From the NCBI RefSeq assembly GCF_017939625.1, contig NZ_JAGKTC010000001.1:1164778-1228777 (forward strand): a DNA stretch of 64,000 nucleotides. The letters run 5' to 3'. Source of the stretch: Pseudoxanthomonas helianthi. Lineage in GTDB: Bacteria; Pseudomonadota; Gammaproteobacteria; Xanthomonadales; Xanthomonadaceae. A model generated the notes under the pieces. The model was not told where the DNA came from. It saw only the letters and a list, made by a program, of their open reading frames with translations, and did not search any database. A program made the translations under genes and the position numbers. Positions 1 to 64,000 of the stretch are shown here, in pieces. Each line of letters opens with the position of its first letter. Positions within the stretch are counted from its first letter, which is position 1.

Positions 1-351
1 GTAGGCGCCGATTTCCCTCGCCACGCGCTTCAGCAATCCGATCAGCCCGGTGGCGATGCCGCGGCGGCGATGGGTGCCGGCCACCGCCAGGTCGTAGAGA
101 TAGATTTCGCTCCGGGCCTGCTCGAACTTGGGTAGGACGTAAGCGGCGAGCCCGCCGACCGCCGTCTCCCCGTCGAATGCCCCCAGCGCGATGAAGCGCG
201 GATCGTCCAGCAGGCGGCCGAGATAGTCCGCGTCCGGTTGCGCATGCGAATACGTCGGTACGTCGCCGAATTCGCGACCGAACATGTCCAGCACGCCGCG
301 CATCGGCGCCACGTCCCGTGAATCCAGCCGGCGGATCGCGATGCCGTCCAT
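1..351 (-). CDS. AAC(3)-I-like aminoglycoside 3-N-acetyltransferase, GNAT fold (partial at window edge)
   Basis: The visible 117 residues form the N-terminal part of a GNAT acetyltransferase; the C-terminus lies outside the window. The acetyl-CoA-binding motif (R-x-x-G-x-A type) is seen in [11 protein letters not shown]. From memory, the runs [23 protein letters not shown] and YDLAV are hallmarks of AAC(3)-I enzymes, which acetylate N-3 of gentamicin-type aminoglycosides in the cytoplasm. The ATG at 351 lies 12 nt after the stop of the histidine kinase gene on the same strand, so the gene is probably the third gene of the regulator-kinase operon. Substrate is inferred; it could be a housekeeping or cryptic homologue. 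Confidence 0.8.
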
Positions 352-363
352 GCCGCGAATGGA

Positions 364-1650
364 TCAAGCCGCCGGCTTGAAGCGCAACCGCGCCACAGTG
401 CCGCCATCCGGGTCGGCGTCGAGGTCGAGCCGCCAGCCGAGGTGTTCGCACAGGCGTGCGATCAGGTCGAGGCCGATGCCGCCGCCGTCGCGGCTTTCCC
501 CGCGGGCCAGCCTCGCATAGATCCGGGCGACTTCCTCCGGGCTCATGCCGTGGCCGGGGTCGGCGATGGTCACGCTGGCGTCCGCGTCGAGGCGGAGCCG
601 GATCGTGCCGCGGTCGCTGTGTTCGATGGCGTTGCGCAACAGGTTGCCGATCGCCGCCTGCACGATGCCCAGCGGCGCCGCGATCTCGCATTCGGCCAGC
701 GCTTCGATGCGCAGCTCCAGCTGCTTGTCGCGGGTCAGGGGACGGTGGTCGTCGACGATGTCGGGCACCAGCTCGTGCAAGGCGACGCGATCGGCGGCGG
801 CGGCCAGCCGCTTCGGGTCCTTCGCCAGCACCAGCAGCAGCGCCACCAGTTGCTCGACCTGCTGGGTGCCGCGCAACACGCGCTGCAACTGCTCGCGCGC
901 GGCCGGGCCGAGACCGTCCTGCTGTGCGGCCAGTTGCGCCGCGCCGGCGATGGCCGCGATGGGCGTGCGCAGTTCGTGGCTGGCGGTATCGATGAAGGCG
1001 CGCTCGCGTTCGACGAAGCGCTCGTTGCGCTGCAGGTAGGCGTTGAAGGCGTCGGCGATGACCTGCAGTTCCTGGCTGTCGTTGGGGCCGGTTTCGATGC
1101 GCTGGCGACCGCGCTCGGGGCGCAGGCGCGCGATGGCGTCGGCCATCGTGGCCAGCGGGCGCACGATGCGGCGCACGCCCAGCGCCAGCAACACGCCCAG
1201 CACCACTACCACCACCAGCGTCGCGGCGAGCACGCGCAGGCCGACCGAGGTTTCCATGCCTTCGAACTCGGTGACATCCAGCGCCAGCGCCAAGCGGCCC
1301 TGCGGCGAATCCTGCACCTGCACCACGCACAGCTTGCCTTCGACCCAGACGTCGTCGTGCAGGCCGGGCCCCATCTGCGCCAGTTCGCGCGGCGGCGACG
1401 GTCCGCCCTGCCAGCGGTACAACCGCAGGTCGTTGCCGTCGCGCCAGCGGTAGCCCGGTTCCTCTTCGCTGCGCTGCAGGTAACGGTTCATTTCCGCGTG
1501 CAGCAGCGAGCGCCACACGGTGCGTTCGGCCTGCTCGTGGAGCGCCAGCCCGGCGATCGCCAGGGCCACCGACAACAGCGCGACATAGGCCAGCAGCCAG
1601 CCGAGCAGGCGGCGCTGCAGGCGCGGACGCGGGCGCGGCTCAGTCGCCAT
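364..1650 (-). CDS. Sensor histidine kinase (HAMP, HisKA, HATPase), PmrB/QseC type
   Basis: A 428-residue inner-membrane kinase. It has an N-terminal membrane segment (about residues 14-36), a periplasmic domain of about 100 residues, a second segment rich in V and L (about 137-160), a HAMP region, and the phospho-acceptor H box ASHELRTP. These are followed by the N box (GNLLRNAIEHS), G1 (DPGHGMS) and G2 (GGGIGLDL) ATP-binding motifs. The start overlaps the upstream response regulator by 11 nt, so the pair is translationally coupled. By position it should control the divergent PAP2-eptA pair and perhaps the acetyltransferase downstream. The signal is unknown; the family senses cationic peptides, metals or pH. 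Confidence 0.92.
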   Translation of the reverse strand: MATEPRPRPRLQRRLLGWLLAYVALLSVALAIAGLALHEQAERTVWRSLLHAEMNRYLQRSEEEPGYRWRDGNDLRLYRWQGGPSPPRELAQMGPGLHDDVWVEGKLCVVQVQDSPQGRLALALDVTEFEGMETSVGLRVLAATLVVVVVLGVLLALGVRRIVRPLATMADAIARLRPERGRQRIETGPNDSQELQVIADAFNAYLQRNERFVERERAFIDTASHELRTPIAAIAGAAQLAAQQDGLGPAAREQLQRVLRGTQQVEQLVALLLVLAKDPKRLAAAADRVALHELVPDIVDDHRPLTRDKQLELRIEALAECEIAAPLGIVQAAIGNLLRNAIEHSDRGTIRLRLDADASVTIADPGHGMSPEEVARIYARLARGESRDGGGIGLDLIARLCEHLGWRLDLDADPDGGTVARLRFKPAA

Positions 1651-2335
1651 ACGCAGGCTCTCCGACCACGGCGAGGCGATAGCCGATCCGCGGCAGGGTG
1701 TGCAGCAACTTGGTCGCGAACGGTCCGTCGACGCTGCGCCGCAGTTCGTACATGTGGGAGCGCAGCATGTCGCCGTCGGGCGGTTCGTCGCCCCACAGCG
1801 CGTATTCGAGGCGTTCGCGGGTGACCGCAGCGGGGCTGGCTTGCATCAGCACTTCCAGCAGCTTGCGGCAGGCCGGATACAGGCGCAGCGGCTGGCCGGC
1901 GCGGCTGGCCTCCAGCGTGGCCAGGTCCAGGCGCAGGTCAGCCACTTCCAGCACGCGGCTGCGGCTACGGCCGCCGGCGCGCGCCAGCAGCGCTTCCAAC
2001 CGCACTTCCAGCTCGGGCAGGTCGAAGGGCTTGGTCAGGTAGTCGTCGGCGCCGGCGCGGAAACCGGCGATCTTGTCCGGCAGTTCGTCGCGCGCGGTCA
2101 ACATGATCACCGGCAGGTCGCTGGCGTATTCCTCGCGCAGGCGGCGCAGCACTTCGCGTCCATCCATGCGCGGCAGGTTCCAGTCCAGCAGCAGTGCGTC
2201 GTAATTGCCGGTGGTGGCCAGATGCAGGCCGGTCACGCCATCGGGCGCGGCATCGACGTGGTGGCCGCCCGCCTCGAAATAATCGAACAGGTTGGCGACG
2301 AGGGTGCGGTTGTCTTCGATCACCAGCAGACGCAT
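1640..2335 (-). CDS. OmpR/PhoB-family response regulator, PmrA-like
   Basis: A 231-residue protein with an N-terminal receiver domain: acidic pair near residues 7-8 (IEDN), phospho-acceptor Asp in ALLLDWNLP, conserved T in LTAR and K in TKPFDLP. A C-terminal winged-helix DNA-binding domain contains RSHMYELRR and ends in PRIGYRL. The start was set at the Met of MRLLVIEDN (2335); further upstream residues are not family-like. It is the first gene of a regulator-kinase-acetyltransferase operon and is divergent from the PAP2-eptA pair. That arrangement fits a PmrAB-like system controlling lipid A modification, an inference from context. Confidence 0.9.
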   Translation of the reverse strand: MRLLVIEDNRTLVANLFDYFEAGGHHVDAAPDGVTGLHLATTGNYDALLLDWNLPRMDGREVLRRLREEYASDLPVIMLTARDELPDKIAGFRAGADDYLTKPFDLPELEVRLEALLARAGGRSRSRVLEVADLRLDLATLEASRAGQPLRLYPACRKLLEVLMQASPAAVTRERLEYALWGDEPPDGDMLRSHMYELRRSVDGPFATKLLHTLPRIGYRLAVVGEPAYGD

Positions 2336-2412
2336 GGGGGGTCCGGCCGACCGCGCGACACGCGCGGCGTCGCCGAATTCTCCCACGCCCGGCGCATGAA
2401 CGCAGTGCATGC

Positions 2413-2429
2413 GTTAACGCGCGGGTAAC
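2413..2429. promoter_or_regulatory. Candidate tandem half-site operator for the OmpR-type regulator
   Basis: In the 176-nt gap between the divergent regulator and PAP2 genes lie GTTAAC (2413-2418) and GGTAAC (2424-2429), direct repeats offset by 11 bp, one helical turn. OmpR/PmrA-family proteins bind tandem half-sites with this spacing. The match rests on spacing and position only. Confidence 0.3.
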
Positions 2430-2511
2430 TCCGCTCCGACCGTTCTCCGACAGCGCGGCTCGCAGCATCGCAACCGTTGCGGGGACGTACGCCGCCCGCG
2501 GATGCCACTCG

Positions 2512-3291
2512 ATGCCGCTTTCTTCCCGCAAGGAAACCGCCCGCTTTTCCTTTTCGCCCACCCCCGTCCCGCTGGGTCCGCACCTGGGCGTACCACTGGC
2601 GCTGTTTGCGCTGGCCGTGTGCTGGCTGGTGCTGCTGCACGGCGACTTGTGGGTCGCCGACCGCCTGTACGCGTGGGAAGGCCATGCCTGGGCCTTGCGC
2701 CATGTCTTCGCCACCCAGGAACTGATCCACGTCGGCGGCAAGCGCCTCAGCCTGCTGGCATGGCTGGCCGTGGCCGCGTTGTATGCCGCCACGTGGCGAT
2801 TGCCGCGACTGCGCGAATGGCGCCGGCCGCTGCTGTACCTGCTGGTCGCGGTGGCACTGGGGACCGGGCTGGTATCGGCGCTGAAGCACTTCACCGACAT
2901 GGACTGCCCCTGGGACATCGACCGTTACGGCGGCCTGCGTCCTTACTTCAACCTGTTCACGCCGCGTCCGCACGGCCTGCCGCGCGGCATGTGTTTCCCT
3001 GCCGGGCATGCCAGCGCGGGCTACGCGTGGGTGGCGTTGTACTTCTTCTTCCTGGCGACGCGGCCGGCGTGGCGTTGGCGCGGCCTGGCCATCGGCCTGG
3101 CAACCGGCGCAGTGTTCGGGATCTCGCAGCAACTGCGTGGGGCGCACTTTCTCTCCCACGACATATTCGCGATGATCCTCTGCTGGGGCGTGGCTTTGGG
3201 GAGCTACTACATGCTGTATCCCGCCGTACGCCGCGCACCCGGGGAAACCGGCGCGCGACCGCTGGCCAGCCGCCAAGGCGCGCCCGCATGA
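2512..3291 (+). CDS. PAP2-family membrane phosphatase (LpxE-like or undecaprenyl-diphosphatase-like)
   Basis: A 259-residue integral membrane protein with about six hydrophobic segments and the three PAP2 signatures in modified form: KHFTDMDCPWD (motif 1), FPAGHAS (motif 2, PAGH instead of PSGH) and LRGAHFLSHD (motif 3, with the catalytic His). Members remove phosphates from lipid A, undecaprenyl diphosphate or related lipids on the periplasmic side. The ATG at 2512 puts the first membrane segment at residues 25-43. Its stop overlaps the start of eptA (ATGA), so the two are co-translated. PAP2 genes beside eptA/mcr-type transferases are known, and the enzyme may recycle or prepare the lipid substrate. 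Confidence 0.88.
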   Translation: MPLSSRKETARFSFSPTPVPLGPHLGVPLALFALAVCWLVLLHGDLWVADRLYAWEGHAWALRHVFATQELIHVGGKRLSLLAWLAVAALYAATWRLPRLREWRRPLLYLLVAVALGTGLVSALKHFTDMDCPWDIDRYGGLRPYFNLFTPRPHGLPRGMCFPAGHASAGYAWVALYFFFLATRPAWRWRGLAIGLATGAVFGISQQLRGAHFLSHDIFAMILCWGVALGSYYMLYPAVRRAPGETGARPLASRQGAPA

Positions 3292-4958
3292 GCACGCAAG
3301 CCGCGGACGCGGCCACGTGGCGCACGCCGACCGGCGCGATGGCATGGTTGCGCCGCCGGCCGGTGCTGAGCACCGATGTACTGGTCCTGCTGACCAGCCT
3401 GTATTTCACCGTGTTCTGCAACGGGGCGTTCTGGCGCAACGCCATCGTCGCGCCGTCCCTGCAATGGAAGCTGGCGCTGGCGTTGTTCGTGGTGGTCACC
3501 GCGTTGCACACCTTGCTGTTGGGAGTGTTCACCCATCGCTGGTTCGCGAAGCCGCTGCTGACCGTGCTGATCCTCGCCGTGGCGGCGGCCGCGCATTTCA
3601 TGTCCGCCACCGGCGTGTACCTCGACCCGGACATGATCGGCAACGTGATCCGCACCGACTTCAAGGAATCGCACGAACTGTTCACCTGGTCGCTGCTGGT
3701 CGCGCTGCTGCTGGCATTGGTGCCGATCGCGCTGTTGTGGCGCGTGCAGCTGAAGCAGCGGCCGTGGCGCCGCGCGCTGCTGTCGCGGCTGGGCCTGCTG
3801 GCCGGCGCGCTGGCGGCGCTGGCGCTGGCCGCGTTCCTGTCCTACCAGGACCTGTCGTCGCTGCTGCGCAACCATCGCGAAATCCGCTACCTGATCACGC
3901 CGTACAACCTGGTGGTATCGACCACGCAGGCGCTGACCGCAACGCCGCCGGGTTCGAAGAAGCCGAAGCTGCCGGTCGGCGAAGACGCGAAACAGGCCGC
4001 GCGCGCGCCGGGCGCGAAGCCGCGGCTGCTGGTGATCGTGGTCGGCGAAACCGCGCGGGCGATGAACTGGGGCTTGAACGGCTACGCCCGCGATACCACG
4101 CCGGAGCTGCGCAAGCTGGACGTGGTCAATTTCCCCGACGTCACCTCGTGCGGCAGCGCCACCGAAGTCTCGCTGCCATGCATGTTCTCGCCCTACGGCC
4201 GCCACGACTACGACCAGGGCCGGATCCGCGAGCACCAGTCGCTGCTGCACGTGCTGGAGCGCGCCGGCATCAAAACCGGGTGGCGCGACAACCAGACCGG
4301 CTGCAAGGGCGTGTGCGACGGCCTGGCCTTCGAGTCGCTGGAGAACGCGACCGTACCGCAGTGGTGCAGTGGCGAACGATGCTTCGATGAAGTGTTGCTG
4401 GATGGATTGGACAAGGCGATCGCGCCCGGCACTGGCGACCGCGTGGTCGTGCTGCATCCGCTGGGCAACCACGGGCCGAGCTACTACCAGCGCTATCCGC
4501 CGCAATTCGAGCGATTCACGCCGACCTGCAAATCCGACGACCTCGGCCGCTGCGATCGCCAGGGCATCGTCAACGCCTACGACAACGCGCTGCTGTACCA
4601 GGATCATTTCCTCGCCCGGACCATCGCCGGCCTGCAAGGCCGCAGCGATTACGACACCGCGCTGATCTATGTGTCCGACCACGGCGAATCGCTGGGCGAA
4701 AAGGGCCTGTACCTGCACGGCGTGCCGTACGCGATCGCGCCGCGCGAACAGGTCAAGGTGCCGATGGTGATGTGGTTCTCGCCCGGCTTCGCCAGCGATA
4801 CCGGCCTGGACACCGCCTGCCTGCGCCGCGAAGCGGCCATGCCGGCCAGCCACGACAACCTGTTCCCGTCGGTGTTGGGGTTGATGGACGTACGGACGAA
4901 GGTCTACGACGCGAGCCGCGACCTGTTCGCGCGTTGCCGCGCAGCGCCACGTTCCTAG
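3288..4958 (+). CDS. eptA: Lipid A phosphoethanolamine transferase, EptA/MCR family
   Basis: A 556-residue protein with an N-terminal membrane domain of five helices (about residues 29-190) and a periplasmic sulfatase/alkaline-phosphatase-like domain. The nucleophile is Thr255 in VVGETARAMNWG, and Glu254 is a zinc ligand. The C-terminal zinc-binding signature is VSDHGESLGEKG. Several Cys residues (TSCGSA, LPCMFS, TGCKGVCDG, CKSDDLGRC) match the disulfides typical of the family. It transfers phosphoethanolamine from phosphatidylethanolamine to lipid A phosphates, lowering polymyxin binding. It overlaps the PAP2 gene by 4 nt, and the divergent two-component system is the likely regulator. Confidence 0.93.
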   Translation: MSTQAADAATWRTPTGAMAWLRRRPVLSTDVLVLLTSLYFTVFCNGAFWRNAIVAPSLQWKLALALFVVVTALHTLLLGVFTHRWFAKPLLTVLILAVAAAAHFMSATGVYLDPDMIGNVIRTDFKESHELFTWSLLVALLLALVPIALLWRVQLKQRPWRRALLSRLGLLAGALAALALAAFLSYQDLSSLLRNHREIRYLITPYNLVVSTTQALTATPPGSKKPKLPVGEDAKQAARAPGAKPRLLVIVVGETARAMNWGLNGYARDTTPELRKLDVVNFPDVTSCGSATEVSLPCMFSPYGRHDYDQGRIREHQSLLHVLERAGIKTGWRDNQTGCKGVCDGLAFESLENATVPQWCSGERCFDEVLLDGLDKAIAPGTGDRVVVLHPLGNHGPSYYQRYPPQFERFTPTCKSDDLGRCDRQGIVNAYDNALLYQDHFLARTIAGLQGRSDYDTALIYVSDHGESLGEKGLYLHGVPYAIAPREQVKVPMVMWFSPGFASDTGLDTACLRREAAMPASHDNLFPSVLGLMDVRTKVYDASRDLFARCRAAPRS

Positions 4959-4963
4959 ACGGC

Positions 4964-5040
4964 GTAGGGTGGGCACGCCTTTTGTGCCCACCGCTCGCGC
5001 GAGCATCCCGAAGGTGGGCACAAAGGCGTGCCCACCCTAC
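4964..5040. repeat. GTAG-type REPIN (GTAGGGTGGGC family)
   Basis: Two inverted copies of a palindromic unit begin and end with GTAGGGTGGGC / GCCCACCCTAC and enclose a short spacer. Related copies lie at 21636, 22207 and 33148. GTAG-headed REPs are typical of Xanthomonadaceae and are moved by RAYT transposases. This one lies between convergent genes. Confidence 0.85.
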
Positions 5041-5050
5041 ATCCGTGCGG

Positions 5051-5713
5051 TCATTCGTCTTCCGGCAGCACCAGGCTGTCCGGATCCAGCGACAACCGCC
5101 CCGCCATCAGCACCGCCTGGGTGCGGTTGGTCGCGCCGAGCTTGCGCAGGATCGCGGTGACATGGGCCTTGATCGTCGCTTCGGACACGCCGAGGTCGTA
5201 ACCGATCTGCTTGTTGAGCCGCCCGGAGCCGAGCATCTGCAACACGCGGAACTGCTGCGGGGTCAGTTCGCGCAAACGCTGCGCGGTTTCGCGCTCGTCG
5301 TGGCCGATGCCCGGCGCAGCAAGCGCCTCTTCCGGCGCCCAGCGCTCGCCGTCCAGCACCTGGCCGATGGCCGTGGCGATCGTCGCCGAATCGGCCGACT
5401 TGGGAATGAAGCCGAGCGCGCCATGGTCCAGCGCGCGACGCATCACCGCCGCTTCCTCGCGTGCCGACACCACCACCACCGGCAACTGCGGATGCGCGGC
5501 GCGCAGGTGCACCAGCGCGTTGAAGCCGTGCGCACCGGGCATGTTGAGGTCCATCAGCAGCAGGTCGGCGTCGGGATTGGCCTCGACCATGGCGTACAGC
5601 GCGTCGACGCTGTCGGCTTCATGCAGCTGTGCGTCGGGCAAGAGCCGCTGCACTGCGCCGCGCAGGGCCTCGCGGAACAGGGGATGGTCGTCGGCGATCA
5701 ACAGGGTGGTCAT
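5051..5713 (-). CDS. NarL/LuxR-family response regulator (AgmR-like), adjacent to acs
   Basis: A 220-residue protein with a receiver domain (ADDHPLF; phospho-acceptor Asp in LLLMDLNMP; Lys in IPKSAD) and a C-terminal LuxR helix-turn-helix (LTPQQFRVLQML, NKQIGYDLGVSEATIKAHV). AgmR/ErbR-type regulators control acs and alcohol or acetate oxidation genes in related bacteria. Here acs is the next ancestral gene, separated only by the DUF559-repeat block. No kinase gene is adjacent, so the cognate sensor lies elsewhere. Confidence 0.88.
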   Translation of the reverse strand: MTTLLIADDHPLFREALRGAVQRLLPDAQLHEADSVDALYAMVEANPDADLLLMDLNMPGAHGFNALVHLRAAHPQLPVVVVSAREEAAVMRRALDHGALGFIPKSADSATIATAIGQVLDGERWAPEEALAAPGIGHDERETAQRLRELTPQQFRVLQMLGSGRLNKQIGYDLGVSEATIKAHVTAILRKLGATNRTQAVLMAGRLSLDPDSLVLPEDE

Positions 5714-5730
5714 GCGGCGATCCTTGCGAA

Positions 5731-5846
5731 AAGCAAATCCCCCTCAGTCCCCCTTTCGCAAAGGGGGAAGATGGAAAGCGAGGTTTTCCTACAGGAGGTT
5801 GGGAGCTTCCCCCCTTTGCAAAAGGGGGGCAGGGGGGATTTGCTCT
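5731..5846. repeat. Palindromic repeat block, left flank of the DUF559 gene
   Basis: An inverted-repeat element with outer arms AAGCAAATCCCCC (5731 on) and GGGGGGATTTGCT (ending 5844), and inner hairpins CCCCCTTTCGCAAAGGGGG and CCCCCCTTTGCAAAAGGGGGG. It ends 4 nt before the DUF559 start codon. The family differs in sequence from the GTAG REPs of this window and occurs only here and at 6211-6329. Confidence 0.9.
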
Positions 5847-5850
5847 TCAC

Positions 5851-6210
5851 ATGCTCACTTATGCCCCGCACCTCAAGCACTTCGCCCGCAAGCTGCGCAG
5901 CGGCATGACCGACGCCGAGCAACGGCTGTGGTCGCGCTTGCGACGGAAGCAATTGCACGACGTGCAGTTCTATCGGCAGAAACCACTCGGGCATTACATC
6001 GTGGACTTCTACGCTCCTGACGCACGGCTGGTCGTCGAGATCGACGGCGGGCAACACTTCGAGCCGGCAGGAATCAGGCGCGACCAACGGCGTGATGCCT
6101 GGTTGCGGAGCGTGGGCCTGCACGTACTGCGCTTCGACGACAGGCAAGTGCTGCTGGAAACGGATTTGGTGCTGGAGGCGATCTGGCAGGCAATGAACGT
6201 GCGGCGCTAG
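5851..6210 (+). CDS. DUF559 (Vsr/PD-(D/E)XK-like) endonuclease-domain protein
   Basis: A 119-residue protein with the DUF559 pattern: N-terminal RKLRSGMTDAEQRLWSRLR, then FYRQKPLGHYIVDFYAP, RLVVEIDGGQHF and LRFDD. These supply the acidic and polar residues (VDF, EIDGGQH) expected of a PD-(D/E)XK/Vsr-like nuclease core. Its biological role is not established. The ATG at 5851 directly follows one palindromic repeat block and the TAG stop at 6208-6210 directly abuts the next, so the gene and its repeats look like one inserted unit. No operon partner: the genes on both sides are on the opposite strand. Confidence 0.85.
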   Translation: MLTYAPHLKHFARKLRSGMTDAEQRLWSRLRRKQLHDVQFYRQKPLGHYIVDFYAPDARLVVEIDGGQHFEPAGIRRDQRRDAWLRSVGLHVLRFDDRQVLLETDLVLEAIWQAMNVRR

Positions 6211-6329
6211 AAGCAAATCCCCCCTGCCCCCCTTTTCCAAAGGGGGGAAACCAACCCCCCTCTTTTGCGAAGAGAGGGGACAGCACCTCCCCCTTTGCAA
6301 AAGGGGGACTGAGGGGGATTTCCGCTTTT
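6211..6329. repeat. Palindromic repeat block, right flank of the DUF559 gene
   Basis: Starts at the base after the DUF559 stop with AAGCAAATCCCCCC, the same sequence that opens the left block, and closes with GGGGGATTTCCGC. Internally it has three hairpins: CCCCCCTTTTCC..GGGGGG, CCCCCCTCTTTTGCGAAGAGAGGGG and CCCCCTTTGCAAAAGGGGG. It ends 6 nt from the acs stop codon. Confidence 0.9.
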
Positions 6330-6335
6330 CCAATC

Positions 6336-8279
<1,944 letters not shown>

Positions 8280-8428
8280 GGGGGTCCTCCCGGGACGTTG
8301 GAGCGGGTGAAGCGGCGATTCTGAAGCATGGCCAGCAGGGACGCGAACCGAAAAACGGGCGGCGCCCGCCAGATCGCGCCGTATTGCCCAAGTTTGCCGC
8401 ATCCGTCATTTCCGCGATGCAGCAACCC

Positions 8429-8449
8429 GCTTAGACCTTGGTCGTAAGC
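8429..8449. promoter_or_regulatory. Candidate operator in the acs-dcaP divergent promoter region
   Basis: A 21-nt element has outer arms GCTTA/TAAGC and an inner GACCTTGGTC inverted repeat, centred in the 285-nt gap between the acs and dcaP start codons. A second palindrome, GCGTGGCGCCACGC, lies at 8495-8508. The nearby NarL-type regulator is a plausible binder; this is inference. Confidence 0.35.
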
Positions 8450-8564
8450 GCGTGGCCATCCGCCCCGGATTCGACCAATGGGGAATAGGCGCATGCGTGG
8501 CGCCACGCGCAGCCTTGGCCGGCCGCATCGACGGCGACATCGGCGTGCAACGGGAGAGGGCCCC

Positions 8565-9980
8565 ATGACTACGCGCTTCATCACCAACACCACCGCGTCG
8601 CGCGCACCGGCCAGGCGGCCGTTGGCCGGCGCGTTGTTCATCGCTTTGCTGGCGCCGGGACTGGCGTTCGCGGGAACCGCCAAGGAGAAGGAGCTGGAGG
8701 CGCGCATCGCGCAACTGGAAGCGCAGGTCCAGGCGCTGCTCAATTCGCAGCAGCAGCAACAGACCCAGCTCGCCGATACCAAGACCCAACTCGACCAGGT
8801 CAAGGCGGCGCAACCGGCGCCGTTGCCGGCCGGCAAGCAGCCGATCCAGCGCACCGCGATCAACACCGCCGGCAATCCCGGCACGACGTTCTCCTACGGC
8901 GGTTTCGTCAAGCTGGACGCGATGGTCACCGACACCAGCGACGGGCGTATCGCCGACGGCAGTTCAGGTCGCCTGTTCTACGTGCCCAGCACGATCCCGG
9001 TGGCCGGCGCCGGCGTCGATGGCGGCGACCCCTACACCGACGTGCACGCGCAGTTCTCGCGCTTCTGGCTCAGCGCCGACACCGTCACCGACGGCGGCGA
9101 CAAGCTGAAGGGCTACGTCGAGATGGATTTCTTCGGCGGCGGCAGCAATGCGCTGGTCGGTAACGAAACCTCGACCAACACTTACGCAGTCAGCCTGCGC
9201 CAGGCCTACGTGCAATGGAACAACTGGCTGGCCGGCCAGAGCTGGAGCAACTTCCAGGATGTGGCCGCGTTGCCCGACGCGGTGGACTTCGTCGGCGTCA
9301 CCGACGGCACCACCTTCGTGCGCCAGGCCCAGGTGCGCTACACCAAGGGCAAGTGGTCGTTCTCGGCGGAAAACCCGCAGACCACCATCGGCAACGTCGC
9401 CACCGGCGCACGCTTGTCCAATTCCGGCGACAACGTGCTGCCCGACCTGACCGGCCGCTGGCTGACCAAGGGCGACTGGGGCCACTTCACCGTCGCCGCG
9501 CTGCTGCGCCAGTTCAAGTACCTGGACGAAACCGACACCGGCGCCGCGATCAGCGTGTCCGGCAAGTTCAACCTTGGCAAGAACGACGATATCCGCTACA
9601 TGGCCAACGCGGGCAGCGGCATCGGCCGCTACATGGCCTTCGGCCTGGGCAGCGACACGGTGCTCGACGCGAACGGGCGGCTGCATGCGCTGGATGGCTA
9701 TGGCGGCTTCGTTGCATGGCGCCATGCCTTCAGTTCCAAATTGCGCGGCAACCTGATGTACTCGGCGGCGGTGTTCGACAACGACCGCAGCCTGCCCGGA
9801 TGGGGCGCAGGCAGCTGGGGCGTGACCGAACGCGCGCAATCGATCCACGCCAACCTGATCTATTCGCCGTTCCCGAAGCTCGACGTCGGCGCGGAGATCG
9901 GCTACGGCAAGCGCGAGGTCGAAGACGACCGCGAAGGCGATCTGAAGCGCATCCAGACCACCGTCAAGTACAGCTTCTGA
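8565..9980 (+). CDS. DcaP-family outer-membrane porin
   Basis: A 471-residue protein with a signal peptide (hydrophobic core LAGALFIALLAPGLAFA, likely cleavage after AFA). A coiled-coil stretch follows (KEKELEARIAQLEAQ ... Gln-rich), then a beta-barrel domain ending in the terminal Phe (TTVKYSF) needed for BAM recognition. DcaP-like trimeric porins with N-terminal coiled coils take up dicarboxylates and other small anions. The start at 8565 follows GGGAGAGGG. The MFS gene begins 10 nt downstream, so outer- and inner-membrane carriers are likely one operon. Confidence 0.88.
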   Translation: MTTRFITNTTASRAPARRPLAGALFIALLAPGLAFAGTAKEKELEARIAQLEAQVQALLNSQQQQQTQLADTKTQLDQVKAAQPAPLPAGKQPIQRTAINTAGNPGTTFSYGGFVKLDAMVTDTSDGRIADGSSGRLFYVPSTIPVAGAGVDGGDPYTDVHAQFSRFWLSADTVTDGGDKLKGYVEMDFFGGGSNALVGNETSTNTYAVSLRQAYVQWNNWLAGQSWSNFQDVAALPDAVDFVGVTDGTTFVRQAQVRYTKGKWSFSAENPQTTIGNVATGARLSNSGDNVLPDLTGRWLTKGDWGHFTVAALLRQFKYLDETDTGAAISVSGKFNLGKNDDIRYMANAGSGIGRYMAFGLGSDTVLDANGRLHALDGYGGFVAWRHAFSSKLRGNLMYSAAVFDNDRSLPGWGAGSWGVTERAQSIHANLIYSPFPKLDVGAEIGYGKREVEDDREGDLKRIQTTVKYSF

Positions 9981-9990
9981 GGGAAACCCA

Positions 9991-11652
9991 ATGAATACGA
10001 CAACCTTGAAGCATTCGCCCGCGGGCGAGCTCACCCAAGGCCACAAGAAGGTCATTTTCGCGTCCAGCCTGGGCACCGTCTTCGAGTGGTACGACTTCTA
10101 CCTGTACGGCTCGCTGGCGGTGATCATCGGCAAGCAGTTCTTCGGTGGCCTCAACGACACCAGCCAGTTCATCTTCGCCCTGCTCGCTTTCGCCGCCGGC
10201 TTCGCGGTGCGGCCGTTCGGCGCGTTGGTGTTCGGCCGGCTGGGCGACATGATCGGGCGCAAGTACACCTTCCTGGTCACCATCGTCATCATGGGCCTGT
10301 CGACCTTCCTGGTCGGCATCCTTCCCAGCTACGCCAGCTGGGGCATCGCGGCGCCGGTCATCCTGATCACCCTGCGCCTGCTGCAGGGCCTGGCCCTGGG
10401 CGGCGAGTACGGCGGCGCCGCGACCTACGTGGCCGAGCACGCGCCCAACGGCAAGCGCGGCCTGTACACCAGCTTCATCCAGACCACCGCGACGATCGGC
10501 CTGTTCTTGTCGCTGATCGTGATCTGGTGCTGCCGCAACTACTTCGGCAAGGAAACGTTCGAGGAATGGGGCTGGCGCGTGCCGTTCTGGGTGTCGATCG
10601 TCCTGCTCGGCGTGTCGGTGTGGATCCGCATGCAGCTGGCCGAATCGCCGCTGTTCCAGCAGATGAAGGCCGAAGGCAAGACCTCGAAGGCGCCGATCAC
10701 CGAAAGCTTCTTCTCGAAGAACGGCCGCATCGTCTTGCTGGCGCTGTTCGGCGCGACGATGGGCCAGGCGGTGGTCTGGTACGGCGGGCAGTTCTACGCC
10801 TCGTTCTTCCTCAGCAAGACCCTGAGCGTGGACCCCAACACCGCCGACATCCTGATCGCCATCGCCCTGGCCCTGGCCACCGGCGGTTTCATCTTCTTCG
10901 GCTGGCTGTCCGACAAGATCGGCCGCAAGAAGATCGTGCTGGCCGGCTGCCTGCTGGCGGTGCTGACCTACTTCCCGGTGTTCAAGGCGCTGACCCACAA
11001 CGTCAATCCGGCGCTGGAAGAGGCCGTGGCCAGTTCGCCGGTCACCGTGACCGCCGACCCCGCGCGCTGTGCGTTCCAGTTCGATCCGGTCGGCAAGAAG
11101 ACCTTCAAGCAGTCCTGCGACATCATCAAGTCGGCGCTGGCCAAGAAGGGCATCCCGTACAACAACGCGCCGGCCACCGCGGGCAGCGTGGCCACGGTCA
11201 GCGTGGGCGGCACCACGCTGAACAGCTTCGAAGGCGAAGCCTTGTCGAAGGACGACTTCAAGGCCCAATCCGACGCGTTCGGCAAGCAGCTCGCCGCCGC
11301 GCTGAAGACCGCCGGCTATCCCGAGAAGGCCGACCCGGCCCGGATCAACACGCCGATGGTGATCTTGCTGCTGACCTACCTGGTGCTGCTGGTGACCATG
11401 GTGTACGGGCCCATCGCGGCGTGGCTGGTCGAACTGTTCCCGACCAAGATCCGCTACACCTCGATGTCGCTGCCGTACCACATCGGAAACGGCTGGTTCG
11501 GCGGCTTCCTGCCGTTCACCGCGTTCGCCATCGTGGCCGCCACCGGCAACATCTACAGCGGCCTGTGGTATCCGGTCATCGTCGCGGCGATCACCGTGGT
11601 CGTAGGCCTGTTGTTCCTGCCGGAAACCAAGGACCGCGACATCACCGCCTGA
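9991..11652 (+). CDS. MFS metabolite:H+ symporter with large periplasmic insertion
   Basis: A 553-residue, 12-helix transporter of the metabolite:H+ symporter group: VFEWYDFYLYGSLA in helix 1, GRLGDMIGRKYTF between helices 2 and 3, ALGGEYGGAATYVAEH in helix 4, LSDKIGRKK, and the LPETKDRD end. It is longer than the usual 430-460 residues because about 115 residues (roughly 335-450, with two Cys) are inserted before TPMVILLLTYLVLL. Next to acs and a DcaP porin it is probably an acetate or short organic acid carrier. The substrate is inferred. Confidence 0.88.
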   Translation: MNTTTLKHSPAGELTQGHKKVIFASSLGTVFEWYDFYLYGSLAVIIGKQFFGGLNDTSQFIFALLAFAAGFAVRPFGALVFGRLGDMIGRKYTFLVTIVIMGLSTFLVGILPSYASWGIAAPVILITLRLLQGLALGGEYGGAATYVAEHAPNGKRGLYTSFIQTTATIGLFLSLIVIWCCRNYFGKETFEEWGWRVPFWVSIVLLGVSVWIRMQLAESPLFQQMKAEGKTSKAPITESFFSKNGRIVLLALFGATMGQAVVWYGGQFYASFFLSKTLSVDPNTADILIAIALALATGGFIFFGWLSDKIGRKKIVLAGCLLAVLTYFPVFKALTHNVNPALEEAVASSPVTVTADPARCAFQFDPVGKKTFKQSCDIIKSALAKKGIPYNNAPATAGSVATVSVGGTTLNSFEGEALSKDDFKAQSDAFGKQLAAALKTAGYPEKADPARINTPMVILLLTYLVLLVTMVYGPIAAWLVELFPTKIRYTSMSLPYHIGNGWFGGFLPFTAFAIVAATGNIYSGLWYPVIVAAITVVVGLLFLPETKDRDITA

Positions 11653-11687
11653 CCCCCTCCCCACGCCGGGCGCGTCCCGACCCCTCG

Positions 11688-11718
11688 CGCCGGCCCCTCG
11701 TGGGCCGGCGTTTCTTTT
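11688..11718 (+). terminator. Intrinsic terminator of the dcaP-MFS operon
   Basis: A perfect 9-bp stem, CGCCGGCCC (11688-11696) with GGGCCGGCG (11702-11710), loop CTCGT, followed by TTTCTTTT. It lies 36 nt after the MFS stop. Confidence 0.9.
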
Positions 11719-11812
11719 CCGCATTGCGGCAATGACCTCCTGCCCATGCCGCATTGACGGCGATGGCGCTATCGTCGGCGCTCTTTCGTGCCCGTCCGGG
11801 AGGACCCGACCC

Positions 11813-13903
11813 ATGCGCCATTCACGCACCCTGTTGTTCGCCGCGCTCGCCTGCGCGCTGGCCGCCTGCAAGCCGGCGGCGACGCCCGAGGCCGCCGCGC
11901 CGGCCGCGCAAACCGCTCCCGCCGCCCCGGTTTCGGGCATCGACCTGGCCGGCATCGACAAGTCGGTGAAGCCGGGCGACGACTTCGACGAATACGCCAA
12001 CGGCGCTTGGAAGAAGGCGACCGAGATCCCGGCCGACCGGGCCGGGGTGAGCACCGGTTTCTACGTGTTCGAAAAGGCCGAGAAGCGCAACGCCGAACTG
12101 ATCCAGGGCCTGGAGAAATCCAATCCCGCCGCCGGCAGCAACGAACGCAAGATCGCCGACTACTACGCCGCGTTCATGGACGAGGCCGGCATCGAATCGC
12201 GCGGCCTGGCGCCCCTGCAGCCGAAGCTGGACAGCGTGAACGCGATCGCCGACGCCGCGGGCCTGTCGCGCTACTTCGGCGCTGCGATGCGCGCCGACAC
12301 CGACCCGCTCAACGCGACCAACTTCTATACCGAGAACCTGTTCGGCCTGTTCGTCGCCCAGGGCCTGGAAGATCCGTCGAAGAACGTCGGCTACCTGATG
12401 CAGGGCGGCCTGGGCATGCCCGACCGCGAGTACTACCTCGCCGGCGACAAGGACATGGCCGCCAACCGCGCCGCCTACCAGAAATACATCGCCGAGATTC
12501 TGAAGCTGGCCGGCGACGCCGATGCGGAGAAAAAGGCGAAGGCCATCTTCGACCTGGAAATGAAGATCGCCAAGGCCCACGCCAGCGTGGTCGACAGCCA
12601 GGACATCCACAAGGCCAACAACCCGTGGCCGATGGCCGATTACGCGAAGAACGCGCCGGGCATCGACTGGACCGCGTTCTTCGACGCGGCCAAGCTGTCA
12701 GGCCAGCAGACGGTCTTCGCCTGGCAGCCGGACGCGATCAAGAAGCTCTCCGCGCTGGTCGCCAGCGAGCCGTTGCAGACCTGGAAGGACTACCTGCGCT
12801 TCCACGCGATCAACCACAGCGCCGGGCTGCTGCCGAAGGCCTACGCCGACCTCAGCTTCGGCTTCTACGGCACCCAGTTGAACGGTACGACGAAACAGCG
12901 CGACCGCTGGAAGCGTGCGATCGGCGCGACCAATGGCGCGCTCGGCGACGCCATTGGCCAGCTGTACGTGAAGCAGTACTTTCCGGCCTCGTCCAAGGCC
13001 AAGGTCGAGGACATGGTCAAGAACATCCTGGCCACGTTCCGCGAAGGCGTGGACAAGCTGGAATGGATGACGCCGGAAACCAAGAAGACCGCGAAGGCCA
13101 AGGCCGAAACGATGCTGATCGGCGTCGGCTATCCGGACAGCTGGCGCGATTACTCGTCGCTGGAAGTGAAGCGCGACGACCCGCTGGGCAACGCGCTGCG
13201 CGCCGAGGAGGCCGAATACCGCCACCAGACCGCCAAGCTCGGCAAGGCGCCTGACAAGAAGGAATGGTGGATGACGCCGCAGACGGTCAACGCGGTGCAG
13301 CTGCCGCTGCAGAACGCGATGAACTTCCCGGCGGCGATCCTCGAAGCGCCGTTCTTCGACCCGAACGCCGACGCCGCCGCCAACTACGGCTCCATCGGCG
13401 CGGTGATCGGCCACGAGGTCAGCCACGGCTTCGACAACCTCGGCTCGGAATTCGATGCCGAAGGCCGCCTGCGCAACTGGTGGACCAAGGAAGACGCGGC
13501 GCACTTCAAGGCGGCGACCGACAAGCTGGTCGCGCAGTACGACGCCTACGAGGCCCTGCCCGGCCTGCACCTCAACGGCAAGCAGACGCTGGGCGAGAAC
13601 ATCGCGGACGTCGCCGGCCTGCAGGCGGCGTACATCGCGTACCACAAATCGCTCGGTGGCAAGGAAGCGCCGGTGATCGACGGCCTGACCGGCGACGAGC
13701 GCTTCTTCCTCGCCTTCGCCCAGGCCTGGCGCGCCAAGCAGCGCGACGCCGCGTTGCGCGCGCAGGTGATCGGCGACGGCCACGCCCCGGCACGCTACCG
13801 CGCGTTGACCGTGCGCAACATCGACGTCTGGTACGACACCTTCAAGGTCAAGGAAGGCGAGAAGCTGTACCTGAAGCCCGAGGAGCGCGTGAAGATCTGG
13901 TAA
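11813..13903 (+). CDS. M13-family zinc metallopeptidase lipoprotein (neprilysin/PepO-like)
   Basis: A 696-residue protein with a lipoprotein signal (LLFAALACALAACKP; lipobox LAAC) followed by a Pro/Ala-rich linker. Catalytic motifs of M13 are present: HEVSH in VIGHEVSHGFDN (two zinc His and the Glu base), the third zinc ligand in GENIADVAGL, and the substrate-binding NAMNFPAAIL. The C-terminus reads VKIW, where many members end in C-x-x-W. It cleaves oligopeptides in the periplasm or at the outer membrane. The start follows GGGAGGA with a 7-nt spacer. Confidence 0.93.
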   Translation: MRHSRTLLFAALACALAACKPAATPEAAAPAAQTAPAAPVSGIDLAGIDKSVKPGDDFDEYANGAWKKATEIPADRAGVSTGFYVFEKAEKRNAELIQGLEKSNPAAGSNERKIADYYAAFMDEAGIESRGLAPLQPKLDSVNAIADAAGLSRYFGAAMRADTDPLNATNFYTENLFGLFVAQGLEDPSKNVGYLMQGGLGMPDREYYLAGDKDMAANRAAYQKYIAEILKLAGDADAEKKAKAIFDLEMKIAKAHASVVDSQDIHKANNPWPMADYAKNAPGIDWTAFFDAAKLSGQQTVFAWQPDAIKKLSALVASEPLQTWKDYLRFHAINHSAGLLPKAYADLSFGFYGTQLNGTTKQRDRWKRAIGATNGALGDAIGQLYVKQYFPASSKAKVEDMVKNILATFREGVDKLEWMTPETKKTAKAKAETMLIGVGYPDSWRDYSSLEVKRDDPLGNALRAEEAEYRHQTAKLGKAPDKKEWWMTPQTVNAVQLPLQNAMNFPAAILEAPFFDPNADAAANYGSIGAVIGHEVSHGFDNLGSEFDAEGRLRNWWTKEDAAHFKAATDKLVAQYDAYEALPGLHLNGKQTLGENIADVAGLQAAYIAYHKSLGGKEAPVIDGLTGDERFFLAFAQAWRAKQRDAALRAQVIGDGHAPARYRALTVRNIDVWYDTFKVKEGEKLYLKPEERVKIW

Positions 13904-13923
13904 GCCTACGCCATTTGGATAAA

Positions 13924-13951
13924 GAGAACGCCGGCGAAAGCCGGCGTTCTC
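13924..13951. terminator. Strong hairpin after the M13 peptidase gene
   Basis: A perfect 12-bp stem, GAGAACGCCGGC / GCCGGCGTTCTC, with a GAAA loop lies 20 nt after the stop codon. There is no clear T-tract on the plus strand, so termination efficiency is uncertain. Confidence 0.55.
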
Positions 13952-14160
13952 ATGTCGGAAAAGGTTCAACGATTCGACTAGCCGAAGGTACGCTGGCGTT
14001 GTACGCCGTCCTTGCGGAAATTGCGGAAACGATTGCCAGATCTTGCGCGGAAGTCCGCGTGTAGAAACCCGATTGACACCCCATCGCGCGCGCCACCAGA
14101 ATCCATGTCACTGCCACGTCGGGCCCGATCGCGGTTGGGGCCGAACCAGATCTCGCACAC

Positions 14161-14496
14161 ATGCCTCATTCGCAGCCCGCCTTTTGCGCCATCTATCGCT
14201 GGCGCCTGCACCCTGGTTCCGAAGATTCCTTTGTGCAGGCGTGGTCGCGCGTGACCCAGCTACTGCGGGCAGAGCGGGGATCGCTGGGCTCCCGCTTGCA
14301 TCGCGGTCCGGACAACATCTGGTACAGCTACACGCAGTGGCCTTCCGCCGAAGCGAAAGCCGAAGGCCTCGCCCAACCATCCGTGGATCCGGAAGCCTGG
14401 CAACAGATGCGGAACGCCATCGCGGAAAGCTTGCCCGAGCTGATCCTTGAACCGATATCGGATTACCTGGCGCCGCTGCCCCGCCACGATGCCTGA
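14161..14496 (+). CDS. Antibiotic biosynthesis monooxygenase-like (ABM fold) protein
   Basis: A 111-residue protein. FCAIYRWRLHPGSEDSFVQAWSRV and the following ERGSLGSRLHRGPDN..YSYTQWPS pattern match the dimeric ferredoxin-like ABM fold found in small haem-independent oxygenases and in many proteins of unknown role. No signal peptide. It opens a run of small same-strand genes and ends GCC-TGA-C. The 200 nt before it contain no recognisable gene. The function is not known beyond the fold. Confidence 0.7.
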   Translation: MPHSQPAFCAIYRWRLHPGSEDSFVQAWSRVTQLLRAERGSLGSRLHRGPDNIWYSYTQWPSAEAKAEGLAQPSVDPEAWQQMRNAIAESLPELILEPISDYLAPLPRHDA

Positions 14497-14569
14497 CCGT
14501 TCCTTCGCAACGAAGCCGCTGGGCGGCCGGGATTGTGATGAGGGGCCAACCCAATGCATGGAGATGACG

Positions 14570-15232
14570 ATGAAAACCTGGATCCTGGCGCTCGCATTGT
14601 TTTCCGTCTCGATCGATTGCATCGCGCAGGAAAAGCCCGGCGCCTACGCGAGGATCGTGACGATCAGCCCGCACCCGGGGAAGGACGCCGAGTTCACCGC
14701 CGGGTACGAAAGGCATATCCAGTGGCACAAGAACAACAAGGATCCGTGGGCGTGGTACGGCTGGACCGTGGTCCTGGGCCCGCGCCTGGGTTACTTCATG
14801 GACGGTACCTTCGGGCACCCGGCACAGGATTTCGACAACGCCATCAAGCCTGCGGAAGACGTCGCGGACAACAACGCGAATGTAGCGCCCTACGCGGACT
14901 TCACCAGCCACGGAATCTATGAGCGCCTCGACCATTTGGGCAAGGGACCGGTCCTGCCCGACGCATCCGCCTTCCTGTTCTTGAATTCCTATCAGGTGAC
15001 CGCTGGCGAAGAAGCCAGGTTCGAGCAGTCGGTCGGCAACCTGCAGGAACCCAATTTCACCGTCTACCGGTTGAAAACCGGCGGAGATGGTTCGCGTTAC
15101 CTGCTGTTCCGGGCCGGAGACCATTTCTCCGATGCCGCCACCATCAAGGAAGTGAAGTTCGAGCGCGGGATTGTCGAATCCATGACCAGCGAGGTCTTCC
15201 GCTTTCGTCCGAGCATGAGCCATATCCCCTGA
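14570..15232 (+). CDS. Secreted protein of unknown function
   Basis: A 220-residue protein with a signal peptide (MKTWILALALFSVSIDCIAQ, cleavage probably after CIA). The mature part has a repeated pattern of the type VTISPHPGKDAEFTAGYERH and later NSYQVTAGEEARFEQSVG, suggesting two copies of an ABM/dimeric alpha-beta-barrel-like fold. There are in-frame ATGs at 14558, 14564 and 14570; the last is chosen because GGAG lies 6 nt before it. I do not recognise a specific family. Confidence 0.65.
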   Translation: MKTWILALALFSVSIDCIAQEKPGAYARIVTISPHPGKDAEFTAGYERHIQWHKNNKDPWAWYGWTVVLGPRLGYFMDGTFGHPAQDFDNAIKPAEDVADNNANVAPYADFTSHGIYERLDHLGKGPVLPDASAFLFLNSYQVTAGEEARFEQSVGNLQEPNFTVYRLKTGGDGSRYLLFRAGDHFSDAATIKEVKFERGIVESMTSEVFRFRPSMSHIP

Positions 15233-15359
15233 CAGCGGCCCGACCATGAGCCCACTTCGGCAGTCATGGCCTTCTGCATACGGCGACGACATCATTATGG
15301 AAGCAGCCAGCGCCGCTTCTCGAACAGAATTGATTCAGTCGCAAGCGAAAGGAGACCTC

Positions 15360-15800
15360 ATGGCAGTCAAGCGCATGGACAACGTCGGCATCGTGGTAGA
15401 AGACCTCGATGCCGCCATCGGGTTCTTCACGGAACTCGGCCTTATCCTCGAAGGTCGCATGCCCATCGAGGGCGAATGGGCCGGCCGCATCACCGGCCTG
15501 CGCGGCCAGCGCGTCGAGATCGCCATGATGCGCACCCCCGATGGCCACGGCCGCCTGGAGCTCTCGCGCTTCGACACCCCTGCCATCGCGTCCGATCACC
15601 GCACCGCCCCGGTGAACTCATTGGGATATCTGCGCGTCATGTTCGCCGTCGAGGACATCGACGACACCCTCGTACGACTCAAGAAGCTCGGTGCCTCGGT
15701 GGTCGATGAGATCGTCGATTACGAGAAGGTCTACCGGATCTGCTACATCCGTGGTCCAGAAGGGATCCTCATAGGCCTTGCCCAAGAACTGCCGCAGTAG
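15360..15800 (+). CDS. VOC (glyoxalase/dioxygenase superfamily) protein
   Basis: A 146-residue, two-module VOC fold: MDNVGIVVEDLDAAIGFFTELGLIL opens module 1 and YLRVMFAVEDIDDTLVRLKKLGA opens module 2, with the usual IRGPEGILIGLAQEL end. Candidate metal ligands are H/E positions in VGIVVED, GRLELSRF and the C-terminal strand, but the third position is not clear. The start follows GGAGACCTC. Cytoplasmic; substrate unknown. Confidence 0.8.
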   Translation: MAVKRMDNVGIVVEDLDAAIGFFTELGLILEGRMPIEGEWAGRITGLRGQRVEIAMMRTPDGHGRLELSRFDTPAIASDHRTAPVNSLGYLRVMFAVEDIDDTLVRLKKLGASVVDEIVDYEKVYRICYIRGPEGILIGLAQELPQ

Positions 15801-15916
15801 AGTGGGCGCCCGCCACTTGGCGTCGCTCCGTGGCGGGAGCCTTGTCAGGCTCGAACTCATGGCTTGCAGCAGTACACTTGCCGGGTTCGGCGTTGGTTGT
15901 AAAAGTCCCGGGTGGG

Positions 15917-15977
15917 ACCCCACAAATCGTTCAAGCCGAAGCCGTTTCCCGGCTTGACTCAATTCAGGCGCCAGACG
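15917..15977 (+). other. attC-like site 1 (integron cassette boundary)
   Basis: Contains AAATCGTTCAAGCCG, an 11-nt middle and CGGCTTGACTCA, an 8-bp inverted pair (TCAAGCCG/CGGCTTGA) closely resembling the L''/R'' arms of known attC sites. It then continues with TTCAGGCGCCAGAC, where a consensus site would have GCGTTAGAC. The outer core is degenerate. It ends 4 nt before the start codon of the following small membrane-protein gene, as in cassettes. Confidence 0.5.
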
Positions 15978-15980
15978 GCC

Positions 15981-16349
15981 ATGACGGCTCTGCATGCTGC
16001 GGCATTACTGATCTTCCTCCTGGGCCTGGCGCACTCGGTCTTGGGAGAACGTTTCATCCTTGTCCGCCTGTTCCGCCGCGACAACCTGCCCAAGTTGTTC
16101 GGGGGGACCGAGTTCACGGCTCGCACTCTTCGCTTCGCATGGCACATCACGACGGTCGCGTGGTGGGGAATCGCGGTGCTGCTTTGGACGGCCGCGTCCG
16201 GCAACCCGACTCGAACATCCGTACTGACCGTCCTGGGCTATACCCTGGTCCTGTCGGGAATTCTCCCGCTCGCCCTCACCCGTGGCCGGCACCTGTCATG
16301 GCTCGTGCTCTTCCTGTCCGGCGGCCTGGTGCTGTGGTGCGCCGCCTGA
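15981..16349 (+). CDS. Small four-helix membrane protein of unknown function
   Basis: A 122-residue protein with four hydrophobic segments (about 4-20, 50-68, 76-94 and 102-120) and a charged loop (RFILVRLFRRDNLPK) after the first. Its start is directly behind one attC-like site and its stop TGA lies inside the left arm of a second, the geometry of a single integron gene cassette. No recognised domain. Confidence 0.7.
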   Translation: MTALHAAALLIFLLGLAHSVLGERFILVRLFRRDNLPKLFGGTEFTARTLRFAWHITTVAWWGIAVLLWTAASGNPTRTSVLTVLGYTLVLSGILPLALTRGRHLSWLVLFLSGGLVLWCAA

Positions 16350-16400
16350 CGATCCCTTCCGGCCTGCGCCGCCTCGCGGCCTGGCTCAATTCAGGCGTCG
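16344..16400 (+). other. attC-like site 2 (integron cassette boundary)
   Basis: The left arm GCCTGAC (16344-16350, containing the stop of the preceding gene) pairs as CGCCTGA with TCAGGCG (16391-16397), around a GCCGC/GCGGC inner stem. It shares the 13-mer CTCAATTCAGGCG with site 1 in the same orientation 428 nt away. The right core (GCGTCGAAT) is degenerate against GCGTTAGAT. Confidence 0.45.
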
Positions 16401-16417
16401 AATCGCCGGGAACCCGT

Positions 16418-16732
16418 ATGCCCACCAGAGAAGAATTCGTAGAGCACCTTTGGAAGGAAATGATCAATCCGCTGGATCAGACTTCCCGGCTCGACAACAT
16501 CATCGCCAACTGCAAGCGCCGCCCGGATGACCCGTTCGCGGAAGTGGGGCCGGCGATCGAACGCGCGCTTGCGGCCGGCGTCTCCGCGGAGGATATTTGC
16601 CTGATCATCCGCAGCACCACGTACGAAGCCGTGTTCGGCACGCTCTATGCGATCGGCGATCCTGGCGTCGACGACAACGACGTCTTCGGCCTGTACGAAC
16701 TCATGGCCACGTCCCCGAGCGCCAAGTGGTGA
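16418..16732 (+). CDS. Hypothetical acidic protein
   Basis: A 104-residue, acidic, mostly helical cytoplasmic protein (MPTREEFVEHLWKEM..., ERALAAGVSAEDICLII, DPGVDDNDVFGLYELM). No family recognised. It begins 18 nt after attC-like site 2, so it could be a second cassette gene. The start is the first in-frame ATG, with GGGAA 6-10 nt ahead. Confidence 0.6.
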   Translation: MPTREEFVEHLWKEMINPLDQTSRLDNIIANCKRRPDDPFAEVGPAIERALAAGVSAEDICLIIRSTTYEAVFGTLYAIGDPGVDDNDVFGLYELMATSPSAKW

Positions 16733-16771
16733 CTGGGACACAGCGGGGCCCAATCCATCCGAGGTGATGCC

Positions 16772-17122
16772 ATGCGCCTGGACAAAGTCTTCGCCATCAA
16801 GTTCGCCAGCCTCTATCCGCTGTACGTCAGGAAGGTGGAATCCAAGGGCCGCTCGAAGGAAGAGCTCGACCAGGTCATCCGCTGGCTGACGGGCTACAGC
16901 CCGAAGGGACTGCAACAGCAGATCGGGTCCGACAACGACCTCCAAGCCTTCTTCGCCCAGGCGCCTGCATTCAATCCGAACGCGTCGTCGATCAAGGGCG
17001 TGGTGTGCGGCGTGCGGGTGGAGGAAATCGAGGATCCGCTGATGCGGAAGATCCGCTATCTCGACAAGCTGGTCGACGAACTCGCCAAGGGAAAGGCCAT
17101 GGACAAGATCCTGCGCGAATAG
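16772..17122 (+). CDS. DUF2200 family protein
   Basis: A 116-residue protein matching DUF2200: [24 protein letters not shown] near the N-terminus, then [28 protein letters not shown] and [18 protein letters not shown]. The family has no assigned activity. It has a GAGGTGA ribosome site and no signal peptide. It sits 39 nt after the hypothetical gene and 40 nt before the NTF2-like gene on the same strand. Confidence 0.85.
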
Positions 17123-17162
17123 CCCATCCGAACCGCCGCCACACGTAGCCAGGAGACAAGAC

Positions 17163-17570
17163 GTGAATACGATGACGCAAGCCGGGATCCCCGCATTCCT
17201 GATCGAACTCGAAGACGCGTTCAACGAAGCCATGATCTCCAACGACGTTGCGCGGATCTCGCGCTGCATCACCGACGACTGGATACTGGTCACGCCGGAG
17301 GCCGGCCCCGTTCCCCGTTCGCGCATCCTCGATGTCATCGGCTCCGGCCTGCTGAGCCACGCCACGATGACCAAGGTGGCAACCCATGCGTGCGTGGCCG
17401 GGGACATCGCCTGGGTCACCGGCCGCGGCCAGAACACCGGCACGTTCGACGGAAAGCCCATGGCCGCCGACGAATACATCACCGACATCTACCGGAAAGT
17501 GGACGGCACCTGGCGCTGCATGCTGACGCATCTCACGCCTGTCGGCGGTCTGCCGCCGGGCAGTGCCTGA
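17163..17570 (+). CDS. NTF2-like / DUF4440 (SnoaL-type) protein
   Basis: A 135-residue NTF2-fold protein: FLIELEDAFNEAMISNDVARISRCITDDWILVTPEAG at the N-terminus and VTGRGQNTGTF plus ADEYITDIYRKVDGTWRC at the C-terminus follow the DUF4440 pattern. The start is GTG at 17163 with AGGAGAC 6-12 nt ahead; an ATG lies 9 nt inside. Proteins of this fold act as isomerases, cyclases or binding proteins; this one cannot be placed further. Same-strand spacing suggests co-transcription with its neighbours. Confidence 0.75.
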   Translation: MNTMTQAGIPAFLIELEDAFNEAMISNDVARISRCITDDWILVTPEAGPVPRSRILDVIGSGLLSHATMTKVATHACVAGDIAWVTGRGQNTGTFDGKPMAADEYITDIYRKVDGTWRCMLTHLTPVGGLPPGSA

Positions 17571-17635
17571 CGGTTCAATCGGGTCAACGCTGCCTTGCTG
17601 TCGAGGCATACTCCGTTGGAACCGACGAGACATCC

Positions 17636-18064
17636 ATGAAAGCCCGCATCACCGTCATCACCCTCGGCGTCGACGACCTGGATCGCGCGCTTTCGTTCTA
17701 CCGCGATGGCTTGGGCCTGGCCACGAAGGGCATCATCGGCAGGGAGTTCGAACATGGCGCGGTCGCGTTCTTCGACCTGCAATCCGGACTGAAGCTGGCG
17801 ATCTGGCCGCGCACGAGCATTTCCCACGATTCCGGCTTGCCAGTGGACCGCCCGAGCGCCACCGACCTGACCCTCGGCCACAACGTCGCCTCCCGCGACG
17901 AAGTCGACGCGGTGATGAAGCAGGCGGAAGCGGCCGGGGCGACGATCGTCAAACCGGCGCACGAAACCTTCTGGGGCGGTTACGCGGGGTACTTCCAGGA
18001 CCCCGACGGGCATCTTTGGGAAGTGGTTTGGAACCCGGACTTGCTGCCGCAGGACGACGCCTGA
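17636..18064 (+). CDS. VOC-family protein (glyoxalase/bleomycin-resistance type)
   Basis: A 142-residue VOC protein: ITVITLGVDDLDRALSFYRDGLGL opens module 1, ASRDEVDAVMKQAEAAGATIV lies in module 2, and it ends in GYAGYFQDPDGHLWEVVWNP, the classic VOC ending with the metal-site Glu. It is the last gene of the small-gene run; its stop again falls in a GCCTGAC context. Role unknown; possibly detoxification. Confidence 0.82.
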   Translation: MKARITVITLGVDDLDRALSFYRDGLGLATKGIIGREFEHGAVAFFDLQSGLKLAIWPRTSISHDSGLPVDRPSATDLTLGHNVASRDEVDAVMKQAEAAGATIVKPAHETFWGGYAGYFQDPDGHLWEVVWNPDLLPQDDA

Positions 18065-18079
18065 CGATCATCGCGGGTT

Positions 18080-18409
18080 TCAACGCGGCGGCGCAGCCAA
18101 TTCCTTCGCGCTGAGGTAGCCGTCGGCGTTCGCATCCTGTTTGCGGAACCGTGCGGCGAGGCGCTCGCGGTGTTGGGTGCGGGTGACCGGCTCGCCGCGT
18201 CCGCCGGGTTGTTCGAGCGCGGAAAGCACGCCGTCGGCGTTCCGGTCCATGCCGTCGAAGGCGTAGCTCATCCAGTCCTGGTATTCGGCCAGCGACACGC
18301 GGCCGTCGGCATCGGCGTCGATGCGCGAAAGGTAGTCGTCGGTGGTGTGGACTTGGGCCGGGGCAGGCAAGCCCAGGATCAACAACAGAAGGGAAACCAC
18401 CGCGCGCAT
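18080..18409 (-). CDS. Exported EF-hand calcium-binding protein
   Basis: A 109-residue protein with a signal peptide (VVSLLLLILGLPAPAQ) and three EF-hand loops: DADADGRVSLAE, DRNADGVLSALE and DANADGYLSAKE, each with Asp at positions 1, 3 and 5 and Gly at 6. It should bind Ca2+ in the periplasm. The start at 18409 was chosen over an upstream in-frame one because the extra codons would lie in the adjoining REP repeat. Convergent with the VOC gene. Confidence 0.82.
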   Translation of the reverse strand: MRAVVSLLLLILGLPAPAQVHTTDDYLSRIDADADGRVSLAEYQDWMSYAFDGMDRNADGVLSALEQPGGRGEPVTRTQHRERLAARFRKQDANADGYLSAKELAAPPR

Positions 18410-18418
18410 CGCGACATT

Positions 18419-18517
18419 GTAGGAGCGCCCCTCGGGGCGCGACCAGAACAAATGGCGCTGCGCGGACATTGCCGTGAGCCGGAGAATCTACGATCGCGCC
18501 CCGAGGGGCGCTCCTAC
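18419..18517. repeat. GTAG-type REPIN (GTAGGAGCGCCC family)
   Basis: Inverted pair GTAGGAGCGCCCCTCGGGGCGCGA ... GCGCCCCGAGGGGCGCTCCTAC between the EF-hand and desaturase genes (both minus). Same family as 20679 and 36439. Confidence 0.9.
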
Positions 18518-18530
18518 ACGGTGGTGTGGC

Positions 18531-19730
18531 TCAATGCGTCAACGCGTAGCCCTTCAGGCGCGCCGAATATTCCTGCAACGCGCGTACGCCGCTGCGCTCC
18601 GCCTCGATGCACCAGGCTTGCAGCTGGCGCAGGCGCTCGGCGGCGTCGTGGCTGCGCGCTTCCAGCAGAGCGGCCAGGCGCTTGCGGTGTTCGACCAGCA
18701 GCTGGATGCGCGGACGCTGGGCGACCCAGCCGTTCAATTGCTCGCGCGCATCGGGCTTGAGCCAGCGGCCGTCGTCGACCAGGCCGCGCTGCAGCTTGCG
18801 CGGCAACAACTGGCGCAGCTTGGCGCCGGCATGCGCGGCTTCTTCCTTCAGTGCCGGCACGAACACGTTGCGCTGGTAGTCGGTCATCGCCTGGAAGCGG
18901 TGCGACAGCAGCGCCTTCAGCGTGTCGGCGTCGGGCACGGCGATGTTCGGGCGGATGTCCAACTTCGGCGCCACGCGCAGCACCTTGGCCAGCTTCAGCG
19001 ATTCCAGCAGCTTGATCGCGGCCCAGCCGATGTCGAATTCCCACTTGCGCATCGAGAAGCGCGACGAGCTGGGGAAGGCGTGGTGGTTGTTGTGCAGTTC
19101 CTCGCCGCCGATCCAGAAGCCCCACGGGGTCAGGTTGGTCGAGGTGTCGGCCGATTCGAAGTTGCGGTAGCCCCACCAGTGGCCGAGGCCGTTGACTACG
19201 CCAGCGGCCCAGAACGGGATCCACGCCATCTGGATGGCCCACAGCGCCACGCCGGGCAGGCCGAACAGGGCGAAGTGCACGAACAGCAGCAGGGTCGGCC
19301 CGAAGGTCGCGAACGGGGTGTACAGGCGGCGCTCGATCCAGTCGTCCGGCGCGCCCTTGCCGTACTGCTCGATGTCCTCGCGCTGCCAGCGCGCTTCGCG
19401 GTACAGCTCCACGCCGCGCCAGAACACGTTGCCGATGCCCTTGGTCACCGGGCTGTGCGGATCTTCCTCGGTCTCGACCTTGGCGTGGTGCTTGCGGTGG
19501 ATCGCCACCCATTCCTTGGTGATCATCGACGTGGTCAGCCACGTCCAGAAACGGAAGAAGTGGTTCAGCACCGGATGGAAGTCGACGCCGCGGTGGGCCT
19601 GGCTGCGGTGCAGGTACAGGGTCACCGAGAAGATGGTCAGCTGGGTGAACACCAGCAGCGCGCCGAGCAGGCCCCACCAGCCGAATTGCAGCAGGCCTCC
19701 GGTCAGGAAGTCGGCGAGTGACTGGGACAT
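18531..19730 (-). CDS. Acyl-lipid/acyl-CoA delta-9 fatty acid desaturase
   Basis: A 399-residue di-iron membrane desaturase with the three histidine boxes HRSQAH, HRKHH and HNNHH and four hydrophobic segments. It introduces a cis double bond into membrane acyl chains using electrons from a ferredoxin or cytochrome. The last 130 or so residues (DYQRNVFVPALKEEA... to the end) form a charged helical extension not required by the core. The ATG at 19730 was chosen; an in-frame TTG lies 18 nt upstream. It is divergent from the ABC ATPase gene. Confidence 0.9.
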   Translation of the reverse strand: MSQSLADFLTGGLLQFGWWGLLGALLVFTQLTIFSVTLYLHRSQAHRGVDFHPVLNHFFRFWTWLTTSMITKEWVAIHRKHHAKVETEEDPHSPVTKGIGNVFWRGVELYREARWQREDIEQYGKGAPDDWIERRLYTPFATFGPTLLLFVHFALFGLPGVALWAIQMAWIPFWAAGVVNGLGHWWGYRNFESADTSTNLTPWGFWIGGEELHNNHHAFPSSSRFSMRKWEFDIGWAAIKLLESLKLAKVLRVAPKLDIRPNIAVPDADTLKALLSHRFQAMTDYQRNVFVPALKEEAAHAGAKLRQLLPRKLQRGLVDDGRWLKPDAREQLNGWVAQRPRIQLLVEHRKRLAALLEARSHDAAERLRQLQAWCIEAERSGVRALQEYSARLKGYALTH

Positions 19731-19857
19731 GCGAGGGCTCCGGGGCAAAGGGGCGCCACGGAAGTGGTGCCGAGATCGCCATAATGGGGCTTGCCGGATC
19801 GTTTTTCACCCGTCGCCGGCGTATGGCATTCACATTTCCCGCCCCCATCACATCCCC

Positions 19858-20682
19858 ATGTCGACCGTCGCCGAAGTTTCGGACGAAACCGAACTGCCCC
19901 TGATCGAACTGGACCGCGCCAGCGTCGTGCGCGGAGAATCGACTGTGCTGCATGAACTATCGCTGCGAGTCGCGCTGGGCCAGCACACCGCGATCCTCGG
20001 CGCCAACGGTTGCGGCAAGTCGACCTTCATCAAGCTGATCGACCGCGAGCTGTACCCGCTGGCGCGCGAGGGCGAGGCGCCGGTCAAGGTGTTCGGCCAG
20101 CAGCGCTGGAACGTTCAGGAACTGCGCAACCGCCTCGGCGTGGTGACCAACGACCTGACCCGCGACCTGCAGGAGATGTACCGGCTCAGCGTAGAAGACG
20201 CGGTGCTGACCGGTTGCTTCGCCACCCTGGTGCTGCACCCGGACGTGGAGATCACCGCCGAACACCGCCAGCGCGCGGGCGAAGCGCTGGCCCGCGTCGG
20301 CGCGACCGCGTTGGCGCGGCGCCAGTGTGCCGAGCTGTCGACGGGCGAGATGCGGCGTGTGCTGATCGCGCGCGCGCTGGTCAACCGCCCGCAGGCGCTG
20401 CTACTGGACGAGCCGACCACCGGCCTGGACCTGGTCGCGCAGCAGCGTTTCCTGGATCTGCTGCGCGAACTGGCGCGGCAGGGCGTGACCCTGGTGCTGG
20501 TGACCCATCACATCGAGGAAATCGTGCCGGAGATCGGTCGCGTGATCCTGCTGCGCGAAGGCCGGGTGCTCGCTGACGGTGCGCGCGATGAAGTGCTGAC
20601 TTCCGCAAACCTCTCGCAAGCCTACGGCGGAGCGTTGCGCGTAGAACGCAGTGGCGAACGCTTCCAGGTGGCGCTTCTGTAA
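19858..20682 (+). CDS. ABC transporter ATP-binding protein, stand-alone
   Basis: A 274-residue ATPase with Walker A (GANGCGKST), Q-loop region, signature LSTGEMRR, Walker B (ALLLDEP), D-loop and switch His (VTHHIEE). The signature T-G-E-M rather than S-G-G-Q resembles ModF/YlmA-type stand-alone ATPases. No permease gene is adjacent. The TAA stop (20680-20682) lies inside a REP repeat, so the original 3' end may have been altered by repeat insertion. Confidence 0.85.
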   Translation: MSTVAEVSDETELPLIELDRASVVRGESTVLHELSLRVALGQHTAILGANGCGKSTFIKLIDRELYPLAREGEAPVKVFGQQRWNVQELRNRLGVVTNDLTRDLQEMYRLSVEDAVLTGCFATLVLHPDVEITAEHRQRAGEALARVGATALARRQCAELSTGEMRRVLIARALVNRPQALLLDEPTTGLDLVAQQRFLDLLRELARQGVTLVLVTHHIEEIVPEIGRVILLREGRVLADGARDEVLTSANLSQAYGGALRVERSGERFQVALL

Positions 20683-20774
20683 GAGCGCCCTTCAGGGCGC
20701 GACCCGATACTTGCGATTCGACAAACCTCCTCGCCATCCGATTCTCCCGGTCGCGCCCTGAAGGGCGCTCCTAC
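20679..20774. repeat. GTAG-type REPIN supplying the ABC ATPase stop codon
   Basis: Inverted pair GTAAGAGCGCCCTTCAGGGCGCGACC ... GGTCGCGCCCTGAAGGGCGCTCCTAC. The left end reads GTAAG in place of GTAGG, and its TAA is the stop codon of the preceding gene. Confidence 0.9.
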
Positions 20775-20815
20775 AATGGGAGGCGTCCATCGCGTTTCCC
20801 GACTCCCGATCCGCC

Positions 20816-21628
20816 ATGCCTGAACTGCCCGAAGTCGAAACCACCCGCCGCGGCCTGGCGCCGCATGTCGAAGGCAAGCGCGTGCGCGAAGTGCTGCTGC
20901 GCCGGCCGGACCTGCGCTGGCCGATCCCCTACGACGTGGTGGAGAAACTGCCGGGCCAGCGCATCAACGCGGTGCGCCGCCGCGCCAAGTACCTGTTGCT
21001 GGACACCGCCGCCGGCAGCGCGCTGTTGCACCTGGGCATGACCGGCAGCCTGCGTGTGCTGCCGGCCAGCACCGAGGTCGCCGCGCACGACCATGTGGAC
21101 TTCTTCCTCAGCTCCGGCCGGGTGCTGCGCTTCAATGATCCGCGCCGTTTCGGCTGTCTGTTGTGGCAGGCGCCGGGCGAGACGCACGAACTGTTGCGCG
21201 ACCTGGGGCCGGAGCCGCTGGACGACGCGTTCGACGGCGACTACCTGTTCGAGACGTCGCGTGGCCGCAAGGCGCCGGTGAAGACCTTCCTGATGGACCA
21301 GCGCATCGTGGTTGGCGTGGGCAACATCTACGCCGCCGAAAGCCTGTTCCGCGCCGGCATCTCGCCGTTGCGCGAGGCGGGCAAAGTGTCGCGCGAGCGT
21401 TATGCCTTGTTGGCCGACGCGGTAAAGGACATCCTGGCCTACGCGATCACTCGCGGCGGCACGACCTTGCGCGATTTCATCTCGCCGGATGGCTTGCCGG
21501 GTTACTTCGAGCAGGAACTGGCAGTGTACGGGCGTGGCGGGGAAGCCTGCCCGACCTGCGGGCGCAAGCTGAAGGAAGCGAGCATCGGCCAGCGCACCAG
21601 CGTGTGGTGCGGGCATTGCCAACGGTAA
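20816..21628 (+). CDS. mutM: Formamidopyrimidine-DNA glycosylase
   Basis: A 270-residue base-excision repair enzyme that removes 8-oxoguanine and cleaves the abasic site. It starts [14 protein letters not shown], with the catalytic Pro2 and Glu3 exposed after Met removal. It also has the helix-two-turn-helix [27 protein letters not shown], and the C-terminal zinc finger CPTC...CGHC. Length is normal for the family. REP repeats flank it on both sides. Confidence 0.97.
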
Positions 21629-21635
21629 TCGATTC

Positions 21636-21707
21636 GTAGGGTGGGCCCGGCCCACCTTTGCAGGTATATCGCCGTGCCGTCTGCTGGCGGGCTTGAGCCC
21701 GCCCTAC
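21636..21707. repeat. Composite REP repeat
   Basis: GTAGGGTGGGCCCGGCCCACC at 21636-21656 faces a different unit, GGCGGGCTTGAGCCCGCCCTAC, ending at 21707. The two arms belong to different sub-families, so this is a hybrid or recombined REPIN. Confidence 0.75.
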
Positions 21708-21725
21708 GGGCCTTGTCGACCGACG

Positions 21726-22157
21726 CTAACTGCCTCGCTCGCGGCGGCGGGTACGGGCATGCACCTGGTAATGCGCGTGCGGGCCGGTGCCGTGGGGTTC
21801 GGCGAAACAGACTTTCAGGTTGGGTCGCGCGGGATCGTAGATCCAGCGGCGGTTGATGTAACGGGTGACGTCGTCGATCGCTTCGCGCGAGCGTCCGCGC
21901 GTGCGCACGTCGACGGCGCGCCAGTCGACGTGGATGCCGCTGGCGTGCAGGGCTGCGTCCTCGGCCGGGGTGCGATGGATCGAGGTAAGGGTGAAATTCC
22001 AGCCCCAGCGTTCCGCCGCGTAGCCGGCGGCTTCGTTGACGATGGCCTTGACCTTGGGCGAGAGCCGACGGTCGTTCCATTCGCGCTCGACGCGGGCGGA
22101 CACGAACCTCAACATGCGCGACAACCTCGCCTTCGTGGAGGTTGTGGGATACGCCAT
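21726..22157 (-). CDS. M15-like (D-Ala-D-Ala peptidase fold) protein
   Basis: A 143-residue protein. TSIHRTPAEDAAL, the H-x6-D pair in GIHVDWRAVDVR and the C-terminal HAHYQVH resemble the zinc-binding SxHxxGxAxD and HxH motifs of peptidase M15. This suggests a peptidoglycan peptide hydrolase or an inactive relative. No signal peptide is visible, which is common in phage-type endolysins. The ATG at 22157 is chosen; an internal Met (MLRFVSARV, residue 15) is possible. Both ends are bounded by REP repeats. Confidence 0.65.
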   Translation of the reverse strand: MAYPTTSTKARLSRMLRFVSARVEREWNDRRLSPKVKAIVNEAAGYAAERWGWNFTLTSIHRTPAEDAALHASGIHVDWRAVDVRTRGRSREAIDDVTRYINRRWIYDPARPNLKVCFAEPHGTGPHAHYQVHARTRRRERGS

Positions 22158-22206
22158 GCGGCGTTACATCGCGATCAAACCGTTGCGTGGATCGTGAAAT
22201 CAGGGC

Positions 22207-22277
22207 GTACGGTGGGGACGCTCTTGTGCCCACCGGTCCGTGTCGCGATGGTGGGCACAAAAGCGTGCCCACCCTAC
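22207..22277. repeat. GTAG-type REPIN (GTGGGCACAA family), diverged left arm
   Basis: GTACGGTGGGGACGCTCTTG faces GGGCACAAAAGCGTGCCCACCCTAC; same family as 4964-5040. It ends 1 nt before the ubiA stop codon. Confidence 0.88.
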
Positions 22278-22278
22278 G

Positions 22279-23178
22279 TCATGCTCGTATCGCCAGTTCC
22301 ACCGCAATTCCCGCGAACACCGCCGCCCCCACCCAGTTGTTGTGCAGGAACGCCTTGAAGCACGCCGCGCGTTCGCGCTTGCGAGCGATGACGAATTCGT
22401 ACACCACCAGCAACGCGGCAACGCCGATCCCCGCCCAGTAATACGCCCCCAAACCCGCCTGCCGGCCAACCAGCGCCAGCGCGACGAAGAACAGCGCGTA
22501 CAGGATGCCCTGGATCACCAGGTCCAGGTCGCCAAACAAAATTGCCGTCGATTTCGAACCCGCGCGGATGTCGTCGTCGCGATCGACCATCGCGTACCAG
22601 GTGTCGTAGGCCGTCGACCACAGGATGTTCGCCGCGTACAGCACCCACGCCAGCGCCGGCAGCTTGCCTTGCACCGCCGCGAACGCCATCGGGATGCCCC
22701 AGCCGAATGCCATGCCCAGGTACACCTGCGGCAGGTAGGTGTAGCGCTTCAGGTACGGATAGCTCGCGGCGAGGAACAGGCCGACGAAGCTCAACCACAT
22801 CGTCAACCGGTTCAAGGTCAGCACCAGCGCGAAGGCGACGACCATCAGTACCGCGAACACCAGCAGCGCCTCGCGCCCCGACACCTCGCCGGTCGCCAGC
22901 GGCCGCGACTTAGTCCGCTCCACCTGCGGGTCGAGCCAGCGGTCGGCGTAGTCGTTGACCACGCAGCCGGCCGAACGGGTCAGCCATACCCCGGCGGTGA
23001 ACACGAACAGCGTCCACAGCGGCGGGATGCCCTTCGCCGCGATCCACAGCGCCCACCAGGTCGGCCACAGCAACAGCAGCACGCCGATCGGGCGGTCGCC
23101 GCGCATCAATCGCCAGTAAGCGCCCAGCCGGCGCTTCCACGGCGGCACATAAGGCGGTTCGAATCGTTCGTAACCCAT
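22279..23178 (-). CDS. ubiA: 4-hydroxybenzoate octaprenyltransferase
   Basis: A 299-residue, multi-helix membrane prenyltransferase of ubiquinone synthesis. It attaches the polyprenyl tail to 4-hydroxybenzoate. The two Asp-rich motifs are NDYADRWLD (N-D-x-x-D-x-x-x-D type) and [12 protein letters not shown], and [13 protein letters not shown] follows the first. The ATG at 23178 was chosen over a TTG 6 nt upstream. No ubiC is adjacent. It is divergent from the tRNA-Arg gene. Confidence 0.96.
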
Positions 23179-23271
23179 GCGCAAAGATTAGCAAGCGCGC
23201 CAAGCCCGGCGCGGCGGCGTTTGCGTTTACAATGCGCGCCGCGAGCAGTCCTCCTGCCGCTTCCGCATCAC

Positions 23272-23348
23272 GCGCCTGTAGCTCAGCCGGATAGAGTAGT
23301 GGCTTCCGAAGCCATTGGTCGGGGGTTCGAATCCCTCCAGGCGCGCCA
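23272..23348 (+). tRNA. tRNA-Arg (anticodon CCG)
   Basis: The acceptor stem GCGCCTG (23272-23278) pairs with CAGGCGC (23338-23344), then discriminator G and encoded CCA. The anticodon arm GTGGC-TTCCGAA-GCCAT gives anticodon CCG, and the T-loop is TTCGAAT. It reads CGG codons, common in this GC-rich genome. The 225 nt that follow contain only a weak hairpin (CGGCACC/GGTGCCG near 23500) and no sign of an integrated element. Confidence 0.96.
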
Positions 23349-23573
23349 TTCCGTTCTCTCGGGTCCTCGTCGGGATTTCCCGGCCTCGCGCGCAGCGCTC
23401 AGGCGTTCGGCGATGGGCAAACCTGCCGTTCGCAAACGCATCGCCTCGCCCCACCAGGCGCCATCGAATCCACTGCACGGAATCGTGCTCGGCACCCCGT
23501 ATGGCTAGGTGCCGTTCAGCCCCTACCCTTGAAGCTATCGCGTTCAGTTTCCGGACCGCCGCCCGAAATCTCG

Positions 23574-24380
23574 ATGTCCGCCGACGCCACCCCCGCCGTT
23601 CGCTTGTCCGGCCTGCGCCTCGACCGCGGCGGGCGGACCATCCTGCATGACGTATCGCTGGAAGTACCGCGCGGCAGCATCACCGCCGTGCTCGGCCCAT
23701 CGGGCAGCGGCAAGTCGACCCTGCTGGCGGCGCTGACCGGCGAACTGCCGCCGGCCGCGGGCTCGGTCGAGGTGTTCGGCCAGCGGGTGCCGCGGCGCAG
23801 TCGCGAACTGCTGGAGCTGCGCAAGAGCATCGGCGTGCTGCTGCAGGGCAACGGCCTGCTGACCGACCTGACCGTGGCCGAGAACGTCGCCCTGCCATTG
23901 CGCACGCACACCCGGCTGGCCGACCCGCTGGTCCGCCGCATCGTCGATTTCAAGTTGAACGCGGTCGGTCTGCGCGCCGCCGCCAACGCCTATCCGCGCG
24001 AGTTGTCCGGCGGCATGGCCCGCCGCGTCGCCCTGGCCCGCGCGCTGGCCCTGGATCCGCCGCTGATGATCTACGACGAACCGCTGACCGGACTGGACCC
24101 GATCGCCAGCGGGGTGATCATGAGCCTGATCCAGCGCCTCAACGACACCCTGGGCCTGACCAGCATCATCGTGACCCACCACGTGCACGAAACCCTGCCG
24201 GTCACCGACCAAGCCGTGGTCATCGCCAACGGCGGACTGGTCTTCACCGGCACCCCGAGCGAACTGGAGGCGACCACCGATCCGCTGGTGCGCCAGTTCC
24301 TGCGCGGCGAGCCGGACGGGCCGATCGCCTTCGACAACACCACGTTCAACAGCGGGACTTTCCGCGCGGAGGCCGCCTAA
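23574..24380 (+). CDS. mlaF: Phospholipid ABC transporter ATPase MlaF
   Basis: A 268-residue ATPase with Walker A GPSGSGKST, signature ELSGGMARRVALARAL, Walker B PLMIYDEP with the D-loop TGLDP, and switch His VTHHVHE. The SGGMARR signature and the ENVALPLR stretch are typical of MlaF. It powers phospholipid movement between inner and outer membranes with MlaE, MlaD and MlaB. The ATG at 23574 is chosen; a TTG at 23529 is an alternative. First gene of a six-gene operon; its stop overlaps the mlaE start by 1 nt. Confidence 0.94.
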   Translation: MSADATPAVRLSGLRLDRGGRTILHDVSLEVPRGSITAVLGPSGSGKSTLLAALTGELPPAAGSVEVFGQRVPRRSRELLELRKSIGVLLQGNGLLTDLTVAENVALPLRTHTRLADPLVRRIVDFKLNAVGLRAAANAYPRELSGGMARRVALARALALDPPLMIYDEPLTGLDPIASGVIMSLIQRLNDTLGLTSIIVTHHVHETLPVTDQAVVIANGGLVFTGTPSELEATTDPLVRQFLRGEPDGPIAFDNTTFNSGTFRAEAA

Positions 24381-25132
24381 TGCCCTTCGCCGCTCCGATC
24401 CGCGCCCTGGGCGCCGCCGGGCTGTTCTCGCTGTCGGTGTTCCGCGCCTCCAAGCCGACCGGCGACCTGTTCGCCGAGTTCATCAAGGAAATCTACAAGA
24501 TCGGCGCACGTTCGCTGCCGATCATTGCCGCTGGCGGCGCGTTCGTCGGACTTTCGCTGACCCTGCTGGGTTTCCGGGCGCTCCAGACCTATGGCGCCAG
24601 CGACCAGGTCAGCGTGCTGATCGGGCTGGGCCTGTACCGGGAACTGGCGCCCGTGCTGACCGCGCTGCTGTTCGTCGGCCGCGCCGGCAGCTCGATCGCC
24701 GCCGAACTGGGCCTGATGCGGGCCACCGACCAGATCAAGGCGCTGGAACTGATGGCCATCGACCCGGTGGCCAAGGCCGTGGCGCCGCGCTTCTGGGCCG
24801 CCGTGCTGACCGTGCCGCTGCTGACCGGCTTCTTCTGCACCTTTGCCATCGCTACCGGCTGGTTCGAGGCGGTGCGGATCCTCGGCATCGACAACGGCAC
24901 CTTCTGGCAGATCATGAAGGACGCGGTCGATATCCAGAAGGACTTCCTGCCGGCGTTCCTGAAGGCCGCCGTATTCGGCGGCACCTCGGCGCTGGTCGCC
25001 GCCTATGTCGGCTACCACGCCGAACCGACCATCGAAGGCACGTCGGTCGCCACCACCCGCGCAGTGGTCAACGCCTCGCTGCTGGTGCTGATGTTCAATT
25101 TCGTGTTGTCCGCTTTCTTGTTCAGGAGTTGA
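24380..25132 (+). CDS. mlaE: Phospholipid ABC transporter permease MlaE
   Basis: A 250-residue inner-membrane permease. ELAPVLTALLFVGRAGSSIAAELG and MRATDQIKALELMAIDP are the MlaE/YrbE signature and ATPase-coupling region. About five membrane segments. Starts at the overlapping TAATG after mlaF. Confidence 0.95.
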   Translation: MPFAAPIRALGAAGLFSLSVFRASKPTGDLFAEFIKEIYKIGARSLPIIAAGGAFVGLSLTLLGFRALQTYGASDQVSVLIGLGLYRELAPVLTALLFVGRAGSSIAAELGLMRATDQIKALELMAIDPVAKAVAPRFWAAVLTVPLLTGFFCTFAIATGWFEAVRILGIDNGTFWQIMKDAVDIQKDFLPAFLKAAVFGGTSALVAAYVGYHAEPTIEGTSVATTRAVVNASLLVLMFNFVLSAFLFRS

Positions 25133-25135
25133 GTC

Positions 25136-25663
25136 ATGTCCATCCGCGGACCCCGCCTCGAATTCGCCGTCGGCGCCTTCCTGCTGCTGGCCCTGGCCTC
25201 GCTGCTGGTCCTGGCCATCGCCAGCACCAACCAGAAGTTCGGCTTCGGCGGCGACAGCTATCCGATCAAGGCCCGTTTCACCAACCTCGGCCAGCTGCGC
25301 AAGTCGGCGCCGGTGAAGATCGGCGGCGTCGTGGTCGGCCAGGTCGGCGACATCACGCTGGACCCGGTCAAGTTCGATTCCGTGGTGACCCTGAACATCG
25401 ACAATCGCTACAAGGATCTGCCCGCCGACACCTCGGCCGGCATCTTCACCAGCGGCCTGCTCGGCGAGAACTACATCGGTCTCTCGCCCGGCGGAGACCC
25501 GGAAGTGCTGAAGCCCGGCGACGAGATCGCCTTCACCCAGCCGGCGGTGGACCTGCTGCAAATGGCCGGCAAGTACCTGTTCAGCGGCGGCGGGAATAAT
25601 GCCGCCGGCAAGACCGACGAAGCGCCGGCCTCCCCCGAAAAGACGGAAGAACCCACCCCATGA
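25136..25663 (+). CDS. mlaD: MCE-domain phospholipid-binding protein MlaD
   Basis: A 175-residue protein with one N-terminal membrane helix (AVGAFLLLALASLLVLAIAS) and a periplasmic MCE domain: YPIKARFTNLGQLRKSAPVKIGGVVVGQV, then GIFTSGLLGENYIGLSPGG and AVDLLQ. Hexamers form the lipid channel beneath MlaE. The C-terminal tail is Pro/Glu-rich. It has an AGGAG ribosome site, and its stop overlaps the mlaC start (ATGA). Confidence 0.95.
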   Translation: MSIRGPRLEFAVGAFLLLALASLLVLAIASTNQKFGFGGDSYPIKARFTNLGQLRKSAPVKIGGVVVGQVGDITLDPVKFDSVVTLNIDNRYKDLPADTSAGIFTSGLLGENYIGLSPGGDPEVLKPGDEIAFTQPAVDLLQMAGKYLFSGGGNNAAGKTDEAPASPEKTEEPTP

Positions 25664-26319
25664 AGCTCCGACTGACCTCGCTCGCCCTCGCCTCGGCCCT
25701 GCTGGCCGGCGCGCCCGTGCTGGCCCAGGCCCAAGCGGCCCAGCCGGCGCGTACCGCCGCGCCCGCCGCGCAGGGTTCGGCCAGCAAGCTGGTGCTGGAC
25801 AGCAGCAGCCGCATCATCGGCACGCTGGAAAGCCGCCGCGCCGAGTTCCGCAAGAACCCGACGGCGTTGCGCCAGTACGTGGATACCGAATTCAACCGCG
25901 TGTTCGACCGCGACTACGCCGCCCGCCTGGTGCTGGGCGTGCACGGCCGCGGCGCGCCCGACAGCGACATCAAGCTGTTCGCCGACGCGATGGCCGACAA
26001 CCTGATGTCGCGCTACGGTTCGTCGCTGCTCGACTTCAACAGCAAGCTGCGCGTGCGGGTGAAGTCGGAAACCCCGCTGCCCGGCGGGCGCGGCGTGAAG
26101 GTGGCCAGCGAATTGCTGCGCAGCGACGGCGAACCGGTGCCGATCGATTACCTGATGCGCAACAGCGGCGGGCAGTGGAAGGTGTTCGACGTGATGATCG
26201 AAGGCATCTCCTACGTGCAGACCTTCAAGAACCAGTTCGACGCCCCGCTGCGCACCAAGTCCATCGCCCAGGTCGCGGCCGACCTGCGCAAGGGCACGCT
26301 GCAGGCCGGCGGCAACTGA
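25660..26319 (+). CDS. mlaC: Periplasmic phospholipid-binding protein MlaC
   Basis: A 219-residue protein with a signal peptide (LALASALLAGAPVLAQA) and the MlaC fold: RRAEFRKNPTALRQYVDTEF, FDRDYAARLVLG, YLMRNSGGQWKVFDVMIEGISYVQTFKNQF. It shuttles phospholipids between MlaA and MlaFEDB. An Ala/Pro/Gln-rich linker follows the signal. Confidence 0.95.
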   Translation: MKLRLTSLALASALLAGAPVLAQAQAAQPARTAAPAAQGSASKLVLDSSSRIIGTLESRRAEFRKNPTALRQYVDTEFNRVFDRDYAARLVLGVHGRGAPDSDIKLFADAMADNLMSRYGSSLLDFNSKLRVRVKSETPLPGGRGVKVASELLRSDGEPVPIDYLMRNSGGQWKVFDVMIEGISYVQTFKNQFDAPLRTKSIAQVAADLRKGTLQAGGN

Positions 26320-26327
26320 GCCCGGCC

Positions 26328-26612
26328 TTGGCGGATTCGACGTTCAAGCGCGAGGGCGATGCCCTGGTCTTCGGCGGCGCGCTCGACCGCGCCGCCGCGG
26401 TCGCGCTGTGGCCGCAGGCCAGCCGCGCGCTGTCGGGCGCGCAACGCATCGTCCTGACCAATGTCACTACCGTCGACAGTGCCGGGCTGGCATTGTTGGC
26501 CGAACTCGCCGCGCGCCTGCGCCAGGCCGGGCAAGCGCCGCAACTGGTCGGCGAGCCCGCCGGACTGGCCGAGCTGCGCGCCGCCTATCGTTTGGAGCCC
26601 TCGCTGGCCTGA
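26328..26612 (+). CDS. mlaB: STAS-domain protein MlaB
   Basis: A 94-residue STAS protein: ALVFGGALDRAAAVALW, then IVLTNVTTVDSAGLALLAELAARLR, where TVDSAGLALL is the conserved STAS loop. It binds MlaF and supports transporter assembly. No ATG is in frame near the domain; the TTG at 26328, 8 nt after mlaC, gives the expected length. Confidence 0.82.
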   Translation: MADSTFKREGDALVFGGALDRAAAVALWPQASRALSGAQRIVLTNVTTVDSAGLALLAELAARLRQAGQAPQLVGEPAGLAELRAAYRLEPSLA

Positions 26613-26713
26613 ACGCCGAGGCTGGCGACCAGCCGGCAGCACGCCGGCACGCTGTCCCAGAAAGACGCTCCCCCACGCGTCTGCGCCCACGGAACCGGGC
26701 ACAAGGAAACCGG

Positions 26714-27769
26714 ATGAAGCCGTACCGCATCGCCTTCGTCGTACTGTTCGCCGCGCTCGCTTCGGCCTGCGCCTCGGCACCGAAACCCGCTGCGTCCGCT
26801 CCCGTCGAACCCGCACTCGTCGATGGCAGCACCTCCGTCGCCGCTGCGGAACCGGCCGCGCAAACGCCGCCGCTCGCCGACGACGCTCAGGTCGTTCCTC
26901 CTGCCGATGCCGCCACTCACGCCGTGCCTGCCGATACGGCGGGTAGCGCAAGCGCCGGCACGGCCAACGCCGCCGAGGACGACTTCGCCGCGATCTACGG
27001 CCAGGACGCCTACAACCCGGTCGCCGACCCGAACCTGCCTCCCGAGGCGCAGCTGCCGACCAGCTACGACCCCTGGGAGAAGTTCAACCGCAAGATGCAC
27101 CGCTTCAACAATGCGGTCGACCGCGCTGTCGCCAAACCGTTGGCTCGCGGTTACGTGAAGGTGGTGCCGCGGCCGATCCGGCTGGGCATCGGCAATTTCT
27201 TCGACAATCTCGGCCAGCCGTTGACCATCATCAACAGCCTGCTGCAGGGCAAGCCCGGGCGCGCGGGGCAGGCGTTGGGCCGGTTCCTGCTGAACTCGAC
27301 CCTGGGCATCGGCGGCCTGTTCGATCCCGCCAGCGATGCCGGCCTGCCGCGCAAGAGCGAGGACTTCGGCCAGACCCTCGGCACCTGGGGCTGGAAGCGT
27401 TCGCGCTACGTCGAGCTGCCGTTGTTCGGCCCGCGCACGGTGCGCGACGTGTTCGGTCTGGTCGGCGACGCGCCGCTGTCGCCGGTCCGGCAGATCGAAG
27501 AGGACCGCGTGCGCCTGGGCTTGCAGGGCCTGAACCTGGTCAACGTGCGCGCCGACCTGCTGCCGCTGGACGCGCAGCGCGAAGGCGTGCCGGACGACTA
27601 CGCGCTGGTCCGCGACGCATGGTTGCAACGGCGCAGCTACCAGATCGAAAGCGACCGCAAGCACAAGGCCGACGAGGAACTGCCGGATTACCTGAAGGAC
27701 GAGGAAGAGAACCCGACCGTGCCGATGGACGCGATGCCGGCGGTGGTGCCGATGCAGGGCGGGGGTTGA
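26714..27769 (+). CDS. mlaA: Outer-membrane lipoprotein MlaA/VacJ
   Basis: A 351-residue lipoprotein with lipobox ASAC (residues 17-20) and a long Ala/Pro-rich spacer to about residue 120. The VacJ domain follows: YDPWEKFNRKMHRFNN, NFFDNLGQPLTIINSLLQGK, FLLNSTLGIGGLFDPAS, and FGQTLGTWG. It removes phospholipids from the outer leaflet of the outer membrane and hands them to MlaC. Lying at the end of the mlaFEDCB operon, it completes the pathway in one unit, unlike in E. coli. The C-terminal tail is acidic. Confidence 0.93.
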   Translation: MKPYRIAFVVLFAALASACASAPKPAASAPVEPALVDGSTSVAAAEPAAQTPPLADDAQVVPPADAATHAVPADTAGSASAGTANAAEDDFAAIYGQDAYNPVADPNLPPEAQLPTSYDPWEKFNRKMHRFNNAVDRAVAKPLARGYVKVVPRPIRLGIGNFFDNLGQPLTIINSLLQGKPGRAGQALGRFLLNSTLGIGGLFDPASDAGLPRKSEDFGQTLGTWGWKRSRYVELPLFGPRTVRDVFGLVGDAPLSPVRQIEEDRVRLGLQGLNLVNVRADLLPLDAQREGVPDDYALVRDAWLQRRSYQIESDRKHKADEELPDYLKDEEENPTVPMDAMPAVVPMQGGG

Positions 27770-27775
27770 GTTTTT

Positions 27776-27796
27776 CCTTCTCCCAGCGGGAGAAGG
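27776..27796. repeat. Hairpin between convergent mlaA and rmuC
   Basis: Perfect 9-bp stem CCTTCTCCC/GGGAGAAGG with loop AGC, flanked by TTTTT on the left and AAAAA on the right. It probably separates the convergent transcripts, but a T-tract does not follow the stem on either strand. Confidence 0.5.
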
Positions 27797-27812
27797 GTTA
27801 AAAAGCCACCGC

Positions 27813-29186
27813 TCATTCGTCCTCGTCTGCCCGGGCCTCGGGCTCCGGTTCTTCCTGGTCCAGCTCGCCCAGCAACGCCTGCGTCTGCTCCTGCCCCAAC
27901 GACTCCACGCCACGCAGCTTGCGCTCGATGGTGCGGGTCTTACGACTGGCGTCGCCCAGGCTCTTGCCGACCGTGTTGATCTGCTTTTCCGCTTTCTCGA
28001 GGATGCCGGCGAACTTGCCGAACTCGCTCTTCACCGCGCCCAGCAGGCTCCAAACCTCGCTGGAGCGCTGTTCGATAGCGAGAGTCCGGAAACCCATCTG
28101 CAGGCTGTTGAGCAATGCCGTCACCGTGGTCGGGCCGGCGATCACCACGCGGTGTTCGCGCTGCAGCAGGTCGACCAGGCCGGGTCGGCGGATGACTTCG
28201 GCATACAAGCCTTCGGTCGGCAGGAACATCACCGCGAAATCGGTGGTCTGCGGAGGCGCGATGTATTTGTCGCTGATCGACTTGGCCTGGACGCGAATGG
28301 CCCGTTCGAGTTGCGCGCCCGTCGCACGCACCGCTTCGACGTCGCCCTGTTCCTGCGCGTTGAGCAGCTTTTCGTAATCCTCGTGCGGAAACTTGGAATC
28401 CAGCGGTAGCCAAACCGGTGCGTCGTGCGCGCCGCGTCCGGGCAGACGCACGGCGAAATCCACCTTCTCGTTGCTTTCCATCCGAACGTTGACGCCGCGC
28501 GCGTACTGTTCGGCGGTGAGCGTTTGTTCGAGGATGTTCTCCAGCTGCACTTCGCCCCAACTGCCGCGGTTCTTGACGTTGGTCAGCACGCGCTTGAGGT
28601 CGCCCACGCCGGTGGCGAGCTGCTGCATCTCGCCCAGTCCGCGCTGCACCTGCTCCAATCGCTCGGACACCAGTTTGAAGCTCGAATCCAGTCGCGTGTT
28701 GAGCGTGCTTTGCAGCTTCTCGTCGACCGTTTCCCGCATCTTCTCCAGTTTCCGGGCATTGTCTTCCTGCAGCGCACGCAGCTGCTGTTCCAGCGTGGCG
28801 CGCATCTCGCCGATGCGCAGCTCATTGCGTTGGGTCAGTTCGCGCAATTGTGCGGACAGGGTGTCGGCGAACTGCTGCTGGCGCAGCGTCAATTCCGTGC
28901 GCGACTTGTGCGCGTCTTCGGTCAAGGCCGCGCGCAGCACGTCCAGGCGCTGGTCGGTGCGCTCGGTCAGGTCGGCCAGGCTGCGGCCGAAGCCGCCGAT
29001 GCGTTGCTCCTGCGCCGCCGACAGGCTGTCCAGTTGCTGGCGCAACTCGCCGCGGCCGTCGCGCTGCTCTTCGCGCAGCGCGCGTTCCAGCACGCGTTCG
29101 GGCTTGCGCAGCAGCAACACGACCAGCAGAACGACGATGGTCACGGCAAGACCGAGCAGGGCGATCAGGAGAGTCTGGTTATCCAT
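27813..29186 (-). CDS. rmuC: DNA recombination protein RmuC
   Basis: A 457-residue protein with an N-terminal membrane anchor (LLIALLGLAVTIVVLLVVLLL), a long coiled coil (about residues 35-190), and the RmuC core: LTNVKNRGSWGEVQLENILEQ, LPLDSKFPHEDYE, FAVMFLPTEGLYAEV, and AGPTTVTALLNSLQMGF. The core resembles a PD-(D/E)XK-like nuclease. It limits inversion or rearrangement at short repeats in E. coli. The C-terminal end is acidic. Confidence 0.95.
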   Translation of the reverse strand: MDNQTLLIALLGLAVTIVVLLVVLLLRKPERVLERALREEQRDGRGELRQQLDSLSAAQEQRIGGFGRSLADLTERTDQRLDVLRAALTEDAHKSRTELTLRQQQFADTLSAQLRELTQRNELRIGEMRATLEQQLRALQEDNARKLEKMRETVDEKLQSTLNTRLDSSFKLVSERLEQVQRGLGEMQQLATGVGDLKRVLTNVKNRGSWGEVQLENILEQTLTAEQYARGVNVRMESNEKVDFAVRLPGRGAHDAPVWLPLDSKFPHEDYEKLLNAQEQGDVEAVRATGAQLERAIRVQAKSISDKYIAPPQTTDFAVMFLPTEGLYAEVIRRPGLVDLLQREHRVVIAGPTTVTALLNSLQMGFRTLAIEQRSSEVWSLLGAVKSEFGKFAGILEKAEKQINTVGKSLGDASRKTRTIERKLRGVESLGQEQTQALLGELDQEEPEPEARADEDE

Positions 29187-29273
29187 GCGGACAGTGTAGC
29201 CGTCCGCGTCTCAACGGATGATCCGCCCTGGGCGCTTCGGTTTATCCTGCGCGTCGGGAGCGAGGGGAAAAAG

Positions 29274-29603
29274 ATGATCCTGTGGGGCTGGGCCGAGCGC
29301 ACGATCGAGTTCGACCTGCACGAGCGCGAATTCTGCGAATGCTGCGCGGAGCCGCGCGACTTCGGTGTGCGCCTGAAGTACGGCTACGGGCATTTCTACC
29401 ATCTGTTCGGCTGGGTACGGCACCAGCAGTACCAACTGGTGTGCCCGGTGTGCAGCCACGGGTGGTTGCTGAACCCGGACAGCGCACGGGCGCTGCTCGG
29501 TGGCGAGCCGATTCCGTTCTACCAGCGCCATGGCTGGTGGGTGATGCTGGCATTGGCGGCGATCGTCGGTATCGCGGCTTACATTCGTCACCATCCTGCC
29601 TGA
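29274..29603 (+). CDS. Zinc-ribbon membrane protein, unknown function
   Basis: A 109-residue protein with two Cys pairs, CECC near residue 22 and CPVC near residue 58, forming a probable zinc ribbon. One C-terminal membrane helix follows (WWVMLALAAIVGIAAYI). GAGGGG precedes the ATG. Zinc-ribbon, single-helix proteins of this type are common but uncharacterised. It is divergent from rmuC. Confidence 0.7.
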   Translation: MILWGWAERTIEFDLHEREFCECCAEPRDFGVRLKYGYGHFYHLFGWVRHQQYQLVCPVCSHGWLLNPDSARALLGGEPIPFYQRHGWWVMLALAAIVGIAAYIRHHPA

Positions 29604-29658
29604 AACCTGTCCTTCCCGGCCGACGGCCCCCGTTTCTGCGGGAATGGAGGACCCAACC

Positions 29659-30897
29659 ATGCGCAGGATCGAAAGAATCGCGGCCGCCATGCGCGCACCG
29701 CTCGCCATCGCCCTGCTCGCCACGGGGTTGTCCGTGCGGGCCGATGCGATCACCGACTGCAACATCGAAGCCGGCAAGATCATCATGGCCGCGGACATGA
29801 AGCCGCCACCAGCCAATCGCGTGTTGGCGATCGTCCACACCGCGACCTACGAAGCGGTCAATGCCATTACCCACCGCTATCCGGACGACGGTCTCATGCT
29901 GGGCGCCACGCCCGATGCGTCGATCGACGCCGCAGTGGCCGCGGCCAGCCATGCCGCCCTGTCGAAGTTGCTGCCGGCGCAGCAAGCCGCGATCGACGCG
30001 TCCTACCAGGCCACGCTCGCGAAGATCGCCGACAATCCGGCGAAGTCGGCTGGGCTCGGTATCGGCGAACGCGCCGCACAGGCGGTGCTGACCGCGCGCG
30101 AGAACGACGGCATCGCGGGCGCCGAAGCCTATCGGCCGCAAACCGCCGCCGGCGTTTACGTGCCGACTGCGCTGCCCGCGGTATCGCAATGGCCGGGGCG
30201 AAAGCCCTGGCTGATGGCCAGCGCGGCGCAGTTCCGCCCCGATCCGCCACCGACCTTGGCCGGCGAAACCTGGGCGCGCGACTACAACGAGATCAAGGCG
30301 ATGGGCGCGAAAAACAGCACGGCGCGCAGCGCCGAGCAGACCGCCGTCGCCAGGTTCTGGGAAGCGACCCTGCCGCCGATCTACTACGGCGTGGTGCGTT
30401 CGGTCGCGGACATGCCCGGCCGCGACGTGACCCGCAACGCCCGCCTGTACGCGACGGTGGCACAGGCGGTGGACGATGCGCTGATCGCCGTGTTCGACGC
30501 CAAGTACCACTACGGTTTCTGGCGGCCGATCACCGCGATCCGCAACGGCGACAACGACGGCAACAACGCCACCGAGCGCGACGCGTCGTGGGTACCGTTC
30601 ATCGATACGCCGATGCATCCCGAATATCCGTGCGCCCACTGCATCGTCGCCAGCACGGTCGGTACGGTGTTGAAGGCGGAGCTGGGCGGTACGCCGGCGC
30701 CCAGGCTGACCACGACCAGCTATACGGCCGGCGATGTGGCGCGCAGCTGGACCAGCATCGATGCCTTCGTCGACGAAGTGTCGAACGCGCGCATCTGGGA
30801 TGGCGTGCATTTCCGCAACTCCACTGAGGTGGGCAAGGCCATGGGCCGGCAGGTCGGCGAGCTAGCGGCGCAACGGTATTTGCAGGCGAAACCCTAG
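29659..30897 (+). CDS. Exported vanadium-haloperoxidase-like PAP2-superfamily protein
   Basis: A 412-residue protein with a signal peptide (LAIALLATGLSVRADA). The haloperoxidase/phosphatase active-site motifs appear as KYHYGFWRPITAIR (motif 1 K and RP), HPEYPCAHCIVAS (motif 2, PCAHC where PSGHS is usual) and ARIWDGVHFRNSTEVGK (motif 3 R and H). Phosphate- or vanadate-binding Arg/Lys/His are therefore present, but the Ser and Gly of motif 2 are replaced by Cys and Ala. The start at 29659 follows GGAGGA. Soluble periplasmic enzyme; acid phosphatase or haloperoxidase activity cannot be told from sequence. Confidence 0.82.
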   Translation: MRRIERIAAAMRAPLAIALLATGLSVRADAITDCNIEAGKIIMAADMKPPPANRVLAIVHTATYEAVNAITHRYPDDGLMLGATPDASIDAAVAAASHAALSKLLPAQQAAIDASYQATLAKIADNPAKSAGLGIGERAAQAVLTARENDGIAGAEAYRPQTAAGVYVPTALPAVSQWPGRKPWLMASAAQFRPDPPPTLAGETWARDYNEIKAMGAKNSTARSAEQTAVARFWEATLPPIYYGVVRSVADMPGRDVTRNARLYATVAQAVDDALIAVFDAKYHYGFWRPITAIRNGDNDGNNATERDASWVPFIDTPMHPEYPCAHCIVASTVGTVLKAELGGTPAPRLTTTSYTAGDVARSWTSIDAFVDEVSNARIWDGVHFRNSTEVGKAMGRQVGELAAQRYLQAKP

Positions 30898-30919
30898 TCG
30901 GGACCCCTGCTCGGTTCCC

Positions 30920-30991
30920 GTGGGAACGACGTAAGTCGCGAATCCCTGTCCTCTATTGAGGAAGAGCTTTCGCGACTTACGTCGCTCCCAC
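30920..30991. repeat. REPIN of GTGGGA family
   Basis: Inverted pair GTGGGAACGACGTAAGTCGCGA ... TCGCGACTTACGTCGCTCCCAC. Headed by GTGG instead of GTAG. Confidence 0.85.
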
Positions 30992-31102
30992 CGGGAAGGA
31001 TGATCGCGTCCGGTTGGGTGTCGCGGGGCGCGTCTCAATCGTTGCGCCGGTGCGCTGTTATTCTCGCTTCCCCGACAGCACAGCACGGATGGCTCCAGCC
31101 CA

Positions 31103-31492
31103 ATGAACGAATCCAAGCTCAACGAATACCTGGTCATTTCCCGCGGCCAATGGGACGCGGACGCTTCCCCGGAAACGATCCAGGCGGCGATCGACCAGTT
31201 CTACGATTGGCTGGACGCGCACGTCGCCGCGGGGCACATGCGCAGGGGTTCGCGGCTGACCCGCGAGGTCGCGCTGGTGACGCGGAAACGCACGGTCACC
31301 GACGGACCGTTCGCCGAGATCAAGGAAATGATCGGCGGCTTCTGGTTCGTTCTGGCGCCGTCGCTGGAAGCGGCCGCGCAGTTGCTGTCGGACAGCCCGA
31401 CGGTGCAGCAGGGCATCTTCTACGAAGTCCGACCGCTGGATCCGGAGCGGGCAAGCGCGCACGTCGTCAGCAGCGAGACGCCTAACCAGTAG
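31103..31492 (+). CDS. YCII-related domain protein
   Basis: A 129-residue protein with the YCII fold: EYLVISRGQWDADASPE and the family hallmark TVTDGPFAEIKEMIGGFWFV, then a C-terminal VRPLDP. The fold is dimeric ferredoxin-like with a conserved Asp and His; some relatives are dehydrochlorinases or sigma-factor partners, but most are uncharacterised. No sigma-70-like gene is next to it. REP repeats bound it on both sides. Confidence 0.82.
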   Translation: MNESKLNEYLVISRGQWDADASPETIQAAIDQFYDWLDAHVAAGHMRRGSRLTREVALVTRKRTVTDGPFAEIKEMIGGFWFVLAPSLEAAAQLLSDSPTVQQGIFYEVRPLDPERASAHVVSSETPNQ

Positions 31493-31500
31493 AAACTCTC

Positions 31501-31650
31501 GTGGAAGCGGCCAGGGCCGCGAGTGCTTTTGCTTCGGCTTTTGTGGAGCGGGGCTTGCTCCGCTGTTTCCGATCCAATACGGCAAGGCAGAAGCAGCGGG
31601 GCAAGCCCCGCTCTACGATGTAAGGCATTCGCGGCCAAGGCCGCTCCCAC
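31501..31650. repeat. Nested double REPIN
   Basis: The outer pair GTGGAAGCGGCCAGGGCCGCGA (31501 on) and CGCGGCCAAGGCCGCTCCCAC (to 31650) encloses an inner pair of another sub-family, GTGGAGCGGGGCTTGCTCCGCT (31543 on) and AGCGGGGCAAGCCCCGCTCTAC (to 31616). Confidence 0.85.
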
Positions 31651-31730
31651 GGGTTTCGATGCGCCAAACGTCGCATTCGCCCGCGCGTTGCGCGACACTT
31701 GCGCGCAACTCCTTCGTCCGCAGGCCGCGC

Positions 31731-33146
31731 ATGACCTGGTTCCGCCGCAAGTCGCTCGACACCATCACCCAGCACGAGGAAGGCCGCCGGCTGGTGCCCA
31801 CGCTGGGCTGGCCGCACCTGATCGCGCTGGGCATCGGCGCCATCGTCGGCACCGGCATCTACACGTTGATCGGCGTCGGCGCCAACCTCGCCGGGCCAGC
31901 CGTGCTGATCTCCTTCGTCATCGCCGGCGTGGTCTGTGCCTGCGCGGCGCTGGCCTATGCTGAGCTGTCGACGATGATGCCGGCCGCCGGCAGCGCCTAC
32001 ACCTACAGCTACGCGGTGCTGGGCGAAACCATCGCCTGGGTGGTCGGCTGGAGCCTGATCCTCGAATACTCGCTGGTGGTCAGCACGGTCGCGGTGGGCT
32101 GGTCGGGCTATGCGGTCGGTTTCCTGCGCGGCCTGGGCGTCGACTTGCCGCTGGCGTTGACCGCCGGACCGCATGCAGGCGGCCTGATCAACCTGCCGGC
32201 GGTGCTGATCACATTCGTCGTCGCCGGCCTGCTGATCGCCGGCACCCGCGAAAGCGCCACGCTCAACGCGTTCCTGGTGGTGGCGAAGATCATCGCGCTG
32301 GCGGTATTCGTCGCGATCGCCTTGCCGAACTTCGACGCGGCCAACCTGCATCCATTCATGCCCTACGGCTTTGCCGAATCGAGCGGCGCGGACGGCGTGA
32401 AGCACGGCGTGATGGCTGCGGCGGCGATCATCTTCTTCGCCTTCTACGGCTTCGACGCGATTTCCACCGCCGCCGAGGAAACCAAGAATCCCGGCCGCGA
32501 CCTGTCTATCGGCATCATCGGTTCGATGGTCGGCTGCACGCTGATCTACCTGGTCGTCGCACTGGCCGCGGTCGGCGCGATGAGCTTCGCCGTGTTCGGC
32601 AAGAGCGCCGAGCCGCTGGCGCTGATCATGCGCGAGCTGGGCCATGGCAGCGCGGCGAAGATCGTCGCGGCGGCGGCGGTGATCGCGTTGCCGACGGTGC
32701 TGCTGGCGTTCTTCTACGGACAGAGCCGCATCTTCTTCGTGATGGCGCGCGATGGCTTGCTGCCACGTAGCCTGTCCAAGGTCAGCAAACGTGGCACGCC
32801 GGTGGCGATCACCGTATTCACCGCGATCGTCACTTCGGCGCTGGCCGGCATCGCCCGCCTCGACGAGATCGCCGCGCTGGCCAACGCCGGCACGCTGATC
32901 GCCTTCATCGCCGTCGGCGCGTGCCTGCTGGTGCTGCGCAAGCGCGAACCGGATCGGCCGCGCGTGTTCCGCGCGCCGCTGGCGTGGCTGGTCGGCCCGG
33001 TCGCGATCCTCGGTTGCATCTACCTGTTCAGCAGCCTGCCGACCCGGACCCAGCTGTGGTGCCTGCTATGGAACGCCTTCGGCCTGCTGGTCTACCTGCT
33101 CTACAGCCGTCGCACCAGCCTGCTGGCGAAGGGGCAGGACGCCTGA
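31731..33146 (+). CDS. APC-family amino acid permease (YfnA/CAT-like)
   Basis: A 471-residue transporter with about 12 helices. LGWPHLIALGIGAIVGTGIYTLIG opens helix 1 with the substrate-binding G-x-G turn, followed by LAYAELSTMMPAAGSAYTYSY and FFAFYGFDAISTAAEETKNP (helix 6 region and cationic amino acid transporter signature). It ends RRTSLLAKGQDA. The ATG at 31731 gives the family-typical N-terminus (FRRKSLDTITQ). Probably imports amino acids by proton symport; specificity unknown. Confidence 0.9.
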   Translation: MTWFRRKSLDTITQHEEGRRLVPTLGWPHLIALGIGAIVGTGIYTLIGVGANLAGPAVLISFVIAGVVCACAALAYAELSTMMPAAGSAYTYSYAVLGETIAWVVGWSLILEYSLVVSTVAVGWSGYAVGFLRGLGVDLPLALTAGPHAGGLINLPAVLITFVVAGLLIAGTRESATLNAFLVVAKIIALAVFVAIALPNFDAANLHPFMPYGFAESSGADGVKHGVMAAAAIIFFAFYGFDAISTAAEETKNPGRDLSIGIIGSMVGCTLIYLVVALAAVGAMSFAVFGKSAEPLALIMRELGHGSAAKIVAAAAVIALPTVLLAFFYGQSRIFFVMARDGLLPRSLSKVSKRGTPVAITVFTAIVTSALAGIARLDEIAALANAGTLIAFIAVGACLLVLRKREPDRPRVFRAPLAWLVGPVAILGCIYLFSSLPTRTQLWCLLWNAFGLLVYLLYSRRTSLLAKGQDA

Positions 33147-33147
33147 T

Positions 33148-33169
33148 GTAGGGTGGGCCTGGGCCCACC
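33148..33169. repeat. Single REP unit (GTAGGGTGGGC family)
   Basis: GTAGGGTGGGCCTGGGCCCACC, a lone palindromic unit between the convergent permease and rlmI genes. Confidence 0.8.
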
Positions 33170-33175
33170 TGCACA

Positions 33176-34357
33176 TCAATCCACTACGCGGCAGAACACC
33201 GCCTTGAGATAACGCGATTCCTGCACGTGGGCCATGAACGGGTGGTCGGCGCCGGCGCCTGCGACCTTCAGCACCTGGATCGTGCGTCCGGCATAGAACG
33301 CGGCGCGGCGCAGCATGTCGAGGAACTGCTCCTCGCTCACCAGCCCGGTGCAGGAGAACGTCGCGAACAGTCCGCCCGGCTTGACCACGCCCAGCGCGAG
33401 CTTGTTCATGTCGAGGTATTTCTTCAGCGCATTGATGACCTGGTCGCGGTCGCGGGTCATCTTGGCCGGGTCGAGGATCACCACGTCGTACTGGTCGCCG
33501 CGCGTGGCCGCGTCGCGCAGGTAGGGGAAGATGTCGGCCTGCACGAACTTCGGCCGCACCTGGTTGAGCTTGGCGTTGCCCTTGGCGATCTCGATCACGT
33601 CGGCATCGATGTCTACGCCGAGTACTTCCTCGGCGCCGCGCACCGCCGCATACACGGCGAAACCGCCCGTGTTGCAGCACAGGTCGAGCACGCGCTTGCC
33701 CGCGCACTGGCGGCTCAGCCATTCGCGGTTCTCGCGCTGGTCGGCGAAGAAGCCGGTCTTGTGCGCGCCGGCCGGATCGGCGCGGAACCTGATCCCGTAT
33801 TCCTCGATCACCGCCGGCGCGGTGCCGCTGGTGTTGTGGAAGTCGAACGACTCCTGTTTCTGCACGTGCTCGTCGGCGAAGCTGTGGAAACGGCAACCGG
33901 GGAATTGCATGCGCAACGCGTCGTAGACCCATTCGCGATGGCGGAACATGCCGGCGCTGAAGAACTCGACCACCAGCAGGTCGTCGTAACGGTCCACGAC
34001 CAGGCCGGACAGGCCATCGCCTTCGCTGTGCACCACGCGCCAGGCGTTGGAGATCTCGTCCAGCTTCAGCACATCGCGCCGCAGCGACACCGCCTCCGCG
34101 ATCTTGCGCGCGAACCAGCCCTGGTCGACGGCGATGTCGGGATGGGTCTCGAGGATGCGCACGGCGATACGCGAATGGCCGTTGTAGAAACCGCGGCCCA
34201 CGAAGACGCCATCGACCCCGACCACGTCGACGATGCTGCCGGGCTTGGGCCGCTGCGCGGGTTTTTCGACCAGTTTCTGGAAGATCCACGGATGGCTGGA
34301 ACGCCACGCGTTCTTCAGGCGGACCACGGGCAATTCGGCGGGATTCGGTGCGTTCAT
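33176..34357 (-). CDS. rlmI: 23S rRNA (cytosine-C5)-methyltransferase RlmI family
   Basis: A 393-residue class I methyltransferase. It has an N-terminal PUA-like RNA-binding domain (SSHPWIFQKLVE, DVVGVDGVFVGRGFYN), a central EEHR-like domain (GDGLSGLVVDRYDD, FADQRENREWL) and a Rossmann domain with the SAM motif VLDLCCNTGGFAVYAA, motif IV VILDPAKM and the catalytic Cys in FATFSCTG. It methylates C1962-type cytosine of 23S rRNA. The ATG at 34357 is unambiguous. Confidence 0.92.
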   Translation of the reverse strand: MNAPNPAELPVVRLKNAWRSSHPWIFQKLVEKPAQRPKPGSIVDVVGVDGVFVGRGFYNGHSRIAVRILETHPDIAVDQGWFARKIAEAVSLRRDVLKLDEISNAWRVVHSEGDGLSGLVVDRYDDLLVVEFFSAGMFRHREWVYDALRMQFPGCRFHSFADEHVQKQESFDFHNTSGTAPAVIEEYGIRFRADPAGAHKTGFFADQRENREWLSRQCAGKRVLDLCCNTGGFAVYAAVRGAEEVLGVDIDADVIEIAKGNAKLNQVRPKFVQADIFPYLRDAATRGDQYDVVILDPAKMTRDRDQVINALKKYLDMNKLALGVVKPGGLFATFSCTGLVSEEQFLDMLRRAAFYAGRTIQVLKVAGAGADHPFMAHVQESRYLKAVFCRVVD

Positions 34358-34413
34358 GAACGTATTCTACCGGGGCGGTTGACCCGATCCGCCGCGACCG
34401 GGACAATCCGCCT

Positions 34414-34606
34414 CGAAGGGGAGTAGCTCCCGACGTCGTGGCCGTCATTTCGAGCCTGAACCAGGCTCCGGTCCGGCGGCAACCACGGGTATTCCGTGGT
34501 TGCGAGCGAGACCTTCGCCGCGATGGCGAAGGTTTGCGCTGGAACCCCGAAAAGCCGGTTTCCGATGCACGCCTCGGCCTTGCGGTCCGAGGCGTTCTCG
34601 TTTTCG
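34414..34606 (+). ncRNA. yybP-ykoY manganese riboswitch leader of the TerC gene
   Basis: The aptamer spans about 34414-34517. The 5' strand CGAAGGGGAGTAGC and 3' strand GAGCGAGACCTTCG carry the conserved yybP-ykoY bulges and pair through P1 (CGAAGG/CCTTCG). Two internal hairpins (GAGCCTG/CAGGCTC and AACCACGG/CCGTGGTT) lie between. The 3' P1 strand can instead pair in ACCTTCGCC/GGCGAAGGT (34511-34533), which excludes P1. A 9-bp stem ACGCCTCGG/CCGAGGCGT (34569-34595) then precedes TTCTCGTTTTC, a likely terminator. Downstream TerC proteins are the classic partners of this Mn2+ riboswitch. Confidence 0.88.
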
Positions 34607-34620
34607 AACCGGAGTTCTGC

Positions 34621-35577
34621 ATGCAATCGATAGGCAATCCCTGGCTGTGGGGCGGCTTCGCCGTCGTGGTGACGCTGGCCCTGCTGGCCGACCTGGTGCT
34701 GATGCGCCACGGCGGCGCGCACAAGGTCACGTTCAAGGAAGCGCTGTGGTGGAGCGCGGGCTGGGTCGGCCTGGCCCTGTTGTTCAACGCCGGCTTGTGG
34801 TGGTACCTGGCCGAAACCGCCGGCCCGGTCCTCGCCCAGCGCGTCGGCCTGGAGTTCCTCACCGGTTACCTGGTGGAGAAGTCGCTGGCGGTCGACAACA
34901 TCTTCGTGTTCCTGATGGTGATGAGCTATTTCGCCGTGCCGGAGGAACAGCGCCAGCGCGTGTTGGTGATCGGCGTACTGGGTGCCATCGTGCTGCGCGC
35001 GCTGATGATCTTCGCCGGTGCTGCGCTACTGGCGAAGTTCCACTGGCTGCTGTACGTGTTCGGCGCGTTCCTGCTGCTGACCGGGGTGAAGATGTGGTTC
35101 GCCGCCGGCAAGGAGCCGGACCTGGAACAGAACCCGGCGCTGCGCTGGATGCGCCGGCACCTGCGCCTGACCGGCGAGTACCACGGCCAGGCGCTGAGCG
35201 TGCGCCGCGATGGCCGGCGCTGGTTCACTCCGCTGTTCGCGGTGCTGGTGCTGATCGGCGTGACCGACGTGATCTTCGCGGTGGACAGCATCCCGGCGAT
35301 CTTCGCGATCACCGCCGATCCGTTCGTGGTGCTGACCTCGAACGTGTTCGCGGTGCTGGGCCTGCGCGCGATGTTCTTCCTGCTGGCCGGCATGGCCGAC
35401 CGCTTCCACCTGCTGCCGTTCGGGCTGGCGGTGGTGCTGGGCTTCATCGGCCTGAAGATGCTGGCCATCGACCTAGTGAAGGTGCCGGTGGTGGCGTCGC
35501 TGGGCGTGGTGTTCGCCATCCTGGCGGTCACGATCTGGCTGAGCCTGCGCCGGCCCCCGGCCGCGGCGGGACGCTGA
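34621..35577 (+). CDS. TerC/Alx-family membrane protein, manganese-linked
   Basis: A 318-residue protein with about nine helices and the TerC signatures SLAVDNIFVFLMVMSYF and VTDVIFAVDSIPAIFAIT, whose acidic residues line a probable metal path. Family members export Mn2+ or assist metalation of exported enzymes. The ATG at 34621 with GGAG 7 nt ahead is chosen; a frame opening at 34438 would translate the riboswitch. Control by the upstream Mn2+ riboswitch supports a role in Mn homeostasis. Confidence 0.93.
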   Translation: MQSIGNPWLWGGFAVVVTLALLADLVLMRHGGAHKVTFKEALWWSAGWVGLALLFNAGLWWYLAETAGPVLAQRVGLEFLTGYLVEKSLAVDNIFVFLMVMSYFAVPEEQRQRVLVIGVLGAIVLRALMIFAGAALLAKFHWLLYVFGAFLLLTGVKMWFAAGKEPDLEQNPALRWMRRHLRLTGEYHGQALSVRRDGRRWFTPLFAVLVLIGVTDVIFAVDSIPAIFAITADPFVVLTSNVFAVLGLRAMFFLLAGMADRFHLLPFGLAVVLGFIGLKMLAIDLVKVPVVASLGVVFAILAVTIWLSLRRPPAAAGR

Positions 35578-35630
35578 ATCCCGCCCTCGGCGGCCTTGGC
35601 TTCGGCCCGGGCCGTCGCCATGCAGGAGAC

Positions 35631-36428
35631 ATGGAACCCGCCCACCATCCCGACGACCCGCGCTACGACGCCCAGGCCCAGGGCCGCTTCGACCGCGGCC
35701 GCATCCTGCGCGCGCTGAACCTGAGCCTGGCCTTCGTCCTGCTGCTGGTCCTGGTGTACTCGGCGCACGGCAGCTTCGACGTGGCGCGCTACGCGGTGAC
35801 GCCACAGAGCCTGGACGGCCTGCTCGGCGTGCTGACCGCGCCGCTGCTGCACGGTTCGGTCGAACACCTCGCCGCCAACGCGGTCGCCGTGCTGATCCTC
35901 GGCACGCTGGCCGGCAGCGTGTATCCGCGCGCGACCCTGCGTGCCCTGCCGCTGCTGTGGCTGGGCTCGGGGTTGGGCGCATGGCTATTGGGCGAAGCCG
36001 GTTCGCACCACCTCGGCGGCAGCGGCGTGACCCACGGGCTGGGCTTCCTGGTGTTCATGCTCGGCGTGCTGCGCCGCGACCGCGCGGCGATCGCCGCCGG
36101 CATGATCGGCTTCCTCTTCTATGGCGGCATGCTGCTGACCGTGTTGCCGCACGAAGCGGGCGTGTCGTGGCAATCGCACCTGGGCGGCGCGCTGGCCGGC
36201 GTACTGGCCGCGTTCCTGTTCCGCAGGTTGGATCCCGAACTGCCGCGCAAGCGCTACAGCTGGGAAGACGAGGAAGAGCTCGCGGCGGCGAACGATGAGC
36301 TGGAGCCGCCCGCGCCGCAGGACGTTCCGGTGTTGTGGCACCGTCCGGAGCAACGGCGTGGCGTGGTGCTGCGCTTGACCCGCCGTTCGGCGGTTGAAAG
36401 CCCGCCGCGCGATCCGCCCTCGGAGTGA
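35631..36428 (+). CDS. Rhomboid-family intramembrane serine protease
   Basis: A 265-residue protein with six or so membrane helices. HGSVEHLAANAVAV supplies the H-x5-H-x3-N oxyanion region, LGGSGVTHGLGF the catalytic Ser (G-x-S-G), and WQSHLGGALAG the catalytic His. The cytoplasmic C-terminal tail (about 60 residues) is charged and Pro-rich. AGGAGAC precedes the ATG at 35631, 53 nt after terC, so co-transcription is likely. Substrates unknown. Confidence 0.88.
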   Translation: MEPAHHPDDPRYDAQAQGRFDRGRILRALNLSLAFVLLLVLVYSAHGSFDVARYAVTPQSLDGLLGVLTAPLLHGSVEHLAANAVAVLILGTLAGSVYPRATLRALPLLWLGSGLGAWLLGEAGSHHLGGSGVTHGLGFLVFMLGVLRRDRAAIAAGMIGFLFYGGMLLTVLPHEAGVSWQSHLGGALAGVLAAFLFRRLDPELPRKRYSWEDEEELAAANDELEPPAPQDVPVLWHRPEQRRGVVLRLTRRSAVESPPRDPPSE

Positions 36429-36438
36429 AGCGCTTTTC

Positions 36439-36533
36439 GTAGGAGCGCCCTTCAGGGCGCGACCGATGGAACAACATCCGCCGAAAACTTAGCAGATCGG
36501 GTTTTCCGGTCGCGCTCTGAAGAGCGCTCCTAC
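36439..36533. repeat. GTAG-type REPIN (GTAGGAGCGCCC family)
   Basis: Inverted pair GTAGGAGCGCCCTTCAGGGCGCGACC ... GGTCGCGCTCTGAAGAGCGCTCCTAC; near-identical to 20679-20774. Confidence 0.9.
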
Positions 36534-36602
36534 AACGACGCGCACATAACGGTGCGCGGCAACAACGTATAGTTCAGGGCCCTTCACCACGCCGGCCTGA
36601 AC

Positions 36603-37742
36603 TTGAACATCGCATCGAGAATGTTGTCGGGATTGGTCTGCTTCGCTGCGCTGGCGGCTCACGACGCATTCGCAAGTCGGCGCAACGACGAACCTTCGTT
36701 TCACGTCATCGGCTATGTGTCCGACGCAAAGAAGTTGCCTCCGGTCAGCGCGCGCAAGCTAGACGTGATCAACTTCGCCTTCGCCAAGGTCAATCCGCAG
36801 CACGAAGTCTTCCTGCCCGGCGACACCGCACCGAACTCACTGGCCACGCTGACCGGACTGCGCAAGGACAACCCCCAACTGAAGGTGGTGTTGTCGATCG
36901 GCGGCTGGGGCGCGGGCAATTTTTCCGAAGCCGCGGCGACCGCGTCGGCGCGCAAGACCTTCATCGACACTTCGACCGCGCTGATGCTGGCGCACGATCT
37001 GGACGGACTGGACATCGACTGGGAATACCCGACCCAGCCGGGGCCGGGCATCAGCCATTCGCCGGCCGACCGCGAGAACTTCAGCCTGTTGCTTGAGGAA
37101 TTGCGCGCGCGGCTCGACGTGCTGGGCCGCAAGCCGCGACGCCATTACCTGTTGACCATCGCCGCCGCCGACGGCAAGGCGGCGGAGGGACTCGAACTGG
37201 CGCGCATCGCCAAGGCGCTGGACTGGATCAACCTGATGACCTACGACTTCTACGGCAGCCTCAACCCGACCACCGGCCACCACGCCGGGCTGCGCCCTTC
37301 CGCACTGTCGCCGGCCGATGGCCGCAACGCCACGCGTGCCGTCGACGAATTCCTCGCCGGTGGCGTACCGCCGCGCAAGATCAATCTGGGCCTGGCGTTC
37401 TACGGTCGCCGCTTCGGCGACGTGACGCCGGAACACGACGGTCTGTACCAGCCCTTCGCCAGCGATGGCGGCTACGTGACCTGGCAGCAGATCCAGCGCG
37501 ATTTCCTGGGCAAGGGCGGTTTTGTCCGCCATTGGGACGAAGCCGCGCAATCGGCGTGGCTGTGGAACGCGGCCGAACGCAAGATGATCAGCTACGACGA
37601 CCCGCAGGCGCTGAAAGCCAAGGCCGCGTTCGTGCGCGAGCGCGGGTTGGGCGGGGTGATGTACTGGGAGCAGAGCACCGATCCGGAAGAGCAGCTGCTC
37701 GACGTGGTGCGCGAGGCCCTGCTGGCGACGCCGGCTCGCTGA
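36603..37742 (+). CDS. Exported glycoside hydrolase family 18 (chitinase-like)
   Basis: A 379-residue single-domain protein with signal peptide (SRMLSGLVCFAALAAHDAFA). GH18 motifs are VVLSIGGWGAGNFS and the catalytic DLDGLDIDWEYP (D-x-x-D-x-D-x-E, last Glu the acid), followed by INLMTYDFYG and the C-terminal GGVMYWEQSTD. It hydrolyses beta-1,4-GlcNAc linkages (chitin or chito-oligomers). There are no carbohydrate-binding or repeat modules. The TTG at 36603 gives a basic n-region; ATG at 36621 is the alternative. Fits a predatory or chitin-degrading lifestyle. Confidence 0.9.
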   Translation: MNIASRMLSGLVCFAALAAHDAFASRRNDEPSFHVIGYVSDAKKLPPVSARKLDVINFAFAKVNPQHEVFLPGDTAPNSLATLTGLRKDNPQLKVVLSIGGWGAGNFSEAAATASARKTFIDTSTALMLAHDLDGLDIDWEYPTQPGPGISHSPADRENFSLLLEELRARLDVLGRKPRRHYLLTIAAADGKAAEGLELARIAKALDWINLMTYDFYGSLNPTTGHHAGLRPSALSPADGRNATRAVDEFLAGGVPPRKINLGLAFYGRRFGDVTPEHDGLYQPFASDGGYVTWQQIQRDFLGKGGFVRHWDEAAQSAWLWNAAERKMISYDDPQALKAKAAFVRERGLGGVMYWEQSTDPEEQLLDVVREALLATPAR

Positions 37743-37754
37743 TTGGACGTTGGA

Positions 37755-38405
37755 TTACTTGCCGGCGAGCGCGTCCGCGCCGAGCTGGCGATCGTGCCAA
37801 CGTGAAAACACCAGCAACGACGTCGCCGCGCCGCACAGGCACAGGAACATGTCCCACTGCGTGTCCCATTGATCGCCCTGGGTGGCGAGGAACGCATCGG
37901 CATCCGCGCCGATCGCCAATGCCGCCCACCATTCGATCAGTTCGAAGAACGCGCTGAAGCTCAGGCACGCCGCCAGCACCAGATAGACCAACCATCCGCC
38001 GCGCCGCAGCGGAGTCAGCCGCAGCAGCAGTTCGCGCGCCAGGATCGCCGGGACGAAACCCTGCATCCAATGGCCGAGCCGGTCCCAAGGATTGCGTTGC
38101 GTGGCCAGCAATTCCTGCAGCCAGAACCCGCCCGGTGTCAGCGAATAGGTATAGGCACCGCCGTGGATGAGTACCAGCGCGTGCAGGGCCAGCAGCCAGC
38201 ACAGCAGGCGGGTCAGCGGGAACCGGGGCCACTGCCACGCAATCAGCCCAAGTCCCACGATGGCCCACACCACCTCCAGCGACCAGGTCAGGCGGTCGTT
38301 GGCGATGGCGAACGATGCCACCAGCGCCAACACGACCACGCCGGCCAGCGCCCGGCGTTCGCCCTTGCCGGGCGGACGCCGTATCGCGGGCACGGCGGCA
38401 CTCAT
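37755..38405 (-). CDS. DUF2238 (YjdF-like) membrane protein
   Basis: A 216-residue protein with about six helices and the DUF2238 stretches YSLTPGGFWLQELLATQRNPWDRLGHW, FVPAILARELLLR, FSAFFELIEWWAAL and DQWDTQWDMFLCLCGA. Function unknown. It starts 8 nt after the stop of the TonB-dependent receptor, so both are probably in one transcript. Confidence 0.85.
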   Translation of the reverse strand: MSAAVPAIRRPPGKGERRALAGVVVLALVASFAIANDRLTWSLEVVWAIVGLGLIAWQWPRFPLTRLLCWLLALHALVLIHGGAYTYSLTPGGFWLQELLATQRNPWDRLGHWMQGFVPAILARELLLRLTPLRRGGWLVYLVLAACLSFSAFFELIEWWAALAIGADADAFLATQGDQWDTQWDMFLCLCGAATSLLVFSRWHDRQLGADALAGK

Positions 38406-38413
38406 CGCCGCGC

Positions 38414-40741
38414 TCAGAAATGGGCGATGAACTCGGCGCCCCAGGTGCGCGGCTCGTTGATCATGCCGGTCAGGTTGTTGAAGTCGATGCCGCTGACCGC
38501 ACGGATCTGGTTGGTGATGTTGCGGCCGAACAGCGCCACTTCGTAATCGCCATTGCCCCAGCCGTAACCGACGCGCAGGCCGCCTTCCAGCAACGACTTG
38601 CCGGTGAACTCCTTCGACTCGTACAGGAAGAAGTTGACCTCGCTGCGATAGGCCCAGTCGGTGAACACAAAGAACTCGGCGCCCTCGCCGACCGGCATGC
38701 CCCAGCGCGCGGTCAGGTTGTGGGTCCACTTCGGCGATTGCGGCAGCGGGTTGCCGTCGATGTTGGCGCGGAAGCTGCCCGTAAGCGGGTTGAGTTCGTA
38801 GGGATTGGTGACCGTGCAGTTCGGCCGGGTGGGATTGATGGTATTGCCGCAGGTCGCCACCATCAGGCCTGCATCCTGGATTTCGGTGTCGTTGTAACTG
38901 CTACCGAAAGTGACCAGCAGGTTGTCGGTCAGGTAAGCCTGCAGGTCGAGCTCGAAGCCCTGGCCGACGCTCTTGTCGGCATTGAGCAGGATGTTGGCAT
39001 TGCCGCTGCCGCCCACCGCAGTCAATTGCTGATCCTTCACGCGATAGTGGAACAGGCCGAAGGCGATGCGCGCGCGCTTGTCCCAGAAGTCGGCCTTCAC
39101 GCCGGCCTCGAACGACAGCACGGTTTCCGGCCCGGCGACCGTCTTCTCGTTGAACGCGCCCGCGCTCTGGATCGAACTGCCACGGAAGCCGGTGGCGACG
39201 CGGCCGTACAGGTTGACGTCGTCGTTGACGGCGTAGGTCGCCGACAGGTCCCAATTGAACTTCTTGTCCTCGGTCGACGCAGACAGGTTGGGGTCGGCGG
39301 CGTTGCCCGCGGCATAGGCGGCCTGTTGCGCGGCGAGCAGGCCGGCGAGGTCGCATTTGGCCGACAGCACGCAGGGCACGAAGCCGGTGTTCCAGTATTC
39401 CTCGACGCCCAGGTCCTTCTTGTCGACCGTATAGCGCGCACCAGCGCGCAATTGCAGCTTGTCGGTGGCTTGCCAGGTCAGGCTGCCGAACACCGCCCAG
39501 GCATCGTTGGTCTGGTTGATGCGCTGGTAACCGTCTTGTGCGCCGTTGTTCAAGGAGTCGTAGCTGAAGCTTTCGACGTCGTAGTCTTCCTTGAAATAGA
39601 ACACGCCGGCCTGCCAGTTCAGCGGGCCCGGGTAGTCCGATTCGACGCGGAATTCCTGCGTCCATTGCGAATGCTTCGGAATGCCGTCCGCGGTTTCGGA
39701 AGCGAACGGGATGACGCCCGGGCCGGAACTCGGGAGGAACACGGCACCGTAGCCACCGTCGATATCGCCCCGGCTGTAGGTCTCCACCGACTCGTAGCCG
39801 GTGATCGAGAACAGCTTCAGCTCGCCGAAGTCCCAGTTCAGGCGCGCGCTGCCGCCCTTGCTGTCGAGTTCGGAATGGTTGTAGCCGTCGAGCGACACCT
39901 TGTCCTCGTCGAAGCCATCGACGAAATCGTTGGTGCCGGGCTTGAAGATGTTGGCGCGGAACAGGCGCGCGGTGCCGTTGAGATGGCGCGCGTGTGCGTT
40001 GAACAGCGCTTCGAAACCTTCGCCCTCGTACAGGAACTGCACGCGCGCCGCGCCTTCGTCGTAGCCTTCGAAACCATCGTTCGGGCCGGGATAGGTGTTC
40101 TTCACCCAGTCGTCGCGGCGCTGGAACAGCACCGATGCGCGCGCCGACCACTTGTCGGTGAGGCCGCCGCCGACCGCGCCTTCCACGTTCCACAGGTTGT
40201 CGCTGCCGTAGCCGACCTTGCCGTAGCCGCCGAATTCCTGGGTCGGCCGCGCCGAGTCGAACTTGACCACGCCAGCCGGGGTGTTGCGGCCGAACAGCGA
40301 ACCCTGCGGGCCGCGCAGCACTTCGACCTGGTCCAGGTCGAACAGCGGGAAGCCCTTGAGGATCGGGTTTTCCTGCACCACGTCGTCGTACACCAGCGAC
40401 ACCGGCTGCGAGGTGTTCAGGCGGAAGTCGGTGTTGCCGTAACCGCGGATGTAGAAGCGCGGGAAGGCGCGGCCGAACGAGGATTCGATGTTCAGGCTGG
40501 GCACGCGGCCGGACAGGAAGCGGATATCGGTGCCGCCGGAAGCCAGCGCGTTGAGCTTTTCGCCGCTGACCGTGCTGATCGAAACCGGCACGTCCTGGAT
40601 GTTCTCGACCTTGCGTTGCGCGGTGACCTGCACGGTGTCGAGGACGACGGCTTCCTTTTCCGCCGGTTTGGCGGCTTCCTGGGCGAAGGCGGCCATCGGC
40701 AGCAGCGCGGCGATGGCAAGGGCGAGGCGGGTCGGGGTCAT
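38414..40741 (-). CDS. TonB-dependent outer-membrane receptor
   Basis: A 775-residue receptor with a signal peptide (LALAIAALLPMAAFAQ), a TonB box region (VVLDTVQVTAQRKVENIQ), and a plug domain (IRGYGNTDFRLN, LDQVEVLRGPQGSLFGRNTPAG). A 22-strand barrel ends in terminal Phe (WGAEFIAHF). The plug type AQR-x-ENIQDVPVSIS is common in receptors for plant- or carbohydrate-derived compounds and iron chelates. The ligand is not deducible. The ATG at 40741 was chosen for its signal peptide. It is divergent from the AIM24 gene, with 204 nt between them holding no other feature. Confidence 0.92.
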   Translation of the reverse strand: MTPTRLALAIAALLPMAAFAQEAAKPAEKEAVVLDTVQVTAQRKVENIQDVPVSISTVSGEKLNALASGGTDIRFLSGRVPSLNIESSFGRAFPRFYIRGYGNTDFRLNTSQPVSLVYDDVVQENPILKGFPLFDLDQVEVLRGPQGSLFGRNTPAGVVKFDSARPTQEFGGYGKVGYGSDNLWNVEGAVGGGLTDKWSARASVLFQRRDDWVKNTYPGPNDGFEGYDEGAARVQFLYEGEGFEALFNAHARHLNGTARLFRANIFKPGTNDFVDGFDEDKVSLDGYNHSELDSKGGSARLNWDFGELKLFSITGYESVETYSRGDIDGGYGAVFLPSSGPGVIPFASETADGIPKHSQWTQEFRVESDYPGPLNWQAGVFYFKEDYDVESFSYDSLNNGAQDGYQRINQTNDAWAVFGSLTWQATDKLQLRAGARYTVDKKDLGVEEYWNTGFVPCVLSAKCDLAGLLAAQQAAYAAGNAADPNLSASTEDKKFNWDLSATYAVNDDVNLYGRVATGFRGSSIQSAGAFNEKTVAGPETVLSFEAGVKADFWDKRARIAFGLFHYRVKDQQLTAVGGSGNANILLNADKSVGQGFELDLQAYLTDNLLVTFGSSYNDTEIQDAGLMVATCGNTINPTRPNCTVTNPYELNPLTGSFRANIDGNPLPQSPKWTHNLTARWGMPVGEGAEFFVFTDWAYRSEVNFFLYESKEFTGKSLLEGGLRVGYGWGNGDYEVALFGRNITNQIRAVSGIDFNNLTGMINEPRTWGAEFIAHF

Positions 40742-40945
40742 GGTGGGTTCCGGAGAGGGGAATGGGCGGCGCACAGCGGGCAGCACGCGAATGTTGCAGG
40801 ACAGCAGTCGGCGGGGCAACGGTTTTTTTACAGTCTCCGCGGCGCCTGAAACCGATGTTCCGCGGGCATGACTTTGTGCCGTTTCCCGTCACGTCCGGCT
40901 CACTAGAATCGACGCCTTGTCCCCTTCCGAGGCAGGAGCCGCCCG

Positions 40946-41965
40946 ATGAGCCAGTGGTACTTCCACAACACCGCGACCAACCAGCGTACCGGCCCGCTGG
41001 AAGGCGACGCCGCCCAGACCTGGGCGCGCAGCCATCCAGGCGATCTGTGCTGGCGCGAAGGCCTGTCCGGTTGGCAGGCGGTCAAGTCGATGCCCGAGTT
41101 CGCCGATGCCACGGACACCACGGTCACTCCGCCGCCGCCGTTGCCCAACGGCGCAAGCCGCCGCAGCGACGACATCGATTACCGCATCGTCGGCAACGAC
41201 ATGCAGTTCGTCGAAGTGGAGCTGGATCCGGGCGAAAGCGCCATCGCCGAAGCCGGTGCGCTGATGTACAAGGACGCCGCGGTGCAGATGGACACCCTGT
41301 TCGGCGACGGCTCGCACACCGGTTCCGGCGGCGGCTTCATGGACAAGCTGCTGTCGGCGGGCAAGCGCGTGATCACCGGCGAAAGCCTGTTCACCACCGT
41401 GTTCACCCATGCCGGACAAGGCAAGGCCAAGGTCGCCTTCGCCGCGCCCTACCCGGGCACGGTGCTGGCGATGAAGCTGGACGAACACGGCGGGCGGCTG
41501 ATCTGCCAGAAGGACAGTTTCCTGGCGGGCGCACGCGGCGTCAGCCTGGGCATCTTCTTCCAGCGCAAGATCCTCACCGGCCTGTTCGGCGGCGAAGGCT
41601 TCATCATGCAGAAGATCGAGGGCGACGGCTGGGTGTTCGTGCACGCCGGCGGCACCGTGGTCGAGCGCGAACTGCAGGCCGGCGAGCGCATCGACGTCGA
41701 CACCGGCTGCGTGGTCGCGTTCCATTCGACGGTGAACATGGACGTGCGCCCGGTCAGCGGCATCAAGAGCCTGTTCTTCGGCGGCGAAGGCGTGTTCCTT
41801 GCCACCCTGACCGGCCCGGGCAAGGTGTGGCTGCAATCGTTGCCGTTCTCGCGCCTGGCCGGACGCATGCTGCAGGCCGCGCCGCAGGCGGGTGGCAGCA
41901 ACCGCGGCGAAGGTTCGGTACTTGGCGGGCTAGGCCGCATCCTCGACGGCGACAACGGCTTCTGA
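40946..41965 (+). CDS. GYF_2-AIM24 (TIGR00266) family protein
   Basis: A 339-residue protein. An N-terminal GYF_2 domain (MSQWYFHNTATNQRTGPLEG ... CWREGLSGWQAV, residues 1-50) binds Pro-rich peptides. A Pro linker (TPPPPLPNG) leads to an AIM24-like beta-helix core (VELDPGESAIAEAGALMYKD, GGFMDKLLSAGKR, LICQKDSFLAG, GGTVVERELQAGERIDVDTG). Bacterial members have no proven activity. GGAG lies 9 nt before the ATG. The fusion of GYF_2 to AIM24 occurs in several proteobacteria. Confidence 0.88.
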   Translation: MSQWYFHNTATNQRTGPLEGDAAQTWARSHPGDLCWREGLSGWQAVKSMPEFADATDTTVTPPPPLPNGASRRSDDIDYRIVGNDMQFVEVELDPGESAIAEAGALMYKDAAVQMDTLFGDGSHTGSGGGFMDKLLSAGKRVITGESLFTTVFTHAGQGKAKVAFAAPYPGTVLAMKLDEHGGRLICQKDSFLAGARGVSLGIFFQRKILTGLFGGEGFIMQKIEGDGWVFVHAGGTVVERELQAGERIDVDTGCVVAFHSTVNMDVRPVSGIKSLFFGGEGVFLATLTGPGKVWLQSLPFSRLAGRMLQAAPQAGGSNRGEGSVLGGLGRILDGDNGF

Positions 41966-42023
41966 GCGAACCGGACGAGCGGCCGGTCCAGACTGGAGCG
42001 GCCGCTCCCGCACGATGCAGGTT

Positions 42024-42386
42024 TCAGCCCCTGACGCGAAGCCAGGCGTTCAGGGCGAAGCACAGCAGGCCCAGCAGGAACGCCAAAGCGCCCACCGACA
42101 GCAACACGGGAAGCTCGTGCCCGGTCAGGTGCGCGGCCAGCGCCAGCATGAAGGCTGGCAGGCCCAGGTTGTGCAACCAGAAATGCGCCTGTGCCAAGCG
42201 GGTCTGCGCCGCCGCCGGCCACAATCGGTACACGACGCCGGCCATCGCCAGCGACAGCCACCCGGCCAACAGCACGTGCGCGTGGACCGGCATCAGGCTG
42301 AAGTTCTGGGTCATGCCCATGTACAGGCCCAGGCTGGCGCCGACGATCAGGTACAGGACTGCGATCCAGATGAAACGTTGCGCCAT
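42024..42386 (-). CDS. Small four-helix membrane protein resembling haem-copper oxidase subunit I segment
   Basis: A 120-residue protein with four helices (about 5-24, 34-54, 66-86 and 92-114). The stretch MPVHAHVLLAGWLSLAMAGVVYRLWP resembles helices of haem-copper oxidase subunit I or NnrS proteins and carries two close His that could bind haem or metal. It is far too short to be an oxidase. Function unknown. On the same strand it is followed upstream by the Lrp gene, 62 nt away. Confidence 0.65.
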   Translation of the reverse strand: MAQRFIWIAVLYLIVGASLGLYMGMTQNFSLMPVHAHVLLAGWLSLAMAGVVYRLWPAAAQTRLAQAHFWLHNLGLPAFMLALAAHLTGHELPVLLSVGALAFLLGLLCFALNAWLRVRG

Positions 42387-42448
42387 GGTTGTGCTCCCCG
42401 CTGTGGTGTCCGCTGAGAACGCGCGCCGCAGGTGCGACAGGCCAATAC

Positions 42449-42931
42449 TCAGCCCAGGTGCCCCAGCGGCAGCGCGCGCGTCTGCTTGACCGTGCGCAAC
42501 ACGAAACTGGAATTGACGTCGGCGACGCCGGCGTTGTTGAGCAGCCGGTCGAGCAGGAACCGGGAGAAGTGTTCCAGGTCTTCCACCACCACGTGCAGCT
42601 GGTAATCCATGTCGCCGGTCAACGCGTGGCAGGCGACGACTTCTTCCCAATCGCCGATGGCGTCGATGAACTGTTCGATGGCCGGCTGGCCGTGGCGCTC
42701 CAGTTGCACCCGGACGAAGGCCTGCAGGCCCAGGCCCACCGCGCGCGGTTCGACCTGCGCGGCGTAACCGGCGATGACTCCGGCCGCTTCCAGCCGCTGC
42801 ACGCGGCGCAGGCAGGCCGACGGCGACAGGTTCACCTGCGCGGCGATGTCGGCATTGGTGGCGCGGCCGTCGCGCTGCAGCAGGGCCAGCAGGCGCAGGT
42901 CGGTGCGGTCCAGGGCAATGGATTCGGCCAT
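42449..42931 (-). CDS. Lrp/AsnC-family transcriptional regulator
   Basis: A 160-residue protein with an N-terminal winged helix-turn-helix (LDRTDLRLLALLQRDGRATNADIAAQVNLSPSACLRRVQRL, given here by its ends at about residues 8-48) and a C-terminal RAM/ligand domain (VVACHALTGDMDYQLHVVV). It is divergent from phhA with 121 nt between start codons. By analogy it probably senses phenylalanine or tyrosine and controls phhA and itself. Confidence 0.92.
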   Translation of the reverse strand: MAESIALDRTDLRLLALLQRDGRATNADIAAQVNLSPSACLRRVQRLEAAGVIAGYAAQVEPRAVGLGLQAFVRVQLERHGQPAIEQFIDAIGDWEEVVACHALTGDMDYQLHVVVEDLEHFSRFLLDRLLNNAGVADVNSSFVLRTVKQTRALPLGHLG

Positions 42932-43052
42932 TTATTGCTCTACAAGACAAATTCCTGCAACAAGATTGCGACATAACGGCCCCTGGACGCAACTTTGCAA
43001 GCCCGTTGCGCGGCTTGCCCGCTACGATGCCGGCATGCCACCGGAGTCCACG

Positions 43053-43940
43053 ATGAACGAACCGCGCCGCGTCGAACACCAGCAGACCGACAAGGGCTAC
43101 GTGCCGGTCTACACCACGGCGGTGGTCGAACAGCCTTGGGAGAGTTACGCCGCCGAGGACCACGCGACCTGGGGCACGCTGTTCCAGCGCCAGCGCGAAG
43201 TGCTGGTCGGCCGCGCCTGCGACGAGTTCCTTCAGGCGCAGGACGCGATGGGCATGAACCCGCGCGCGATCCCGCGCTTCGAGCAGCTGAACGAAGTGCT
43301 GGGCGCGGCGACCGGCTGGACCCTCGTCGGCGTGGAAGGCCTGCTGCCGGAGCTGACCTTCTTCGAACACCTGGCCCATCGCCGCTTTCCGGTGACCTGG
43401 TGGATCCGCCGCCCCGAGCAGATCGACTACATCGCCGAACCCGACCTGTTCCACGACCTGTTCGGCCACGTGCCGCTGCTGATGAACCCGCTGTTCGCCG
43501 ATTACATGCAGGCCTACGGCGCTGGCGGTGTGAAGGCACACGGCATCGGCGCCGAAGCGCTGCAGAACCTGACCCGCCTGTACTGGTACACGGTGGAATT
43601 CGGCCTGATCGATACGGCGGAGGGCCTGCGCATCTATGGCAGTGGCATCGTGTCGTCGAAGGGCGAGTCGCTGCACTCGCTGGAATCGGCGGCGCCCAAC
43701 CGCATCGGCTTCGACCTGTCGCGGATCATGCGCACGCGCTATCGCATCGACACGTTCCAGAAAACCTATTTCGTCATCGACAGCTTCGAACAGCTGATCC
43801 GTGCGACCGAACCCGACTTCACCGGCCTGTACGCGGAACTGGCCGCCCAGGATTCCATTCCCGCTGGCGAGGTGCGCGACGGCGATCGCGTGTTCCAGCG
43901 CGGCACCGGCGAAGGCTGGGCGACGGACGGCGACGTCTGA
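43053..43940 (+). CDS. phhA: Phenylalanine 4-monooxygenase
   Basis: A 295-residue pterin-dependent aromatic amino acid hydroxylase converting phenylalanine to tyrosine. Iron ligands are the two His of FHDLFGHVPLL and the Glu of YWYTVEFGLI. Other family stretches are VTWWIRRPEQIDYIAEPD and YGSGIVSSKGESLHSL. The ATG at 43053 is preceded by GGAG at 6 nt; an ATG at 43035 is possible. No regulatory ACT domain, as usual in bacteria. No phhB (pterin dehydratase) is adjacent. Confidence 0.96.
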   Translation: MNEPRRVEHQQTDKGYVPVYTTAVVEQPWESYAAEDHATWGTLFQRQREVLVGRACDEFLQAQDAMGMNPRAIPRFEQLNEVLGAATGWTLVGVEGLLPELTFFEHLAHRRFPVTWWIRRPEQIDYIAEPDLFHDLFGHVPLLMNPLFADYMQAYGAGGVKAHGIGAEALQNLTRLYWYTVEFGLIDTAEGLRIYGSGIVSSKGESLHSLESAAPNRIGFDLSRIMRTRYRIDTFQKTYFVIDSFEQLIRATEPDFTGLYAELAAQDSIPAGEVRDGDRVFQRGTGEGWATDGDV

Positions 43941-43982
43941 ATCACGACGACGCCGTCCGCCAACGGTTCGACCAGCGACCGC

Positions 43983-44384
43983 TCAGTTCGGATTCAATAC
44001 CAGTCCGCCGAGCCGTATCAGGTTGCTTTCGCGACTGGTCGGAATGGGGAGCAGCGTAACCTTGGCGCGGATTTCGTCCTCATCGAGGATGGCTCGCCCG
44101 CTGTCTTCATCGAGCGCGCTTCGAGGCACGAATAGCTGAATGGCGCGCGTGTACGCGCTGTGGCTGCCGTCGAACGTGGTCGTTGCGTCGTAGATCGTGC
44201 GCAGCGCGTCGTCGGTGCCGTCGCCGGGCGTATCGTCGCCGATCAGTTCGCAAACCTCGCGGTAGTGCTGCCCTGTCGCGAGGTCGTGGCTGCTGGCGGC
44301 GACCGTATAGCCGACGTACACGCTTACGTTGTCGCTGTTCGCGACGGGGGTGATGGTCAAATTGACGGCTTGGACCGATGCCAT
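43983..44384 (-). CDS. Hypothetical beta-rich protein
   Basis: A 133-residue, acidic, mostly beta protein (VNLTITPVANSDNVSVYVGYTVA..., AIQLFVPRSALDEDSGRAI, EIRAKVTLLPIPTS). No signal peptide, Cys only in VCELIG, no family recognised. GGAG precedes the ATG (44384). Convergent with phhA. Confidence 0.6.
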   Translation of the reverse strand: MASVQAVNLTITPVANSDNVSVYVGYTVAASSHDLATGQHYREVCELIGDDTPGDGTDDALRTIYDATTTFDGSHSAYTRAIQLFVPRSALDEDSGRAILDEDEIRAKVTLLPIPTSRESNLIRLGGLVLNPN

Positions 44385-44410
44385 GGGATGCTCCTTGTCT
44401 CCGGATGAAT

Positions 44411-44428
44411 CCGGGCCGTTCGGCCCGG
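44411..44428. terminator. GC hairpin downstream of the ABC-2 exporter operon
   Basis: Perfect stem CCGGGCC/GGCCCGG around GTTC, 66 nt past the permease stop on the minus strand, without a T-tract. Possible transcript-end stabiliser. Confidence 0.35.
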
Positions 44429-44493
44429 GCGACCCCCTGTCATCTGGAACAACGTCGCCACGGAATCACTGCGGCCACTTCCCGCACCCTGCT

Positions 44494-45303
44494 TCAGCTG
44501 CGCAGGCCGGCGCCCTTCTTCAGCAGCCACAGGCCCACCGCCGCCAGTGCGACGACAAAGCCGAGCATCAACGCGTACGCCACCCAAAGCGGCACGTCGC
44601 TCTGGCCGAGCAAGCCGTAGCGGAACGCGTTGACCATGTAGAAGATCGGGTTGGCGTGGGTCGCCGCTTCGGCCCAGGCGGGCAACAGCTTGACCGAATA
44701 GAACACGCCGCCGAGATAGGTCAGCGGAGTCAGGATGAAGGTCGGCACGATGGCGATGTCGTCGAACTTCTTCGCCAACGCGGCGTTGACGAAGCCGGCT
44801 AGCGAGAAGATCGTCGCGCCCAGCAACACCGTGCTCAGGGTGACCAGCGGATGCGGCACGCGCACCTTGGTGAAGAACATCGCGATGACCAGCACGATGG
44901 CGCCGACCATCAGCCCGCGCAGCACCGCGCCGGCGACGTAACCGCCCAGGATCACCCAGTTCGGCATCGGGCTGACCAGCATTTCCTCGATGTGGCGGCC
45001 GAACTTGGCGCCGAAGAAACTGGAGCTGATGTTGCCGTAGCTGTTCTGGATCACGCTCATCATCACCAGGCCCGGCACGATGAACTCCATGTAGCTGAAG
45101 CCGCCCATGTCGCCGATGCGGCTGCCGATCAGGCCGCCGAAAATCAGGAAATACAGGGTCATGGTGATCGCCGGCGGCACCAGGGTCTGGCCCCAGATGC
45201 GCAGGATGCGGTTGACCTCGCGGCGCACGATGGTACCCAGCGCGACCAGGTTCTTCTGCCCGGTGGTCTGGCTGGCGGTCAGGGTTTCGGTGGTCGAGTT
45301 CAC
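44494..45303 (-). CDS. ABC-2 type transporter permease (YadH-like)
   Basis: A 269-residue protein with six helices and the ABC-2 pattern FLIFGGLIGSRIGDMGGFSYMEFIVPGLVMMSVI, given here by its ends at about residues 52-86, then FGRHIEEMLVSPMPNW and LTPLTYLGGVFYSV. Starts at GTG (45303), overlapping the ATPase stop by 4 nt (GTGA). Forms a half-exporter with the preceding ATPase. Probable substrates are drugs or envelope polysaccharide or lipid; unknown. Confidence 0.92.
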   Translation of the reverse strand: MNSTTETLTASQTTGQKNLVALGTIVRREVNRILRIWGQTLVPPAITMTLYFLIFGGLIGSRIGDMGGFSYMEFIVPGLVMMSVIQNSYGNISSSFFGAKFGRHIEEMLVSPMPNWVILGGYVAGAVLRGLMVGAIVLVIAMFFTKVRVPHPLVTLSTVLLGATIFSLAGFVNAALAKKFDDIAIVPTFILTPLTYLGGVFYSVKLLPAWAEAATHANPIFYMVNAFRYGLLGQSDVPLWVAYALMLGFVVALAAVGLWLLKKGAGLRS

Positions 45304-46250
45304 GCTGCCTTCTCCTCGTTGCCGGTCAGGCGCACGAACAATTCCTCCAGCCGGTTGGACTTGGTGCGCATCGAACGCACGCGGATGCCGGCATCGTTCA
45401 ACGCGGCGAACACGCTGTTCAGGTCCATCGCCCGTGGCATCTCCACGTCCAGCGTGTGGTGATCGGCGGCAACCAGGGTGGTGCCTTCGATCGCCGGCAG
45501 TTGGGCCGGCAATTGGCCGTCGATGTCGAACAGGAAGCCTTCGACGTCGAGCTTGGCCAGCAGCGCCTTCATCGGCCCCTGCTCGACGATGGTGCCGCGG
45601 TCGATGATCGCCAGGTTGCGGCACAGGCTTTCGGCTTCTTCCAGGTAGTGCGTGGTCAGGATGATCGTGGTGCCGGCGGCGTTGATCTCCTTCAGCACCT
45701 TCCACATGTCGCGGCGGATCTCGATGTCGACGCCGGCGGTGGGTTCGTCGAGGATCAGCAGCCGCGGGCGGGTCATCATCGCCCGCGCGATCATCAGCCG
45801 GCGCTTCATGCCGCCGGACAGGGTGCGGCTCATCACGCCGGCCTTTTCCCACAGGCGCGCGCGCTTGAGTTCCTCTTCGGCACGCACCAGCGCCTCGGCG
45901 CGGGGGATGCCGTAGAAACCGGCGTAGTTGACCAGGATGTCGAGCGGCTTCTCGAACAGGTTGAAGTTGATCTCCTGCGGCACCAGGCCGAGCAGGCGCA
46001 TCGCCGCATCGCGGTGTCTCGACAGGTCGACGTCGAATACCTTGACCTCGCCCGAGCTCTTGTTGACCAGGGAGCTGACGATGCCGATGAGTGTGGACTT
46101 GCCGGCGCCATTGGGGCCGAGCAGGGCGAAGAAGTCCCCGGGCGCGACCTGCAGCGACACGCCCTTCAGGGCGGTGGTGCCGTTGTCGTAGGTCTTGCGC
46201 AGGTCGGTGATGGAAAGGGCGGGGGCTGAAGCAGCGGCGAGGGAAGCCAT
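45300..46250 (-). CDS. ABC transporter ATP-binding protein (YadG/CcmA-like)
   Basis: A 316-residue ATPase with Walker A GPNGAGKST, signature RTLSGGMKRRLMIARAM, Walker B RLLILDEPTAGVD and switch His LTTHYLEEAE. A C-terminal regulatory extension of about 90 residues (VEGFLFDIDGQLPAQLP...) is typical of ABC-2 exporter ATPases. The ATG at 46250 gives the family-length N-terminus (PALSITDLRKTYDNG). Co-translated with the permease; divergent from the ferredoxin reductase gene. Confidence 0.93.
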   Translation of the reverse strand: MASLAAASAPALSITDLRKTYDNGTTALKGVSLQVAPGDFFALLGPNGAGKSTLIGIVSSLVNKSSGEVKVFDVDLSRHRDAAMRLLGLVPQEINFNLFEKPLDILVNYAGFYGIPRAEALVRAEEELKRARLWEKAGVMSRTLSGGMKRRLMIARAMMTRPRLLILDEPTAGVDIEIRRDMWKVLKEINAAGTTIILTTHYLEEAESLCRNLAIIDRGTIVEQGPMKALLAKLDVEGFLFDIDGQLPAQLPAIEGTTLVAADHHTLDVEMPRAMDLNSVFAALNDAGIRVRSMRTKSNRLEELFVRLTGNEEKAA

Positions 46251-46355
46251 GTGGTGCCTTGTGGCGCGGCGCGTGCGCAGAAGCGTCGGAAGGTGCGCGG
46301 GCTTATTATAGGCGTCCCGCCGGGCCGGACCCGGCACCAGACCGTTCCATTCGCC

Positions 46356-47108
46356 TTGGCTATCGTCCAATTCCCGCTGCGCCTGGTTTCGCGGCGCATG
46401 CTGGCGCCCAGCGTCGGCCACTATGCATTCTCCCGGGCCGACGGCCAGCCGCTGGACTTCGTCCCGGGCCAGTTCATCCAGGTGCATTTCCATTACGCCG
46501 ACGGCACCGCGACCAAGCGCAGCTATTCGCTGGCGACGATCCATGACCACGCGCTGGGCCCGGGCGAGCAGGTCGAGATCGCGGTCAGCTTCGTGGCCGG
46601 CGGCGCGGCGACCGCGCTGTTCGAGAACCTGCCCGAAGGCGGCGAGATCCAGGCCAGCGGCCCGTACGGTCGCTTCTGCCTGATGCCCGGCGACAGCAAC
46701 CGACGCTACCTACTGATCGCCACCGGCACCGGCGTGACGCCGTACCGGGCGATGTTGCCGCAGATCGAAAAACTGATCGGCGAACGCGGAATCGAAGTGG
46801 TGGTGCTGCAGGGCGCACGCACGCCGGTCGAGTTGCTGTACGGCGACGAGTTCCGCGCGTTCGCCGACGCTCATTCGAGTTTCCGCTACGTGCCTTGCCT
46901 GTCGCGCGAAATGCCGTCGAACCCGCACCCCGATGTGCGCCACGGCTACGTGCAGCAGCACCTGGCCGAGTTCGCGCCGAACCCGGAAACGGACATCGCC
47001 TACCTGTGCGGCAATCCGAACATGGTCGATGCGTGTTTCGAGTCGTTGAAGGAAGCGGGCCTGCCGGTTCCGCAGATTCGTCGCGAGAAGTACGTCAGCA
47101 GCAAGTGA
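46356..47108 (+). CDS. fpr: Ferredoxin-NADP+ reductase
   Basis: A 250-residue flavoprotein. FAD-binding R-x-Y-S is in TKRSYSLAT, the phosphate-binding loop follows, NADP(H)-binding GTGVTPYRAM and the C-terminal CGNPNMVDACFESL complete the fold. It exchanges electrons between NADPH and ferredoxin or flavodoxin. The domain begins FPLRLVSRRML, so TTG at 46356 is the best start; ATG at 46398 would cut into the first strand. Confidence 0.88.
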   Translation: MAIVQFPLRLVSRRMLAPSVGHYAFSRADGQPLDFVPGQFIQVHFHYADGTATKRSYSLATIHDHALGPGEQVEIAVSFVAGGAATALFENLPEGGEIQASGPYGRFCLMPGDSNRRYLLIATGTGVTPYRAMLPQIEKLIGERGIEVVVLQGARTPVELLYGDEFRAFADAHSSFRYVPCLSREMPSNPHPDVRHGYVQQHLAEFAPNPETDIAYLCGNPNMVDACFESLKEAGLPVPQIRREKYVSSK

Positions 47109-47135
47109 TGGGGACGGCTGTGGCCGCCTTGCAGG

Positions 47136-47750
47136 TCAGCGGTCCCGCGTAATGCTCTTCGGTAGATCGAACGTGCCTTCCGGCAACGTGCGGTAGTCGA
47201 CCGATTGCACTTGCCATTCCTGCGGCAGGCCGGCGCCGGTTTCGCCGCGGTAGAACAACACCAGGCCGGTTTCCACATCCAGCCACATGTCGCCACGGCT
47301 GGTGAGGCCGGGGCCGGTATTGCGGGTGAAGCGGTAGCGCCAATGGCGGGCGTTCTGTCCGGCGACCAGTCCCGGGCCCTGCGATTGGCAGTTCGCGAAC
47401 ATGCCTTGTCCCGAGCAGGGCGCTTGGGGATCGAATACCAGCGGCCAGCGCGCTTTCAAGGCCGGTAATGCCGCGCCCTTCGCATCGACGATCCAGCCCG
47501 GCTGGCCATCTCCGGGCAACAGCAGGCGGTAGGCCTTGCCGGCGGCGTCGCTGAAATCGATGCGCAACGCATCTTCACGGAAGTACACGGTTACCGGTTC
47601 CAGCTTTCCGCGTGGCGTGGCTCGGGTCAGCGGACCCAGCTGGTTGGTCATCACTTGGGCGACGCCTTCCGTGGACGATTGCGCATGGGCAACCGCGGCG
47701 CAGACGCATGCCGCCAGGACCAGACCACGACGAGCCAAGCGGCGGCGCAT
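47136..47750 (-). CDS. Secreted protein of unknown function, last gene of the Tad locus
   Basis: A 204-residue protein with a signal peptide (RGLVLAACVCAAVAHAQ) and a beta-rich mature region with two Cys (CSGQGMFANC) likely disulfide-bonded. MWLDVETGLVLFYRGETG resembles strands of outer-membrane or LolA-like proteins, but no family is recognised. Its ATG overlaps the TadE stop by 1 nt (TGATG), tying it to pilus assembly. Confidence 0.72.
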   Translation of the reverse strand: MRRRLARRGLVLAACVCAAVAHAQSSTEGVAQVMTNQLGPLTRATPRGKLEPVTVYFREDALRIDFSDAAGKAYRLLLPGDGQPGWIVDAKGAALPALKARWPLVFDPQAPCSGQGMFANCQSQGPGLVAGQNARHWRYRFTRNTGPGLTSRGDMWLDVETGLVLFYRGETGAGLPQEWQVQSVDYRTLPEGTFDLPKSITRDR

Positions 47751-48418
47751 CAGTGGTCCAGGTTGCGGGTTTCGTAGATCGGCGACTGCATGCGCACAAT
47801 GGCGTAGGACTCGATCGGCAAGCGGTCGGTGATCGGGTTCAACGGCGAACCTTCGAAGGTGCCCGACTTCAGGTATTCCGACTTGCCCTTGAGCACCCAG
47901 CTGACGAACGGCACCACCAGCGGGGCCTGGTAGGTCACCCGAATCTTCAGGATGTTGGCATCCTGCACGCTGACGCCGCTGCGGCCAACGCTGTCGCTGC
48001 GGAATGCGAGGCTGTCGTTGGGCAAGGCATACTGGCCGTTGTACTGCTTTTCCTTGTGCTCATTCCATGCGGAACGGGTTGGATTGATCACTTCGACCTT
48101 TCCGAACAGCGCCATCTCGGCCTTTGCTTTGAGATAGGCGGTTTCCAATTCGGTCATCGACGTCTTGTGCGCGAACAGCGGGGTCATGCCGCGCGCCAGC
48201 CCGTTCTTCATCTCACTCTTGTCGGCGCCGTGAACTGCGCCCGCACGTGCCGCTTCCAATGCCGCGTAGTCCAGCGTCGCCTTGATCCGGTACAGCAACA
48301 CGAATTGGACGATGGACAGGATCAGGAACAGCAGCACCGGCGCGGCGATGATGAACTCGACCATCGATTGTCCGCCGACATCGCGGCGCGGGTTGTACGA
48401 ACGAAGACGAGGGCTCAT
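47750..48418 (-). CDS. TadE-like pseudopilin/assembly protein
   Basis: A 222-residue protein with TadE signature GQSMVEFIIAAPVLLFLILS near the N-terminus (single membrane helix after a basic leader, with the pseudopilin Glu) and a periplasmic domain of about 170 residues. TadE-type proteins act as minor pseudopilins of Tad/Flp pili. GGAGGAG precedes the ATG. It lies 26 nt after the DUF192 gene. Confidence 0.88.
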   Translation of the reverse strand: MSPRLRSYNPRRDVGGQSMVEFIIAAPVLLFLILSIVQFVLLYRIKATLDYAALEAARAGAVHGADKSEMKNGLARGMTPLFAHKTSMTELETAYLKAKAEMALFGKVEVINPTRSAWNEHKEKQYNGQYALPNDSLAFRSDSVGRSGVSVQDANILKIRVTYQAPLVVPFVSWVLKGKSEYLKSGTFEGSPLNPITDRLPIESYAIVRMQSPIYETRNLDH

Positions 48419-48444
48419 GCGGTTCTCTCCTCCGGCCAGCGCAC

Positions 48445-48798
48445 TCACGCCGGCCGCCATGTCCAGGTTTCGCCGATTTCGGGCTGCAGCGCGTCCAGCG
48501 CGCCGCCATGCAACTCGACCACCGTCTGCGCGCCGCGACACGCCGCCGCACGCCACGGCGCCACGTGGCGACGCACGCCGCACACGCGCTGCCTGGCGTC
48601 CAGGAACACCAGATCCAGCGGATAGGTCATGCCCAGCGTGTGCACGCTGGCGCACGGCTTGATCACCAATGCCTGCGAACCATCGCGGGCCAGTGGCGCG
48701 CGCAACAGCAGCCCGCGCAGGCGCTGCCACCAACGATCGGCCATCCAGACCTGCTCGATGGCCGGTTTGTTTCCGCGCTGGATGCTGCCTGTCCTCAC
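48445..48798 (-). CDS. DUF192 protein within the Tad operon
   Basis: A 117-residue DUF192 domain: WQRLRGLLLRAP, VIKPCASVHTLGMTYPLDLVF with the conserved C..VHT.GM..P.D, and VVELHGGALDALQPEIGETW. It has no cleavable signal, whereas many DUF192 proteins are exported. Starts at GTG 48798, overlapping the tadC stop by 4 nt. Biochemical function unknown. Confidence 0.88.
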   Translation of the reverse strand: MRTGSIQRGNKPAIEQVWMADRWWQRLRGLLLRAPLARDGSQALVIKPCASVHTLGMTYPLDLVFLDARQRVCGVRRHVAPWRAAACRGAQTVVELHGGALDALQPEIGETWTWRPA

Positions 48799-49685
48799 AG
48801 GATGCCTTCCTCCAGCATCTTCAGATAGATGAAGTAGCCGATGAACAGGAAGATCAGCGGGAAGAAGAACATCACCAGCGGGAACATCATCTTCACCGGC
48901 GCTTCCAGCGCCAGCTTCTCCGCGCGCAGGAAGCGCTCCTCGCGTCGCTGGCCGGCCTGCGCACGCAAGGTTTCGCTGAGGTTGGCGCCGACCTTGTCGG
49001 CCTGGATCAGCGCACTGGTGAAGTTGGTGATCTGCGAGATGTCCATGCGCTCGGCCATGCGCTTCAGCGCTTCCGAACGCGGCAGGCCGGCACGCAGGTC
49101 GCGCAGCATGCGCGAGAACTCCTGCGACAGCGCTCCCGGCGGTCCCTTCGCGACCGCCTGTTCGATGCCGCCGGTGACGTTGAGGCCGGCTTCCACCGAC
49201 ATGGTGATGAAGTCGAGGTACACCGGCAGGTCGCGCACCACCGCGCGCTGGCGCAGCTTGCGCCGCTCTCCGAGCCAGAGCATCGGATACAACCAACCGA
49301 GCACGCCACCGAAGACCAGGCACATGAAGCCGGCGCCAATGCCCAGCTTGCCCAGCATCAGCGTGCACAGCAGGAAGAACGCGGCGACGATGCCCGCGCT
49401 GACCAGGCGCAAGCCGTAGAACTCTTCCGGGGTCAGCGTGTAGTCCTGTCCCGCCGCCTGCAACTGGCGGTGGGTCTGTTCCATCTGCGTCACCTTCAAC
49501 CGTGGCGCGATCCAGCGGGTCGTCACCGTCACCAACGGCCAGATCAACTGCATGATCCGCGGCAGTGGGTCGTAGTAGGTGCGGTCCTCAACTTCGACTT
49601 CGCGCAGCGCGCCGCGCGTGCCCATCACCACCAGCAGCACGGCGCCAGCGGCGAGCAAAGCGAAAATGACAAGCATCCAGGTCAT
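48795..49685 (-). CDS. tadC: Tad pilus inner-membrane platform protein TadC
   Basis: A 296-residue GspF-type protein. Hydrophobic segments flank the T2SSF domain YLDFITMSVEAGLNVTGGIEQAV ... FTSALIQADKVGANLSETLR. The C-terminal pair of helices ends FLFIGYFIYLKML. With TadB it forms the platform that couples the TadA motor to pilin insertion. ATG overlaps the tadB stop by 4 nt. Confidence 0.93.
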   Translation of the reverse strand: MTWMLVIFALLAAGAVLLVVMGTRGALREVEVEDRTYYDPLPRIMQLIWPLVTVTTRWIAPRLKVTQMEQTHRQLQAAGQDYTLTPEEFYGLRLVSAGIVAAFFLLCTLMLGKLGIGAGFMCLVFGGVLGWLYPMLWLGERRKLRQRAVVRDLPVYLDFITMSVEAGLNVTGGIEQAVAKGPPGALSQEFSRMLRDLRAGLPRSEALKRMAERMDISQITNFTSALIQADKVGANLSETLRAQAGQRREERFLRAEKLALEAPVKMMFPLVMFFFPLIFLFIGYFIYLKMLEEGIL

Positions 49686-50530
49686 ACGTCGATCGTCATG
49701 ATCTTGCGGCACATGCGGTAGCCCAAGTACTCCATCACCACGCAGATGGCGATCACCAGCCAGCCGTGCCAGGTATGGAACATCGGCTGCATGGTGCTGG
49801 AGTACATGAAGGTCAGGTAGCCGATCAGGAACACCGGCAACATCGCCATCACGATGCCCTGCAGCCGGCCTTGCGAGGTCAGGGCCTTGACCTTGTTCTC
49901 CATGATCAAGCGCCGGCGCAGGGTTTCGGCCAGCGTGGCCAGGGTCTCGGCCAGGTTGCCGCCGACTTCGCGGGAAATGTTCACCGCGGACACGAACAGC
50001 TTGGCGTCGACGATAGGCACGCGGTCGCTGAAATGCTCCAGCGCCTCTTCCGTGCGCACGCCCAGGTGCTGTTCGCGAAGCACCAACGCCAGTTCCTGCG
50101 CCAGCGGCGGCTGGCCGTCATGCACCAGCACTTCCATCGCCGGAGCGAAGCCGACGCCAGCGCGCAGGCTGCCAGACAGCATCTGCAACGCATCGGGCAA
50201 CTGCTCCTGGATCTTGTCGATGCGCCTCTGCTTCATCCACGCATAGACCTTGCGCGGCAGGAACGCGAGCAGCGCCGCCAGCAGCAGCGCGATGATCAGG
50301 CTGCCGGTGACGAACCACACCAGCAACGGCACCACCACCAGCAGCACGGCGTTGAATAGGAACAGCTGGGTGGTGTCCATGAACAGGAACATATCGGACA
50401 GGTTCAGCCGCGCCTGGTCGACGAAGTTCTCGCGATAACGGTCCCAAAAACGCGCACCGGCGCGCACCGCTAGCAGCGCGCCGAGCAGGAAGCAGACGAA
50501 CAACACCGCGCCGAGCAGCCAGGCACCCAT
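49682..50530 (-). CDS. tadB: Tad pilus inner-membrane platform protein TadB
   Basis: A 282-residue GspF-type protein with the T2SSF core LPDALQMLSGSLRAGVGFAPAMEVL and LFVSAVNISREVGGNLAETLATLAETLRRR (given here by its ends, about residues 180-210). Two N-terminal and two C-terminal hydrophobic stretches. Its ATG shares one base with the tadA stop (TGATG). Confidence 0.93.
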   Translation of the reverse strand: MGAWLLGAVLFVCFLLGALLAVRAGARFWDRYRENFVDQARLNLSDMFLFMDTTQLFLFNAVLLVVVPLLVWFVTGSLIIALLLAALLAFLPRKVYAWMKQRRIDKIQEQLPDALQMLSGSLRAGVGFAPAMEVLVHDGQPPLAQELALVLREQHLGVRTEEALEHFSDRVPIVDAKLFVSAVNISREVGGNLAETLATLAETLRRRLIMENKVKALTSQGRLQGIVMAMLPVFLIGYLTFMYSSTMQPMFHTWHGWLVIAICVVMEYLGYRMCRKIMTIDV

Positions 50531-52263
50531 CAGTTGCCCCCATTCGTGTTGCGGAAGATGCCCAGGTCGACCGGCACCCCGCGTTCGGCTAGGCCTTCGT
50601 AGAACTCCGGCACGGCGCCGGTGGCGATGAAATTGCCGGCGACCTTGCCATCCGGCCCGTGGTAGGTGGTCGGCTTGAACAGGAATACGTCCTGCAACTG
50701 GATCGTGCCGCTCTCGATGCCGGTGACTTCGGTGATGTGGCTGACCTTGCGCGATCCGCACGGGTAGCGGCGCTGGTGCACGATCAGGTTCACCGCCGAA
50801 GCGATCTGCTCGCGCACCACGGTCATCGGCAGGTCCATGCCGGCCATCATCACCATTACCTCGAGGCGCGACAGCGTCTCGCGCGGATTGTTGGCGTGCG
50901 CAGTGGTCAGCGAGCCTTCGTGGCCGGTGTTCATCGCCTGCAGCATGTCCAGGCTTTCGCCGCCGCGGCACTCGCCGACGACGATGCGGTCGGGACGCAT
51001 GCGCAACGCGTTCTTGACCAGGTCGCGGATGGTGATCTGGCCCTTGCCCTCGGTGTTGGCGGGACGCGCTTCCAGCGCCACCAGGTTGGGCTGGACCAGT
51101 TTCAGTTCGGCGGCGTCCTCGATGGTCACCACCCGGTCGCCGTCGGGGATGAAGTTCGACAGGATGTTCAACAGGGTGGTCTTGCCCGAGCCGGTGCCGC
51201 CGGATACCACGATGTTCATGCGCTCGCGCACGGCCATGGTCAGGAATTCGAGCATGCGCTCGTCCAGGGAACCGAACTTCAGCAGGTCTTCGCCCAGCAG
51301 GCGGCGCTTGGCGAACTTGCGGATGCTGATGCTGGGTCCACGCAATGCCACCGGAGGGATGACGGCGTTGACGCGCGAGCCATCCTTCAGGCGCGCATCG
51401 ACCAATGGCGAGCTTTCGTCGATGCGCCGACCCAGCGGAGTGACGATGCGCTCGATCGCGGCCAGCGCCGCGCGCTCGCTGGTGAACACCACCTGCGAAC
51501 GCTCGATGCGCCCGGCGCGCTCGATGAAGATCTCGTCGTGCGCGTTGACCATGATCTCGGTGACGCTGTTGTCCTCGATCAGGTCCTCCAACGGCCCCAG
51601 CCCGATCGCCTCGTCCAGCACTTCCTTGGCCAGCCGGCGCGGGTTGATGTATTTGGGCAGGTCGCGGAAATCGCGTTCCAGGATCTCGTTGATCAGGTTG
51701 ATGGTGGTGTCGCGCAGCTGCTGATCGCCCATGCTGCGCACGTCGACGCGGCGCAGGTCGAGCTGGCGAACCAGCGCGGCATGCACCTTGCTGCGCCACG
51801 CATTGATGTCGGGACGCACGTCTTCGCTGCGTGCAAGCTCGGTGTTCTCGGCGGCGGGTTCGGCAGGAGGGGGCGCCGTTCTCACCGCTTCGACCGGCTG
51901 GATTGCGGCCGCCGGCGCGGCTTTGCCGTTGGCCGCCTTCCTGTGGGACATGGCGCCGTCGTTCGCCGCATTGGAGTTGGTGACCTGCAGGGTGTAGTCG
52001 CCGATGCGCACCTCGTCGGCCTTGCCGATCGGACCATGTTTCGAGGTCACCCGCGTGCCGTTCACCGTGATCGGCGCCTTGCCGCCCAGTGACAGGATGT
52101 AGACGCCGTCGTCCTCGCTGATCAGCGAAGCGTGCTTGCTGGCGATGGACCAGCCCTGCAGCATGACCAGGTTGGCGTCGTCGCGGCCGATCCCGCATTC
52201 GCGGTGCATGCATTGCACCGAGCGCGGGTCACGGCCAGGGGCGTTGATCACTACGTTGAACAT
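50530..52263 (-). CDS. tadA: FHA-domain-fused TadA/CpaF secretion ATPase
   Basis: A 577-residue protein, about 120 longer than usual TadA. Residues 1-95 form an FHA phosphothreonine-binding domain (GRDDANLVML, SIASKHASLISEDDG, ITVNGTRV). An Ala/Pro linker (about 105-145) joins it to the CpaF ATPase: LDEAIGLGPLEDLIEDNSVTEIMVN (by its ends), Walker A SGGTGSGKTT, the Asp box VTIEDAAELKL, Walker B MRPDRIVVGECRGGE and His box TGHEGSLTTAHANNP. It drives Flp pilus polymerisation; the FHA part may recruit phosphorylated partners. Confidence 0.94.
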   Translation of the reverse strand: MFNVVINAPGRDPRSVQCMHRECGIGRDDANLVMLQGWSIASKHASLISEDDGVYILSLGGKAPITVNGTRVTSKHGPIGKADEVRIGDYTLQVTNSNAANDGAMSHRKAANGKAAPAAAIQPVEAVRTAPPPAEPAAENTELARSEDVRPDINAWRSKVHAALVRQLDLRRVDVRSMGDQQLRDTTINLINEILERDFRDLPKYINPRRLAKEVLDEAIGLGPLEDLIEDNSVTEIMVNAHDEIFIERAGRIERSQVVFTSERAALAAIERIVTPLGRRIDESSPLVDARLKDGSRVNAVIPPVALRGPSISIRKFAKRRLLGEDLLKFGSLDERMLEFLTMAVRERMNIVVSGGTGSGKTTLLNILSNFIPDGDRVVTIEDAAELKLVQPNLVALEARPANTEGKGQITIRDLVKNALRMRPDRIVVGECRGGESLDMLQAMNTGHEGSLTTAHANNPRETLSRLEVMVMMAGMDLPMTVVREQIASAVNLIVHQRRYPCGSRKVSHITEVTGIESGTIQLQDVFLFKPTTYHGPDGKVAGNFIATGAVPEFYEGLAERGVPVDLGIFRNTNGGN

Positions 52264-52268
52264 CGGCG

Positions 52269-53831
52269 TCAGTTGATGTGCTTGCGTTGCAGTTTGGTGG
52301 TGTCGGTTTCCAGCGATTCGCGGATGGCGTCGCCGCGGCGCAGCGCGTCGATGTTCTCCTGCGAGGCCGGGGTGACGATGCGCGGGGTGACGAACACGAC
52401 CAGCTCGGTGCGATTACCGCGGAAGCCGTCGGAGCGGAACAGCCGACCGATGATCGGGATGTCGCCCAGGATCGGGAACTTGTCCACGGTCTTCGATGCC
52501 GAGGTGTCGAGCAGGCCGGAAATCACGATGGTTTCGCCGGCATGCACGTTGATCTCGGTTTCGGTGCGGCGGGTCAGGAAGCCCGGGACGCCTTCCACCT
52601 GCACGGCCGGATCGATGCGGCTGACTTCGGCCATGATCGAGGTGGCGATCTGGTTCGCGGCGTTGACCGTCGGCGAGATGTTCAGACGGATGCCGTATTC
52701 CTTGTACTCGACCTGACTCTGGCCGAGGATCGACGGGATCACGATCGGCACTTCGCCACCCACCAGGAAGGTGGCGTTGCTGCCGCTCTTGGCGCTGAGC
52801 TTGGGCGAGGCCAGCACCCATGCCTTGCCGCGGTTCATCAGCAGATTGATGCTGGAGGCAATGGTGGTGGCGATGCCGAAATAGGCCTGGGTTCCGGGCA
52901 GCTTGGTGGGCAGGTCGTCCTTGATGTCCTCGAACGTGTCGTTGTCCTTCGGCAACACGCGGAAATAGTTGTTGGTGGTGACATCGCGGATCAAACCGCC
53001 GACGGGACCGCCGATGACCGAATCCCAGCGAATGCCCAGCTCGTCCACGGCGTTCTTGTTGAACTCCATGATCTGCACGTCCATCATCACCATCGGCCGC
53101 ATCCCGACCGGATCCTGACCGGCGAAGTTCAGGATCTGCGGATAGGCTTTCTGCAGCAGCGCGATGCGCTGCGTGGTGGCTTCGTCCAGGTCGCGCCCGG
53201 ACACGATCACGTTCGGCCCGACCGACTTGACCACCAGTCCCGGCACGTCGCCGAGCAATTCGCGCACGGTGTCGGCCAGCCCGTCGCCCCTGATCGGCGT
53301 GACCGTCACCGGCACGTCGCGTTGCGAACCGTCGCCCAGCCACAAGTGCACGTTGGTATCGCCTGCAGCGGTACCGATCAGCACGACTTCACCGCGGCCG
53401 ACCGTGTAGACGTTGACCACCTCGCCGTTGCCGACGGCGACGCGGCGCAGCGTACCCGGCACCCGGTGCACCACCGCCTGGCCGGCGTACAGGCTCAACT
53501 TGCGTGGCAACAACGGCGCACTCGAAGGCCGGCCGTCGCCGGCCAGGGCCTCGGCCCGTGCTTGCGAGCCGGAGCCCGAACCCAGCACGTCCTGGATCGC
53601 CGCAGCCGCGCTTCCGGTGATTTGCTGTGTATCCCGTGCCGCGCCTGCCTGGTCCCTCGCCGGCGTCAGTTCGGCCGGGGTGACCGCCGGCTGCGCCACC
53701 TGTTTCGGCGCGATCGCAGGCGTCGGTGTTTGCGCCATCGCGGCCGCCTGCATCACGCACAAGGCGAAAAACACTGCGACAAACCCTTCCTTGCGGCGCC
53801 GCACGGGCCCGCGTCCTTTCGTCTCCGTCAT
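52269..53831 (-). CDS. cpaC: Tad pilus secretin CpaC/RcpA
   Basis: A 520-residue secretin with a signal region (VAVFFALCVMQAAAMAQ), a Pro/Ala-rich spacer, an N-terminal secretin/BON-like domain (LYAGQAVVHRVPGTLRRVAVG) and the secretin core: VMMDVQIMEFNKNAVDELGI, WVLASPKLSAKSGSNATFLVGGEVP, and the C-terminal FPILGDIPIIGRLFRSDGF and TELVVFVTPRIV. It forms the outer-membrane pilus channel. The ATG at 53831 is chosen over one at 53867. 7 nt after cpaB. Confidence 0.93.
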   Translation of the reverse strand: MTETKGRGPVRRRKEGFVAVFFALCVMQAAAMAQTPTPAIAPKQVAQPAVTPAELTPARDQAGAARDTQQITGSAAAAIQDVLGSGSGSQARAEALAGDGRPSSAPLLPRKLSLYAGQAVVHRVPGTLRRVAVGNGEVVNVYTVGRGEVVLIGTAAGDTNVHLWLGDGSQRDVPVTVTPIRGDGLADTVRELLGDVPGLVVKSVGPNVIVSGRDLDEATTQRIALLQKAYPQILNFAGQDPVGMRPMVMMDVQIMEFNKNAVDELGIRWDSVIGGPVGGLIRDVTTNNYFRVLPKDNDTFEDIKDDLPTKLPGTQAYFGIATTIASSINLLMNRGKAWVLASPKLSAKSGSNATFLVGGEVPIVIPSILGQSQVEYKEYGIRLNISPTVNAANQIATSIMAEVSRIDPAVQVEGVPGFLTRRTETEINVHAGETIVISGLLDTSASKTVDKFPILGDIPIIGRLFRSDGFRGNRTELVVFVTPRIVTPASQENIDALRRGDAIRESLETDTTKLQRKHIN

Positions 53832-53838
53832 GCCGTTC

Positions 53839-54645
53839 TCAGCCCTTTCCGCCAATGATGAATTCAATACCGCTGCTGCCGCGCGCGCCGCCTGCGCCCA
53901 ACGATTGCAGCAGCTCGTTCTCGCTCAGGCCGCTGGCCGATCCTGGCGAGGTGTCGTGCAGTTCGCGTAGCAACACGCGCAGGTTGCCGGCCTTCGACGC
54001 GACCGCCAGCTGATTGGCCTGCCGGTGGTCCAGTTCGAGAGTCACGCTGGAGAAGCCTTGCGCTTCGTCGTCGGTCTCTCCTTCCGGCGTTACCTTCTCG
54101 CCGACACGGCTGCCAGTCGCCAGCACCTTGATCTGGCTCAGCAACGGCAACACCTCGACGCCAGTCGCCGTGCCCTGCTCAGCGTCCTTCATGAACAGGA
54201 TGTCGATCAGATCGCCCGGGGCAATCATTCCTGAAACCGAGTTGTTTTCGTCCACGCTCAGCGTGTACGCAACCTTGCCTTGCGGGATCACTTTCGAGAA
54301 CTGGTCGTACAACGGCACCAGTGCTGCCGCGCTGAGCGGTGCACCACCGCGCACGGGCGCACGCAGCATGCGCCCCTCGTACTCCGTGTGGTTCTCGGGA
54401 GTGACTGCGTCGGCCGGAGCCAACTCGGCGGGCACGCTGCGCGAAGCCAGATCGCCGGCCGCGATGATCGCGCCCTGCGGCATGTCCTCGACCGGCACCG
54501 CGACCTGGACCATTTCCCTGTCGTCACGGGTGCGTTCGTCGACCTGCTTCTGTACGTAGCGCACCGCGATCAGCGCGGCGAGGATCGCCATCACCACGGC
54601 GATGATGATGTAGAGCAGGTTCCTGCTGATGTTCGGTTTCTGCAT
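53839..54645 (-). CDS. cpaB: Tad pilus assembly protein CpaB/RcpC
   Basis: A 268-residue protein with an N-terminal membrane helix (LLYIIIAVVMAILAALIAV), an SAF/antifreeze-like domain (VPVEDMPQGAIIAAGDLASR) and an RcpC domain (AYTLSVDENNSVSGMIAPGDLIDILF, given by its ends). It ends in a region rich in G and S. It supports secretin assembly in the periplasm. Followed by cpaC and tadA in the usual Tad order, but without tadZ/cpaE between them. Confidence 0.92.
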   Translation of the reverse strand: MQKPNISRNLLYIIIAVVMAILAALIAVRYVQKQVDERTRDDREMVQVAVPVEDMPQGAIIAAGDLASRSVPAELAPADAVTPENHTEYEGRMLRAPVRGGAPLSAAALVPLYDQFSKVIPQGKVAYTLSVDENNSVSGMIAPGDLIDILFMKDAEQGTATGVEVLPLLSQIKVLATGSRVGEKVTPEGETDDEAQGFSSVTLELDHRQANQLAVASKAGNLRVLLRELHDTSPGSASGLSENELLQSLGAGGARGSSGIEFIIGGKG

Positions 54646-54673
54646 GGGTGGTTGCGCTTGGTCTGTGGGGCGT

Positions 54674-54880
54674 TTACGAGCGGATCGGGATGTCGGACCA
54701 CGAAATGGCGTAGACGAACGCCGAATACGCTTCCTTCAGCGCGGTCACGACGTCGTCGATGATGCTGGGGCGGGCGATCAGCACGATCACCACCAGCATC
54801 ACCACGACGGTGTATTCGATGGTGGCCTGGCCCCGCTGGCGGCGGCGCGCGGCGATGGCATCGGCGTGGATCCGGTTCAT
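54674..54880 (-). CDS. Second Flp-type pilin-like peptide
   Basis: A 68-residue protein: a basic leader ending RRRQRGQ, then ATIEYTVVVMLVVIVLIARPS, a class III signal with the Glu at +5 of the hydrophobic segment, then a 30-residue helical tail (AYSAFVYAISWSDIPIRS). It resembles Flp/TadE minor pilins cut by a TadV-type prepilin peptidase. The start overlaps the preceding secreted-protein gene by 4 nt. It lies 28 nt before cpaB. Confidence 0.78.
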   Translation of the reverse strand: MNRIHADAIAARRRQRGQATIEYTVVVMLVVIVLIARPSIIDDVVTALKEAYSAFVYAISWSDIPIRS

Positions 54881-55557
54881 TCGATCACCGCGATGACGAC
54901 GGTTCCGGCCTGCGACTTGCTGGAGGAGACGGTGACCCGCTTGTCGCCATTGACATAGCGGGTGACGCACTCGGCGCTGCTGGTCTTGCAGGGGGTCTTG
55001 GCCGGTTCTCTCACGTAGCCCTTCGGCGCCAGGTTCCTGGCGTAGAAGTCGCTGTTTTGCTGCGGGCTGTAGCGATTGACCATGCTGATCGTCCGTACCC
55101 GCGCCGGCGTGTCCAGGTAGACGATGTCCTCGGCCACCGTGGTATCCGGCATGCGTGCGAAACCCGCGCCGATGCTGTCGGCGGATGGCGGTTTCTTCGG
55201 CAACTCCATGACCCCGATCTGGCCCTGGGTGGAATTGCCCGCCTGGGTCAGCTCCACGGTGATGTAGTGCTTGGCATCGCGGGTCGGGTAACCGAGCACG
55301 CTCTTGCCGCGATGCGGCGTGTCGATCATGCGCCGGCCCCATTCCTCCCGGTAGAACGCCTTGACCTTGTCGACCGGCAACGGCACGGTGAAGCGGCTGG
55401 CGCGCATGTGCAGGCCGTTGTAGAGCATGTCGTCGCTGACGATCTCGCCCTTCGCCCCTTCCGGCACCGGAACCTCGGGCCAATCCGCGGCGATCGCAGG
55501 CCACGTCGTCGACGCGAGCAGTGCGAGAGCGGCCGCGGGGTAACGACGATGTCTCAT
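54877..55557 (-). CDS. Secreted protein of unknown function in the Tad operon
   Basis: A 226-residue protein with a signal peptide (AALALLASTTWPAIAADW) and a mature domain containing ASRFTVPLPVDKVKAFYREEWGRR (given by its ends), VELTQAGNSTQGQIGVMEL and a Cys pair (CKTSSAEC). No family recognised; the alternation of strands and helices suggests two small alpha/beta modules. ATGA overlaps join it to the TadE-like gene before and the pilin-like gene after, so it is probably a pilus-associated periplasmic factor. Confidence 0.75.
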   Translation of the reverse strand: MRHRRYPAAALALLASTTWPAIAADWPEVPVPEGAKGEIVSDDMLYNGLHMRASRFTVPLPVDKVKAFYREEWGRRMIDTPHRGKSVLGYPTRDAKHYITVELTQAGNSTQGQIGVMELPKKPPSADSIGAGFARMPDTTVAEDIVYLDTPARVRTISMVNRYSPQQNSDFYARNLAPKGYVREPAKTPCKTSSAECVTRYVNGDKRVTVSSSKSQAGTVVIAVIE

Positions 55558-56366
55558 CTCCTTCCCCTGACCGGATATTCGGCGAGCTTGTCCGAGGGAA
55601 CGATGTCGGGTTCCACCGTGCCGGGTTCCAGCCGGCTGATCGCTCCGATCACCGGCAGGAATTCCAGCGGCTTGAACATGTCCAGCACCTTGTCCAGGCC
55701 TTGCAGGTTGGACGACGGTGCCAGCGGCCGGATCGTCTTGACCACGCTGCGGCTGCCGCTGCGGGGACCGGACGCGTTCCATGCGTCGACCAAGAGGGTT
55801 TGTTTGCGGTCGAGTACCAGGTTGAGATTGTCCAGTGGTTCTAGATAGCGCGCGCGCGAACCATCCGAGAGCTGGAGGTCACGAATGTTCAACTTGACGT
55901 TCGCCGTGACGTAGCCGCGGCTGTTGGGCGGGAACCTGCCGACCCTGGGCAACAGGTTCAGCGCATCGTCCATGCGCCCGGGCGACCCGGTCTGGCTCAG
56001 GCGGCGAAGCTGCAGGTTGTCGCGCTCCAGCAGTTTGCGGTTAGAGAACGTGTTCAACATCTGGTCGCCGAACTCGCCGCTGGTTGGAACGGCGCCGAGG
56101 TTGCTGCGGATCCGTGCATCGGCCGCGGCGAAGTTCCGGTCCAGTGCCTTGCGCTCGGCCTCGCGCTGGTTCGGCAGCGCGTAGTCCTTCGACACGGAGG
56201 CTTCCCACGCCGCGTTGCGCGCCGCCTGCTGCGCCATCTGGTTGATGTGGCCGTACTTGGCCACGATGGGGATCAGCAGGAACAACGGCACCAGCACCGC
56301 CGCCATCACCGCCAGTTCGGTCAACGCCTGTCCGCGCATGGCACGCGGCGACAAGAATCCTTGCAT
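55554..56366 (-). CDS. TadE/TadG-like pilus assembly protein
   Basis: A 270-residue protein with N-terminal RGQALTELAVMAAVLVPLFLLIP, the TadE-type pseudopilin segment with Glu after a G-Q-A cleavage region, then KYGHINQMAQQAARNAAWEAS and a periplasmic region. No von Willebrand domain. It has 4-nt overlap with the next gene. Confidence 0.85.
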   Translation of the reverse strand: MQGFLSPRAMRGQALTELAVMAAVLVPLFLLIPIVAKYGHINQMAQQAARNAAWEASVSKDYALPNQREAERKALDRNFAAADARIRSNLGAVPTSGEFGDQMLNTFSNRKLLERDNLQLRRLSQTGSPGRMDDALNLLPRVGRFPPNSRGYVTANVKLNIRDLQLSDGSRARYLEPLDNLNLVLDRKQTLLVDAWNASGPRSGSRSVVKTIRPLAPSSNLQGLDKVLDMFKPLEFLPVIGAISRLEPGTVEPDIVPSDKLAEYPVRGRR

Positions 56367-56368
56367 GT

Positions 56369-57166
56369 TCAGCCTCCCGTTGCCGTTGCGTCCAGCGCGC
56401 GCGCTACTTCCGGCAGCAAACCCTTGCTCACCGTCATCGATTGCAACTGCACGATGCAGCCGCTGGCGCCCTCCGCCGGCTTGGCTTGCAGCGGAATCGG
56501 ATTGAGGTAATCCATCGGACCCTGCGTCGCGCAACCGGTCTGCGCCGGGCCATCGTCTATGCCCCACGCCCGCCCGCCGGACCACTCGCACACTTCCTGA
56601 TCCTCGCTGCGCCAGCGCAAGCACGGTTGGCCGCCCACTTGCGCGACTCCGATGCGCTGAAAGCCAAGCACCTTGGCCTGTTCATCCTGTTCGGCCGAGC
56701 CCGGGGCTTCGTCCGCTTCGCCGCGGTCGCGGTAGTCGTCATTGCCTTCCGCGACGACCTCTTCCAATCGGGCCATGCACACGCCCTTGTCTTCGGTCGC
56801 GGCCTGCAGGTCCATCACCCCGAGTTTCCACGAGGTTTCCCGCGCGTAGGCGCCGCGCGCATCGATCCACAGCTCCACCTGCCCGGTGCCCAGCTTGCCG
56901 ATTTCGTCCGGGCCCAGTTCCTTCACCGGCCAACCGGCCGCCTTGCAGTTGGCCATGCGGCTGGCGTATTCCTCGCGGGCGGAATTCCTGCCGTCCTTGA
57001 CCTCTTCCCAACGCAAGGTCGCCTGGATCGACGGACGGCCATTGTCGCTGCCCGCCCCGTCAGCAGCGTCGGAAGGGCCGGTCGCCGAATGGCAACCCGC
57101 GGCGACCGACAGACAGGCCAGCGTAAGGGCCGCCGCGATACCCCTGTGAATTCCCCGCCGCTTCAT
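56369..57166 (-). CDS. Lipoprotein of unknown function in the Tad operon
   Basis: A 265-residue lipoprotein with lipobox VAAGC after a basic n-region (MKRRGIHRG). The mature protein contains WEEVKDGRNSAREEYASRMAN and several Cys (CMARLEE, CLRWRSEDQEVCEW, GCATQG, GCIVQL), consistent with two disulfides. No family recognised. Its start overlaps the TadG-like stop by 4 nt. It may play the TadD- or pilotin-like role, but no TPR pattern is visible. Confidence 0.75.
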   Translation of the reverse strand: MKRRGIHRGIAAALTLACLSVAAGCHSATGPSDAADGAGSDNGRPSIQATLRWEEVKDGRNSAREEYASRMANCKAAGWPVKELGPDEIGKLGTGQVELWIDARGAYARETSWKLGVMDLQAATEDKGVCMARLEEVVAEGNDDYRDRGEADEAPGSAEQDEQAKVLGFQRIGVAQVGGQPCLRWRSEDQEVCEWSGGRAWGIDDGPAQTGCATQGPMDYLNPIPLQAKPAEGASGCIVQLQSMTVSKGLLPEVARALDATATGG

Positions 57167-58641
57167 GGCGCCCCTACCAGCAGCAACCGATCGGTAAGCG
57201 GCGTTTCCACCAGGCGCGCCTGCCAGTACGGACTGAACATGCTGCCCTGCTCGAACTTGCGGTCGCTGCGACCCCACACCATGCGCTGGAATGGCGCATA
57301 GTTGTACGGACGGTTGAAATAGACCTGCGCACTGGCCATCGCGCGGATGTCGCCGTCGCGTGCCTTGTCTTCCAGCTTCATACGACCCACGCCCATGCCG
57401 ATCGCCGAACTGGTACGCGCGCGTTCGGCCTTGGTGGTGACTTCGACGGTGTAGATCGGCCCGGCCTTGGCGCCTTCCGGCGTTTCCGAATAGCCGCGCT
57501 TCACGTCGTCGTACTTGTGCGAGATGCCGTACCGGTATCCGCGGAAATACGCGTCCTTGTCCTGGAAGCCGCCATCGTCCACGGCGGGATCGTCTTCGAT
57601 GAACTTGCCTGACAGGCTGTTCTTCTTGACGCCGTTATAGGCCTTGTAGGTGCGGTTGTCGTACGGCGATTTCCAACCGCGGTCGTTGTTCATGCCGCGG
57701 AAGAATTTCGGCCGCGGGTTCTTGTTGGTCGCCTGCGTGCCGCCCCAGCCCAACGGGAAATCGATGTCGAAAATCGGCCACACGCCGAAACTGAATTCGT
57801 GCGTGTCCACGCCCGACCAGCGGTCGTACTCGATCATGTCGGTGCCGCCGTTGCTGCTGAAGCCGAACAAGCCATGCGTCTTGCGGTCGCGGGTGAATTC
57901 GTCGCGCGAGGCCATCACCACATTGCGATAGCGTTCGCCGCCGGTGTTGGTGCGGCCGGGCCCGCCGTTGTTCTGGCCGGGATTGAAATGGTCGAGCTGT
58001 TCGTTCGCGGCGATGATGTTCTTCTCCAGCACGCCGCGCGCCGCGAGGCTCAGTTTTGCGCCCGGTGCGTTGTCCTCGACCACCTTGCCGGCCATGGCCT
58101 GCACGTTCAGCGAACTGCCCAGGTCGCCCAATGCCAGGCTGGCCGCCTTGGCGTAGGCGAAATTCATGACCTGGTCCAAGCCGGTGATCGCCCCGTTGAG
58201 GATCGGGATCTCCGCCTTGCGAAAAACCTTCAAGGCCTGGTTCACCGCCTGCATGGCGCGGTCCAGCGCGGTCAGCGCCTGGCCGACGTAGGGCACCCAG
58301 AACAGGAAGTCCTGCGCCGTGTCGATGAAGTCGCCGAAGTTGTCCGAGGTGCTGTGGATCATGGTCACCCAGGAATTCAGGCTGACCATCTGCGCGATCG
58401 CCACTTCGTTGGCGACGCGGCCGCGGTTGAGGTAGGCGGCAAGGTTGCGGGCGCGTGCCTGTTCGACCGCGATGCTGTAGGCCGCGGCGTCGGCCGCGTT
58501 CGTCAGTTCCACCTTTTTGCCGACGACCTGGCCGGTGTTGAAGGTCACCAGCAGGCCGACGCACAGCACCAGCAGGAATACCAGCGCCAGCGGCATCGCT
58601 TGCCCGGTCTGGCGCGCTGCAAACCCCGTTGGCTTCTCCAT
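57163..58641 (-). CDS. TadG-like pilus assembly protein
   Basis: A 492-residue protein with the TadG N-terminal module: RQTGQAMPLALVFLLVLCVG membrane helix and KKVELTNAADAAAYSIAVEQARARN, then a large periplasmic domain of about 430 residues with no von Willebrand A motif (no DxSxS). GGAG 5 nt before the ATG at 58641 decides the start against 58656. It is 129 nt behind flp and begins the translationally coupled gene chain. Confidence 0.87.
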   Translation of the reverse strand: MEKPTGFAARQTGQAMPLALVFLLVLCVGLLVTFNTGQVVGKKVELTNAADAAAYSIAVEQARARNLAAYLNRGRVANEVAIAQMVSLNSWVTMIHSTSDNFGDFIDTAQDFLFWVPYVGQALTALDRAMQAVNQALKVFRKAEIPILNGAITGLDQVMNFAYAKAASLALGDLGSSLNVQAMAGKVVEDNAPGAKLSLAARGVLEKNIIAANEQLDHFNPGQNNGGPGRTNTGGERYRNVVMASRDEFTRDRKTHGLFGFSSNGGTDMIEYDRWSGVDTHEFSFGVWPIFDIDFPLGWGGTQATNKNPRPKFFRGMNNDRGWKSPYDNRTYKAYNGVKKNSLSGKFIEDDPAVDDGGFQDKDAYFRGYRYGISHKYDDVKRGYSETPEGAKAGPIYTVEVTTKAERARTSSAIGMGVGRMKLEDKARDGDIRAMASAQVYFNRPYNYAPFQRMVWGRSDRKFEQGSMFSPYWQARLVETPLTDRLLLVGAP

Positions 58642-58770
58642 GGTCGCTCCCTGCATGTCGTCGCTGCGTCCTGGTTTCGTGGGCAGCGGGAAGAATTGCC
58701 ATCAGCACTGCGCATGCGGCGCGCGCGAACGCGGCGCCCCATGCGCAGTCGCCTTTCTGTCAGACGTGGA

Positions 58771-59040
58771 TCACTTGTTCTTGTAAGCGTCCATGCCCTT
58801 GGTCTTGTCCGCTTCCGACTGCGCGGAGTTGGCCTGGTTCTTCGCGCGATTGATGCTCTGGGTCGCGGACTGACCCGACAATTCCTTGGCGATACCCGCG
58901 GCCTGGCCACGCACCGTGCCGCCGAAGAACGTGAAGACGCCGATGGCCGCGATGGCAATCAGTGCAACGATGATGATGTATTCGGTCATGCCTTGGCCGC
59001 GCTGACTGCGACGGCCGGTCAGAGAGATGCTGCGCTTCAT
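58771..59040 (-). CDS. flp: Flp-family major pilin
   Basis: An 89-residue prepilin: basic leader with RSQRGQG, cleavage expected after Gly, then MTEYIIIVALIAIAAIGVFT with the invariant Glu and Tyr of Flp pilins. A hydrophilic, Gln/Ala/Lys-rich tail of about 45 residues (AKELSGQSATQSINRAKNQ...) follows, longer than in the smallest Flp pilins. A perfect AGGAGG ribosome site and a separate AT-rich promoter region suggest high expression. First gene of the Tad locus. Confidence 0.93.
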   Translation of the reverse strand: MKRSISLTGRRSQRGQGMTEYIIIVALIAIAAIGVFTFFGGTVRGQAAGIAKELSGQSATQSINRAKNQANSAQSEADKTKGMDAYKNK

Positions 59041-59475
59041 GAACTTCCTCCTGGTTGAAGTTGTGGGGACATCCCCGATGCGACCAACCCGCGCGGCGGC
59101 ATCCGGCTTCGCCGCTACGTCGCGGTTGATGGGCACGGCGATATTTCAGGTTCCTTCGCATCACAACGCGGCAGTGCGTATTCCCCCGAGCCATGCGAGC
59201 GCGAACATAGCGGATGAACCGCTACGTCTTCTTGATGTTCATTAATTTCACAGAACAACGACATTGATGAGTCCCGCCAATCGGTCACATCACCGTTGCA
59301 ACGTACTGCACGGAATTGGGATTTTTGCGGCCCCTTTTCCTTGCAATATGCGACGTCGGGTCGACCCGAACGTCGCCTTATTTCTGAAAAATGATCTTCA
59401 CTTTGCTTAATTTCACGCGCAAATCACAACGTTGAACTCTGACGTTCGACACGGATTCGTGTGCGGGCGAGCATG
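59041..59475 (-). promoter_or_regulatory. AT-rich leader/promoter region of the flp-tad locus
   Basis: A 435-nt gap without a convincing gene and visibly more AT-rich than its surroundings. At 59351-59375 lies a palindrome: centre TCGGGTCGACCCGA with 5-bp outer arms CGACG/CGTCG and one bulged A. It could be a regulator site or a hairpin in the flp leader. No sigma-54 TGGC-N8-TTGC motif was found by eye. Confidence 0.45.
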
Positions 59476-59501
59476 AAAAAAGGGCCGGCTTCGCCGACCC
59501 T
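59476..59501 (-). terminator. Intrinsic terminator of the OmpA-like gene
   Basis: Read on the minus strand: stem AGGGTCGGC / GCCGGCCCT (one G-T pair) with a GAA loop, followed by TTTTTT. It lies 23 nt after the OmpA-like stop and isolates flp from upstream transcription. Confidence 0.85.
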
Positions 59502-59524
59502 TCGACTTGGAACTTGTGTGCTGA

Positions 59525-60535
59525 TTACGATTGTTTCACCAGCTCCACGCGCCGGTTCTTGGCCTTGCCTTCCTCGGTCTTGTTGTCGGCCACTGGTTGG
59601 TCTTGGCCGAATCCTTTTGCACTCAACCGCGCGGCATCAATGCCCTTGGCGACAATGGCGGCGACGACTGCGCCGGCGCGGCCTTCCGACAGCTTCTGGT
59701 TGTGTGCAGCGTCGCCGGTATTGTCGGTATGGCCGTTGACCGAAAGCTTCAACGCCGGGTCATCCCTCAATAGTTGCACCACCTGGTCGATCTGCGGCAG
59801 AGAATCCGGCAGCATCTCGGTCTTGTCGGTGGCGAAATTGACCTGCAACGCGACCTTGCCGGCACTGTCCAGTTGCTGCTTGAGCTGCGATGCCGGTATC
59901 AATTGCGCAGTCTGCGCGAACGCCTTTTCCTGCCCCACCAGGTACCAGCCCTGCGCCGAATTGGTGACCAGGTGGACCCAGATGTTGCCGTCGTTGCGAC
60001 GGACGACGTAGGTCGTCGCCGGCTCGTTGTAAACGTCTCCCAAGGCGCCATTGAACCCCTGCGCGATCTCGTCGCCCCAACCTTCGACCGTTTCATTGGG
60101 GATTTTCTCTTCCGATATCTTCTGGCCACCCATCTGCGTGATGAGGGCCTCGAAGTTCTTCTTCACTTCGAATTCCGACATCTCCCTGCCTTCCGCCGGC
60201 ACGAATTCCGCACCGTAGAACTTGCCTTCAACCCAGCGCGGTTCGCCCTTGATCCAGAACGGGAAACGGGCGAAGTCCTTGCTCACGTGGTTCCTGCCTT
60301 CGCTGGTGTACCCGGTGGGCAAGGCGAGATACGGGAAATCCCCCAGCGCTACGGTGCTGACCGGAATGCTGCTGATATCGAACGATTGGGTTTTTGGCCC
60401 CGTCGCGGCGTTGTCGGTCGCCGCCGGCGTCGTTGGCTCGGTAGCGGATTGCGATGCAGGTTCGTCATGCGGCTTGCAGGCGGCCAGCGCAAGGAGAGCG
60501 GCCAGCGCCAATGCGGTCCGAGCGGTGTTCTTCAT
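59525..60535 (-). CDS. OmpA-family peptidoglycan-binding lipoprotein
   Basis: A 336-residue lipoprotein with lipobox LAAC. It has a Thr/Ala-rich spacer, a central unrecognised domain (FARFPFWIKGEPRWVEGKFYG, given by its ends, to about residue 205) and a C-terminal OmpA domain: LQVNFATDKTEMLPDS, LKLSVNGHTDNTGDAAHNQKLSEGRAGAV (by its ends), LSAKGFGQDQPVADN, KNRRVELV. The NGHTDNTG and GR/RR residues bind diaminopimelate of peptidoglycan. It is upstream of flp on the same strand and may anchor the pilus machinery, but has its own terminator. Confidence 0.9.
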   Translation of the reverse strand: MKNTARTALALAALLALAACKPHDEPASQSATEPTTPAATDNAATGPKTQSFDISSIPVSTVALGDFPYLALPTGYTSEGRNHVSKDFARFPFWIKGEPRWVEGKFYGAEFVPAEGREMSEFEVKKNFEALITQMGGQKISEEKIPNETVEGWGDEIAQGFNGALGDVYNEPATTYVVRRNDGNIWVHLVTNSAQGWYLVGQEKAFAQTAQLIPASQLKQQLDSAGKVALQVNFATDKTEMLPDSLPQIDQVVQLLRDDPALKLSVNGHTDNTGDAAHNQKLSEGRAGAVVAAIVAKGIDAARLSAKGFGQDQPVADNKTEEGKAKNRRVELVKQS

Positions 60536-60607
60536 CCACGGTTCCTTTGATCGATGAGGTTGTAGGCGACGGCGCATGCCGTGGCCGGTATTCGATGACC
60601 CGCAACG

Positions 60608-61072
60608 TCAATGTTGGGCATCCATCTGTTTTTGCATGTCCCTGGCCATCTGGCCCATCTGGTTGCCGAACTGCTTGATCTGTTCGCACGCCTGGGTCTT
60701 TTGCTGCGCGCTGGCGCTGCCGAACTTGTCGATGGTTTGCTTGAACGCGGCGTCGTGCAGGCGGTCGAACGCGCCGCCGTCGTAACCTTCGGCGACGTAT
60801 TTGGCCCGCAGATCGGCGGTGCCGGCGTCCGCTTGCGCCTGGGTGCCCAGCTGGCAAGCGACCGCGGAGGCCTGCAACTTCGCGCCGCCCTCGATCATGG
60901 CGACCTTGGCTTCATCGAATGCCTTGCCCGTCACCGCCGGCGCCGCCGCGGGTTCGGTGGACGGCGTCGCGCTGGAAGCCCCTGCCTGCACGGCGCCTTG
61001 AGCCGGCTTGTTGCAGGCCGCCAGCGCAAGCGGCAGCAGGAAAACGGCGAAGCGTGGGTACTTTTTCGGCAT
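60608..61072 (-). CDS. Small lipoprotein of unknown function
   Basis: A 154-residue lipoprotein with lipobox LAAC after FAVFLLPLALAAC, an Ala/Thr/Pro-rich spacer and a helical domain with two Cys (VACQLGTQ and KTQACEQI) that may pair. The C-terminus is Met/Gln-rich (QMGQMARDMQKQMDAQ). The start at 61072 is preceded by AGGA; a TTG 6 nt upstream is rejected. It is 72 nt upstream of the OmpA-like gene on the same strand and probably co-transcribed. Confidence 0.75.
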   Translation of the reverse strand: MPKKYPRFAVFLLPLALAACNKPAQGAVQAGASSATPSTEPAAAPAVTGKAFDEAKVAMIEGGAKLQASAVACQLGTQAQADAGTADLRAKYVAEGYDGGAFDRLHDAAFKQTIDKFGSASAQQKTQACEQIKQFGNQMGQMARDMQKQMDAQH

Positions 61073-61212
61073 GAACAATCATCCTTGGGAGAAGGCGACG
61101 CAGTATAGGCAGCGCCTTGCGAACGCTCGTTAGCCTCGCGTCAACGCGATCGGCCCGATCGCCTTGTTGCAATGATGGTCGGCACGCTTTCGGGAATTCC
61201 TGCGGCAACGGC

Positions 61213-61279
61213 GGTGTAAAGCACACTTGACAGGCGGATCGGGGGCGCCTATCGTGGTGTAAAGCTTGCTTGACAGGAG
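61213..61279 (+). promoter_or_regulatory. Two tandem palindromic operators before the XRE operon
   Basis: GGTGTAAAGC-n3-CTTGACAGG occurs at 61213-61235 and again at 61256-61278, 43 bp apart. The core TGTAAAG/CTTGACA is an inverted repeat with one mismatch. The second copy covers the Shine-Dalgarno GGAG of the first gene. The XRE repressor of the same operon is the obvious candidate ligand. Confidence 0.6.
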
Positions 61280-61285
61280 TCGGGG

Positions 61286-61462
61286 ATGGATAACGAGCAG
61301 AAGAAGTTTCGCAGCGCCGGGGTCACGTTCCTGGCGTGCGGCGTGGCTTTCATGGGCGTCGCGCTGGCCACCCGGCAATCCGCCTTCATGGGCATCGGTC
61401 CTGCCTTCCTCGCGTTGGGCGTGGCATTCCTGACCAAATCGAAGAAGGGTGGCGCGCCGTGA
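61286..61462 (+). CDS. Small two-helix membrane protein, first gene of the XRE operon
   Basis: A 58-residue protein: MDNEQKKFRSAG, a hydrophobic segment VTFLACGVAFMGVALAT, a short loop RQSAFMGI, a second segment GPAFLALGVAFLT and a basic end KSKKGGAP. GGAG lies 6 nt ahead of the ATG. Its TGA overlaps the GTG of the next gene by 4 nt, strong evidence that it is translated. No known family. Confidence 0.72.
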   Translation: MDNEQKKFRSAGVTFLACGVAFMGVALATRQSAFMGIGPAFLALGVAFLTKSKKGGAP

Positions 61463-62058
61463 ACCTGCAACGCCGCTGCAACTGGCTAGGCCTCGTCGCC
61501 CTGGTCTGCGGCGCCATCGCGTTCGCCGCCTGGCTGAGGCCGGGCTGGATCAGCGAAAGCCGCGCCGGCTTCCTCAGCGGGATCGCCGTTGCCGGCGGCG
61601 CGATGTGGCTGGTCATGCGGTTGATGCCGCGCTGGTGGCGCGACATGGTCGAGGACGACTTCAGCAGTGCGGCCGGCCGTGCCTACCGCCGCGAAATGCT
61701 GCCGGGCATGGCCCTGTATGTCGTCGCCGTGTTCGCGTCGTCGTGGCTGATCAAGCACGGCATAGATTCGCTCCCTTTGCGCGCCTGCATCGCGGCGCTG
61801 CCGGGGCTCGGACTGAGCTGGGTAACGGTGGCGATGGTGCGTTACGTACGCCGCGTGGACGAATTCGTGCGCAGGATCGAACTGGAGTCGATCGGCATCG
61901 CCGCCCTGATCGTCGGCCAGCTCTACCTGGTCGGCGGGCTGCTGCAGCTGGCCCACGTGATCGCGGTCCGGGCGGAGGTGGCGATGATCTGGGTCTTCCC
62001 GCTGCTGTGCCTGTGCTACGGAGTGGTCAAGTTCTTCGTGCGCCGGCATTACCGATGA
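61459..62058 (+). CDS. Membrane protein of XRE-regulated operon
   Basis: A 199-residue protein with about six helices (first LGLVALVCGAIAFAAWL, last VFPLLCLCYGVVKFFV) and a cytoplasmic segment MPRWWRDMVEDDFSSAAGRAYRR between helices 2 and 3 (by its ends). It starts at GTG 61459, overlapping the previous stop, and ends in an ATGA overlap with the XRE gene. Membrane proteins of this size paired with short XRE regulators are common but uncharacterised. Confidence 0.78.
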   Translation: MNLQRRCNWLGLVALVCGAIAFAAWLRPGWISESRAGFLSGIAVAGGAMWLVMRLMPRWWRDMVEDDFSSAAGRAYRREMLPGMALYVVAVFASSWLIKHGIDSLPLRACIAALPGLGLSWVTVAMVRYVRRVDEFVRRIELESIGIAALIVGQLYLVGGLLQLAHVIAVRAEVAMIWVFPLLCLCYGVVKFFVRRHYR

Positions 62059-62246
62059 ACAACCGCATGCGCGAATTGCGCGAGGCGCAAGGCTGGTCGC
62101 AGGGCGAGCTGGCCGAGCGGCTGGAAGTATCGCGACAGACGGTCAACGCACTGGAGACCGGCAAGTACGACCCGAGCCTGCCGCTGGCGTTCCGCATCGC
62201 CCGGCTGTTCGGCCTGAGCATCGAGGACATTTTCGAAGATGAGTGA
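62055..62246 (+). CDS. XRE-family (YgzD-like) short helix-turn-helix regulator
   Basis: A 63-residue protein made only of an HTH_3 domain: MNNRMRELREAQGWSQGEL, LEVSRQTVNALETGKYDPSL, then FRIARLFGLSIEDIFEDE. Such minimal regulators repress their own operon. It is coupled (ATGA) to the membrane protein, and two matching palindromic operators precede the operon. Confidence 0.92.
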   Translation: MNNRMRELREAQGWSQGELAERLEVSRQTVNALETGKYDPSLPLAFRIARLFGLSIEDIFEDE

Positions 62247-62278
62247 TTCCACCCAACCGTTCCAGGGAAGTTTCTGCC

Positions 62279-63823
62279 ATGCCGCGTAAGTACCGCATCG
62301 CGCTGATTCTCGCCGCGGTCGCGGCGTATTTCGGCTACCAACACTGGGCGCGCAAGCCGGAGACGGCGAAACCCTCCACTGCCGTCGCCACGCGCAACGC
62401 CACGCCCGCCACCGCGACCACGTTCAAGCTGGGCAACCTGGCCTTCCATCCGTGCTCGCTGAGTCCGCGCTTCACCGGCGACACCCTGGAAGCGCGTTGC
62501 GCAACACTGGACGTCCCCGAAAACCGCGGCAATCCCGACGGGCGCAAGATCTCGCTGAAGATCGCCTGGGTCCCGGCGGACCGCGACGATGCGGCCGAGC
62601 CCGATCCGGTGTTCATGCTCGCCGGCGGCCCCGGCCAGTCCGCGCTGCAGTCGTACCCGCAGAGCGCGGCAGCTTTCGCCGAGACGCGCAAGAAGCGACA
62701 CATCATCCTGGTCGACCAGCGCGGTACCGGCGCTTCCAATCCGCTGACCTGCAAGGAGGAAACGCCGGACGAAGTCGCGACGCCTTCGGATGAAGCGGTA
62801 CGCGCGCACACGCAGCGCTGCCTCGATGCGCTTAAAGGCCGCGCCGATCCGCGCTTCTACACCACCGGCGACGCCATCGCCGATCTCGAAGCGGTACGCC
62901 AGGCCATCGGCGCGAAGCAGATCGACCTGGTCGGCATTTCCTACGGTACCCGCGTGGCCCAGCAATACGCCGCGACCTATCCGGCCAGCACGCGCAGCGT
63001 GGTGCTGGACAGCGTGGTGCCGAACTCGCTGGTGCTGGGCAACGAGATGGCGCGCAACTTGGACCACGCACTGGACCTGCAGTTCGCCCTGTGTGCGAAG
63101 ACCCCGGAGTGCAAGCAGCGCTACGGCGAACCGCACGTCCGGCTGGATGCGCTGGTGGCCCAGCTGAAAGCCGCGCCTGTCAGCGTGCGCTATCGCGACG
63201 CGACCACCGGCGAGTCGAAGGAAGACCAGTTGACCGAGGCGCGCGTCGCCGGGCTGGTGCGCATGTACGCCTACATGCCGATGGCCGCATCGCTGTTGCC
63301 GCTGCAGTTGAACGAAGCCGCCGCCGGCCGCTACGACGGGCTGATGGCGCTGTCGAAGATGCTCGGCGAGCAAATGGAAAACGAGATGTCCACCGGCATG
63401 CAGTTGTCGGTGATCTGCAGCGAGGACGCCGGCGAACTGAAGCCGGATCCGGCCGACGACGGCACCCTGATGGGCGGCGACTTCGTCCGCGTGCTGGCCG
63501 AACAATGCAAGGTGTGGCCGAAAGGCTCGCGCACGGCGAACTTCCGTGCGCCGCTCAAGACCAGCGTACCCACCCTGTTGCTATCGGGCGAATTCGACCC
63601 GGTCACCCCGCCGCGTTATGGCGACGAAGTGGCGAAATCGTTGCCCAACGGCCGCCATCTCGTGTTGCGCGGGCAAGGCCACAACGTCATCGGCGCCGGC
63701 TGCATGCCGCGGCTGATGGCCAAGTTCATCGACAAGGCGGACGCGAAGGCGCTGGACGCCAAATGCCTGGCCGCGCTGCCGTACACGCCGCCGTTCACCG
63801 GCTTCTATGGGTGGGAACCATGA
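62279..63823 (+). CDS. Alpha/beta hydrolase with TAP-like C-terminal domain (SlpD/E-type peptidase)
   Basis: A 514-residue protein with an N-terminal hydrophobic segment (YRIALILAAVAAYFGYQ), a signal anchor or signal peptide. Catalytic elements are the oxyanion stretch LAGGPGQSA, DQRGTGAS, nucleophile elbow VGISYGTR (Ser), acid Asp in LLSGEFDPVTPP and His in GQGHNVIG. The last two lie in the TAP-like C-terminal domain. Relatives are tripeptidyl aminopeptidases and proline iminopeptidase-like enzymes. The ATG at 62279 is used. It overlaps the ABC ATPase start by 4 nt, so the two are co-expressed. Confidence 0.9.
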   Translation: MPRKYRIALILAAVAAYFGYQHWARKPETAKPSTAVATRNATPATATTFKLGNLAFHPCSLSPRFTGDTLEARCATLDVPENRGNPDGRKISLKIAWVPADRDDAAEPDPVFMLAGGPGQSALQSYPQSAAAFAETRKKRHIILVDQRGTGASNPLTCKEETPDEVATPSDEAVRAHTQRCLDALKGRADPRFYTTGDAIADLEAVRQAIGAKQIDLVGISYGTRVAQQYAATYPASTRSVVLDSVVPNSLVLGNEMARNLDHALDLQFALCAKTPECKQRYGEPHVRLDALVAQLKAAPVSVRYRDATTGESKEDQLTEARVAGLVRMYAYMPMAASLLPLQLNEAAAGRYDGLMALSKMLGEQMENEMSTGMQLSVICSEDAGELKPDPADDGTLMGGDFVRVLAEQCKVWPKGSRTANFRAPLKTSVPTLLLSGEFDPVTPPRYGDEVAKSLPNGRHLVLRGQGHNVIGAGCMPRLMAKFIDKADAKALDAKCLAALPYTPPFTGFYGWEP

Positions 63824-64000
63824 TCGAGTTGCAGGACCTGCACAAATCCTTCCGGACCAAGACCGGCGAAGTGAAGGCGGTCGACGGCGTCGGCTTCACC
63901 GCGCACGACGGCCAGATCACCGGTCTGCTCGGGCCCAACGGCGCCGGCAAGACCACCACGTTGCGCATGCTGTACACGCTGATGAAGCCCGACAGCGGCC
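63820..64000 (+). CDS. ABC transporter ATP-binding protein (NatA-like), partial at window edge
   Basis: The first 60 residues of an ABC exporter ATPase: MIELQDLHKSFRTKTGEVKA, Walker A GPNGAGKTTT and LRMLYTLMKPDSG. LRMLYTLMKPD after Walker A is typical of the NatA (Na+ exporter) subgroup. The rest, with signature and Walker B, lies beyond the window. Coupled to the hydrolase by ATGA. Confidence 0.88.
   Translation, partial: MIELQDLHKSFRTKTGEVKAVDGVGFTAHDGQITGLLGPNGAGKTTTLRMLYTLMKPDSG

Follow-up and report, generated by a model that had tools for sequence, protein, structure and literature searches.

Integron cassettes are exchangeable one-gene units traded by bacteria, and a cluster of attC sites without an integron integrase is termed a CALIN. 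In the window (the whole 64-kb stretch of Pseudoxanthomonas helianthi DNA analyzed here), eight small genes on the + strand (14161-18064) are flanked by an M13 peptidase gene and an opposite-strand EF-hand gene. An initial annotation had proposed that one of the eight is a single integron gene cassette, with no integrase in view. Are its borders attC sites, could they still recombine, and how many of its neighbors arrived in the same way? Here, we report that the locus is very probably the fossil of an integron cassette array, a CALIN in an advanced state of decay with open genes and eroded attC sites.

Methods

Sites of the attC family were sampled from the integron arrays of the same genome and of relatives with a pattern that requires the core and the pairing. 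The set kept held 59 distinct attC of ≤61 bp with the common arms; longer types (87-120 bp) were left out of the matrix and the model. The matrix (PWM) rests on 58 of these sites (one 61-bp site omitted), and the covariance model was built from 32 of the 59, hand-picked. For each gene of the block, relatives were inspected for attC directly beside them (on the same strand and at most about 100 nt away; tallied by eye). For the gene between the two sites, 57 loci were scanned with the attC model; removal of at least three duplicates of the same place left 54. In the search of the genome itself, 150 of 4379 first candidates were scored with the covariance model, so counts from it are lower bounds, and three weak matches (E 0.09 to 0.86) were not counted.

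Results

Read in register with intact attC, two + strand sites of exactly 60 bp each enclose one gene:

15917..15976, + strand: site 1, decayed attC with R'' ACCCCAC and R' GCCAGAC (ungapped alignment, PWM, covariance model)
15981..16349, + strand: cassette gene for a 122-aa predicted membrane protein (by inspection; relatives between two attC)
16344..16403, + strand: site 2, decayed attC with R'' GCCTGAC and R' GTCGAAT (ungapped alignment, PWM, covariance model, cassette alignments ending at 16398)

Site 1 agrees without gaps at 48 of 60 bases with an intact attC of the same genus (L077, 8728-8787; the best aligned of 59), and site 2 at 44 of 60 bases, likewise ungapped, with the best-aligned intact 60-bp attC of the genus. 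In the 64-kb window, the PWM scores them at +41.3 bits and +12.0 bits; no score above -25.5 arose in 40 first-order Markov replicas of the window. The covariance model gave 33.3 bits for site 1 (rough E 6.4e-7; only core positions 7-54 matched) and 30.6 bits for site 2 (rough E 3.8e-6; matched full length), and the third-ranked match in the window reached 14.2 bits (E 0.26). Both sites show the sequence and secondary-structure profile of the attC family, as modeled on the 32 attC of the genus, and their attC identity is far above chance. An attC covariance search had been suggested for this region, and the genus-built model, used in place of IntegronFinder/HattCI, found both sites. Rfam at gathering thresholds returned only tRNA and nothing for attC.

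The arms quoted in the initial annotation, the common 13-mer CTCAATTCAGGCG, and the common orientation are all present in the sequence, as are the ATG (15981), 4 nt beyond site 1, and the TGA stop codon (16347-16349), which lies within site 2. The arm pairs TCAAGCCG/CGGCTTGA and CGCCTGA/TCAGGCG are likewise present and perfect but are not the canonical attC pairings once the sites are placed in register; the true L' of site 1 is a degraded GACTCAA, aligning with GGCTTAA of the intact sites.

The canonical R-box consensus is RYYYAAC / GTTRRRY. The AAC/GTT core is missing from all four R boxes listed above, which makes sites 1 and 2 decayed rather than canonical attC. Two of seven R''/R' Watson-Crick pairs remain in site 1 and three of seven in site 2, against 5-7 in the 59 intact sites, which were pattern-selected for core and pairing. 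Bottom-strand folding came to -9.9 and -11.7 kcal/mol for the two sites, against -15.2 to -18.1 kcal/mol in four intact sites. Neither site folds into one long bottom-strand hairpin closed by its R boxes; the best fold of L077, one of the four intact sites, also leaves the R boxes open. Because all four R boxes lack the conserved core, both sites are probably dead and the cassettes no longer excisable. The earlier suspicion that the sites might be inactive relics agrees with the loss of the core, the remaining pairs, and the weaker folding.

Judged from its sequence relatives, the gene between sites 1 and 2 is an integron cassette gene. Its 122-aa product has no Pfam or NCBIfam match. The gene is patchy, with a match in 15 of the 120 genomes searched (own genome included), and a named scan placed relatives at 42 loci in Luteimonas, Xanthomonas, Alcanivorax, Cellvibrio, marine gammaproteobacteria, and beyond. 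Among the 54 loci scanned with the attC model, it lies between two attC at six (L016/L097, L096, L100, L133, L026, and L027) and is followed by one attC at a seventh (L030), giving 7 of 54 with an adjoining attC; the other 47 have no attC of the modeled type directly beside the gene. Luteimonas sp. BLCC-B24 (L133) carries a cassette that aligns with the window at the DNA level from 15909 to 16398, attC to attC, at 67.8% identity. This cassette resembles the window cassette in carrying the same gene with attC on both sides but differs in that its own attC are intact and it lies within an array, and its gene is frameshifted (two frames, protein 88% identical over 43 residues and 58% over 64 residues). 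Alignments with L016 (copies L078 and L097) and L100 likewise stop at 16398. The G/T recombination point of site 2 falls at 16397/16398, and similarity to these three relatives therefore stops within a base of it; decay of the R' box, which follows the recombination point, contributes to this end. One gene bounded by attC recombination points in the same orientation was found directly for the 122-aa gene and, for the other genes of the block, via relatives only. Alignment with attC of the genus, the covariance model, and the cassette relatives agree with the initial annotation that two degenerate attC in the same orientation delimit a cassette.

Alcanivorax limicola (L095, 6001-6363) encodes a relative of the 122-aa protein that is 83% identical, and its gene end likewise reads GCGCCTGAC; this locus gave no match to the attC model, which was built on the common 60-61 bp type only. 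Carriage of the 122-aa gene on plasmids was considered and is unsupported, a plasmid collection having returned one record, a distant relative (41% identical, 78% covered).

The remaining seven genes of the block are as follows:

14161..14496, + strand: ABM-domain gene (PF03992), likely relic cassette gene (Pfam; attC-adjoining relatives)
14570..15232, + strand: 220-aa gene of the same run, no evidence of a cassette past
15360..15800, + strand: Glx1, glyoxalase-superfamily gene (PF00903), likely relic cassette gene (Pfam; attC-adjoining relatives)
16418..16732, + strand: 104-aa gene, possible relic cassette gene after site 2 (attC-adjoining relatives; no Pfam match)
16772..17122, + strand: DUF2200 gene (PF09966), possible relic cassette gene (Pfam; attC-adjoining relatives)
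17163..17570, + strand: DUF4440 gene (PF14534), likely relic cassette gene (Pfam; L236 between two attC)
17636..18064, + strand: Glx2, glyoxalase-superfamily gene (PF00903), possible relic cassette gene (Pfam; attC-adjoining relatives)

Seven of the eight block genes, the 122-aa gene included, have some relatives directly beside attC. For the ABM gene, this holds in 5 of 26 relative loci (L149, L150, L154, L158, and L164), and in L150, whose ABM relative is 91% identical, the attC lies at the stop codon. Two of 28 Glx1 relatives adjoin attC, L179 lying between two sites and L177 having one after its stop. The 104-aa gene has an attC beside 3 of 10 relatives (L143, L145, and L146; 53, 46, and 47% identical) and none beside its two closest, L138 and L139. 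Among the relatives fetched, attC adjoins DUF2200 at 3 of 29 loci (L206, L207, and L230), DUF4440 at 2 of 29 (L236, 83% identical and between two attC; L243, only 25% identical), and Glx2 at 2 of 24, with the site at the stop codon in L285 (69% identical). The Glx2 relative L292 is a partial copy with a stop, followed by a weak attC. No attC was found beside relatives of the 220-aa gene in the 18 loci scanned. For each of the seven genes with such relatives, the majority of relatives have no adjoining attC of the modeled type. The neighboring M13 peptidase, a one-gene control, had none beside any of 7 relatives, and extending five of these loci gave none either (0 of 5).

Weak partial attC traces appear to persist at two to three further gene borders:

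14491..14531, + strand: left half of an eroded attC where the ABM gene ends (weak; PWM, alignment with L150 and L149)
15312..15347, + strand: right half of a decayed attC before Glx1 (weak; alignment with L179)
17565..17603, + strand: left part of an eroded attC where the DUF4440 gene ends (tentative; PWM, anchor rank, alignment with L236)

The trace at 14491 aligns with the left half of the L150 attC and of the decayed attC of L149, at a score reached by 5 of 6000 random stretches. It is the third-best PWM match of the window (-28.6, below the best Markov replica at -25.5) and stands at chance level in the covariance model (8.8 bits, E 9.9). The trace before Glx1 matches the right-hand half of the L179 attC (1428-1486) in alignment, at a score that 6 of 6000 random window stretches also attain. 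The DUF4440 gene is similar to L236 at the DNA level from 17134 onward, a start that falls within the final bases of the attC upstream of the gene in L236. At the other end of that gene, 17565-17603 aligns with an L236 attC and is the fifth-best PWM match (-36.6), and its plain alignment is not significant (5276 of 6000 random stretches as high). When 34 GCCTGAC anchors, sampled across the window plus eight further stretches of the same genome, were ranked, the best three by a wide margin were 16344, 14491, and 17565, in that order, all at gene ends of the block. Alignment to relatives with the same control gave no convincing attC trace after the 104-aa, DUF2200, or Glx2 gene. As to the "single" cassette of the initial annotation, the 122-aa cassette is real, and the cassette relatives and border traces suggest that it is probably part of a decayed array of about seven.

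In the genus, tblastn (E 1e-4) over seven M13 peptidase loci (five of 10-16 kb, two with flanks of ≤1.5 kb) found no copy of any of the eight block genes in the vicinity of the peptidase, and it did not find the right-hand neighbors of the block there either. Since the right-hand flank is also absent, the comparison shows lack of conservation and not an empty site; no empty site could be defined in relatives when the surroundings of the M13 peptidase were read, the flanks not being syntenic. The cassette claim was to fall if attC matches were missing and gene order was conserved across the genus; the attC matches are strong and the order is unconserved at the seven loci.

Reading frames are open in all eight block genes. 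In the 11 of 13 gene pairs (from six genes) for which it was computable, dN/dS is 0.04-0.30; for Glx2, saturation leaves a pN/pS of 0.24, and an in-frame stop prevents the computation for the L133 pair of the 122-aa gene. The low dN/dS set covers seven of the eight genes, Glx2 by pN/pS alone, with the 220-aa gene outside it. These low values may date, at least in part, from the donors. GC content is 0.626 in the block and 0.659 and 0.673 in its flanks. A tentative promoter-like site (14073-14102; 10 of 12) precedes the ABM gene, and the region holds two such sites against 0.8 expected by chance.

None of the 7 TIGR02249 matches listed for the whole genome falls inside the window. The statement that no integrase is in view therefore holds for the window and fails for the genome, which has a full-length intI with a cassette array as well as scattered attC. 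The search of the rest of the genome, also suggested earlier, located this gene at C1:1682651-1683589 (460 bits; cut-off, 265); it is the only full-length one and lies about 0.5 Mb from the window locus, which is accordingly not a complete integron with intI and attI beside the array. The catalytic residues of the encoded IntI are in place by inspection. On the far side of the gene, a row of small genes runs up to the contig end; seven stretches between these array genes read N and are most probably attC, and one attC is legible. This chromosomal integron (C1:1682651-1687725) and the window locus share the 60-bp attC type, one-gene units, and a single orientation, whereas the full-length intI and the intact, legible attC are features of the former only. 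A 352-bp cassette body occurs twice in the array by the full-length intI, 100% identical (L008:15821-16172 and 18291-18642).

A second integron relic (C1:588996-591336; L002 and L009) holds an 80-residue intI fragment with an internal stop (C1:591097) and, near it, two attC of 46.0 and 66.6 bits. Further attC matches in the genome lie at C1:1323342, C1:1362279/1362724, C2:984/1449, and C2:349487. Apart from the main array, attC matches with E below 1e-8 stand at no fewer than five places in all. The two attC at C2:984-1508 stand at the very start of their contig and are possibly the far part of the main array, split by the assembly.

Discussion

With two covariance-model matches 367 bp apart and no intI nearby, the locus falls within the CALIN class under the IntegronFinder 2.0 threshold (at least two attC; PMC9024848), applied here to matches of a genus-built model. 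CALINs lie away from the main locus in about half of Xanthomonas genomes (PMC12444791). The window locus is like these in its two same-orientation attC, its cassette genes, the lack of a nearby intI, and an integron elsewhere in the genome. It differs in the heavy degradation of its attC, of which little or nothing is left at most gene borders; unlike a CALIN of that kind, the array is recognized via cassette relatives as much as via attC.

Chance similarity in GC-rich DNA, with no integron history, explains nothing about the two sites and might at best account for the weak-scoring partial traces. The ungapped alignments with attC of the genus, the PWM, the covariance model, and the cassette-to-cassette alignments all oppose it; the one with L133 refutes it for the two sites, and we regard it as next to impossible. 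A narrower reading, in which only the 122-aa cassette with sites 1 and 2 is an integron remnant and the other small genes are ordinary ones that are cassettes elsewhere by happenstance, fits the facts that just two attC stand out in the covariance model, that the 220-aa gene is without cassette relatives, that DUF2200, Glx1, and Glx2 relatives are mostly not beside attC, and that the partial traces are weak by PWM, covariance model, and alignment control. It is nonetheless unlikely: the stretches at 14491 and 15312 match genuine attC from close relatives at scores that few of the 6000 random stretches reach (5 and 6), similarity of the DUF4440 gene starts in an attC end of L236, the best three of the 34 anchors all lie in the block, and site 2 doubles as the attC border for the sequence after it.

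The remaining alternatives concern how the cassettes came here and whether they can leave. IntI might have inserted them singly at secondary (attG-like) sites, with no array displaced, a route that is compatible with a fossil array and that we hold to be somewhat unlikely. The genome does have a full-length integrase and single or paired attC at several places, and attG insertion in E. coli is mentioned in PMC12444791, but several same-orientation cassettes in a row look like an array, and repeated use of one place would be needed. That the locus is a live CALIN, its cassettes still movable in trans by the integrase of the genome, is highly improbable. Although IntI is full length with its catalytic residues apparently in place, and CALINs can be mobilized in trans (PMC12444791), the AAC/GTT core has gone from all four R boxes, pairing between them is down to 2/7 and 3/7 (5-7 in the 59 pattern-selected intact sites), and folding is weaker.

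We therefore favor a fossil cassette array. The integron integrase of the lineage would have captured the cassettes, which ended up here, away from the intact integron, after a rearrangement moved the array, after the array lost its own integrase, or by placement at secondary sites. The attC would then have lost core bases and R-box pairing, as seen at the two sites and presumed for the others, and at most borders most or all of their sequence, so that the cassettes probably could no longer be excised. The frames stayed open and, taken with the low dN/dS, suggest that the genes are probably kept under selection; they would now behave as ordinary chromosomal genes, perhaps transcribed from the promoter-like site before the first of them. 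The locus seems to illustrate well, though not for the first time, how mobile cassettes become ordinary chromosomal genes; the extent of attC loss with genes still open seems less usual.

We raise only tentatively, and would not bet on, the generalization that attC-stripped arrays are a common, overlooked end stage in which cassettes turn into permanent chromosomal genes as their attC rot. If it holds, some of the small genes regarded as "ordinary" in integron-bearing lineages would be former cassettes that escape attC-based tools, and this locus would display the decay series in one place, its border traces running from almost complete to absent. Cassette counts usually rely on attC; as seven of the eight genes here have cassette relatives and only two attC are recognizable, the permanent contribution of integrons to chromosomes may be underestimated. 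The strategy used here (relatives beside attC, and similarity ending at recombination points) could be applied genome-wide.

In the genus, intI exceeds the cut-off in 26 of 38 genomes, the one studied here included. Two genus genomes (G037, L040/L056; G035, L031/L057) have two intI each over the cut-off, perhaps reflecting a second integrase lineage: the higher-scoring copy reaches 478 or 506 bits and the other about 375 bits. The EF-hand protein next to the block (window 18083-18469, - strand) resembles lanmodulin (37.7 of 135 bits) and XopAW (34.7 of 120 bits) at scores below threshold.
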